Shown piece by piece: positions 1 through 30,622 of a DNA stretch of 30,622 nucleotides. The translations under genes were made by a program, and so were the position numbers. The notes under the pieces were generated by a model that was not told the DNA's origin, did not search any database, and saw only the letters and a program-made list of their open reading frames with translations. This DNA is from a virus, in the IMG/VR virus record IMGVR_UViG_3300042934_001305, positions 1 through 30,622 of that record; one strand, written 5' to 3'. The stretch's first letter is position 1. Every line of letters starts with the position of its first letter.

Positions 1-273
1 ATGTTGACTTTACGAGATGAATTTGGCAATACTTTTAAAGCTATTACAACCACTGAGCCAAAATTAAACAGCCGCTCAAAATGGCATTCAGTTATAAAGT
101 ATATTAATAATGAAGCAATTACTTTTCACTTTGTAAGAGGTAATGGATCAAGCTTCTATTTCTTGTATAAGGATATTTGGCATAGGGTGATTAAGACAAG
201 TATTATATATGAAGATATTCCAACAAAGTATACTATTATACTGGAAGACTGGTACTACCTACATAACAAATAA
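1..273 (+). CDS. Hypothetical protein, possibly truncated at the window edge
   Basis: An open frame of 90 codons begins with ATG at the first base of the window, so the true start may lie further upstream. The product is soluble-looking, rich in aromatic and charged residues (several Trp, Tyr and Phe), with no signal peptide or membrane segment and no motif I recognise. It is one of very few plus-strand genes here and converges on the minus-strand gene ending at 281, with only 7 bases between the stop codons. It lies left of the phage late-operon terminators, so it may be host DNA or a left-end accessory gene. That it is a real gene rests on the length of the frame in AT-rich DNA and its gene-like composition. 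Confidence 0.5.
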   Translation: MLTLRDEFGNTFKAITTTEPKLNSRSKWHSVIKYINNEAITFHFVRGNGSSFYFLYKDIWHRVIKTSIIYEDIPTKYTIILEDWYYLHNK

Positions 274-280
274 TATAAAT

Positions 281-541
281 CTACATCAAATACCACATAC
301 AGCTATTGTTATCAAACATCAGTTTGAATGGCACTCTTAAGCCATCAATTATACATTCACATTTATAATGAAAGGTCCTTCCAGCAGGATTATTCATCGA
401 TGCAAATACCTTTTTTGTCTCTTGCTCCATTATCTTATTTACTTTTATGACATGTTTTCCTTCTTTATCTTCAAATCTAATTCGTATTGGTTTAAGCCCA
501 CCTTTACCGTCACAATCAGCTATACACTCTACAGGTCTCAT
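281..541 (-). CDS. Small conserved clostridial protein (MRPVE type), 86 aa
   Basis: The frame is open upstream to 700, but the ATG at 541 is chosen because GGAGGG precedes it at normal spacing and because the product then starts MRPVE. That N-terminus, followed by a PIRIRFED-like strand, an IKVNKI strand and a C-terminal MWYL, matches from memory a family of small clostridial proteins of unknown function of about this length. Those proteins share the layout MRPVE-(x)n-P(I/L)RFR-(x)n-IKVDK(I/V)-(x)n-CKWFL. No catalytic motif is visible. It is probably a cytosolic single-domain beta-rich protein. It sits behind a LexA-like box overlapping a promoter, which suggests induction by DNA damage. It may be host DNA flanking the prophage or a phage accessory gene. 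Confidence 0.75.
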   Translation of the reverse strand: MRPVECIADCDGKGGLKPIRIRFEDKEGKHVIKVNKIMEQETKKVFASMNNPAGRTFHYKCECIIDGLRVPFKLMFDNNSCMWYLM

Positions 542-568
542 GCTATCCCTCCAAGAGCTTTTTAGTAT

Positions 569-597
569 ATTATACCAAACATACGTTCTGCATAAAA
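569..597 (-). promoter_or_regulatory. Promoter with LexA-like operator upstream of the MRPVE gene
   Basis: On the minus strand a perfect TATAAT (574 to 569) lies 28 bases upstream of the start codon at 541. Just upstream, 588 to 577 reads GAACGTATGTTT, which fits the Firmicute LexA pattern GAAC-N4-GTTY. It falls between the -10 and a weak -35 (TTTTAT, 597 to 592), a usual position for a LexA operator. The site is seen directly; LexA binding is inferred. Confidence 0.55.
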
Positions 598-622
598 GTA
601 TAAACAAATATATACTTTTATG
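591..622. repeat. Perfect 12-bp inverted repeat with 8-bp spacer
   Basis: CATAAAAGTATA (591-602) and TATACTTTTATG (611-622) are exact reverse complements around an 8-bp spacer. The dyad sits directly upstream of the LexA-like box, overlapping the -35 of the promoter for the gene at 281-541. There is no T-run, so it is not a terminator. It could be a repressor operator, or a core site for a tyrosine recombinase, which typically has arms of 11-13 bp around 6-8 bp. Confidence 0.6.
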
Positions 623-670
623 TAACAGTTTATTGATTAATAAATATAATATTAGTATACTGTTGTCTGA

Positions 671-692
671 CTTTACACCTACTTTACACCTA
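671..692. repeat. Two perfect tandem copies of an 11-bp unit
   Basis: The unit CTTTACACCTA occurs twice without a gap (671-681 and 682-692). The one-helical-turn period would place two identical protein contacts on the same DNA face. It lies about 140 bp upstream of the gene at 281-541. No protein can be assigned. Confidence 0.5.
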
Positions 693-738
693 TAATACAC
701 TTTTGTATTCTGTATTATAATGTATAAATGTTCATTGC

Positions 739-774
739 AAAAAAAGAATAGCCGATTTTGAATTGCCGGCTATT
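739..774 (-). terminator. Rho-independent terminator after the 39-codon gene
   Basis: AATAGCCG (747-754) pairs with CGGCTATT (767-774) across a 12-nt loop. On the minus strand the stem is followed by C and then seven T residues (745-739). It lies 15 bases downstream of the small gene ending at 789. Confidence 0.75.
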
Positions 775-788
775 AATAAGATATAAAA

Positions 789-908
789 CTACTTGTTAAA
801 TATTACTATAGTTATTTGTTGAATTTGTTCATATTGTTTAGTGTTAGTTGTTAGACTGCGCAAAAGCCTTACAACTAATTTATTAAAAAACATTTTCAAC
901 ACTTGCAT
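789..908 (-). CDS. Orphan small peptide, 39 aa
   Basis: A 39-codon frame starts with ATG at 908 behind AAGGGGGGAT, and ends with TAG 15 bases before a good terminator. It therefore forms a complete single-gene unit between the strong terminator of the late operon (1004-1037) and the terminator at 739-774. The peptide begins MQVLKMFFNKLVVRLLRSLT and continues with a polar Gln/Thr-rich tail. The first half could form a cationic amphipathic helix, with about +5 charge among the first 17 residues. No family is recognised. It could be a small membrane-active peptide, or chance coding in a leader of a small RNA that ends at the same terminator. Confidence 0.45.
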   Translation of the reverse strand: MQVLKMFFNKLVVRLLRSLTTNTKQYEQIQQITIVIFNK

Positions 909-1003
909 TTTTATCCCCCCTTATAATATATGTATTTGGGGATTTTTTTTATTAACAATATCATTTTATGAACAACAGCAGATAATGTACCAAGAAAACT
1001 CCA

Positions 1004-1037
1004 AAAAATAAAAAAAGGTGCAGCCTAAGCTACACCT
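1004..1037 (-). terminator. Strong terminator ending the phage late operon
   Basis: The minus strand shows a 9-bp stem with one mismatch (AGGTGTAGC/GCTGCACCT, 1037-1029 with 1024-1016) and a TTAG loop. It is followed by TTTTTTATTTTTT. It overlaps the last codons of the subtilisin-like gene, closing the lysis end of the operon. Confidence 0.9.
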
Positions 1038-2148
1038 CAATCTCAAATGTTGCAGTTTTACTTAATAGATCCCAACTTGCTTGACCGCCTATGGCCTCTG
1101 TGAATACTCTAGCTGGTACTACAAAGTGTCCAGGAGGTACTGCGTATGGCGCAACAGGGGATACAATAGTTTCTCCGTTAACAATTACATTATGGTTTCC
1201 ATCTTGCATCTTGATTACGATCTTACTAATAGTTGGATTAAGAGTGCAGAAGCCTGCTCCTGTTTTCATATCCACCCCTGCCTCAGCCAAGTCTATTGTA
1301 TTAAGCTTCAAAATCTCATATAGAGTCGCCTCGGGCATATACTTGCCAAACATAGCTTTGTACTTGCTGACCATTAATGCAGCTATACCCGCTACATGAG
1401 GAGTTGCCATCGATGTTCCATTATAAGCAATATATCCACCTTGACGATTTGCTGATAATACATCAACGCCTATTTGACATAGATCAACCTCTTTAGATAG
1501 AGTACTAAACAAAGCAGACTTCTTATTGATATCAACTGCCCCTACTGTAATTACCTCTTGAAAACATGCAGGGTATAGAATAGTTTCCGCTCCAGTATTC
1601 CCAGAAGCAACAATAACTGCAATCCCCGATTCAACTAGATTGTTTATCGCTGCCTCATATTGCTGCAATAACCATGGCACAGACTGTAGATATTCACCGC
1701 TGCATGATAAACTCATATTGACTATATCAACTCTTTTGCCGTTTGAATCTCGCCATTGGAGTACATATTCAAGCGCTTTGATTACATCATCAACAGTGCC
1801 TTCGCCTAACGCATTAAATACCTTAATTGGTAATATCTTTGCCTTTGGAGCAATGCCGCAATTCTTACCTACAATTGTACCTGCAACGTGGGTACCGTGT
1901 CCCATATCATCGCTAGAATCCTTGGTGCATAATCCTGATTGGACAAAATAAGTACCCTGCAGCAGTCTATCCTCTAACTCAGGATGAGGAGTTACTCCTG
2001 AGTCGATGACTGCTACTATGGTATCCTGTCCATAGTAGCCTTGGCTATAATATTTCTTTCGACCTGACTGATTTAAAAAATTAAAGGCATCCTTGTTGGG
2101 TACCTGTACTGCAGTAGTTTGTATAATATCTATATTTAGTTGTTTCAT
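1030..2148 (-). CDS. Subtilisin-like serine protease (S8) with C-terminal stalk-like domain
   Basis: The 372-aa product carries a complete subtilase triad: Asp49 in AVIDSG, His84 in GHGTHVAG and Ser246 in GTSMATPHVAG, with the oxyanion Asn183 in ASGN. There is no signal peptide and no propeptide domain. The N-terminus before the first catalytic strand is only about 40 residues, like intracellular subtilisins of Bacillus. Residues about 308-372 resemble the copper amine oxidase N-terminal (stalk) domain, with VNGE, VVPARVF, GGQASWD and a final TATFEIEV. That domain is commonly attached to surface proteins of clostridia. The gene is the last of the late operon, two bases downstream of the endolysin and with its own GAGGTG site. 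A role in release or in processing host surface or virion proteins is inferred. The protease call is firm; the phage role is open. Confidence 0.9.
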   Translation of the reverse strand: MKQLNIDIIQTTAVQVPNKDAFNFLNQSGRKKYYSQGYYGQDTIVAVIDSGVTPHPELEDRLLQGTYFVQSGLCTKDSSDDMGHGTHVAGTIVGKNCGIAPKAKILPIKVFNALGEGTVDDVIKALEYVLQWRDSNGKRVDIVNMSLSCSGEYLQSVPWLLQQYEAAINNLVESGIAVIVASGNTGAETILYPACFQEVITVGAVDINKKSALFSTLSKEVDLCQIGVDVLSANRQGGYIAYNGTSMATPHVAGIAALMVSKYKAMFGKYMPEATLYEILKLNTIDLAEAGVDMKTGAGFCTLNPTISKIVIKMQDGNHNVIVNGETIVSPVAPYAVPPGHFVVPARVFTEAIGGQASWDLLSKTATFEIEV

Positions 2149-2150
2149 CG

Positions 2151-2786
2151 CTACACCTCTTTAAATACTTTCGCAATTTTAATAAAGCATTGGTCTAAGA
2201 ATTTTACAGTATTACATTGCTCCATCCAGTAATCTATGTCTATACCAGATTTAGATATGAAAGCAAGTGCTTCAACTAAAGTCATCTCTGATTCTTCATA
2301 TACTATATAAGGGCATTTTAACCAGTGAGTCCATGCGGTAGCACCAGCCCCTTTTAATGGTGTTTGAATGACTCCATACTTAGTACCATGTGCTTCTATA
2401 ACTTGGCCATCACCAATATAAACTCCTATATGACCATCCTTCCACACGCATATACCAGGCATGTCAGGCATAGTAGAAATAGTACCCTTTTCTTTGGCAA
2501 TAGTGTACATTCTATTAGCACTTACATCAGTTTTCAGATTGTATTTTATTACGCCGTCTATGGTCCAGTAGTAGCCCTTTATAAGACCTACACAGTCAGT
2601 AGTCTTTCTTCCCAACCAGGTCTTTGATATAAATTCTTTGTATTTTCCAACGCCATCAGGATACTGTTCCAATTTATGGCTGAATAATAGATCAGTAAGT
2701 AGCAGGCCAAATGTTCCCCATACATAGCCCCACCTCTCAACTCGTGCAATCTTCACATATTCCACGAGGCCTTTATTTGTTAGCAT
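2151..2786 (-). CDS. Endolysin, NlpC/P60-family peptidoglycan endopeptidase
   Basis: The 211-aa product has the NlpC/P60 (C40) signature. The catalytic Cys65 lies in TTDCVGLIKG, His119 in DGHIGVYIGDG, and His133 in VIEAHG is the likely third polar residue. Such enzymes cut gamma-D-Glu-diamino acid or related stem-peptide bonds in peptidoglycan. No signal peptide is present, as expected for an endolysin released through a holin. The last 45 or so residues form an extra helical tail (MTLVEALAFISKSGIDIDYW and onward) that may bind the wall or regulate the enzyme. It follows two holin-like genes and precedes the subtilisin-like gene, so it is part of the lysis cassette. An attenuator-like hairpin lies just upstream. 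Confidence 0.85.
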   Translation of the reverse strand: MLTNKGLVEYVKIARVERWGYVWGTFGLLLTDLLFSHKLEQYPDGVGKYKEFISKTWLGRKTTDCVGLIKGYYWTIDGVIKYNLKTDVSANRMYTIAKEKGTISTMPDMPGICVWKDGHIGVYIGDGQVIEAHGTKYGVIQTPLKGAGATAWTHWLKCPYIVYEESEMTLVEALAFISKSGIDIDYWMEQCNTVKFLDQCFIKIAKVFKEV

Positions 2787-2801
2787 TTAGCTCACCTCCA
2801 A

Positions 2802-2830
2802 AAATAAAGGAGCAGGCAGTTGCCTACTCC
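2802..2830 (-). terminator. Terminator or attenuator between holin-like gene and endolysin
   Basis: GGAGCAGGCA (2809-2818) pairs with TGCCTACTCC (2821-2830) with one mismatch and a 2-base minimal loop. On the minus strand TTTATTTTT follows. It overlaps the stop region of the gene ending at 2824 and would reduce transcription into the endolysin. Confidence 0.65.
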
Positions 2831-3159
2831 AGTTTATAAGTATCATTAATTATTCCATCATCAATATAATCGCCTAATTTTGAATATAATGTCCTTACAA
2901 ATATTCTAATACCCTTTTCACCTAAAAGCGTTCTCAGAGCTAAAGGCAGATACTGCAATGCTAATTTAACAACATACTCTTCTTGCTGGTTGCCATTCTT
3001 CAGTACCTGATCCTTTGCATATCTTTTTGCCTGGGCTATACCAGCATATATAATCTTCTTTGCTTTCTCCCACTCAAGCAAGCAAAACAGAATGCCTGAT
3101 ATTGCTAAGAATATAATGAATCTCCATTCCCATAGTAAAGATAATATTTTTTCTAACAT
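2824..3159 (-). CDS. Holin-like small membrane protein
   Basis: The product has 111 aa, with one strong membrane segment at residues about 12-29 (WRFIIFLAISGILFCLLEW). A basic amphipathic region (AKRYAKDQVLKNG) and a second helix around LQYLPLALRTLLGEKG follow. This layout, one N-terminal membrane helix then a long cytosolic tail, recalls the LLH-type phage holins that sit next to endolysins. The position between the tail genes and the NlpC/P60 endolysin supports a role in lysis. The AAGGAGAG ribosome site is well placed before the ATG at 3159. Holin function is inferred from position and topology, not from a distinctive motif. Confidence 0.6.
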   Translation of the reverse strand: MLEKILSLLWEWRFIIFLAISGILFCLLEWEKAKKIIYAGIAQAKRYAKDQVLKNGNQQEEYVVKLALQYLPLALRTLLGEKGIRIFVRTLYSKLGDYIDDGIINDTYKLE

Positions 3160-3185
3160 TTCTCATCTCTCCTTTATTATATTTT

Positions 3186-3497
3186 TTATTTCTTTTTCTC
3201 TGTTGGAAGGTCCTTAAGTCTTTCCACAAGTTCTGTCACTGTTCCATTGCCGCCTAGTGCGTGGTATTGGGTATACAAGGCGGTTATATTATCTAATGCA
3301 TATATAGGACAGCAACCTTTTTCTTGGTAGTGATTGTAACATTGCACTATCCTATCTCTTAAAAGAGCTTGTATACCTAACTTTATTGCGTCTTGCTCTT
3401 TTACCTTGCTTGATAACCTTTTGTATCCTGCTGCCAATCCAGTACTAATAATACAAAATAGTACCTCAACCCAATACCTAAGTATCCACTCTTGCAT
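3186..3497 (-). CDS. Holin-like phage membrane protein, 103 aa
   Basis: The start is placed at the ATG at 3497, because GGAGGTG lies four bases upstream; the frame is open six codons further. The N-terminus (MQEWILRYWVEVLFCIISTG) forms one membrane helix. A soluble tail follows with LGIQALLRDRIVQCY, CCPIYALDNITALYTQYHAL and GGNGTVTELVERLKDLP. From memory, this tail matches a common family in clostridial and Lachnospiraceae prophages located at the lysis end and often labelled holin. It would act with the gene at 2824-3159 as a two-part membrane system, one possibly an antiholin. The family resemblance is good; the biochemical role is not shown by the sequence. Confidence 0.65.
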   Translation of the reverse strand: MQEWILRYWVEVLFCIISTGLAAGYKRLSSKVKEQDAIKLGIQALLRDRIVQCYNHYQEKGCCPIYALDNITALYTQYHALGGNGTVTELVERLKDLPTEKKK

Positions 3498-3517
3498 TCT
3501 GCACCTCCAAAGCATAA

Positions 3518-3545
3518 AATTAAGGAGCCCATTATTGAGCTCCTT
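3518..3545 (-). terminator. Weak terminator-like hairpin upstream of the lysis genes
   Basis: AAGGAGC (3522-3528) pairs with GCTCCTT (3539-3545) around a 10-nt loop. The minus-strand tail is AATTTTAT, a poor T-run. It may partially separate tail-fibre genes from lysis genes. Confidence 0.4.
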
Positions 3546-3574
3546 CTGTGTCGCAGTTTTGTCCTATGGTGTTA

Positions 3575-3736
3575 TTAAATGCCCTCTGTGTGAGTTAAGA
3601 TATAATCTTCTACGACAACTCTATACTCTGGGTTTGTTATATCATCAAGCACATATATATTGCCTGTCTTTGGATTGGTACCTCCGTTCAATATTCTTTC
3701 TGCTGCAATTCTGACAACTATCATATTTATTCCCAT
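3575..3736 (-). CDS. Small phage protein downstream of tail fibre, 53 aa
   Basis: This short frame starts with an ATG that overlaps the stop of the preceding gene (TAATG at 3738-3734), the same coupling used throughout this operon. The product includes VRIAAERILNGGTNP, KTGNIYVLDD and YRVVVEDYIL. That pattern I recall from small clostridial phage proteins encoded just after the tail fibre; their function is unknown. There is no membrane segment. The overlap, the position and the family-like sequence make this a real gene despite its size. Confidence 0.65.
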   Translation of the reverse strand: MGINMIVVRIAAERILNGGTNPKTGNIYVLDDITNPEYRVVVEDYILTHTEGI

Positions 3737-3960
3737 TATAAAATTCCTCCTGCTTGGCTGTCCGCCATTATTAATAATTGATTTTCAAGCTCCTCGTAAG
3801 TAGGTTTCTCTTCCTCTATCGGAGCGGGCTCATCAGTAAATACCAGGAAATCTCCTTCCGTTATGTTCTTAATTTCACAAAGTCTCATTCCTGGATTAAG
3901 GTCAATGTATGTTTGAAGGTCTTGCTGTCCGTCATACGGAATAGTTCTTGTATTGTACAC
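3736..3960 (-). CDS. Small tail-fibre-associated protein, 74 aa
   Basis: The gene starts with GTG at 3960 behind GAAGGAG. The product has a compact N-terminal half with PGMRLCEIKNI and GDFLVFTDEP. A proline/glutamate linker follows, then a C-terminal helix (PTYEELENQLLIMADSQAGG). The YEELENQLL-(x)n-GG ending is typical of small proteins found after tail fibres in clostridial prophages, where they may help fibre assembly or cap the fibre. That role is inferred from position only. It is translationally coupled to the next gene by a TAATG overlap. Confidence 0.65.
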   Translation of the reverse strand: MYNTRTIPYDGQQDLQTYIDLNPGMRLCEIKNITEGDFLVFTDEPAPIEEEKPTYEELENQLLIMADSQAGGIL

Positions 3961-3977
3961 AATATCACTCCTTCGGG

Positions 3978-5153
3978 TTATATAATTGTTTTTGCAGCGA
4001 GAGTTTCAGTTACAAAAATAAACATATCTCCCCATTGTGCAGCGTAACTGTCTGTGCCATCGGACGTTTTTGCATATAGTTGAATTAAATCTCCGTCGGC
4101 AATTGTAAAGTCCTCCGTATAAGTAGGACTTGCTCCTCCACTGCTGTACACACGTTCCGTACCGATTGCAATTCCGTTTTTATATACTCTTGCCGTAGCG
4201 ATACCTCCATTTGTACGCAAATTAAATTTAACTCTTATAGTTCCGTTTCTGTTCACTTCAATTTCGCTCTTTTTCGCATAAACAGTATTACTCATAGGGT
4301 TTGTACTAGTCGAACTAAAAATTAATATCTCTCCAGTCTGAGCGATTAAAGTTTCTCCGGCTGTTAATGGGATCTCAGTTAATGTCCCTGCTACAACTCC
4401 ACTGTCTGTACCTACTGTATATCCAGTAAGCGTTTGAGCCGCTCCTGCAGTACCATACTCACCTCCCTCACCCTGTAATATAAAATTTGTGCCATCATAT
4501 CTTAAAGTGTAAACTCCGTTAAGCCTCAACTTTCCTGCTGTCATAGCATAGCCTTTGCTATCTTGTATAGCTTTAGCTCCTTTTGCATTAACGTTTAAAG
4601 TTGCAACTCCGGTATTGGCAGCATGGATCTTAATTGCAAAACACATTCCAGCAGCATAAGCCACTATTGCAGGATTAGGTGTTAATGTATAAGTATTTGC
4701 TCCACCTGCTGTAACTCCATAACCAGGTTGTCTTACATAATCAGCCGTATGCGTATCAAGCGAAGCTTGTGTTGCTGCATTATCAGCTTTTGTCCCTTGT
4801 GCTGCTGTTGCATATGCTGTGCTTGCTGTATACGCGGCACTTCCTAGCCCAAGAATTGTTTTTATCTCAGCTAGAGTCTTTTTTACAAAAACCCCCGCTC
4901 CAGATGCTACAATAAAATCGTTTACAGCAGTTGCCAGTGATTTTCTTATATATTCTGTATGAGGATCCACAGTATTTATATGTACATCTACCTTTGCCTG
5001 TGCTCCTGCAGGAGTCTCCTTACTTGCTATAGCATCCTCATTAGCTTTCAATGCTTCATCAATTATTTCCATATTGCCGTTCTGGTCTTCTATATTAAAA
5101 CTTTCAGTACCTAAAGGCTTTTTCAGGTTATAATTCTCTGTGTAGTTAGGCAC
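3978..5153 (-). CDS. Tail fibre / receptor-binding protein
   Basis: The 391-aa product starts with a baseplate-attachment-like segment (YTENYNLKKPLGTESFNIED and an IIDEAL helix) typical of clostridial phage fibres. A low-complexity Ala/Thr-rich shaft with LGLGSAAYTASTAYATA follows at about residues 100-135. After about residue 265 comes a beta-rich C-terminal region ending in an Asp/Gly-rich jelly-roll-like part (YTEDFTIADGDLIQLYAKT). It would be a trimer at the baseplate that recognises the cell surface. It follows tail protein I with an 8-bp overlap, as expected for a P2 gpH position. The C-terminal part is likely to set host range and to vary between related phages. No chaperone domain or cleavage motif is seen. 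Confidence 0.8.
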   Translation of the reverse strand: MPNYTENYNLKKPLGTESFNIEDQNGNMEIIDEALKANEDAIASKETPAGAQAKVDVHINTVDPHTEYIRKSLATAVNDFIVASGAGVFVKKTLAEIKTILGLGSAAYTASTAYATAAQGTKADNAATQASLDTHTADYVRQPGYGVTAGGANTYTLTPNPAIVAYAAGMCFAIKIHAANTGVATLNVNAKGAKAIQDSKGYAMTAGKLRLNGVYTLRYDGTNFILQGEGGEYGTAGAAQTLTGYTVGTDSGVVAGTLTEIPLTAGETLIAQTGEILIFSSTSTNPMSNTVYAKKSEIEVNRNGTIRVKFNLRTNGGIATARVYKNGIAIGTERVYSSGGASPTYTEDFTIADGDLIQLYAKTSDGTDSYAAQWGDMFIFVTETLAAKTII

Positions 5154-5724
5154 TTAAATCACTCTCCCTTAATCCTGTATATGTATGCGCTGTAAGTTGA
5201 TCATTAGTGAAAGAAGTAAGTTCCTGATAGGTATTAAATATAATGATCAGTTCCAAATGAGATCGTACATTTTTTACTGCATTTACTGCCATAGCAAACT
5301 GTGTTGCAAGCTCTGTGTCAATAACTCCAGCCTTTACTGAAACTCTGAAGTTGTATGGATTTCCTCCATATTCAAACCATTCCTTGACTTCTGCATCTTG
5401 AAAGTAGTCCTTCATAGTTTCTTCAATGGCGTATAGGGTTCCACGATATCTATGTACCTTCAAAGACCTCTTTATGATCAATCTCTTAATCTCAGTTTCT
5501 GCCTTTGCATCATACCAATCCACATGCATGGACCACGCGAGCTCATCAAGGAGCTTATCATCCATAGTGTCAACACTGGCATATATAAGACATGTTTTTA
5601 CTTCATCGGCAAGTTGACGGAATTGAGGCTCAAGAGCTGCACACAAAGCTGCAGTCGTAGGATCCTGCTGCATGAATTTTGTCTGCAAACTCAACAGATT
5701 AATATTCTTTAAATCCATTGCCAT
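5146..5724 (-). CDS. Baseplate protein I (P2 gpI family)
   Basis: The 192-aa product matches the phage tail protein I family in size and pattern. It has an N-terminal helical part (LCAALEPQFRQLADEVK), the conserved DKLLDELAWSMHVDWYD segment at about residues 56-72, and then IIKRSLKVHRYRGTLYAIEE. The last of these is the best-known signature of the family. In P2, gpI joins gpJ at the baseplate edge and connects to the fibre. The ATG overlaps the stop of the J gene (TAATG), with GGAGGG upstream, and the 3' end overlaps the fibre gene by 8 bp. The context (J, I, fibre) is exactly that of a P2-type baseplate operon. Confidence 0.9.
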   Translation of the reverse strand: MAMDLKNINLLSLQTKFMQQDPTTAALCAALEPQFRQLADEVKTCLIYASVDTMDDKLLDELAWSMHVDWYDAKAETEIKRLIIKRSLKVHRYRGTLYAIEETMKDYFQDAEVKEWFEYGGNPYNFRVSVKAGVIDTELATQFAMAVNAVKNVRSHLELIIIFNTYQELTSFTNDQLTAHTYTGLRESDLSA

Positions 5725-6830
5725 TATTCCAGCCCTCCATAGGTGATAGTAATCGTTCCTGGTACTGCAACTTCATCTGTGTTAAGTACCGTATATACTG
5801 GAGAAGTCAACTCAATTCTACTTGCCATTGTCTGCATAATTCTATACCTTAGCTCATCTGGATTAATTGCTCGGCCAAGCTTTTCTCGCTGCCATATAAT
5901 ATATTGATCGATTGCACCACCTGGATCCTCAACTGCCTTTTTAATAGAAACCTCATCAGTCTGGCGTAAAGATGAAATGTAATATGTGAGCTCAATATTA
6001 TAAGTGACCTGTGTTGGGGCTGCTACTTGAACATTGTCTGTCAAAGGTCTTCGAGTTTTGGCATTACACGAATCAAAAACCTTATCAAGAATTGCTTGAT
6101 TTGGTATTACTCCTGCAAACAGTAATGGGATTATTTTTACCACTCCCGGTGTTGGCGAAGTAATTGCTACATCCGCAATTGTGCTATCTGCAGCTTTTGC
6201 CCAATATACATAGGCACCTTCTGGTCCTGCTACACTGTAACTCTCCGGAGCAAGTCTTATTCTTTCACGATAACTATCATCATCTTCAATATCTGCACCT
6301 CCAGCGCTGGTATCAACGTTTGTTACTGATGCCACATAAGCCACGGGATCTACAATGATTTTTATCTGTCCAGGTGAAAAGCCATTATACTTTACACCCG
6401 TTTCAATTGACTCAGCTATTATATCTCCACCGGTTTGACCAGCTTCAATTATCAATTCTTCTTTGGTGGAGAAATACAATAGCCCATCAGGTGTAGCCCT
6501 AGTACCCTGTGGCACTACTACTTCAAATGACTGTGGTGTTGATAAAGTAAAACGCAAAGTAACTAGCGACTTTTGAGCAGGAAGTCTGATGGTATCATAG
6601 AATTCTCCCAAAGAATCCAATACTGTCCCTGATGCATATCTCAATAAATTCTGTTTTCCAGTATTATTTATATCATTCTTTTGACCCACAATTATTGGTA
6701 CTAATTGCAATAAAAATATCCTGCGTTCATCGCCAGGATATAATGTTTCGCCTATAGCTTCTTCAAATGCTGCTATTAGCTCATTCTCAATTGTTTTTGC
6801 ATCTATCTCAATAAACTGCAGTTCGTTCAT
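5724..6830 (-). CDS. Baseplate J-like protein
   Basis: The 368-aa product is a Baseplate_J family protein, the wedge component equivalent to P2 gpJ or T4 gp6. Recognisable elements are the N-terminal GDERRIFLLQLVPIIVGQKN and LRYASGTVLDSLGEFY. Further on come RLPAQKSLVTLRFTLSTP, VPQGTRATPDG, DIEDDDSYRERIRLAPESYS (the most conserved stretch), GAYVYWAKAADSTIADVAI and a C-terminal LGRAINPDELRYRIM. The start overlaps the gp25-like stop (ATGA). The neighbours W/gp25 upstream and I downstream complete the baseplate wedge set. I see no frame interruption and the length is normal. Confidence 0.93.
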   Translation of the reverse strand: MNELQFIEIDAKTIENELIAAFEEAIGETLYPGDERRIFLLQLVPIIVGQKNDINNTGKQNLLRYASGTVLDSLGEFYDTIRLPAQKSLVTLRFTLSTPQSFEVVVPQGTRATPDGLLYFSTKEELIIEAGQTGGDIIAESIETGVKYNGFSPGQIKIIVDPVAYVASVTNVDTSAGGADIEDDDSYRERIRLAPESYSVAGPEGAYVYWAKAADSTIADVAITSPTPGVVKIIPLLFAGVIPNQAILDKVFDSCNAKTRRPLTDNVQVAAPTQVTYNIELTYYISSLRQTDEVSIKKAVEDPGGAIDQYIIWQREKLGRAINPDELRYRIMQTMASRIELTSPVYTVLNTDEVAVPGTITITYGGLE

Positions 6831-7129
6831 ACCTCAACCACCACCTTAAACAGCATATTTTCATTTTTGTATAGCCCGGCAAATAGAACATCAACAACTT
6901 TTGCTCTTGGTTCTCTTAGAGTAATTAACTCATATATTTCTGCAGTTGCTAACGCTATTGCAACATCCTTTGGCTTATCGATAAAATTCCCTGACATGCC
7001 CAATGTGCGGTCATAAGCTACTTCATACTTTATTGTACTTAATAAATTCGTTATATTTTGAGCTATTCTATCAACGCCCCTAGCACCCCAGTTAATATTC
7101 CTTTGTGATGTATCGATTGTTATTTGCAT
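6827..7129 (-). CDS. Baseplate wedge protein, gp25/gpW family
   Basis: The start is set at the ATG at 7129, preceded by GGGGTGA, rather than at the upstream in-frame start at 7147. It then overlaps the end of the previous gene by four bases less than the longer form would. The 100-aa product shows the gp25-like fold pattern: an N-terminal strand, GVDRIAQNITNLLSTIKYEV with the RTLGMSG segment after it, a helical KDVAIALATAEIYELITLRE, then PRAKVVDVLF. T4 gp25 and P2 gpW are core wedge proteins that link J to the tube. It lies directly upstream of J and overlaps it by 4 bp. Confidence 0.88.
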   Translation of the reverse strand: MQITIDTSQRNINWGARGVDRIAQNITNLLSTIKYEVAYDRTLGMSGNFIDKPKDVAIALATAEIYELITLREPRAKVVDVLFAGLYKNENMLFKVVVEV

Positions 7130-7133
7130 TTCA

Positions 7134-7691
7134 TCACCCCACATCAAGCCCCTTTGCTATGGCCCTCTGCATAGCTGTATTTACTCGTTTCTCTGCTGCT
7201 TTATTCCCAACCAATTTTTCCACTATAACTGAACTTGTACCTGTGGATGCCACCGCAGGTTTCGCTGTCTGGGAATCAACTTTTTTACTCCCGGCGCTAT
7301 CATATTCCTCAAATTGCAATGACAGCTTTCCTTCAATTATTATCCCTTCACTATTAATTACAGTATCAGTTAATCCTACACTTATCAGAAGCCACTTGTT
7401 GAGTCCAAACGGCTTACCGCCTAATATGAAAAGGTATGGTGTTTTAGCATTTTTAATAGTGACCCAACTTTCGTATTCAAGTCTCACATCCACGCCGAGA
7501 GAGGCTTTTAAGCTCATGTTGAATTGCATACTATGCAATTCAATGCCTTTTATATATGTCTTTGGCTTCTTCCCTTCTACTTCTTGCTTTTCTGTCTGCA
7601 GTCCCCCATTAACATCGAATCCATCAAAGGTATATATGTTTTTACTGCTAACGCTAACCCGAAATGTTTTGTTTGCAAATACTGCTATCAA
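7134..7691 (-). CDS. Baseplate-region protein of unknown function, 185 aa
   Basis: Translation must begin at or after the TTG at 7691, because an in-frame TAG is immediately upstream; AAGGTGG lies at proper spacing before this TTG. The product has a beta-rich first half (FRVSVSSKNIYTFDGFDVNG, LEYESWVTIKNAKTPYLFIL, KWLLISVGLTD, IIIEGKLSLQFEEY). A Ser/Thr/Ala-rich linker and a short basic helix follow. Its slot between the V-like and gp25-like genes suggests a hub or wedge accessory. The LFILGGKPFG and LQFEEY segments recall proteins of about this size in clostridial myovirus-like prophages that have no assigned role. No enzyme motif is seen. Confidence 0.7.
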   Translation of the reverse strand: MIAVFANKTFRVSVSSKNIYTFDGFDVNGGLQTEKQEVEGKKPKTYIKGIELHSMQFNMSLKASLGVDVRLEYESWVTIKNAKTPYLFILGGKPFGLNKWLLISVGLTDTVINSEGIIIEGKLSLQFEEYDSAGSKKVDSQTAKPAVASTGTSSVIVEKLVGNKAAEKRVNTAMQRAIAKGLDVG

Positions 7692-7696
7692 CTACA

Positions 7697-7891
7697 TCAC
7701 CACCTTGCCACTATTATTCCGTCTGACAAACTACTTGAGAAAAACATGACTGCAACTCGGTCATTTATATCTAAATCGTATATATGGCCCGCAATAGGGA
7801 TTTCTGATGTAAGTACTTTCTTGTCTATAAGCAATACCCTGGCTCTTTTTCCATCACTGCTTATTGATGAGATCTCACCTTTCAAGTTCAT
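7697..7891 (-). CDS. Minimal baseplate spike-like protein (gpV OB-fold only), 64 aa
   Basis: The 64-aa product reads as a single small beta barrel: GEISSISSDGKRARVLLID, EIPIAGHIYDLDINDRVAV, then MFFSSSLSDGIIVARW. This is the pattern of the N-terminal OB-fold of P2 gpV / gp45 spike proteins (variable strand, turn, DRVAVxF, DGxIxA). The C-terminal needle, which makes usual gpV proteins about 200 aa, is missing. It overlaps the D-like gene by one base and lies in the place where V normally sits. It may be a complete mini-hub protein, with membrane piercing done by another component. The assignment is by pattern and context. Confidence 0.6.
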   Translation of the reverse strand: MNLKGEISSISSDGKRARVLLIDKKVLTSEIPIAGHIYDLDINDRVAVMFFSSSLSDGIIVARW

Positions 7892-8814
7892 TAATATCCC
7901 TCCAATGGCTTGCGTAGCCTTAAAACAGTTTTATTGCTCACCAACTTATGTATTGTTTGATATACAAAATTCTTACCGTCCATTAGCCCTGCATCCACAA
8001 GCTTGACATTACAGCCTGCTGCTAGTCCAGTATCTGGCTCTATTTGTATCCGTCCAGAAATTTCAAACTTGTTGGCATATCTAAGCAAACCTCTTGCAAA
8101 TCTATCAGCTTCAGCCTGATCTGACAAATATATATTTTTCTTAAGTATTGGACCTACAAGTGCAATTTGTGGCTTATATATCGACGTAATTACGCCTTCA
8201 GCTCTGCTGCATTGTACTTCACAAGAATTATGCAAGCCAACTGCAACAGATTTCATTTCGTAATCTGTGCCCAGGTCGTCTAGATATATACTTTTTACAA
8301 TTGCTTGCTGCTCTAGATACCTTTCATCATATATAACTACTTTTTTATCCGTAATCTTCAAGCAGTATCCCTCAAGCAAACAACGGTAATGAAGGAATTC
8401 AAAGTCTGCTTGTTCTATCTGGGCAACGTTTTCATACAGCCAATTAGTAATTCCAAATGTTTCAACTATGAAACCATATTTGCTGGCAATATCTTTGGCC
8501 AGTTCTAAAAATCTTACATGTTCCCAATATCTAGAGTTTGGAGTCTTAGCCTCTAAAGGTACTGATATCGCTTTAATAACAAATTTCCCTGGGCTTTGCT
8601 CTATATGATCGACAAACATTGTTCCGCTGCTGAAGCTTCCTTGTTTGATTATAATAGTGTCGTTTTTTTGAGGCTTCCACTTATTCCATAGCTTTTCTAT
8701 ATCAGAGGCTACAAGCTCTATATTATCTGCAACGCCGCTGGCATTGTCGCATATATCAGCCTTAATTATATCTATACTATTGGAGATATCTATTCCTTGA
8801 TAAATTACATTCAT
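7891..8814 (-). CDS. Baseplate hub protein, late control D / gp27-like
   Basis: The ATG at 8814 is preferred over the open extension to 8853, because GAGGTGATG precedes it and it follows the X-like stop by four bases. The 307-aa product fits the phage late control D (gp27-like) family. It has an N-terminal strand with DISNSIDIIKADICDN and an FSSGTMFVDHIEQSPGKFVI domain. It continues with a middle GFIVETFGITNWLYENVAQIEQ and FEFLHYRCLLEGY, then a C-terminal domain ending in VYQTIHKL. The family forms the trimeric hub that connects tube to spike. Order X, D, V, W, J, I is that of P2-like baseplate operons, with the unknown 185-aa gene inserted. Confidence 0.85.
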   Translation of the reverse strand: MNVIYQGIDISNSIDIIKADICDNASGVADNIELVASDIEKLWNKWKPQKNDTIIIKQGSFSSGTMFVDHIEQSPGKFVIKAISVPLEAKTPNSRYWEHVRFLELAKDIASKYGFIVETFGITNWLYENVAQIEQADFEFLHYRCLLEGYCLKITDKKVVIYDERYLEQQAIVKSIYLDDLGTDYEMKSVAVGLHNSCEVQCSRAEGVITSIYKPQIALVGPILKKNIYLSDQAEADRFARGLLRYANKFEISGRIQIEPDTGLAAGCNVKLVDAGLMDGKNFVYQTIHKLVSNKTVLRLRKPLEGY

Positions 8815-8818
8815 TACA

Positions 8819-9028
8819 TCACCTCTTCCAAGGTGGAAGTGTTGCTGCGGCATCCTCTTGTATTTGTGGGATTTTTAAAACTATACCCGCATCAAAAATA
8901 ATCACATTACTATATTGAGGATTGGCTTGTATGATGATAGATGCTTTTGACTCTTCATTATAAAAATCCAGAGCGAGTACATCAAATGTATCGCCCTGGA
9001 GTGTTTCGTATTCATAGTTTTTACCCAA
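8819..9028 (-). CDS. Tail protein X, LysM-like
   Basis: The frame is open to 9097, but the longer start has no ribosome site and would lie deep inside the tape measure gene. A TTG at 9028 is preceded by AAGGAGCGG ten bases upstream and gives a 69-aa product beginning GKNYEYETLQGDTFDVLALD. This is the LysM-like signature (YxTxQGDTxDxLALxxY) of P2 gpX. The ending FDAGIVLKIPQI matches the usual LysM close (AGxxLxIP). LysM-like X proteins bind the hub or peptidoglycan at the tail tip. The gene overlaps the tape measure 3' end by 8 bp and precedes D, as in P2-type operons. Confidence 0.8.
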   Translation of the reverse strand: MGKNYEYETLQGDTFDVLALDFYNEESKASIIIQANPQYSNVIIFDAGIVLKIPQIQEDAAATLPPWKR

Positions 9029-10898
9029 ATGTAACCCGCTCCTTTTCCTGATGCCACGCTTCAGCCATGACTTTAAATTTCTCCATCTCATCTTCAAGCA
9101 TCTTCTTTATTTCACCGATATTTCCTCCGTAGATGGTAGGTGCAAATGTGAATGATGCAGATGCCCTATCACTCATGGAGTCTGCACCAATAGCCTTTGC
9201 TGTTTGATTTAAAAGCCCTATACTGCGAGGACTATTATACTTTATTGGGATAGCAGCTTCTAATCCTGCTTCACCGAATATTGACGGTACATTCGTAAAT
9301 CCACCATTCGCAAACATCGGTAATTCAGGAAGCTTAAAGCCAACTTTTTTACCACCAATTGCCGGTACCCAATCTGGAACTTTTATACTAAGACTATTTA
9401 CAGCTCTAATTATTTTGTTTATGGCACCGATTGCTATATTCATTCCAAACTTAAAGGCTCCACCTATTGCTTCACCAATGCCGCTGAATACTGATTTAAC
9501 CTGCACCCACAGAGCTTGTGCTTTTGCCGAGACCGTATCCCAGTTGCGATACAAAAGAACTCCTATAGCGATTAAAGCTCCAATTGCTAAAATTACCAAA
9601 CCAATAGGCGAAGTAATAAATGCAATTACTGCTGCAAATGCCCCTCCAACAGCCGTAGCTATCGTTGTAGCTATAGTCCAAGCAGATGTCGCTGCTGTCA
9701 TTGCCCAAGTCGCAAACGTACTTGCACCTTTAACAATAACATCTTTAGCATAGAGTCCTTTTAAATATAAGGTTGCTGCACCATCCTTTAATTTTGCTAT
9801 GGTTAGTGTCTTTTGTGCCCATGAAGCTGCTTCAGTTGCTGCCTTATATCCCGTCATTATTCCTTTATATGTTGCTATTCCAATGGTAGCAATCTTCCAC
9901 GCTCCAATTGCACCTACAATGCCCCATATAATAGGTTCTATGGTGCTCCAATTACTACTTGTAAAATTATAAAGTTTAACTGTTAAATCAACTAAATCAT
10001 TTAATTTATTTGCAATATTTGTAACTCCTAATGCCACAATATCTGCAGCTTTATCAGTACTTATCCTGGTCATTATATCATTGACGGTTTTAAATCCCTC
10101 TGTTAGCTTAGGAAGCGCCTTTGCGGCTATCTCAGCTAGCTTTTGATTAAAATTAGTGCTAAATAATCTCTTTTGATTTGCATAACTGGTATCAAGAGTT
10201 TTTGCAAAATCCCCTTGAGCATCCTTACTAACTTCCATTAAATATGCGTACCTTAAAGCTGATTGTGAAGCTTGATCCATCTTCTGATATGATGTTTTGA
10301 TTCCTTTTGACATTGCAAAAGCTTCAAGATTTGCAACACTCATATTAATACCAAGCTGTTTTAACGGTTCAGTTTCACCACTTATACCGGCTCTGATTTT
10401 ATTGAATGCCTCTTCAGTATCCAAATTGTAAAATGATGCAAAGTCACCAGCCAATCCAGAGAGATCCTCTGACATTGTTATTAATGCTTGCCCAGTAATC
10501 TTACTGCTCTTTAACATAGCTCCCATAGTTCCTGTAAATTGTTTTGCCTGAAGTTTTGACAAACCGAAACTTTCTAGTGCTGTATCAGCCCACTTGTCTA
10601 TCTGCTTTGCACTTTGGATAAAGGTTGATTCAACAACGTTCTGAACTTCAGTAAGATCTGATGCTAATTCTATGCCTTTGTTCCCTACAATGCCTAAAGC
10701 AGCAACTAAGCCCGCCCCCACAGTTACAGCGGACTTTACTATATTTCCCATGAACTTATTTGTAGCAACCGAAAGCTTTTGCATTGATGATGAGGTCTTA
10801 GTTGTATCGCCTTGAGCTTTTTTAAGTGCCTTTTGCAACGATGGATCTACTTTACCTGAGAGTACGATTAATGCTTCTAATTCTCTTTTACTAGCCAC
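9021..10898 (-). CDS. Tail tape measure protein
   Basis: The gene begins with GTG at 10898 behind AGGGAGGCG, three bases after the stop of the frameshifted tail chaperone. The 625-aa product has an N-terminal Ala/Lys helical region (LQKALKKAQGDTTK), a short hydrophobic stretch at 56-75 and a tape-measure core with SKLQAKQFTGTMGAMLKSSK. A membrane-like hydrophobic block follows at about 400-450 (FAAVIAFITSPIGLVILAIG). The C-terminal motif MFANGGFTNVPSIFGEAGLE (about 528-547) is typical of phage tape measure proteins. It sets tail length and may help DNA cross the membrane. At 625 aa it predicts a comparatively short tail. It follows the chaperone gene, the usual order. Confidence 0.92.
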   Translation of the reverse strand: MASKRELEALIVLSGKVDPSLQKALKKAQGDTTKTSSSMQKLSVATNKFMGNIVKSAVTVGAGLVAALGIVGNKGIELASDLTEVQNVVESTFIQSAKQIDKWADTALESFGLSKLQAKQFTGTMGAMLKSSKITGQALITMSEDLSGLAGDFASFYNLDTEEAFNKIRAGISGETEPLKQLGINMSVANLEAFAMSKGIKTSYQKMDQASQSALRYAYLMEVSKDAQGDFAKTLDTSYANQKRLFSTNFNQKLAEIAAKALPKLTEGFKTVNDIMTRISTDKAADIVALGVTNIANKLNDLVDLTVKLYNFTSSNWSTIEPIIWGIVGAIGAWKIATIGIATYKGIMTGYKAATEAASWAQKTLTIAKLKDGAATLYLKGLYAKDVIVKGASTFATWAMTAATSAWTIATTIATAVGGAFAAVIAFITSPIGLVILAIGALIAIGVLLYRNWDTVSAKAQALWVQVKSVFSGIGEAIGGAFKFGMNIAIGAINKIIRAVNSLSIKVPDWVPAIGGKKVGFKLPELPMFANGGFTNVPSIFGEAGLEAAIPIKYNSPRSIGLLNQTAKAIGADSMSDRASASFTFAPTIYGGNIGEIKKMLEDEMEKFKVMAEAWHQEKERVTFG

Positions 10899-10900
10899 GC

Positions 10901-11370
10901 TTACTCGCCTCCCTTTTGATGCTTGTTTATCTTTTCAACTTCGTCAGCAAGATCTTCGAAAAATTCTACTAGATCACACAGAGGCATTTGCATACATTCT
11001 TTTCTGGTTGTGGATGTATGCATTGTAATCTGTGCTATTGCCCCTCTGATGTATTGTTCTGCAATGAATCCTCCGAACTTAAGAAGAAAAAATCTCTTAC
11101 TAAACCTTCTGCCTTCGCTGAGTCTTTCGCACTCATTCTAAGTACATCATTTATATCAAGTCCTTCATTGGACTTCGCTGCTGCCTCTGCAAAAATATAC
11201 ATATGATAATCACTGTCAAGTTCTTGAACAGAGATAACATTCCCAGCTTTCTTGTAGTTTTTACCTGCATTAAGCTTGTCTTGCGCTGTCATATTTTCAA
11301 AGTCATATGCTAGCTCTTTAAGTTCATTGCCATTGACCATTATTGGTTTTGATAATTTCAATATCTCCAT
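10901..11370 (-). CDS. Tail assembly chaperone, -1 frameshift product (gpE-E' type)
   Basis: The short frame contains T_TTT_TTC at 11092-11086, read as GAT TTT TTC. After a -1 slip there, translation would continue for 61 codons (from CTT at 11086) to TAA at 10901. The added segment includes GGFIAEQYIRGAIAQIT, MQMPLCDLVEFFEDLADEVE and a basic end. It reads like real protein and fills an otherwise empty gap before the tape measure. The predicted product is 156 aa: 95 from the first frame and 61 from the second. The arrangement is that of P2 E/E' and lambda G/GT, where the long form coats the tape measure protein. Slip site and open -1 frame are seen; the event itself is inferred. Confidence 0.8.
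11035..11370 (-). CDS. Tail assembly chaperone, short form (gpE-like)
   Basis: The unshifted product has 111 aa: a beta-rich start (LKLSKPIMVNGNELKELAYD), a central helical part (QDKLNAGKNYKKAG), then LDSDYHMYIFAEAAAKSNEG and a C-terminal helix. This is the usual pattern of phage tail assembly chaperones of the TAC/gpE type (PI.VNG...L.YD...t..D......). It lies between tube and tape measure genes, where such chaperones sit. The last 16 codons, after the slip site, are read only in the short form. It would act in the cytosol to keep the tape measure soluble while the tube forms. Confidence 0.85.
   Translation of the reverse strand: MEILKLSKPIMVNGNELKELAYDFENMTAQDKLNAGKNYKKAGNVISVQELDSDYHMYIFAEAAAKSNEGLDINDVLRMSAKDSAKAEGLVRDFFFLSSEDSLQNNTSEGQ
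11086..11092 (-). other. Slippery heptamer T_TTT_TTC for -1 ribosomal frameshift
   Basis: The seven bases fit X_XXY_YYZ in the reading frame of the short chaperone (GAT TTT TTC). Both tRNAs can re-pair after a one-base backward step. The -1 frame is open for 61 codons after it. Confidence 0.8.
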
Positions 11371-11390
11371 TTTACCCTCCTAATTTAAGC

Positions 11391-11416
11391 AAAAGGCAGC
11401 TCACTAAAGAGCTGCT
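11391..11416 (-). terminator. Weak terminator-like hairpin after the tube gene
   Basis: GCAGCTC (11396-11402) pairs with GAGCTGC (11409-11415) around a 6-nt loop. The minus-strand tail is CTTTTGCTT. It spans the stop of the tail tube gene and could lower expression of the chaperone and tape measure relative to tube and sheath. Confidence 0.5.
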
Positions 11417-11925
11417 GTAATTGCTGATGTGTAATTTACACCATTAACTTTATAGATGTAGTTAAACTTGTCTATCAGAAGTACCTCCACACCATCGATG
11501 ATTCTTCTGAAGTAGAAAACTTCATATTCGTTAGAGCCATCCATGCCTGATGCAGGTTCAAGTTTACCACCATCATGCTTCTTAGTTACACACTTGATGA
11601 AAGCCTTATGAGCTTCTATCCCGACTTTGACATTGTTTGTATCAAACTTGTCGATTACCCAGCGAATTTCAAACTCTTGCAGTCCTGGAGCAGATATTGC
11701 TACTGCATCAACTCCAGTGACCCGGAAGTTTGCAGCAAATGTCATGCTGCCCGGTTGAGCAAGTGAAGGCCAATCAATTTCACCAAGAATACCTGCCCCC
11801 TTCAAAGTATCAGTCATTAATTCGACTGATGGAAGCTGTAAATCTGTTGTTTCACCTATTTGTTTTTGTTTACCAGCTACTTTCGCATATACATTATATG
11901 CTATGGTCTTATTTGCTATCTTCAT
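11404..11925 (-). CDS. Major tail tube protein (P2 FII-like)
   Basis: The 173-aa product matches the phage major tail tube protein family of contractile tails. Conserved parts are the N-terminal NKTIAYNVYAKVAGKQKQIG, then LQLPSVELMTDTLKGAGILGE and a GSMTFAANFRVTG strand. A long IRWVIDKFDTNNVKVGIEAH segment, the family's LEPASGMDGSNEYEVFYFRR and a final IDKFNYIYKVNG complete it. It polymerises into the inner tube inside the sheath. The start codon overlaps the sheath stop (TAATG), which gives coupled, high synthesis of both structural proteins. The length is normal for the family. Confidence 0.92.
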   Translation of the reverse strand: MKIANKTIAYNVYAKVAGKQKQIGETTDLQLPSVELMTDTLKGAGILGEIDWPSLAQPGSMTFAANFRVTGVDAVAISAPGLQEFEIRWVIDKFDTNNVKVGIEAHKAFIKCVTKKHDGGKLEPASGMDGSNEYEVFYFRRIIDGVEVLLIDKFNYIYKVNGVNYTSAITAAL

Positions 11926-13163
11926 TAGCTTTCACCTCCAAATAAGGTGCTAATTCCAGCTGTTGTATATTGCACCTTGAAAGTCAAGCTCTTACCCGGT
12001 GGAGTTGTGGTGGTCTGCACATCAAATATGAAATCACCTTCAACTATGCTGGATATCGGATTGCTTGTTTCATTAAATGCAATTTCCGCCATAAGCACCT
12101 TTCCATCAGTTACTAAGGAATTCAACCAAGCCTGAGCATCGTTCAGTATTGTATCAACCTTTGCTCTGTTTAGAGGAGTGTCTATATCTGACATGTAGCT
12201 TATTTGGAACATGTTTGTGAGATATCTCATCATTCTAATGCTGCAGTCAAATTTGTCTTTCGGATCCATCTCAGTTCCATATTTGTAGTTGCCATTGTGT
12301 GGCCCCCAAAGAACCCAATTGCCGGCTCTATAATTTACTGTTGTTATTCCTTCACTGTTCAGTTCATTTGCTTGAACCTCATCAAACATTATTGCGGTAC
12401 CATCAGCAATGATTGTTCCAGTCATATCCAAAGCCTTATTGGATGGACTTTCATAAGGTGTATTATCATTCACATAATCAGTCTGTTGCATTCTAACTAC
12501 AGTTAAAGTAGATAACCAGTATTCTTTGTCGCCTTGTTTAGCCTTTGGCCAACATACCTTCGCTTCTTTATCTGTATATGCGTTGGTTGCCTTCCATGTC
12601 TTTGCATTAGCTATTGTGTCTGCTACCGAGCTATCAATATCCACAACACACACTACATCCCAATGTCCGTTTATTTTGTTTGATTTAGCAACCAATGCAT
12701 CATATACAGAAGCATTCTGACTCCACCCAGGGGCAGCAAGTATAGAAGGTACGATATTAAATAATTGATATACAAGGTCAACACAATCAATACCGGTTCT
12801 AACCCCGCTTACATCTGTGCCTCCTATGATATCAATTAAGTCAACTGGATCTAGTTCTGTGTGATTTTCTGGATCAAACACATTTATGAAGATAACAGGA
12901 CCTATTGGTCTTATCCCATTCTTGAAATGTGCATGCATAGCTTCACACAGCGTATTAGCTTCCCAATCATCAGAGTATCCTAACTTACTTTTACAATCCT
13001 CAAACGTATATGCAATTACAGGCTTATTTATTGCTCCAGCTGTATCAACAACAGCTGTCAATGGTGCAGTCCCAATATATATTGGTATAACTCCAACCCC
13101 TAAAGGAGGAAGTTTATCCTGAGTAGGAGTTTGCTCACCAAAAGCACCATGTTTATATGTCAT
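11925..13163 (-). CDS. Contractile tail sheath protein (P2 FI-like)
   Basis: The start is placed at the ATG at 13163 behind AAAGGATG; the frame is open 20 codons further but that extension looks unlike protein and overlaps the preceding gene. The 412-aa product is a tail sheath protein. It has an N-terminal handshake-like strand (YKHGAFGEQTPTQ), then GVGVIPIYIGTAPL, and a middle domain with SILAAPGWSQNASVYDALVA, a strong family signature. A C-terminal domain follows with WVLWGPHNGNYKYG and a DCSIRMMRYLTNM segment. It contracts to drive the tube through the cell envelope. Its presence is the main evidence for a myovirus. Confidence 0.93.
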   Translation of the reverse strand: MTYKHGAFGEQTPTQDKLPPLGVGVIPIYIGTAPLTAVVDTAGAINKPVIAYTFEDCKSKLGYSDDWEANTLCEAMHAHFKNGIRPIGPVIFINVFDPENHTELDPVDLIDIIGGTDVSGVRTGIDCVDLVYQLFNIVPSILAAPGWSQNASVYDALVAKSNKINGHWDVVCVVDIDSSVADTIANAKTWKATNAYTDKEAKVCWPKAKQGDKEYWLSTLTVVRMQQTDYVNDNTPYESPSNKALDMTGTIIADGTAIMFDEVQANELNSEGITTVNYRAGNWVLWGPHNGNYKYGTEMDPKDKFDCSIRMMRYLTNMFQISYMSDIDTPLNRAKVDTILNDAQAWLNSLVTDGKVLMAEIAFNETSNPISSIVEGDFIFDVQTTTTPPGKSLTFKVQYTTAGISTLFGGES

Positions 13164-13176
13164 AAGTTCACATCCT

Positions 13177-13695
13177 TTATAAATATTGTTCATTGATACT
13201 GGGGATATACTCCATAGGAGCACACTTCACACTGAATTTGAGCCATCCATACCATAAGGGATATGGCGGTTCTTCATATATTCCCCATGTAAAAGGCCGC
13301 TCTATGGTTGTTACACCAATGACCACCGCCTGTGCAAGTTCCCTCTTAGTAAGGGTTATTAGATTTAAAAGGTCTTTATAGCCTTGATAGTTTGGTGTCA
13401 CTACACCCGATTCGTCATATTCCCCCGGATTGTACACTACAAAGGTCAGGCGTATATTCAAAGTTGCATCAGTACCATCGTCTGAGCCATCTTCAAGGCC
13501 GATAAAAACACAAGGTACCGGAGAATCAATCCCTGCAGGCAAATAGTTATTTGGAGGGATATAACATTCAAATACTGCTGGATTTATAATCTTATATTCT
13601 GCCATCTTTTTGTTATATTCAAGGAGCTTTATCTTAGCTGCTACGTTAACTTCGATAAATTTCTTTAATCCCTCTAAAATTACATTGTCTGTCAT
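13177..13695 (-). CDS. Putative tail terminator / completion protein (U-like position)
   Basis: The 172-aa product begins with a helix (VILEGLKKFIEVNVAAKIKL), then an alpha/beta part with NPAVFECYIPPNNYLPAG and PCVFIGLEDGSDDGTDATLN. TFVVYNPGEYDESG and a long helix of the RELAQA type follow, then a closing strand WGIYEEPPYPLWYGWLKFSV. The order and the E-x-PYPxWxG ending resemble phage tail terminator proteins that cap the tube at the head end. It lies between the gpZ-like and sheath genes, corresponding to lambda U. The start overlaps the Z-like stop (ATGA). The function is inferred from place and pattern rather than from a diagnostic motif. Confidence 0.65.
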   Translation of the reverse strand: MTDNVILEGLKKFIEVNVAAKIKLLEYNKKMAEYKIINPAVFECYIPPNNYLPAGIDSPVPCVFIGLEDGSDDGTDATLNIRLTFVVYNPGEYDESGVVTPNYQGYKDLLNLITLTKRELAQAVVIGVTTIERPFTWGIYEEPPYPLWYGWLKFSVKCAPMEYIPSINEQYL

Positions 13696-14303
13696 TTCCT
13701 CTTCACCTTCTTTGCCGCTTTTTCTAATCTATAATTGATTTCATGATTTACTCTCTCTGAGAGCTTATTATTGATTAAATTTATTATCTGTGGCCAAACT
13801 TCTTCATTTTCTACCATTTGGGGGATGGATAGAGTTCTGAGAACATGAATAGGTAGCCGTTTTTTCCCAACCCTTACAAATACATTGTATTGCACCTTGT
13901 CCATGGACTTGGTTCCTGTAGGTGCTATAAATGCAGATGGTAGTATTGATACTTTCTTTTTACCGTTTTGATTCTTAATTTTGACTGCTATAGGTCGGCC
14001 GGTATTTGGTATCTTGGGAGTTAGGGGGAAATGCACAAAGGTGAGTCTTTCGCCGGTTATTCTAATCCCAGCTTTGATCTCACCTTTCTTGGCATACACT
14101 TTACTTACTGCATCTTGGATTTCTTTTTTCTTTATAGAATAAACGGTTGGAACAATCTTACGTATTTGAGTGACTCCATGGTCCACTGCTCTATTAAGAG
14201 CTGAGGCTACAGCTCCAGGAACTTCTTTCTCAAGTCCTGCTAGTGCTTTGGGTATGTTATTTAGGCTGCTGATATCAACTGAAATGTGTCCAGGCTTGCT
14301 CAT
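13692..14303 (-). CDS. Minor tail protein Z-like (lambda gpZ family)
   Basis: The 203-aa product fits the prophage minor tail protein Z family. It has an N-terminal AVASALNRAVDHGVTQIRK helix, then IKKKEIQDAVSKVYAKKGE, a beta part with TGERLTFVHFPLTP and the segment ILPSAFIAPTGTKSMDKVQY. A VFVRVGKKRLPIHVLRTLSI stretch and a basic C-terminal helix follow. The F-I-A-(x)n-G-(x)n-VF.R.GK..LPI..L pattern is the hallmark of the family. In lambda, gpZ helps join tail to head. The gene lies between FII-like and U-like genes, the same order as in lambda, although the tail here is contractile. Confidence 0.85.
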   Translation of the reverse strand: MSKPGHISVDISSLNNIPKALAGLEKEVPGAVASALNRAVDHGVTQIRKIVPTVYSIKKKEIQDAVSKVYAKKGEIKAGIRITGERLTFVHFPLTPKIPNTGRPIAVKIKNQNGKKKVSILPSAFIAPTGTKSMDKVQYNVFVRVGKKRLPIHVLRTLSIPQMVENEEVWPQIINLINNKLSERVNHEINYRLEKAAKKVKRK

Positions 14304-14614
14304 TAGATTGCATTCCCCTTTAAAATGATTTCGTACATGCCCATTTCACTTTTTGCACTGGCTACATAGTAACATTGACCATCAAAAGTTTGTATAGCTT
14401 CAGTCTCCGGAAGTACTCCGTATTCTGCCGCATTTACAAAATATAGTATTTCTCCTATATATGCACCATCATATTCCTTTTGGCTCCGTTCCATTAATCT
14501 GTCATTGTCTACAATTACAGTTAAAGTCCGACCATCAATCGTGTGAGTGTCTGCAAACTCATTAAGGTTTATGAAAACTTGTAGGTCTTGATTTGTATAT
14601 TCCTTAAAATTCAT
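14303..14614 (-). CDS. Head-tail attachment protein, FII-like
   Basis: The 103-aa product lies in the lambda FII position between the FI-position gene and Z. Its pattern, helix then NEFADTHTIDGRTLTVIVDN, DGAYIGEILYFVNAAEYGVL and a final strand, resembles the small beta-barrel head-tail joining proteins of the FII / Phage_attach type. The opening N-E-F-A-D-(x)n-I-DG motif is common in that family. It would bind the portal-proximal connector ring and give the surface to which the completed tail attaches. The start overlap with the next gene is a single base (ATGA-type coupling at 14303). Confidence 0.75.
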   Translation of the reverse strand: MNFKEYTNQDLQVFINLNEFADTHTIDGRTLTVIVDNDRLMERSQKEYDGAYIGEILYFVNAAEYGVLPETEAIQTFDGQCYYVASAKSEMGMYEIILKGNAI

Positions 14615-14630
14615 TCTAACACCTGCTTTA

Positions 14631-15071
14631 CTATTTAGCCCCTGTTACAACCATGTCTGATGCATTGAAGTTGCCCACTAAAGACTTTGTATCCTCTGTA
14701 TTAGTTGCTTTAGCATCATCATTTTCTGAGTCATCTTCTTCAGAATCAACTTCACTAGATGACAATGTTTCTATTTTTGCTGAAGCAGCTGCTAAAACAG
14801 TCTTTCTACGCTTATTTGCTAGCTCATCAACTAATATCTTCTCGATATCTTCGATGCTGTCAGTTTCTTCAATGAGCTTTATCAACTCTTCTGCAGGAGG
14901 TATTACAATTTTATCTTTTGTTGGAGGTTTTTCACCAGCTTCTCCAACTCTTTCAGCATAGCCGTCATCTATAAGTGATTCTTCATCTTCTGGGGACATA
15001 TTAAAAATTATGTCCCCGGGATTATATACCTTATCGCTTGTTCTTACAATAATTCCAATAACTTTTATCAT
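14631..15071 (-). CDS. Head accessory protein in the FI position, acidic tail
   Basis: The 146-aa product starts with a small domain of the DUF7210/FluMu type: VRTSDKVYNPGDIIFNMSPE followed by SLIDDGYAERV, a pattern of PGD, a short loop and L(I/L)xxGxAE. A helical linker follows. The C-terminal stretch is very acidic (VDSEEDDSENDDAK at about 114-127). Charged low-complexity tails like this occur in lambda FI, which helps bring the terminase-DNA complex to the prohead. It lies between the major capsid gene and FII, as FI does in lambda. The N-terminal domain is recognised; the FI role is from position. Confidence 0.6.
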   Translation of the reverse strand: MIKVIGIIVRTSDKVYNPGDIIFNMSPEDEESLIDDGYAERVGEAGEKPPTKDKIVIPPAEELIKLIEETDSIEDIEKILVDELANKRRKTVLAAASAKIETLSSSEVDSEEDDSENDDAKATNTEDTKSLVGNFNASDMVVTGAK

Positions 15072-15082
15072 CTCAGTGCCTC

Positions 15083-16150
15083 CTAGACAACATCAAGAAC
15101 ATACCAGCTATCTACATCAAAAGGTCTTGGAATAGGTTTCGCTGCAAGTACCATTTCCTTAACATTATTCTGTAGATTTAGCATTGTTCTTGGTATTCTA
15201 GTTCCTTCATAAGTAACATAGTGTCCATCTGTAAAGCTTGTCTGTTCAAGATAAGTGATTGCACCATATGCTATATCCCCAACTTCACCAGGCAGTACTA
15301 CTACATGATCATCTGGAATGAATCTCTTTACAGCTCCATCAACATCTTTGTACCAAGCATAATAAGCCCACAGTTGCACTCCTAGTTCAGTAAGATCTCC
15401 AAGGTAAACAAGACCATTTCCATTTTGTGTTCTTACCTCAGGAGCAATCATACCTAACTCAATTCTTCTAGAATCTAATTTAGCAATAAACTCTGCATCT
15501 GCTGATAACAGATTCCAAGCTGTGTCTCCAAGTACAACTGTAGAAGGATTGTATCCAGCTTTTCTAACAGCTGTAATAGCTCTCTTTAAGTCAGCATACT
15601 TTGTTGAAGTTCCTTGGTCCCACTTAGCTCCAGCTGAAAGCACTTCCTTTTGAGTGAAGCCATAATTTACCTCAAACTCAACATACTTTGTTAAGTCTTC
15701 ACTATAATAACCTCTTCCTGTGAATTTGCCGGTAGTTAGAACCTGGGCAACCATAAGTTCTTCAGTTCTATCAATGGAGTCATTCATCTCCTGCATATCT
15801 TGTTCAATGTAATATTGCTGTCTTTCTTCAGGAGTCATAAGTGTGTGGGTATGTTCTCCTGGAGTTGTCTTTTCAAGAACCTTAGGATCTAAAACTCTCT
15901 TTGGGGCAATTGTTGGAGGTTCGTACTCTTTTGTTGTATAACCTTCACGCTCCATAAGTATGCCATTAACAAGTGGTGCAACAAAAGGAGCTATAATATA
16001 ACCACCTTTTCTTACATCCAATTCAATCTTTCTAGTTGGAAAGGTCTCTGGCCGAGGGAAAAAGGTATCCCTCAAAAAAGTAGTGACAGGCATTTTCTTT
16101 AAAAATGTCCCGCCCTGCGTTCTTGGAATGTGTCTATCAACTTGTGTCAT
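15083..16150 (-). CDS. Major capsid protein (lambda E family)
   Basis: The 355-aa product matches the lambda gpE major capsid family. It has an N-terminal PVTTFLRDTFFPRPETFPTR, then KIELDVRKGGYIIAPFV and VLDPKVLEKTTPGEH in the E-loop region. Further parts are MNDSIDRTEELMVAQVLTTG, the family signature YNPSTVVLGDTAWNLL and a late LDSRRIELGMIAPE stretch. The fold is HK97-like. It follows the decoration protein D gene, as in lambda, and is expected to be the most abundant head protein. There is no N-terminal scaffold domain, which fits with the separate nested scaffold at 16556-16948. Confidence 0.93.
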   Translation of the reverse strand: MTQVDRHIPRTQGGTFLKKMPVTTFLRDTFFPRPETFPTRKIELDVRKGGYIIAPFVAPLVNGILMEREGYTTKEYEPPTIAPKRVLDPKVLEKTTPGEHTHTLMTPEERQQYYIEQDMQEMNDSIDRTEELMVAQVLTTGKFTGRGYYSEDLTKYVEFEVNYGFTQKEVLSAGAKWDQGTSTKYADLKRAITAVRKAGYNPSTVVLGDTAWNLLSADAEFIAKLDSRRIELGMIAPEVRTQNGNGLVYLGDLTELGVQLWAYYAWYKDVDGAVKRFIPDDHVVVLPGEVGDIAYGAITYLEQTSFTDGHYVTYEGTRIPRTMLNLQNNVKEMVLAAKPIPRPFDVDSWYVLDVV

Positions 16151-16166
16151 TTACATCGTCCTCCTC

Positions 16167-16556
16167 TTAGTATGATTTTTCATCAGTCAAATGAATACCC
16201 ACAGCCCTTAAATCCGCATCAAGAGCATTGGGTGCTCCATTAACACCAAATGCTAAAGCTGTTCGATTGAATTTACCTGTTTTGTAGCAAGTTGCCACAA
16301 CATCGGCTGCGGTTGTATCAATTGAATCCTCTGCAAGTATAAACCTTGCTACTTTTGAGCCATCAGCTGCATCAGTATCACAAAGGATACCTTTACCTGT
16401 TGCAGTTTCAATACCTATGACTGACCCTCTAACAAGTACTCCTTGTCCTGTCTTTAAGGTAACCCCTTGAACTAATACTGGTATTTCAGCACCAGCAAGC
16501 AGCTTATCAGATACGTTGCTTGCTAACACTGCATATCCGCCTAATCCTTCTCTCAT
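16167..16556 (-). CDS. Head decoration protein (lambda D family)
   Basis: The 129-aa product fits the bacteriophage lambda head decoration protein D family. It has AGAEIPVLVQGVTLKTGQGV, then LVRGSVIGIETATGKGILCD, a VARFILAEDSIDTTAADVVA segment and a C-terminal YKTGKFNRTALAFG. A pattern of decoration proteins (gl..k..l.rGtvlg...) is plain. D trimers sit on the three-fold axes of the expanded head and stabilise it against DNA pressure. The start overlaps the protease/scaffold stop at 16556, keeping the lambda order C-Nu3-D-E. No unusual features. Confidence 0.88.
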   Translation of the reverse strand: MREGLGGYAVLASNVSDKLLAGAEIPVLVQGVTLKTGQGVLVRGSVIGIETATGKGILCDTDAADGSKVARFILAEDSIDTTAADVVATCYKTGKFNRTALAFGVNGAPNALDADLRAVGIHLTDEKSY

Positions 16557-16948
16557 TATTTTTCACCCTTTCTTGCTCTTTCAAATTTTGCTCCTGCAGC
16601 CGCTATAACGTTTTCTATTTTCTGCGGTTTTTGTTCGCCTGATGTAGTAACATTGTTGGCAGCTGCCGCTACATTTTGTGTTCCTGAAGCTTGAACTTCA
16701 GTCTTTACATTGTTCAAGTATTCCTGACCCTTTAGTCCATCCTTTTTCATTGCCTCGAAAGCTAGTTTTTCTGCGTTCATTGGTTCTTCAAACTTAGCTT
16801 TGTTGACAAGCTCAGGATCTATGTTGTTGGATATTTCTTCGATGGCTTTTATCCTTTGTCTTTCTTCTGTCCTGCCATCCTCTTTAGCACTATTCTCAAT
16901 GTCAGCTACTAAATCAGGATATGCGGTTCTCAACTCTTCTTTATTCAT
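16556..16948 (-). CDS. Nested head scaffold protein (Nu3-like internal start)
   Basis: Inside the protease gene, ATG at 16948 is preceded by AAAAGGAGG (16968-16960), an excellent ribosome site 11 bases away, in the same frame. Translation from it gives a 130-aa scaffold. It begins NKEELRTAYPDLVADIENSA, is predicted mostly helical and charged, and has a Gln/Ala/Asn-rich linker and a basic end (FERARKGEK). This is the same arrangement as lambda C and Nu3, where the protease gene contains an in-frame start for the scaffold. The scaffold would direct prohead assembly and be removed by the protease. The start and ribosome site are seen; independent expression is inferred. Confidence 0.75.
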   Translation of the reverse strand: MNKEELRTAYPDLVADIENSAKEDGRTEERQRIKAIEEISNNIDPELVNKAKFEEPMNAEKLAFEAMKKDGLKGQEYLNNVKTEVQASGTQNVAAAANNVTTSGEQKPQKIENVIAAAGAKFERARKGEK

Positions 16949-17728
16949 AATCGTATTTGCCTCCTTTTGATTATTGTTTGTGATATTTGCAACAGGCTGC
17001 TGCGGTTGTACGTTAGCGTGTGGTGCACTACAAGAAGGAGTATTCTGTACCGGATTGTCTTTTGCTATCTCAAAAAACTTCTTCATTGAATTATCCATTG
17101 AGTTTTGAATTGCTAATCTACTAAAACTAAAATTATTCTCTATCGGAGTAGCCTCAGTCGCTGCATCAGCATAAAGAATTTTATCAATAAAACCTTCTGC
17201 AAGAGCTGTTTTTGCAGACATGAATGACTCATTGTCCATTAGCTCTGATATTTTATTTCTGGGTTTGCCTGTCTTAATTTGATAGGCATTCATTATTGTT
17301 TCTTTAACTTCATCTAGAACATCAGCTGCATGTCTCATATCTTTCGCTTCACCATAAGTCCCTGTCAAAGGATTATGAATCATCATTATGCCAACAGGAC
17401 TCATGTGTATTTCATCTCCAGCCATAGCAATAACAGAAGCAGCAGAAATTGCCTTTGTGATTTTAACAGTTACTTTACCATCATGGCTCTTTAATGCATC
17501 AAAAATTCCTGCTCCGGCAAATACATCCCCGCCATCACTATCAATCCACACAGTAATGTTTTTTCCTTTATACTTTGCGAGTTCATTTCTGAATGAGTTA
17601 GGTGAAGCAGCTGCTATGCCATACCATTCATATATCCAAGCATAATCATCGCTTACAATGTCACCAGAAATTCTTAGCTCTACATCTTCACTCTGCTCAT
17701 TCCTTATAAAATTCCAAAATCTACTCAT
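16556..17728 (-). CDS. Head maturation protease, ClpP/S14 type, fused to scaffold
   Basis: The 390-aa product has a ClpP-like domain over residues about 15-187. The nucleophile is Ser98 in ISAASVIAMAG and the base is His118 in MMIHNP. The third residue lies in MDNESFMSA (Asp165 or Glu167), and EGFIDKI follows. WIDSDGGDVFAG supplies the oxyanion-loop region. A polar linker then leads to a C-terminal scaffold region that can also be made alone from an internal start at 16948. The enzyme would act inside the prohead to cleave scaffold and itself before packaging, as lambda gpC does. The gene overlaps the portal gene by 8 bp. Confidence 0.92.
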   Translation of the reverse strand: MSRFWNFIRNEQSEDVELRISGDIVSDDYAWIYEWYGIAAASPNSFRNELAKYKGKNITVWIDSDGGDVFAGAGIFDALKSHDGKVTVKITKAISAASVIAMAGDEIHMSPVGIMMIHNPLTGTYGEAKDMRHAADVLDEVKETIMNAYQIKTGKPRNKISELMDNESFMSAKTALAEGFIDKILYADAATEATPIENNFSFSRLAIQNSMDNSMKKFFEIAKDNPVQNTPSCSAPHANVQPQQPVANITNNNQKEANTIMNKEELRTAYPDLVADIENSAKEDGRTEERQRIKAIEEISNNIDPELVNKAKFEEPMNAEKLAFEAMKKDGLKGQEYLNNVKTEVQASGTQNVAAAANNVTTSGEQKPQKIENVIAAAGAKFERARKGEK

Positions 17729-19331
17729 CTTCTAGATTTCCTCCTTCCTTCATTGGTTTTATTTTAGATAACTGCTCATTTTCTTTTTGAATTTGAGCAA
17801 TATTATCATCCCAATTGCCACCAGTGAGCTCTGTCGTTTCTCTCTCACGAGTAGAATAGCCTTGCTCTACTCTCTTAGTTGCAGCATCAACTTCTTTTGT
17901 TGGGTCGAGCATGCCCTGTGCTGGACCTATCCAATCTGCATTACACCATGCCTTCTTTATTAGTGGATCATTGAAGAAACCTGGAGCCTTGATTCTTCCA
18001 AGAGCAACAGCTTCAGAAAGCCACAGCTCATAAATTGGCTGGCAAAAATCATTTGCAAACCAAGTTCTTCGCATTTTAAAAGCTTTCCACGCTTCTAATA
18101 GTGCAGCTCTCGATGCAGAATAAGAAGAATTGAAAGCTTTGGTTAGTAAGTCTGCAGGTATTTCTAAGGCAGCTCCTATTTGCCTAGCCATAGTATTAAA
18201 GAACATTTCAAACCCGCTAGCTGGTCTTTTGGGATCTGCAAAAACAACATCTTCTCCTGGACCAAGTACATTAATAGTACCTGCGCCAAGTTCATAAGAA
18301 TTTTCTTCTTCTTTATCAACTTGTTTTTCATCAGCAATTACATCAGTAAATGGGTTTGTGCTTTTATCTCCTTCATACTTAATAAATGCTGTAAAAAAAG
18401 CTTGTACTACTGCCGCTGTCAACTCAGCTTCTGTATAGCGAGTAATTTGCTTCAATGTTTCCAAAACTGGCGCAAGATATGGAACGCCACGATACTGTTC
18501 GCAGCGTTCCGATTCCATTAGCTGCAGTATATTTGGATTGCCTGTCTTATCGCCAAAAGCTACAATTCTTTTCCATTCAGTTTTTATTCCTTTGACGTTA
18601 CTATTTGGATACTGACTTGCTATCCAATACGCTTGAATAGCTCCAGTATCTTTATTTACTTCAACACCATTGAAAATATAGTTATCATTGTCTTTGTTCT
18701 TTCCTATAGTGCTAACATTTGTATTAAGAAAGCTTAAGTTATTATGACCTTTCGGTGTACTGATTCTGTCTGCCTCAATTAAATGAATTCTTAGCGTATA
18801 TGGCATCCATTTATGTCGTTCATCATACTTAATTACTCCAAATACATCGCCATTCATTAACCATGATAACAAAGCAAGTTGCTGGTTTTCATAAAAGTTA
18901 TTAACTCTTAATGAGTCACTAAATTTTGAATCAGCCCATATGGAAAATTCTCTTTCTATAAGCTTCTCGGTTTCCTGTGCTTGCTCTGGTGTAATGCCTA
19001 ATAGTTTATAATCAATTCTGCTTTTTAACTTCAAACCTGCACCAACAACATTCGTCCGATTTGTTTTTAATCCAGACACAGCCAACGGAGCTGACATTGC
19101 TAAGCTTCTTGAGCGCTGTCGAAGTGTGTTTAAATTTGCATCTATATCCTCATGTGGACTCTTACTGGAAGCTATCCAACCTTTTAAAGACTTCTTTTGA
19201 TGGCTTGCACCACTCTCTGAATAACCACTGTTTCTGATTTGACCTACAGCATCAAGTTTAGCTCTTGCTAATTCTCTTTTTAAAGCTACTTCAGGATTTA
19301 CAAAGCAAACTGCTCTATCAATAAAGTTCAA
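17721..19331 (-). CDS. Portal protein (lambda B family)
   Basis: The 536-aa product begins with a TTG at 19331 behind GAGGTGATT. It matches the lambda-type portal family. Conserved parts are RSRSLAMSAPLAVSGLKTNR, TNVVGAGLKLKSRIDYKLLG, and LLSWLMNGDVFGVIKYDERH. Others are LRIHLIEADRIS, YRGVPYLAPVLETLKQITRY and TKAFNSSYSASRAALLEAWK (the strongest signature), then the FCQPIYELWLSEAV segment. It forms the dodecameric ring through which DNA enters. The gene follows the W-like joiner and precedes the protease gene, as in lambda (A, W, B, C). It is full length. Confidence 0.94.
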   Translation of the reverse strand: MNFIDRAVCFVNPEVALKRELARAKLDAVGQIRNSGYSESGASHQKKSLKGWIASSKSPHEDIDANLNTLRQRSRSLAMSAPLAVSGLKTNRTNVVGAGLKLKSRIDYKLLGITPEQAQETEKLIEREFSIWADSKFSDSLRVNNFYENQQLALLSWLMNGDVFGVIKYDERHKWMPYTLRIHLIEADRISTPKGHNNLSFLNTNVSTIGKNKDNDNYIFNGVEVNKDTGAIQAYWIASQYPNSNVKGIKTEWKRIVAFGDKTGNPNILQLMESERCEQYRGVPYLAPVLETLKQITRYTEAELTAAVVQAFFTAFIKYEGDKSTNPFTDVIADEKQVDKEEENSYELGAGTINVLGPGEDVVFADPKRPASGFEMFFNTMARQIGAALEIPADLLTKAFNSSYSASRAALLEAWKAFKMRRTWFANDFCQPIYELWLSEAVALGRIKAPGFFNDPLIKKAWCNADWIGPAQGMLDPTKEVDAATKRVEQGYSTRERETTELTGGNWDDNIAQIQKENEQLSKIKPMKEGGNLEDE

Positions 19332-19349
19332 GGTTAATCACCTCTTCTA

Positions 19350-19394
19350 CAAATTAAAGATCACGCAGCGTAATTCGAAATGCTCTGCGTGATC
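19350..19394 (-). terminator. Perfect 10-bp hairpin across the W-like stop codon
   Basis: GATCACGCAG (19359-19368) and CTGCGTGATC (19385-19394) are exact complements with a 16-nt loop. The minus-strand tail is TTTAATTTG, a modest T-run. It may be an attenuator or an RNA-stability stem between the terminase/W block and the portal gene. Confidence 0.5.
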
Positions 19395-19605
19395 CTTTAC
19401 CATTATTATTTATTTGTCCTTGCAACTCAGCACATTGATTTTGGAGTTTCTCAATAGTATCTCTTATCTCTTTTAAATCTGCTCTTCTAAGTCTCCGACT
19501 CCCAATACTATACTCTTGGCCAGTAAGAACTGCTTCTTCTGCTGCTAAATACAAATCTAATCTTCGTTTTGCGCTATCAAGCCTAGTTTTTAGATCGATA
19601 CTCAT
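19354..19605 (-). CDS. Small head-completion (W-position) protein, DUF6148-like
   Basis: The 83-aa product has the pattern LYLAAEEAVLTGQEYSIGSR followed by RLRRADLKEIRDTIEKLQ. This is the signature of a small family (DUF6148-like) found between terminase and portal genes in Firmicute prophages. It corresponds in position and size to lambda gpW (68 aa), which plugs the portal after packaging. A long helix with Leu/Gln heptads and a basic C-terminus (GKGSRRAFRITLRDL) suggest it binds DNA or the portal ring. GGGGGTGA precedes the ATG at 19605. The role is inferred by synteny. Confidence 0.75.
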   Translation of the reverse strand: MSIDLKTRLDSAKRRLDLYLAAEEAVLTGQEYSIGSRRLRRADLKEIRDTIEKLQNQCAELQGQINNNGKGSRRAFRITLRDL

Positions 19606-19623
19606 GAATTCACCCCCTACCCA

Positions 19624-21483
19624 TTATGTTTCTATACCTTTTTTGACCACTCCGCGCTTCCGTTGAGACTTCTTTGGGCTTAAATTTGCTGTCTTTTCTC
19701 CTAACAAAGCTGCATTTTGCAACCGCTTTTCAACCTCATCAAGGTTAGGATTGAGTATTTCAAAGGCTGCTTGAGCATAATTTCTAAGGTCCAAAGGCTC
19801 ATTTCTCTTAGTTGCAGCAGCTACCTTCTCCCAAATCATCCTTATTTGACCCTTTTGCTTACGCCTAACAAGCTTTTCTGATATAAGTCCCTTGAAGTAT
19901 ATACGATCATATCCTCTATTCTCATCATCAGGGTAATGACAGTAACCTGCACCGGGTTCCTTTATCTTAAGCCTACCCATAATCTTTGCCTTGCCTGAGT
20001 CAACTCCTAAAATAAATACCGCAGCATTTTCTTTCTTGCTGCGGTACAACTTATATAATAGGGGATAGCCAGAGCCACCCATACCTTTTATAGCAAATAT
20101 CCTTCTGTGCTCATTAGCCTTGCAGAACTTGTAAACCTCTTCAGTATAATGCCCTCCAGAGTCAACACAAGCGCAGGATATTTTTAAACCTATTCCATTT
20201 TGAAAGTGATATACTGTATCAAGTTTATCAGAAAGCAATTGCCAGGTTTCTTTTATGTCCGGCACACCCATTATAAGACCTTTCTCAATACCCCAAGTTT
20301 CTTCGCCTTTGCCATAGCCTACGATTTCATACTCTAATCTATCATCTTGTACGTCAACTGCAGCAGTCAGTATTAAAACTCCATCCGGTAACTCAGCAGG
20401 ATATTCTTCCCTTCTATCAAGTAAAATATCTTCACTTTCAAACTCACCTTCTTCTTCCCAAGGCTCACCGAATATTGTATTTTTAACAACCTTATGCTTT
20501 TCTGGGTCCTTTTTATCCTTTAACCAAATATGAACTATATCTTCCCATCTCCACCATGGAGATACAAAGGCATTTACATGAAAACTTCTTACCTTTTCTG
20601 CACTTGGATTCTCTGCAATCCACCTGCCTTCTGTATTGTTCCAATCAAATTCATCATATTCAGCCCCACAATGAGAACATTGATATACTACATTCCATAC
20701 CTTGTAGTTACCTTTTTCATCCTTGGTGTATTCAAATTTAACACCATGAATATTAATATACTCGTATGCTCCGCAATCAGGGCATTTCTTACGCCATTTC
20801 TCTTGTGTACCACTAACATACTCTTCCTCAATTCGGCATACATCCTTTATACCTGGAGTTGAAACAAATATCTTCTTGCGGTTAAAGAATGTCACCGTTC
20901 TTTTTTCACCAAGACCTAATGGATCACCCTCATCGCCTGCTGATACAGGAAAACGCCCAATTTCGTCGCCTATTAATATTCTTATAGGCTTAGAAGCCAA
21001 TCCACTTGGGCTGTTTGCGCCAACCAATGATAATGATCCACCAGGAAATACTTTGTTTAATATGGTATTGTTGCTGGTCCTACTTTTTTTATCAGCGATC
21101 TTTTCTCTCAACACTTTTGTATCTCTAAACAATGGATCCAATCTTCTTTTCGAATAGTCCTCTGCTAACTCAAGGGTAGGTTCTATTAGCATCATTGGAC
21201 ATGGGTCAATATCTATAAAATAACCAATGATATTATTGATTATTTCATTCTTACCAGCTTGTGAGCAGGTCATCATAACAATCTTTTCTATAAGAGGATC
21301 ATTCACTGCATCCATAATCTCAACCTGGTATGGAGCTCTTTCATTGTTCCACTTCCCAGGTTCTGCTGATGATTCAGAAGATAGTACTCTATTTTGCTCA
21401 GCCCATTGGCTAACTGTAATCTGTGGAGGCGGTGCAATAGTTTTAATAATTCGCTTAAACAGCTTAAGTGTCTTCTTCTTCAT
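19624..21483 (-). CDS. Terminase large subunit (GpA family)
   Basis: The start is set at the ATG at 21483, which has AAGGTGTGGAGG just upstream, although the frame is open to 21525. The 619-aa product is a GpA-type TerL. It has a Walker A-like CSQAGKNE at 73-80, where Asn replaces the usual Thr, and a Walker B ILIGDE at 169-174. A four-cysteine zinc finger (CPDC at 234-237 and CSHC at 269-272) follows, then the nuclease domain with AAVDVQDDRLE around Asp377 and the CACVDSGGHYTEE segment. It cuts concatemers, most likely at cos sites as in lambda, and powers packaging. It overlaps the small subunit gene by 20 bp. Confidence 0.94.
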   Translation of the reverse strand: MKKKTLKLFKRIIKTIAPPPQITVSQWAEQNRVLSSESSAEPGKWNNERAPYQVEIMDAVNDPLIEKIVMMTCSQAGKNEIINNIIGYFIDIDPCPMMLIEPTLELAEDYSKRRLDPLFRDTKVLREKIADKKSRTSNNTILNKVFPGGSLSLVGANSPSGLASKPIRILIGDEIGRFPVSAGDEGDPLGLGEKRTVTFFNRKKIFVSTPGIKDVCRIEEEYVSGTQEKWRKKCPDCGAYEYINIHGVKFEYTKDEKGNYKVWNVVYQCSHCGAEYDEFDWNNTEGRWIAENPSAEKVRSFHVNAFVSPWWRWEDIVHIWLKDKKDPEKHKVVKNTIFGEPWEEEGEFESEDILLDRREEYPAELPDGVLILTAAVDVQDDRLEYEIVGYGKGEETWGIEKGLIMGVPDIKETWQLLSDKLDTVYHFQNGIGLKISCACVDSGGHYTEEVYKFCKANEHRRIFAIKGMGGSGYPLLYKLYRSKKENAAVFILGVDSGKAKIMGRLKIKEPGAGYCHYPDDENRGYDRIYFKGLISEKLVRRKQKGQIRMIWEKVAAATKRNEPLDLRNYAQAAFEILNPNLDEVEKRLQNAALLGEKTANLSPKKSQRKRGVVKKGIET

Positions 21484-21961
21484 CCTCCACACCTTCAATC
21501 TCAATAGAAAACATTTCAGGCTCATATTCAGAAAGTTCTTCTAAAGCTTCTTTTATGGCCTTATCTAGCTCATGATTTATGATATTTATACTTTTCTGCC
21601 TTACTAATTTACTTGCTATTCTTGAAGGCAACCCGAGCATCTTACTTCTAAAATTAACAAGCATGTTTGTCATGACTTGTTCTACATCCTTAGCATCGTG
21701 AAGCTGGCCTTTAACCTTAGCATTGATCATCTCTGCTTTCTCTCTTTTAGCTTTTTCATGTAAGGCTTTTTCCATATCATAATCAGCATTACTTGATGGT
21801 TGTAGCTTCCATGTATAGTAAAGCTGTATATTTTTTGACAACTCAAATTTACCATCAGCATTCTTCGAAAGCACATCATCAGTCTCTAGCTGCTGTACTC
21901 TTCTTTGTGTTATTCCTAGTACTTTTGAAAGGTCTGAGGAAGTAACAAATAAGGGCAACAT
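21464..21961 (-). CDS. Terminase small subunit (Nu1-like)
   Basis: The ATG at 21961 is chosen because AAGGTGG precedes it; GTG codons further upstream have no site of their own. The 165-aa product has an N-terminal winged-helix DNA-binding part (FVTSSDLSKVLGITQRRVQQ, then a LETDDVL wing) like lambda Nu1. A long charged helix follows (EKALHEKAKREKAEMINAKV). After it comes MLVNFRSKMLGLPSRIASKL, the family signature, and an acidic C-terminus that would contact TerL. It recognises the packaging start and brings TerL to it. The binding site should lie close by, probably in the 22 kb intergenic region just upstream. Confidence 0.9.
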   Translation of the reverse strand: MLPLFVTSSDLSKVLGITQRRVQQLETDDVLSKNADGKFELSKNIQLYYTWKLQPSSNADYDMEKALHEKAKREKAEMINAKVKGQLHDAKDVEQVMTNMLVNFRSKMLGLPSRIASKLVRQKSINIINHELDKAIKEALEELSEYEPEMFSIEIEGVEDEEEDT

Positions 21962-21973
21962 TTTCGCCACCAC

Positions 21974-22130
21974 CTTCGTTTTTGTTAATTAAAGTAAGAA
22001 TGCACGTTACGCACGAAATCGATCATTATTTTTTTGTATCTAAACGAATTCCGGGACTCGCCAGCACCGCAATAGAAACAAAGTGCTGGAAGAACCTATT
22101 ATTTTATATGGCAACACTTACCTGTAGACC
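21974..22130. other. Intergenic region upstream of terminase, candidate cos
   Basis: Between TerS and the plus-strand peptide gene lies non-coding DNA with an island richer in G+C than its surroundings (about 22049-22090, including CCGGGACTCGCCAGCACCGC). GpA-type phages usually carry cos just upstream of TerS. No known cos sequence or clear TerS repeat is recognised, so this is a positional guess. Confidence 0.25.
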
Positions 22131-22184
22131 TAAACAAGCAATTGTCATATACTCATACTAATCTGATTAAAGGAGATATAGTAT

Positions 22185-22268
22185 ATGAGAACTTATAAGA
22201 CTAAGTTATTAGTTTTTACATTCTCATTAATATTCTTTATGATGCTATTAATAATAGTTGTAGAATAA
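22185..22268 (+). CDS. Small membrane peptide, 27 aa, toxin-like
   Basis: A 27-codon frame on the plus strand has an ideal ribosome site (AAAGGAG, nine bases before the ATG) and is followed at once by a strong hairpin. The peptide has a basic N-terminus (MRTYKTK), then an unbroken hydrophobic helix of about 18 residues (LLVFTFSLIFFMMLLIIVV) and a final Glu. This size and topology match type I toxin peptides and other tiny membrane proteins common in Firmicute prophages. It is transcribed against the surrounding genes in the gap between TerS and the accessory cassette. No antitoxin RNA promoter could be assigned. A small leader or inert peptide remains possible. Confidence 0.6.
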   Translation: MRTYKTKLLVFTFSLIFFMMLLIIVVE

Positions 22269-22272
22269 TAAT

Positions 22273-22304
22273 GAGGTGGGAGTTATTTTTTTAACTCCTA
22301 CCTC
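22273..22304 (+). terminator. Strong hairpin after the 27-aa peptide gene
   Basis: GAGGTGGGAGTTA (22273-22285) pairs with TAACTCCTACCTC (22292-22304), 13 pairs with one G-U, around a loop of six T. There is no T-run after the stem on either strand. It may end transcription poorly but protect the 3' end of a stable mRNA. Confidence 0.5.
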
Positions 22305-22327
22305 TTAAACAATAAATATAAAATTAT

Positions 22328-22352
22328 AAAAGAAAAAGAGCCTTATGGCTCT
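22328..22352 (-). terminator. Terminator of the WYL-domain gene
   Basis: AGAGCC (22337-22342) pairs with GGCTCT (22347-22352) around TTAT. The minus-strand tail is TTTTCTTTT. It starts 9 bases after the stop codon. Confidence 0.8.
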
Positions 22353-22360
22353 GAAATAAT

Positions 22361-22693
22361 TTATATCTTTGCGATTATATTCAAATAGTTTCTCGAGTTA
22401 GGATTATATCCTTGTTGTACTGAAAATGTCCTATCTTTGGAGATAACAATATTACTTATATTTTCTATGTCAAATTGCCTCCATGCTGGTAATTTTCTAA
22501 GGTTACTTGATTGTCCATCAATCTGGTATAAATCAAGTAATATATTTCTAGTAGTGATATGAGTATACACAGCATGAGGATAACCAATTCTTAAGGATTT
22601 TGTTATCTCATTAGGTTCCTTATAATCAAAAGAAATAACATACTTGTACTTTATTGCTTCGACAATATCATTTATAATCTGATAGTTTTGCAT
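22361..22693 (-). CDS. Compact WYL-domain-like protein, 110 aa
   Basis: The ATG at 22693 has GAGGTG six bases upstream; an in-frame GTG at 22702 is less well placed. The product is about the size of one WYL domain without a DNA-binding domain. It shows IKYKYVISFDYKEP (strand, F-x-Y), RIGYPHAVYTHITTRN with the P-H/Y signature, ILLDLYQIDGQSS and LPAWRQFDIENISNI. WYL domains bind ligands, often nucleic acid, and regulate defence and other loci. Alone it could be a ligand sensor or act with a partner. It is a single-gene unit with its own sigma-H-like promoter and terminator, third in the accessory cassette. The WYL call is from pattern and moderately firm. Confidence 0.65.
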   Translation of the reverse strand: MQNYQIINDIVEAIKYKYVISFDYKEPNEITKSLRIGYPHAVYTHITTRNILLDLYQIDGQSSNLRKLPAWRQFDIENISNIVISKDRTFSVQQGYNPNSRNYLNIIAKI

Positions 22694-22717
22694 ACATATC
22701 ACCTCACTTCAGCTACC

Positions 22718-22746
22718 ATATTCGGTAATTAAAAGGAAATACCTGC
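22718..22746 (-). promoter_or_regulatory. Sigma-H-like promoter of the WYL-domain gene
   Basis: On the minus strand, GCAGGTATT, then 11 bases, then ACCGAATAT. This fits the sigma-H consensus RNAGGAWWW-N11-12-RNNGAATWW with a single mismatch (T for A). The -10 ends 24 bases before the start codon at 22693. The same element with the same spacing precedes the next two genes. Confidence 0.6.
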
Positions 22747-22761
22747 TAATCGCCGCTAAAG

Positions 22762-22780
22762 AAAAAGAGCCTAATAGCTC
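22762..22780 (-). terminator. Weak terminator after the 97-aa gene
   Basis: GAGC (22767-22770) pairs with GCTC (22777-22780), and TTTTTC follows on the minus strand. The stem is short but the T-run is good and it lies 18 bases after the stop codon. Confidence 0.45.
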
Positions 22781-22797
22781 ATCTTCACTACTATTAT

Positions 22798-23091
22798 TTA
22801 TTTGGGATCTGTGACATCAGATCCAAGGTGCACGGTTCTCTTATCGCGGTAAATCTCAATACTGTTTAATGCTTTCCCTAATTCTTCACTTGTTGAATCT
22901 AAATTGTACTCTATCTTCTCTACTAAATCATTTATATTCTTTCTCAACTTTGCAATATTTGTTGCTAGATATCCATCCATTTTTGCTCGAGAATTTTCAT
23001 AATACCTTCCATTCTCTAAGTTTTTTAGTATATACTCAATATCTCCTAGCTCACTTGTATATTTCTTTCTAATATCTGTTGCTTTATCCAC
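22798..23091 (-). CDS. Small helical protein of the accessory cassette, 97 aa
   Basis: The GTG at 23091 is taken as start, because AAAGGAG lies nine bases upstream; the frame is open six more codons from a TTG with no site of its own. The product looks nearly all helical and charged, with TDIRKKYTSELGDIEYILKN, an AKLRKNINDLVEKIE repeat-like helix and LDSTSEELGKALNSIEIYRD, then a polar C-terminal tail. It may form a coiled coil or helical hairpin. There is no membrane segment and no family I recognise. It sits between the WYL-like and nuclease-like genes and has its own sigma-H-like promoter, so it is probably co-regulated with them and could be a partner or inhibitor. Confidence 0.65.
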   Translation of the reverse strand: MDKATDIRKKYTSELGDIEYILKNLENGRYYENSRAKMDGYLATNIAKLRKNINDLVEKIEYNLDSTSEELGKALNSIEIYRDKRTVHLGSDVTDPK

Positions 23092-23114
23092 CAAACCATC
23101 TCCTTTCAATTACC

Positions 23115-23143
23115 ATATTCGGCAATTAAAAGGAGTATCCTGC
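23115..23143 (-). promoter_or_regulatory. Sigma-H-like promoter of the 97-aa gene
   Basis: On the minus strand, GCAGGATAC, 11 bases, then GCCGAATAT, matching RNAGGAWWW-N11-12-RNNGAATWW except the last -35 base. The spacer TCCTTTTAATT is identical to that of the WYL-gene promoter. The -10 ends 23 bases before the GTG start. TGCCGAA also fits the Spo0A-box core TGNCGAA. Confidence 0.65.
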
Positions 23144-23149
23144 CAATAT

Positions 23150-23176
23150 CAAAAATAAAAGAGCATGTCAGCTCTT
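23150..23176 (-). terminator. Terminator of the nuclease-like gene
   Basis: AAGAGC (23159-23164) pairs with GCTCTT (23171-23176) around a 6-nt loop, and the minus-strand tail is TTATTTTT. It starts 26 bases after the stop codon at 23203. Confidence 0.7.
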
Positions 23177-23202
23177 AGTATCGGAACTATTAATAGTTCA
23201 AA

Positions 23203-24429
23203 TTATTCCTCAAATTTTAGTAACCCTATATTCTCAGACAGTAGTTTTATACAATCATTAGTATCAATTTCACTCTTTTTATATCTCTCATATATTCTTA
23301 ATAATGTTGGTGTTTCCACTATGAGGCTTTTGTTCCTTTCAGCAAGAGTAACTTGCTTTGCGTGAACTGGTTCTCTCTGGCTTAATGGCTTACTCTTTTG
23401 ATGTGCCATTATCAACAACGCTTTAACATTCGTTTCATTCTTATCAGGATGTTCATCTAAATAGTTTTGAAAATGTACATCAAGCTGAGATATATTTTCA
23501 GATTTAACATTGTGATTTACGCCCTTAATTTCACCTATGAATGTCAAATCTCCTATTTCTATTATAAAGTCTTCCTGTCTTTTATCTTCAAAACCACTTA
23601 GGGTACAATCAAGCATATGTTCTAGTATTTCGAATACTATTTTCACTAAAAAATCACCACTTGAATAAATAATTGATTTAAGCTCATTATTCCTAGCAAT
23701 GACTTTTGAAGCCTCCTCGATATTCTTATTAGCATCACCTATTAGTTTTAGATTATGATTTATTAAATCATTTTTTTCTCGATCATCAAACATATTCAAT
23801 TCTTTTACCCAAATTGGGATATCTTCTTGCTCGTTTATGAGCCCTGCTGCCTTTAAAAAGTCATTAACATCATTTACTTTTAAATTAAGAGTTGTTATTA
23901 TTAATCGTTCTCTTAGCATAGCAGATGTTATTTTTTTACTATGGTTTGATATAGTTAATGTCTTAAAAGATATTAACGGTGTCTTGTCATTAAAATAAAA
24001 TGATGCGTTAATTGTTTTTCCATTAATATTTGTTGATGTATTTTCATATAACAAGCATTTATCAGGTATACCGATTAAACTCTTCAAGATATTTACCAAA
24101 TAATCCAGCATATTTTTCAATTCGCTACTCTTTATATACCTTGAACTAGAATTAGCATACTCATATAGAAATGATACATTTACTGGGAATTTAACAATAA
24201 AAGTAGATTTCTTAGAATTCCCTATCATTATTCCTAAATTACGCAAATCATTTATACAATTAATACTGGCCTGAGTATTTGCCCTAGATCTCCAAATATT
24301 CTCATCACTTAAATCTATTAAATTAAACTCAAATTCGTCTAGTGACTTGGGCTCTTCTAATTTGCTGAAAATTATATCGCTTAAATTGGAATTTTCATTT
24401 TTCCCACTATAAGAAATAATCTGAATCAT
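23203..24429 (-). CDS. Nuclease-like protein with C-terminal PD-(D/E)xK fold
   Basis: The 408-aa product has two parts. The N-terminal 260 residues (FNLIDLSDENIWRSRANTQA, then STFIVKFPVNVSFLYEY, and helical NLKLIGDANKNIEEASKVI near 230) are unlike anything I can name. From about 262 the sequence fits a PD-(D/E)xK nuclease. It has a helix Glu270 in VFEILEHML, Asp287 in QEDF, the core Glu300-x-Lys302 in IGEIKG, Gln315 in SQLDVHF, and a later REPVH segment with LIVETPTLLRIYERY. Such domains act on DNA or RNA in restriction and abortive defence. GGAGGGG precedes the ATG. It is the first gene of the accessory cassette and has its own promoter and terminator. Confidence 0.7.
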   Translation of the reverse strand: MIQIISYSGKNENSNLSDIIFSKLEEPKSLDEFEFNLIDLSDENIWRSRANTQASINCINDLRNLGIMIGNSKKSTFIVKFPVNVSFLYEYANSSSRYIKSSELKNMLDYLVNILKSLIGIPDKCLLYENTSTNINGKTINASFYFNDKTPLISFKTLTISNHSKKITSAMLRERLIITTLNLKVNDVNDFLKAAGLINEQEDIPIWVKELNMFDDREKNDLINHNLKLIGDANKNIEEASKVIARNNELKSIIYSSGDFLVKIVFEILEHMLDCTLSGFEDKRQEDFIIEIGDLTFIGEIKGVNHNVKSENISQLDVHFQNYLDEHPDKNETNVKALLIMAHQKSKPLSQREPVHAKQVTLAERNKSLIVETPTLLRIYERYKKSEIDTNDCIKLLSENIGLLKFEE

Positions 24430-24452
24430 ATAACCCCTCCTTCATTTTACTC

Positions 24453-24481
24453 ATATTCTACAATCAAATGAAAATTCCTTT
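24453..24481 (-). promoter_or_regulatory. Sigma-H-like promoter of the nuclease-like gene
   Basis: On the minus strand, AAAGGAATT, 11 bases (TTCATTTGATT), then GTAGAATAT, a full match to RNAGGAWWW-N11-12-RNNGAATWW. The -10 ends 23 bases before the start codon at 24429, as at the other two genes. Confidence 0.7.
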
Positions 24482-24526
24482 TTACACCGGACCCCGCACG
24501 GAGGATTATGTTGAGTCCCTAAAATA

Positions 24527-24625
24527 TTAATTTTTAAAGCATTTACTAAACGGACAATAAAAGCTTAACCCTGTCCATGTACTCCAGATGCATTTATAGC
24601 ACTTGTGTTTCTTCAATCCTGTCAT
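24527..24625 (-). CDS. Tiny cysteine-rich phage protein, 32 aa
   Basis: A 32-codon frame starts with ATG at 24625 behind AGAAGGTGATG. The product has four cysteines in a CYKC and YCPFSKC arrangement around IWSTWTGLSF, with a basic start (TGLKKHK) and end (FKN). The layout K-C-x2-C-x-W-(x)n-W-T-G-(x)n-C-x5-C is one I recall from small clostridial phage proteins. It suggests a small zinc-binding knuckle. Its function is unknown; RNA or protein binding is possible. It lies just downstream of a terminator hairpin and upstream of the nuclease-like unit. Confidence 0.65.
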   Translation of the reverse strand: MTGLKKHKCYKCIWSTWTGLSFYCPFSKCFKN

Positions 24626-24653
24626 ATCATCACCTTCTAAAATTGCATAATAA

Positions 24654-24679
24654 AAGCCGCAAGGTTTCCCAAACGGCTT
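24654..24679 (-). terminator. Terminator-like hairpin downstream of the first repeat copy
   Basis: AAGCCG (24654-24659) pairs with CGGCTT (24674-24679) around a 14-nt loop, and TTATTATG follows on the minus strand. It lies 46 bases downstream of the repeat at 24726-24746. Confidence 0.55.
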
Positions 24680-24725
24680 CAATCAATATCTTTATAGCTT
24701 ATAAGTTATCATAGAAAGTCAATGG

Positions 24726-24746
24726 TGTCAGTCACATCAAAGTCAC
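24726..24746 (-). promoter_or_regulatory. 21-bp repeat, copy 1, with two AGTCAC half-sites
   Basis: This block is identical to 25950-25970 at 20 of 21 positions. On the plus strand it holds AGTCAC at 24730-24735 and 24741-24746, an 11-bp period. On the minus strand it reads GTGACT-(x)n-GTGACT and ends in CTGACA, which could serve as a -35. A clear -10 is lacking here. Confidence 0.6.
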
Positions 24747-24778
24747 ATTGTTTATAAATTCCTTTTTTCGTTGATTTG

Positions 24779-24886
24779 AGTTGGACATATCTTAATAAAG
24801 TGTTAAACTCACTTTTTAGAGTTTCTTCTTATATATACACTATATTTAAAATACATGAGTTTAACATAGCTCTTTTATGTCCAACT
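24779..24886. repeat. Two nested perfect 11-bp inverted repeats
   Basis: The outer arms AGTTGGACATA (24779-24789) and TATGTCCAACT (24876-24886), and the inner arms TGTTAAACTCA (24801-24811) and TGAGTTTAACA (24856-24866), are both perfect. The inner motif half AAACTC also recurs inverted as GAGTTT at 24819-24824, giving a local dyad with an 8-bp spacer. The centre is very AT-rich. It lies just after the gene ending at 24905 and contains no gene. It may be an operator or recombinase region. Confidence 0.65.
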
Positions 24887-24904
24887 GCTTAACAAATAAA
24901 AAGA

Positions 24905-25282
24905 TTATAGGTTTTTGCATAATCTTACAACAGTTATCCATGCAGCTTTTCCTATGTTGAAATTGTATAGAACTTTAGCAAGTTGATGTAAAGCTAATGT
25001 ATCTACTGTATTGCATGATGAAATAATAATGTCAGTAACATCATTTGAGATATATTTGCGCTCTCCTTGCTTACCATTGGACTTTATCCTGTAACCTTCG
25101 TTGTTAAGAAATTCTACTACCTTAGCAGAGCTCTGCATCTCAATGTATTTAATCCTAATCATGTCTTCTATTCCTTCATAGTTTTCCTGTAGTACTTGAC
25201 TGACTTTATCTCTTACATCTCTTAGTTCATTAATTTTCTCATCTAAAGAATCTATCGTTATTACCTTCACTGGGCTAGCCAT
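24905..25282 (-). CDS. Partner gene of the small recombinase, 125 aa, unknown
   Basis: The product begins MASPVKVITID and then a long helix (DEKINELRDVRDKVSQVLQE). A possible winged-helix part follows: EDMIRIKYIEMQSSAKVVEF, then LNNEGYRIKSNGKQGERKYI and SNDVTDIIIS. A C-terminal hydrophobic helix ends in CKNL. The middle has the look of a helix-turn-helix with a wing, so DNA binding is plausible, but no family is recognised. The start, with AAGAGGTGAT before the ATG, is six bases from the recombinase stop, so the two are probably one transcript. The gene could be a recombination directionality factor or a regulator, which is inference. Confidence 0.65.
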   Translation of the reverse strand: MASPVKVITIDSLDEKINELRDVRDKVSQVLQENYEGIEDMIRIKYIEMQSSAKVVEFLNNEGYRIKSNGKQGERKYISNDVTDIIISSCNTVDTLALHQLAKVLYNFNIGKAAWITVVRLCKNL

Positions 25283-25288
25283 TTAATA

Positions 25289-25852
25289 TCACCTCTTATT
25301 ATTTTTCTTAAAACTTAACTTCATCATGATCTTATCTTTGGTTTCCTGGACTACCCCTATATATCTCAAAGTAGTGGTTATATCGGAGTGGTTAAGTATT
25401 TCTTTTATTGCAGCAATGTCCTTGGACTGTTGATAGAGCCAATATCCAAAAGTCTTTCTCATTGTATGGGTACCTATATTGTCTAGTCCGAAATGGGCAG
25501 CTGCTTCATTGAGAATTTCATATGCTCTGGTTCTTGTAATTGGTCTATTTAGACCTTGCCTTGAGATAAATAGATACTCATAATCTTTTTTATCATCAAT
25601 GTAGTTTTTTAATATTTCCTTAAGCTCATCATGTATAGGGAATCGCTTTTCTTTATTTGTCTTTTTTTCATGGAGATATATATAGTCTTTATCTTTCACA
25701 TCCCTTACACGCATTGTAAGGATATCCGAAACCCTCAGACCGGAATAAATGCCTGTTGTAAATAGAGCATGATCTCTTCTATTTTTAGCATATAAAAAGT
25801 CAATAATATCATTGAGTAAATCAAGATCTCTAATAGGTTCTACTGTATTCAT
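25289..25852 (-). CDS. Tyrosine recombinase, catalytic domain only
   Basis: The ATG at 25852 follows AGGTG by six bases, so it is preferred over the GTG at 25861. The 187-aa product has all residues of the tyrosine recombinase active site: Arg40 in YSGLRVSDIL, Lys64 in EKKTNKEKRF, His129 and Arg132 in HTMRK, His155 in LNHSD and Tyr164 in TLRYIGV. Usual phage integrases have 300-400 aa, with an N-terminal arm-binding and a core-binding domain. Here only about 20 residues precede the catalytic domain. It is encoded between the late regulator and the accessory cassette, not near a lysogeny module. It may resolve multimers, invert or excise a segment, or regulate. Catalytic ability is likely; the site is unknown. 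Confidence 0.88.
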   Translation of the reverse strand: MNTVEPIRDLDLLNDIIDFLYAKNRRDHALFTTGIYSGLRVSDILTMRVRDVKDKDYIYLHEKKTNKEKRFPIHDELKEILKNYIDDKKDYEYLFISRQGLNRPITRTRAYEILNEAAAHFGLDNIGTHTMRKTFGYWLYQQSKDIAAIKEILNHSDITTTLRYIGVVQETKDKIMMKLSFKKNNKR

Positions 25853-25880
25853 CTTCTTCACCTGCCTTTCATTGAAATAT

Positions 25881-25905
25881 AAAAAGCTCGGGGGTTACCC
25901 GAGCT
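25881..25905 (-). terminator. Strong terminator between the sigma-like gene and the recombinase
   Basis: AGCTCGGG (25885-25892) pairs with CCCGAGCT (25898-25905) around a 5-nt loop, followed by TTTTTATATTT on the minus strand. It lies 44 bases downstream of the second 21-bp repeat. Confidence 0.85.
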
Positions 25906-25926
25906 CTGCATAAAATTCTTAATATC

Positions 25927-25955
25927 ATAATAATGCTGTTTTTCAATATTGTCAG
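25927..25955 (-). promoter_or_regulatory. Possible activator-dependent promoter at the second repeat
   Basis: On the minus strand CTGACA (25955-25950), a 17-base spacer, then TATTAT (25932-25927). The two GTGACT half-sites overlap and precede the -35. A promoter here would start RNA just before the terminator at 25905, so it would need read-through to express the recombinase. Confidence 0.4.
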
Positions 25956-25970
25956 TCACATAAAAGTCAC
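25950..25970 (-). promoter_or_regulatory. 21-bp repeat, copy 2, over the sigma-like gene's stop codon
   Basis: This copy carries AGTCAC on the plus strand at 25954-25959 and 25965-25970, again 11 bp apart, and overlaps the final codons and TGA of the gene at 25956. It differs from copy 1 at a single base. Confidence 0.6.
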
Positions 25971-26387
25971 TTTCTTGTGCTTGCTGCTTATATTCTTAAT
26001 ATAACCGATATCATAAAGCAGCTCATCAGCTATAGCTTGCAGACACATTCCTTTTATATCTCTCATGTATACCACCTTATATTCTAGTCCGTCCAGCTGC
26101 ATTACTTTCTGGAATATCTCTTTTTCTAGTTTCTTTAAGTTCTCTATTGTCCACGTTTCATGTTCTATCATACTCTCATATTTTTGAAGACAATAGTATA
26201 TCCTGTCCAAGCTCATTGCATTGCCATTCCCACTTGGCATTCCCTCATATTCAATGCTGCTGATCTCACGCGGAGCATCCTTATGTAGTAGCTTCTTATA
26301 ATAGTTAAAATTCTCTTCCGCTATCTCCAAATACCTCTCATGCATTTCTCTTTGTATTACTATATTCTTGAATGAACCATAATCCAT
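25956..26387 (-). CDS. Sigma-like / ArpU-like late transcription regulator
   Basis: The 143-aa product begins with a helical part of the type seen in phage sigma-70-like regulators (ERYLEIAEENFNYYKKLLHK). A middle helix follows (LDRIYYCLQKYESMIEHETW and onward), then a region-4-like helix-turn-helix at about 98-135. The latter reads LDGLEYKVVYMRDIKGMCLQ then AIADELLYDIGYIKNIS. Its size and layout fit the ArpU/RinA/DUF1492 group, which turn on late gene transcription in Firmicute phages. The gene lies between the early region and the terminase block, where such regulators sit. Its 3' end overlaps a repeat that may be its own target. The HTH is clear; late activation is inferred. Confidence 0.75.
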   Translation of the reverse strand: MDYGSFKNIVIQREMHERYLEIAEENFNYYKKLLHKDAPREISSIEYEGMPSGNGNAMSLDRIYYCLQKYESMIEHETWTIENLKKLEKEIFQKVMQLDGLEYKVVYMRDIKGMCLQAIADELLYDIGYIKNISSKHKKVTFM

Positions 26388-26426
26388 GTGACTCCCACCT
26401 TTTCTTTATTCTTCCAACAAATCTAA

Positions 26427-26460
26427 TATAAAAGGCACTATCCGTCCCAAGGATAGTGCC
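26427..26460 (-). terminator. Strong terminator after the 56-aa gene
   Basis: GGCACTATCC (26434-26443) and GGATAGTGCC (26451-26460) are perfect complements with a 7-nt loop, followed by TTTTATATTA on the minus strand. It separates the early genes from the sigma-like gene. Confidence 0.88.
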
Positions 26461-26478
26461 TCCGCTCTTCGGTCAGCT

Positions 26479-26649
26479 CTATTTCAACTTATCTTTTTCG
26501 CTAAATTCTGTTTTAGAAATCAGTTCTCCATTTACATGTTTCATTGATATTTCAAAGTAATCTTGTTTATCTAATCTTTCAATGCAATCAACTAATTCAC
26601 TAACTTTTATAACAATTTGCTTTTTTAATTTACTTGTTTTCTGTTCCAA
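26479..26649 (-). CDS. Small charged protein with TTG start, 56 aa
   Basis: The frame begins with TTG at 26649 behind AGGAGGGG and ends with TAG 19 bases before a strong terminator. The product is charged and probably helix-strand: EQKTSKLKKQIVIKVSELVD, then CIERLDKQDYFEISMKHVNG and ELISKTEF. I do not recognise a family. The good ribosome site, coherent composition and the terminator make it likely to be a real early gene. It sits just upstream of the sigma-like regulator, opposite in orientation to the plus-strand peptide gene at 26846. Confidence 0.6.
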   Translation of the reverse strand: MEQKTSKLKKQIVIKVSELVDCIERLDKQDYFEISMKHVNGELISKTEFSEKDKLK

Positions 26650-26845
26650 CTAATCCCCTCCTAATTCATTCCAATGCAGTATTGTGCTGTTACTAAACAA
26701 AAAACTAATCACCAATTGTTCTATCTCAATATATAACTTCATAGTATATTATTGGGCTGGAGGTTATGCATACACGTCTTTTGGTTATTGGGTGTCACAA
26801 TGTATTTGTGAGGTCAACCCCATTAATATGAGAGGTGGTATGTGT

Positions 26846-26968
26846 ATGAAAGATTACCTTGATATCATTAAGGACGTCCTTAATATACTTATTTCTGTTG
26901 TCACTTTGTATACGCTTCATAAGGCAAATAAGAAGCCTGCAAAGAAACGACATAGAAAATATGCATAA
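26846..26968 (+). CDS. Small membrane peptide with basic tail, 40 aa
   Basis: On the plus strand, ATG at 26846 follows AGAGGTGG at good spacing; the frame is open 54 codons upstream, but that part has no ribosome site and unlike composition. The 40-aa peptide has a short acidic start (MKDYLDIIKD), then a hydrophobic helix (VLNILISVVTLYTLH), then a strongly basic tail (KANKKPAKKRHRKYA). One membrane helix followed by a lysine/arginine tail is the common shape of type I toxin peptides in Firmicute prophages. It stands alone against the main direction of transcription. No antitoxin RNA was located. A holin-like or signalling peptide is also possible. Confidence 0.55.
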   Translation: MKDYLDIIKDVLNILISVVTLYTLHKANKKPAKKRHRKYA

Positions 26969-27007
26969 CTCATCATGATAACCTCTTGCCCGCTATTGTT
27001 TTCCCCT

Positions 27008-27181
27008 TCATTCTCTCCATTGCTGCTCCCAGCATTCATCGCAATCAGCATTTTCACAGTTGCTTACATCAAAATTTTTATCCACCGCTTCAAGTCCAAA
27101 GAAGGATATCGGACAGCTGTTCTCAATGATTTCATTCTCATCACCATCGCTTATAATTACTGCTTTGTCAATTAACCTCAT
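27008..27181 (-). CDS. Small acidic cysteine-containing phage protein, 57 aa
   Basis: The ATG at 27181 is preceded by AAAGGGGGA, while the longer open frame to 27259 is shadowed by the DnaD-like gene. The 57-aa product begins MRLIDKAVIISDGDENEIIE, and its C-terminus has three cysteines in CENADCDECWEQQW. The MRLID start and a C-terminal CDECW are common in small clostridial phage proteins without known function. Metal binding by the three cysteines is possible. The gene starts within the last 14 bases of the replication gene (27168-28103), so translation is coupled. Confidence 0.65.
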   Translation of the reverse strand: MRLIDKAVIISDGDENEIIENSCPISFFGLEAVDKNFDVSNCENADCDECWEQQWRE

Positions 27182-28103
27182 TGCTATTCCCCCTTTGCTG
27201 GCTAGTACTAGAATCTTGCTTATCCTGGCGCTCTGCCATGAACTTTTCAAAATCTTCATCGCTCAATGTGTTTTCACTTTTGGTCTTGTTCAACAAAATT
27301 TCCTCAAGTGCATCCCCATCATAGCTCCTGTTTTTGAAATTGCTAAACGTTCTCACATTATTCTTACCTACAACTTCTTTGCCTTTACTTGAGGCATTAG
27401 ATTTATTGCTCTGATTCTTCTTATCCATCCAATCTCTCTTAATCGCTTCTGCCTCTGATCTAGTCTTCACCCCTGACTTTTCAAAGGACTTCAATATGCC
27501 TTCAATGTAGCTCATGGTTCTCTTCCCTTGCAGCACAGATTCCTCAATGGCGAAAACAATAGCATCCGCTTCCATCACTGTCAGCCAATCCTGCATCTTT
27601 TGATACTCAAGAGTAGTGATCAAATGGATATTATTGCTGAATACTTCCTGAATCTTCTTAAGTCCAAGATCATAATCCTCACCCGCGCTTTCTACTACAA
27701 CTACTAATTCTTTTTCTTTTAGTTTATTTATGTCATCAGCTTTGGTATCAGTATTGGTATCAACTTGGGTATCAGTATTGGTATCAGCTTTGGTATCATT
27801 ATTTGATACCAATTTTGAATTATAGAGCTCAATAATGTGATATTTCGTAGGATCATTTTTCCTATTTCCACTCTTAAAGTCTATTAGGCCTTTAACTTTG
27901 AGTTCGTTTCTTGCTGCTTTTAGTGTATTTTCTGAAATACCTATCAATCCACATAAGGATGTGTTAGTCCGCTGGAACCAGCTTATCCAACAGCAACTAT
28001 TGTTTATTTGCAATAAAGTATAATAAAGCAATTTTGCCATTGGGGACAAACTGTTTGCCTGCAACCAAGCATAGAAGGCATTCAATTGTAAAATGAAGTT
28101 CAT
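27168..28103 (-). CDS. DnaD-like replication initiation protein
   Basis: The 311-aa product has an N-terminal winged-helix part (about 1-95) with LSPMAKLLYYTLLQINNSC, RTNTSLCGLIGISENTLKAA and ARNELKVKGLID, like phage replication initiators. A Thr/Asp repeat linker follows (about 103-124), then a DnaD-like domain at about 143-217. This includes YDLGLKKIQEVF, LEYQKMQDWL, MEADAIVFAIEESVLQGKR and the diagnostic YIEGILKSF. A polar, charged tail ends the protein. DnaD-type proteins bind origin DNA and help load the helicase. The linker is encoded by 12-bp iterons that may be the origin itself, as in lambda O. It sits in the early region with no separate helicase-loader gene seen. Confidence 0.85.
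   Translation of the reverse strand: MNFILQLNAFYAWLQANSLSPMAKLLYYTLLQINNSCCWISWFQRTNTSLCGLIGISENTLKAARNELKVKGLIDFKSGNRKNDPTKYHIIELYNSKLVSNNDTKADTNTDTQVDTNTDTKADDINKLKEKELVVVVESAGEDYDLGLKKIQEVFSNNIHLITTLEYQKMQDWLTVMEADAIVFAIEESVLQGKRTMSYIEGILKSFEKSGVKTRSEAEAIKRDWMDKKNQSNKSNASSKGKEVVGKNNVRTFSNFKNRSYDGDALEEILLNKTKSENTLSDEDFEKFMAERQDKQDSSTSQQRGNSNEVN
27732..27810. repeat. 12-bp iterons inside the DnaD-like gene, candidate replication origin
   Basis: GGTATCA occurs at 27744, 27756, 27768, 27780 and 27792, exactly 12 bp apart. A degenerate copy lies at 27732 (GTCATCA), and an inverted copy TGATACC at 27804-27810 keeps the same pitch. AT-rich DNA lies on both sides. The repeats encode the Thr/Asp linker. 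Internal iterons in a phage initiator gene are a typical origin layout. Confidence 0.6.
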
Positions 28104-28130
28104 ATTATCTCTCCTATCTATAATGAGAGT

Positions 28131-28514
28131 TTATCCTTGATATCCAAACAAATCCTCTAACATTAGTTGTAGTTTATTACATGCTGATTCATATTTACAT
28201 TCATCACACATGCCAGAACATTGCTGATCTTCTGAGTAAAGCTTCTCCAAGGCCTGCATAACACTAAATTTATCAATTGGTTCCTGTAAGGATAAATCAG
28301 GTACCTTGTCCATTGATTCAAAATAATCATGTAAAGTAATATATAACGCTTCAATATGTACAAAGGTACCCAAAACTACACACACCAGCTCATCATTCTC
28401 AAATATACCTAGAATATGCTGGTCCTCCTCATGTTGATTCTGAAATATCGCAAGTGCTACATTATCACTAGATGTCTCTTTAAGATCAATGATAGCCTTT
28501 ACTCCTGTTTCCAT
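28131..28514 (-). CDS. Hypothetical early protein with cysteine cluster, 127 aa
   Basis: The product is acidic and mostly alpha/beta, with SSDNVALAIFQNQHEEDQHI, then LGIFENDELVCVVLGTFVHI and a helix of the EALYITLHDYFESM type. A C-terminal cluster reads CSGMCDECKYESAC, with four cysteines spaced C-x3-C-x2-C-x5-C, followed by a helix. This suggests a small metal site. AAAGGGTGAT lies well before the ATG at 28514. It precedes the replication gene in the early operon and no family is recognised. Phage-specific early role is likely but unspecified. Confidence 0.65.
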   Translation of the reverse strand: METGVKAIIDLKETSSDNVALAIFQNQHEEDQHILGIFENDELVCVVLGTFVHIEALYITLHDYFESMDKVPDLSLQEPIDKFSVMQALEKLYSEDQQCSGMCDECKYESACNKLQLMLEDLFGYQG

Positions 28515-28549
28515 GAAATCACCCTTTCTTTAATTTAAATAGCATGTCT

Positions 28550-28583
28550 ATCAATAGGGCGGAACGTTCCCCACCCTATTGAT
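28550..28583. repeat. Nested inverted repeat in the early intergenic region
   Basis: ATCAATAGGG (28550-28559) and CCCTATTGAT (28574-28583) are perfect arms. Inside lies the palindrome GGAACGTTCC (28561-28570). No T-run follows. It sits between two early genes and could be an operator or a stable RNA hairpin. Confidence 0.55.
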
Positions 28584-28606
28584 TTTATATATATGAATTG
28601 TTATAA

Positions 28607-28855
28607 TTAATTTAACGAATTATTTTCTCTTAGCGCACTTGCAGGTGTGCTTTTTTTATTTATATCTATTAATATCATCGCTACCTTTGCAGTTACTTCA
28701 GCTGCATGCCTAAAGCTTGTCCGTCTACCAAAGCTGATATTATTGAATTTTATATCTTCATCAGCTCCCTTAGCCGCTTCTCTAAATATCTCATCAGTAA
28801 GTTTCTCACCGGTTAGGTTCTTAACGATACCCTCAACTGATTCCCTAATCGACAT
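28607..28855 (-). CDS. Small early protein of unknown function, 82 aa
   Basis: The ATG at 28855 overlaps the stop of the Xre regulator (TAATG), with AAAGGGG upstream. The product is helical: SIRESVEGIVKNLTGEKLTD, then EIFREAAKGADEDIKF, a basic NISFGRRTSFRHAAEVTAKV and a short hydrophobic helix (VAMILIDI). The coupling to an Xre gene suggests a regulatory role or a partner of that regulator. Nothing in the sequence gives a catalytic function. A plus-strand terminator-like hairpin lies in its last 17 codons. Confidence 0.65.
   Translation of the reverse strand: MSIRESVEGIVKNLTGEKLTDEIFREAAKGADEDIKFNNISFGRRTSFRHAAEVTAKVAMILIDINKKSTPASALRENNSLN
28632..28657 (+). terminator. Plus-strand terminator-like hairpin inside an early gene
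   Basis: GCGCAC (28633-28638) pairs with GTGTGC (28645-28650), including one G-U, around a 6-nt loop. It is followed on the plus strand by seven T. It would end an antisense RNA, but no plus-strand gene lies upstream nearby. Confidence 0.5.
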
Positions 28856-29373
28856 TATACATACCCCTTTTCTTTAAGTTTTCGATAAATTCTATCCTCG
28901 ATGTTTTTCAATTTCACCCCGTATGCTTCATCCATGGTTGTGAAATGCATTTTAAGTGCTACATACAAGTCTGCGATCTGCTCTTCATTCTTATATACAG
29001 CTTCTTTAATATCATCTGGCAAGATACAACCAGGCTTAATATTAACCAATAGGTTCTTGATTGATTGAATACTCTTTCCTGCTTCGAACATTTCAGTAGT
29101 CAAAACCTCAAGTACATTCTTAGGGTTATCATCAACATTCTTTAATAACGGTACACTGAAAAACTCTGCACCGAATTCATAAGCCAGTAAAGCCTTTGCC
29201 TTTGCATCATTTAATACAATAGAAATTCTAGGAATTAAGTCTTGTGGTACCTGCTTTTTTCCTTTTTCAATTGCGCTGATCATCGGCTGGGTTACATTAA
29301 GCTCCCTGGCAAACTCAGCTTGAGACAAATTATTATTTATCCTTGCTTCCTTTATCACATCTGCCATGCACAT
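28855..29373 (-). CDS. Xre-family transcriptional regulator with long C-terminal domain
   Basis: The 172-aa product has an N-terminal Xre/Cro helix-turn-helix at about 3-58: VIKEARINNNLSQAEFAREL, then NVTQPMISAIEKGKKQVP. A C-terminal domain of about 100 residues has QSIKNLLVNIKPGCILPDDI and KLKNIEDRIYRKLKEKG. It is longer than Cro and lacks the LexA-type protease motifs, so it is probably not cleaved in an SOS response. GGGGGTAAGAAG precedes the ATG at 29373. It heads the early operon and may repress its own promoter through the dyad at 29406-29424. Starting at the second Met, two codons later, is also possible. Confidence 0.85.
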   Translation of the reverse strand: MCMADVIKEARINNNLSQAEFARELNVTQPMISAIEKGKKQVPQDLIPRISIVLNDAKAKALLAYEFGAEFFSVPLLKNVDDNPKNVLEVLTTEMFEAGKSIQSIKNLLVNIKPGCILPDDIKEAVYKNEEQIADLYVALKMHFTTMDEAYGVKLKNIEDRIYRKLKEKGYV

Positions 29374-29405
29374 CTTCTTACCCCCTTGTATAAATAGTCA
29401 TGTAA

Positions 29406-29424
29406 ATATATCAAATCGATATAT
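29406..29424. promoter_or_regulatory. Palindromic operator candidate upstream of the Xre regulator
   Basis: ATATATC and GATATAT (29406-29412 and 29418-29424) are exact complements with a 5-bp spacer. They lie about 33-51 bases upstream of the start codon at 29373, where a Cro-like operator would be expected. The region 29425-29566 has no gene or clear promoter. Confidence 0.4.
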
Positions 29425-29566
29425 ATAAGGTATTTAATTATAACTTCAGAACTTGCTACAATTTAGTTAATACAAATCTAGTTTCATTCCCACCAAACTA
29501 TGTTCCAAAATCACGTCTAACTATACCGATTCTTAGTTGTGGCGGTATAAGAGCCGCCTTCCCACC

Positions 29567-29797
29567 TTAATGTCTCTGCAGCATTTTTTCTCTTACTTTG
29601 GCAGTGGGACTTTCCACAAATGCTAAACAAATATTTTGCCCTTCTCTTCCACCACATTCACCCTTGTTATATTTCAGCCGCAGACATTTTCTACATTCTG
29701 GAGCTAATTTATCAAAGTCAACATCTTTCCGAATTCTAATGTTGCTTTTCCTCCTTGGATCTTCAATCGGTTTCTCAACTTTTGTGACAAAACTCAT
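29567..29797 (-). CDS. Small cysteine-containing early protein, 76 aa
   Basis: The ATG at 29797 is preceded by GAGGTGTAA, so the longer frame to 29827 is not used. The product begins MSFVTKVEKPIEDPRRKSNI, is basic, and has cysteines in PECRKCLRLKYNKGECGGRE and QNICLAF. A C-x2-C pair with two more cysteines further on suggests a small metal-binding fold. Similar proteins occur in clostridial prophages near the regulator genes without assigned function. It is the first of a group of small early genes upstream of the Xre gene. Confidence 0.65.
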   Translation of the reverse strand: MSFVTKVEKPIEDPRRKSNIRIRKDVDFDKLAPECRKCLRLKYNKGECGGREGQNICLAFVESPTAKVREKMLQRH

Positions 29798-29859
29798 ATT
29801 ACACCTCACATTCACTTCATATTTCATTATTGAGCTACAAAGATATACTCATATGTGTT

Positions 29860-30054
29860 TTATAGACAGCTAGCTCCCTCCTTGCTCATCTTAAGCAATT
29901 GTTCTTTCCATATCTCAAGGGATGCTCTCTTATAATCTGCAAGTATCTTCTCTACTTTTTCTTGCGTTGGTGCCGGATTTGGTGCAACGATATATATTGT
30001 TGTATTACCAATGTTATAGACTTCATCATATTTTTCGATAAAAGGTTTATCCAT
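29860..30054 (-). CDS. Small phage protein, 64 aa
   Basis: The ATG at 30054 follows GGGGAGGCG at good spacing. The product has a strand-like start (YDEVYNIGNTTIYIVAPNPA) and a long charged helix (EKVEKILADYKRASLEIWKE). A short tail completes it. The IYIVAPNPAPTQEKVEKIL pattern is familiar from tiny early-region phage proteins of Firmicutes; the function is unknown. It lies between the decayed Xre gene and the cysteine-containing gene. Confidence 0.65.
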   Translation of the reverse strand: MDKPFIEKYDEVYNIGNTTIYIVAPNPAPTQEKVEKILADYKRASLEIWKEQLLKMSKEGASCL

Positions 30055-30150
30055 CCCAACGCCTCCCCTCTTGATATTACTTATGCTTAAGATGTTTTGT
30101 ACTATTCTTCTTTAAATATTTTTAAGTTGTTTCTTCAGAACGCACCCGCA

Positions 30151-30355
30151 TTATTCAATGTAGAAAATTTCTCCAAGTTGCTTATTGAAGCACTTGCATA
30201 TCTTAGCCATTAAACCTGGACCTGGGGGGAATTTTTGATTTTCTAATTTTGAAAGATGTGTCCTTTGAATCCAAGTTCAGTTATCTTTGCTCCTGATTAG
30301 CACCCTGCTCTTCACTAAATTTTTGGATATTGTTTTTAATAAGTGCTTTAGTCAA
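30151..30355 (-). pseudogene. Decayed Xre-type regulator
   Basis: A TTG at 30355 with AGGAG upstream opens a frame reading ALIKNNIQKFSEEQGANQEQ, a normal Xre first helix, and then stops. The next piece (ITELGF) is in another frame. A third frame then gives IQRTHLSKLENQKFPPGPGL and MAKICKCFNKQLGEIFYIE up to TAA at 30151. These pieces together form one Xre domain of about 68 codons broken by at least two frameshifts or small deletions. The decay shows that a repressor-type gene was lost or replaced here, next to the intact Xre gene at the window edge. Expression of a functional protein is unlikely. Confidence 0.75.
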
Positions 30356-30406
30356 TTTTTATTACTCCTAAGTAGATATTTAACACAGTGAAAACTTGAT
30401 AGTATT

Positions 30407-30622
30407 TTAACTGCGTTTTGTGGTATTTGTGCTTAAAAAAATATCTGCAAATAATACTGTCATTGGCTTCTTATACTGAATTTCGAACCTCTTCATTAAA
30501 TTAACACTAGGATTTCTAGTCCCTCTTTCTATCGCACTTAAGTGTTTTTGTGTTATTCCAAGCTTTTCTGACACACATTCTTGGCTTTGTTTTCCTCTCA
30601 ATTCAACTAGTATGTCCCTCAA
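30407..30622 (-). CDS. Xre-family regulator, cut by the window edge
   Basis: The frame is open to the last base, so the start may lie outside; TTG at 30622 is the first codon seen. The 71 residues form a helix-turn-helix: ILVELRGKQSQECVSEKLGI, then TQKHLSAIERGTRNPSVNLM, and a tail ending TNTTKRS. This is typical of small Cro/CI-like phage regulators. It is next to the decayed Xre gene and upstream of the early genes. It may be the main repressor or a Cro-like protein; which cannot be decided from the visible part. Confidence 0.75.
   Translation of the reverse strand: MRDILVELRGKQSQECVSEKLGITQKHLSAIERGTRNPSVNLMKRFEIQYKKPMTVLFADIFLSTNTTKRS

Follow-up and report, generated by a model that had tools for sequence, protein, structure and literature searches.

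Sigma-H-type promoters within ribosome-binding-site hairpins at a probable cargo locus of a temperate clostridial phage

Morons of temperate phages are single cargo genes, each with its own promoter and terminator, that lie between phage operons and vary among related phages. Transcription of a phage gene by host sigma-H has been described for int of Staphylococcus aureus prophages such as phi11, both in vitro and in vivo (PMC2869324). Control through the leader is known from the T4 genes e, soc and 49 and from the homing endonucleases I-TevI, segB and Aeh1 mobE, where read-through RNA hides the ribosome-binding site; for T4 gene e the translation block is reported as ~100-fold (PMC3014915, PMC2988022). 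In addition, some phages carry sporulation genes or sporulation sigma factors (PMC9429907, PMC10294663).

The stretch of DNA analysed here (the window) is a virus record from IMG/VR, 30,622 bases long, for which no host is stated. It carries a temperate-phage gene set that includes a phage integrase, a DnaB-like replication protein, a terminase and tail genes. The early region lies on one side of three single-gene units and the terminase small subunit on the other; the neighbouring genes are on the same strand (Table 1). We consider it probable that this region serves a temperate phage of spore-forming Clostridia as a moron (cargo) locus, and that its units are driven by sigma-H, insulated by a hairpin and silent under lytic read-through.

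Table 1. Features of the cargo locus, with positions in the window
Feature	Position	Strand	Details
Unit 1 sigma-H-type promoter	24453..24481	-	AAAGGAATT (24481-24473), 11-nt spacer, GTAGAATAT (24461-24453); 0 mismatches
Unit 1 hairpin	24440..24473	-	TTCATTT region of the spacer pairs with AAATGAAGG next to the Shine-Dalgarno
Gene 1	23203..24429	-	408 aa, PD-(D/E)xK nuclease-like; conserved D281, E299, K301
Terminator-like hairpin after gene 1	23159..23176	-	
Unit 2 sigma-H-type promoter	23115..23143	-	GCAGGATAC, 11-nt spacer, GCCGAATAT; 1 mismatch
Unit 2 hairpin	23100..23135	-	arms 23135-23121 and 23114-23100, 15 pairs, loop GAATAT
Gene 2	22798..23091	-	97 aa, helical, PHROG 37959 (unknown function), E 3e-19
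Terminator-like hairpin after gene 2	22767..22780	-	repeated family D2
Unit 3 sigma-H-type promoter	22718..22746	-	GCAGGTATT, 11-nt spacer, ACCGAATAT; 1 mismatch
Unit 3 hairpin	22700..22741	-	arms 22741-22724 and 22717-22700, three bulges or mismatches
Gene 3	22361..22693	-	110 aa, weakly WYL-like; sub-threshold profile match
Terminator-like hairpin after gene 3	22337..22352	-	
Terminase small subunit, right-hand border of the locus	21464..21973	-	PHROG 57, E 5e-29

Promoters and cargo at the locus

The sigma-H pattern consists of RNAGGAWWW and RNNGAATWW boxes with 11–12 nt between them. A first-pass annotation had described three such minus-strand elements with 11-nt spacers, each serving a single-gene unit with its own terminator. 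All three elements are present with the mismatches it had counted, at distances of 23, 23 and 24 nt from the respective starts (ATG 24429, GTG 23091 and ATG 22693). An intrinsic-terminator-like hairpin follows every gene, and the region holds 5 terminator-like sites where 1.0 would be expected. The whole window contains 6 sites with at most one mismatch, compared with 1.34 ± 1.21 in shuffles. When scored with a promoter matrix trained only on 30 chromosomal sites of a related host, where spacers are T-rich as well, site 1 reaches 26.1, a value that no shuffle attains (maximum 18.7). The scores of site 3 (15.5) and site 2 (14.0) are lower, and ~0.27 hits of at least 14 are expected per shuffled window. 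Taken alone, these two are weaker matches and suggestive only; what supports them is that they are conserved in related phages, and the header of unit 2 is conserved in L003, L004 and L009. Sigma-A promoters at the three sites were considered and set aside.

The terminase relatives of the window are L003 (91%), L004 (85%) and L002 (75%). At the same place the element occurs three times in L003 and once in L004, before different genes. In L002, the most distant, a weaker element with a 12-nt spacer precedes an ion-channel-like gene. L009, which has a different terminase, carries two elements that were found with a pattern including the conserved spacer, and the same spacer pattern is present in L012, a Clostridia MAG contig nearly identical to L003. 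A search with the window's own exact header returned no match; relaxed patterns gave matches. The same element stands before different genes in L003, L004 and L009, so the header is kept while the cargo is swapped. The promoter goes with the type of locus and not with a gene family. The element is mostly absent from the 12–15 kb upstream of seven terminase relatives (46–61%) in other Clostridia genomes, and so it is not general to the terminase type. Searches found no named laboratory phage with such a unit. As in morons, each unit has a single gene with its own promoter and terminator, and what lies at the same place in related phages (L003, L004, L009 and L002) is different or absent.

Two other inverted repeats occur in the window. 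One is long and imperfect (GTTGGACAT...ATGTCCAAC around TGTTAAACTCA...TGAGTTTAACA, ~24890-24780, minus strand) and lies beside the integrase gene, where it may possibly mark the attachment-site region. The other is strong (ATCAATAGGGTGGGGAACGTTCCGCCCTATTGAT, ~28550-28590) and lies upstream of the gene at 28131-28514.

The three proteins had been regarded as a functional set, a view that is not upheld: the cargo differs between phages, and homologues elsewhere are mostly without the site. A scan of related phages for the motif gave a divided answer, in that the same locus carries the promoter whereas homologues of the three genes mostly lack it. The sigma-H site is absent from gene-2 relatives L096, L098, L099, L107, L109 and L110, from gene-3 relatives L125-L127 and from gene-1 relatives L112-L115. 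The exceptions are gene-2 relatives L097 and L130, with both sigma-H site and hairpin, and gene-1 relative L117, with a degenerate site. Gene-2 relatives were found in L096-L099, L107, L110 and L130.

The nuclease-like label given to gene 1 stands on residues that are invariant in its family (D281, E285, D286, E299 and K301), and has no other basis. No relative of gene 1 was found in IMG/VR, phage records, Pfam or PDB, and a single-sequence AlphaFold model (pLDDT 34) was not used. Gene-1 relatives in L113, L114 and L115 (~position 1480) start immediately after an hsdS gene of type I restriction, which gives the family the look of an accessory to such restriction loci. Gene 3 had been called a WYL-domain protein; what remains of this is a weak likeness with a profile score below threshold. 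The Pfam WYL profile is under its cut-off in all three gene-3 relatives (best E 0.0019), and the PADLOC WYL profile gives E 0.0023. The cargo of the related phages is mostly of unknown kind or membrane-like, and defence families gave no match there except for one weak DruC-like score. A role of the cargo in defence or exclusion is a guess.

Sigma-H usage in related hosts

The contig L012 is binned in G001, a spore-forming Clostridia genome (MAG). This contig is all phage, and the host assignment is by binning together with one relic of gene 1 from another genome of that order. G001 contains 38 occurrences of the motif, compared with 2 of a reversed control pattern, and 3 of the 38 are the phage sites. 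Most of the remainder are intergenic and precede spoVS, dnaG, ftsZ, an FtsA-like gene, ftsE, HU, PAS kinases and lactate permease (gene names read from translated starts, without annotation). In other genomes of the order, spo0A and spoVS are preceded by the same motif. G001 also encodes SigH (371 bits, well above the curated cut-off). The earlier assignment to sigma-H is thus borne out by the motif set and SigH of a genome that holds a close relative of the phage, and the same motif stands there before known sigma-H genes. The gene-1 relic, on a chromosomal contig of G021 from the same order, is related to gene 1 at 58%; it is interrupted by an internal stop and preceded by a degenerate header (2 mismatches; fold -17 kcal/mol). 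It provides independent support for the host link.

From these observations it seems likely that host RNA polymerase carrying sigma-H recognises the promoters. Another sigma factor of similar preference, from host or phage, could read them instead, in which case the timing would not be that of sigma-H. G001 does encode further sigma-70-type proteins. However, the same boxes and spacing occur before classic sigma-H genes in related hosts, and the SigH family has no match in five phage records (the window, L002, L003, L004 and L009). We regard this as the least probable of the readings weighed here, and a phage sigma factor was set aside.

A link between the units and the sporulation decision, as the first-pass annotation had drawn, would be a further step. 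In its strict form it is an inference: the same motif in the related host also precedes ftsZ, dnaG, HU and lactate permease. Sigma-H, the sigma factor of stationary phase and sporulation, also serves growth and transition genes. A sigma-H site upstream of the lactate permease gene was seen both in G001 (L062) and in a Negativicutes MAG (L013, 3490-3516), and lactate permease may be a shared sigma-H target.

A hairpin joining promoter spacer and Shine-Dalgarno

The first reading had missed the main point, a recurrent hairpin in which the spacer of the promoter pairs with the Shine-Dalgarno region. In unit 2 the Shine-Dalgarno AAAGGAG lies inside the 3' arm. The fold of this unit is -21.9 kcal/mol (z -4.8 relative to a shuffled 5' arm), and the unpaired fraction of the Shine-Dalgarno rises from 0.16 in the long RNA to 0.95 in the short one. 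The corresponding values for unit 3 are 0.28 and 0.98, with a fold of -12.0 kcal/mol (z -1.1). Unit 1 is the weakest of the three: alone, its hairpin reaches -5.4 kcal/mol (z -0.7) and leaves the Shine-Dalgarno 64% unpaired. With 75 nt of context the Shine-Dalgarno is 94% paired, through an upstream CCTCC (24504-24500) with GGAGG. The hairpins of units 1 and 3 are therefore, by their z-scores, no better than shuffled arms. As in leaders of the T4 type, the predicted folds sequester the Shine-Dalgarno in the long RNA and expose it when the RNA begins at the internal promoter; for unit 1 this holds only with the wider context. Upstream of unit 1, a terminator-like hairpin (24504-24497, minus strand) contains an anti-Shine-Dalgarno-like CCTCCGTG that can pair with the unit 1 GGAGG, and L009 has CCTCCGTG in the corresponding position (~3865-3815).

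Of the 13 phage sites first examined, every one has a best fold in which the promoter spacer is base-paired to the Shine-Dalgarno region or to its edge; these sites are partly related, so that counts overstate their independence. The Shine-Dalgarno is 66–99% paired in the long RNA at 12 of these 13, and in RNA starting 6 nt after the -10 box it is mostly free (0.67–0.99, except 0.37 in L097a). Twenty host sigma-H leaders show no such pattern of Shine-Dalgarno pairing, nor do another 77 sites from 22 genomes of the order, at which the mean Shine-Dalgarno pairing to the 5' arm is 0.17, as against 0.85.

A new scan of IMG/VR, which used the promoter letters only, yielded 32 stretches. Across all phage loci collected, and by a fixed criterion, the hairpin is present at 15/26 phage sigma-H genes and absent from ~11/26, and it occurs at 0/27 host sigma-H genes with equally purine-rich Shine-Dalgarnos (Fisher p 1.2e-6). 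Among 619 phage genes, a ribosome-binding-site hairpin and a sigma-H site coincide 12 times (p 4.5e-7, or p 3e-6 without the motif-selected loci); sites of the main family are related, and p values that count each singly are optimistic. Among the new cases with the hairpin are two units each in L137 and L154, a single unit in L150 and, in L130, a relative of gene 2; the best shows a perfect arm pair (AAAACTCCTTTT/AAAAGGAGTTTT). Arms were also swapped among eight lineages, with one site per lineage. Pairing as good as that of the native arms is reached in 59 of 40,320 permutations, and in 58 of 5,040 when the main family is left out. Stem positions show several pair types, including G.U pairs, and pairing is thus conserved beyond sequence, as judged from the swaps and the table of pairs.

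These data bear on whether the hairpin has a function at all. The units might be ordinary sigma-H moron genes whose inverted repeat is incidental, produced by a T-rich spacer facing a purine-rich Shine-Dalgarno and by recent duplication of the header. Seven of the sites are near-copies, the z-scores of units 1 and 3 are unremarkable, and host sigma-H spacers are T-rich too. However, the host genes just described lack the hairpin, Shine-Dalgarno pairing is low at the 77 further sites, and arm swaps weaken the pairing. In addition, the unrelated phages L096, L097, L130, L137, L150 and L154 have the hairpin with other arm sequences. On balance an incidental repeat seems unlikely. Alternatively, the repeat could be a DNA operator at which a dimeric repressor, e.g. 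a phage regulator, binds around the -10 box and silences the units; the dyad is indeed centred on that box, with near-identical arms in the main family. However, the 3' arm always reaches the Shine-Dalgarno. An RNA stem is favoured over a sequence-specific operator because pairing is kept while arm sequences differ by lineage, with many G.U pairs. An operator appears very improbable and was set aside.

Hairpins that sequester the ribosome-binding site were also seen with sigma-A-like promoters, one in L097 at 6103 (TTGACA...TAGAAT inside the hairpin; arms CACCTC/GAGGTG) and one in L125 (~1420-1475) before the gene-3 relative. Given these variants, the hairpin may be a more general device, with sigma-H as one input among others.

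Proposed mechanism and comparison with known systems

The mechanism proposed here draws on computed features, namely the promoter match, the SigH and motif set of the related host, the conservation of the header despite changing cargo, the folds and their recurrence with different arms. Each cargo gene would form an independent unit of promoter, gene and terminator, whose promoter is read by host sigma-H RNA polymerase. The promoter spacer would double as the 5' arm of a hairpin that holds the Shine-Dalgarno in its 3' arm. The surrounding genes are all on one strand, making read-through RNA possible. Such RNA, from upstream phage genes, would contain both arms and would not be translated, while RNA from the sigma-H promoter would start just downstream of the -10 box, lack the 5' arm and be translatable. 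Cargo would then be made from its own promoter while host sigma-H is active, presumably to the benefit of the lysogen, and would stay silent during lytic transcription through the locus.

A broader and more tentative proposal, possible although we lean slightly against it, is that these units represent a recurring cargo class in spore-forming Firmicutes, in which the start site acts as a lock and the sigma-H mRNA is the only translatable one. Such cargo would be silent in the lytic cycle and on in stationary or sporulating lysogens, and may guard against other phages. If true, this would amount to a rule by which passenger genes stay quiet during the prophage's own lytic cycle and yet are coupled to the physiological condition of a spore-forming host. 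Such a rule could be read from sequence, as a sigma-H promoter whose spacer complements the Shine-Dalgarno. Across clostridial phages it could help to locate cargo expressed in lysogens, which is largely of unknown function and may be defensive, and it would make the response of prophages to the sporulation transition testable.

Each half of the arrangement has precedents, in S. aureus phage int transcribed by SigH and in the hairpins of T4 gene e and I-TevI. The combination of sigma-H promoter and ribosome-binding-site hairpin in exchangeable temperate-phage cargo of spore formers was not found in the open-licence literature searched, and there it is apparently undescribed. Known morons use a housekeeping promoter, whereas these units have sigma-H plus a built-in block on translation of read-through RNA. 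The S. aureus phage int is alike in being a phage gene with a short conserved leader transcribed by host sigma-H (PMC2869324). However, it is an integrase gene in a non-sporulating host, and here the cargo is exchangeable and the promoter lies in the ribosome-binding-site hairpin; the phi11 leader folds weakly (-7.7 kcal/mol). Leaders of the T4 type share a promoter inside the 5' arm that yields a short translatable RNA (PMC3014915, PMC2988022). Theirs is a phage late promoter that sets timing within the lytic cycle, in contrast to the host sigma-H promoter proposed for this temperate phage. Phages with sporulation genes likewise link phage genes to the host sporulation programme (PMC9429907, PMC10294663), but their regulators act on the host, whereas here the phage genes would listen to a host sigma factor.
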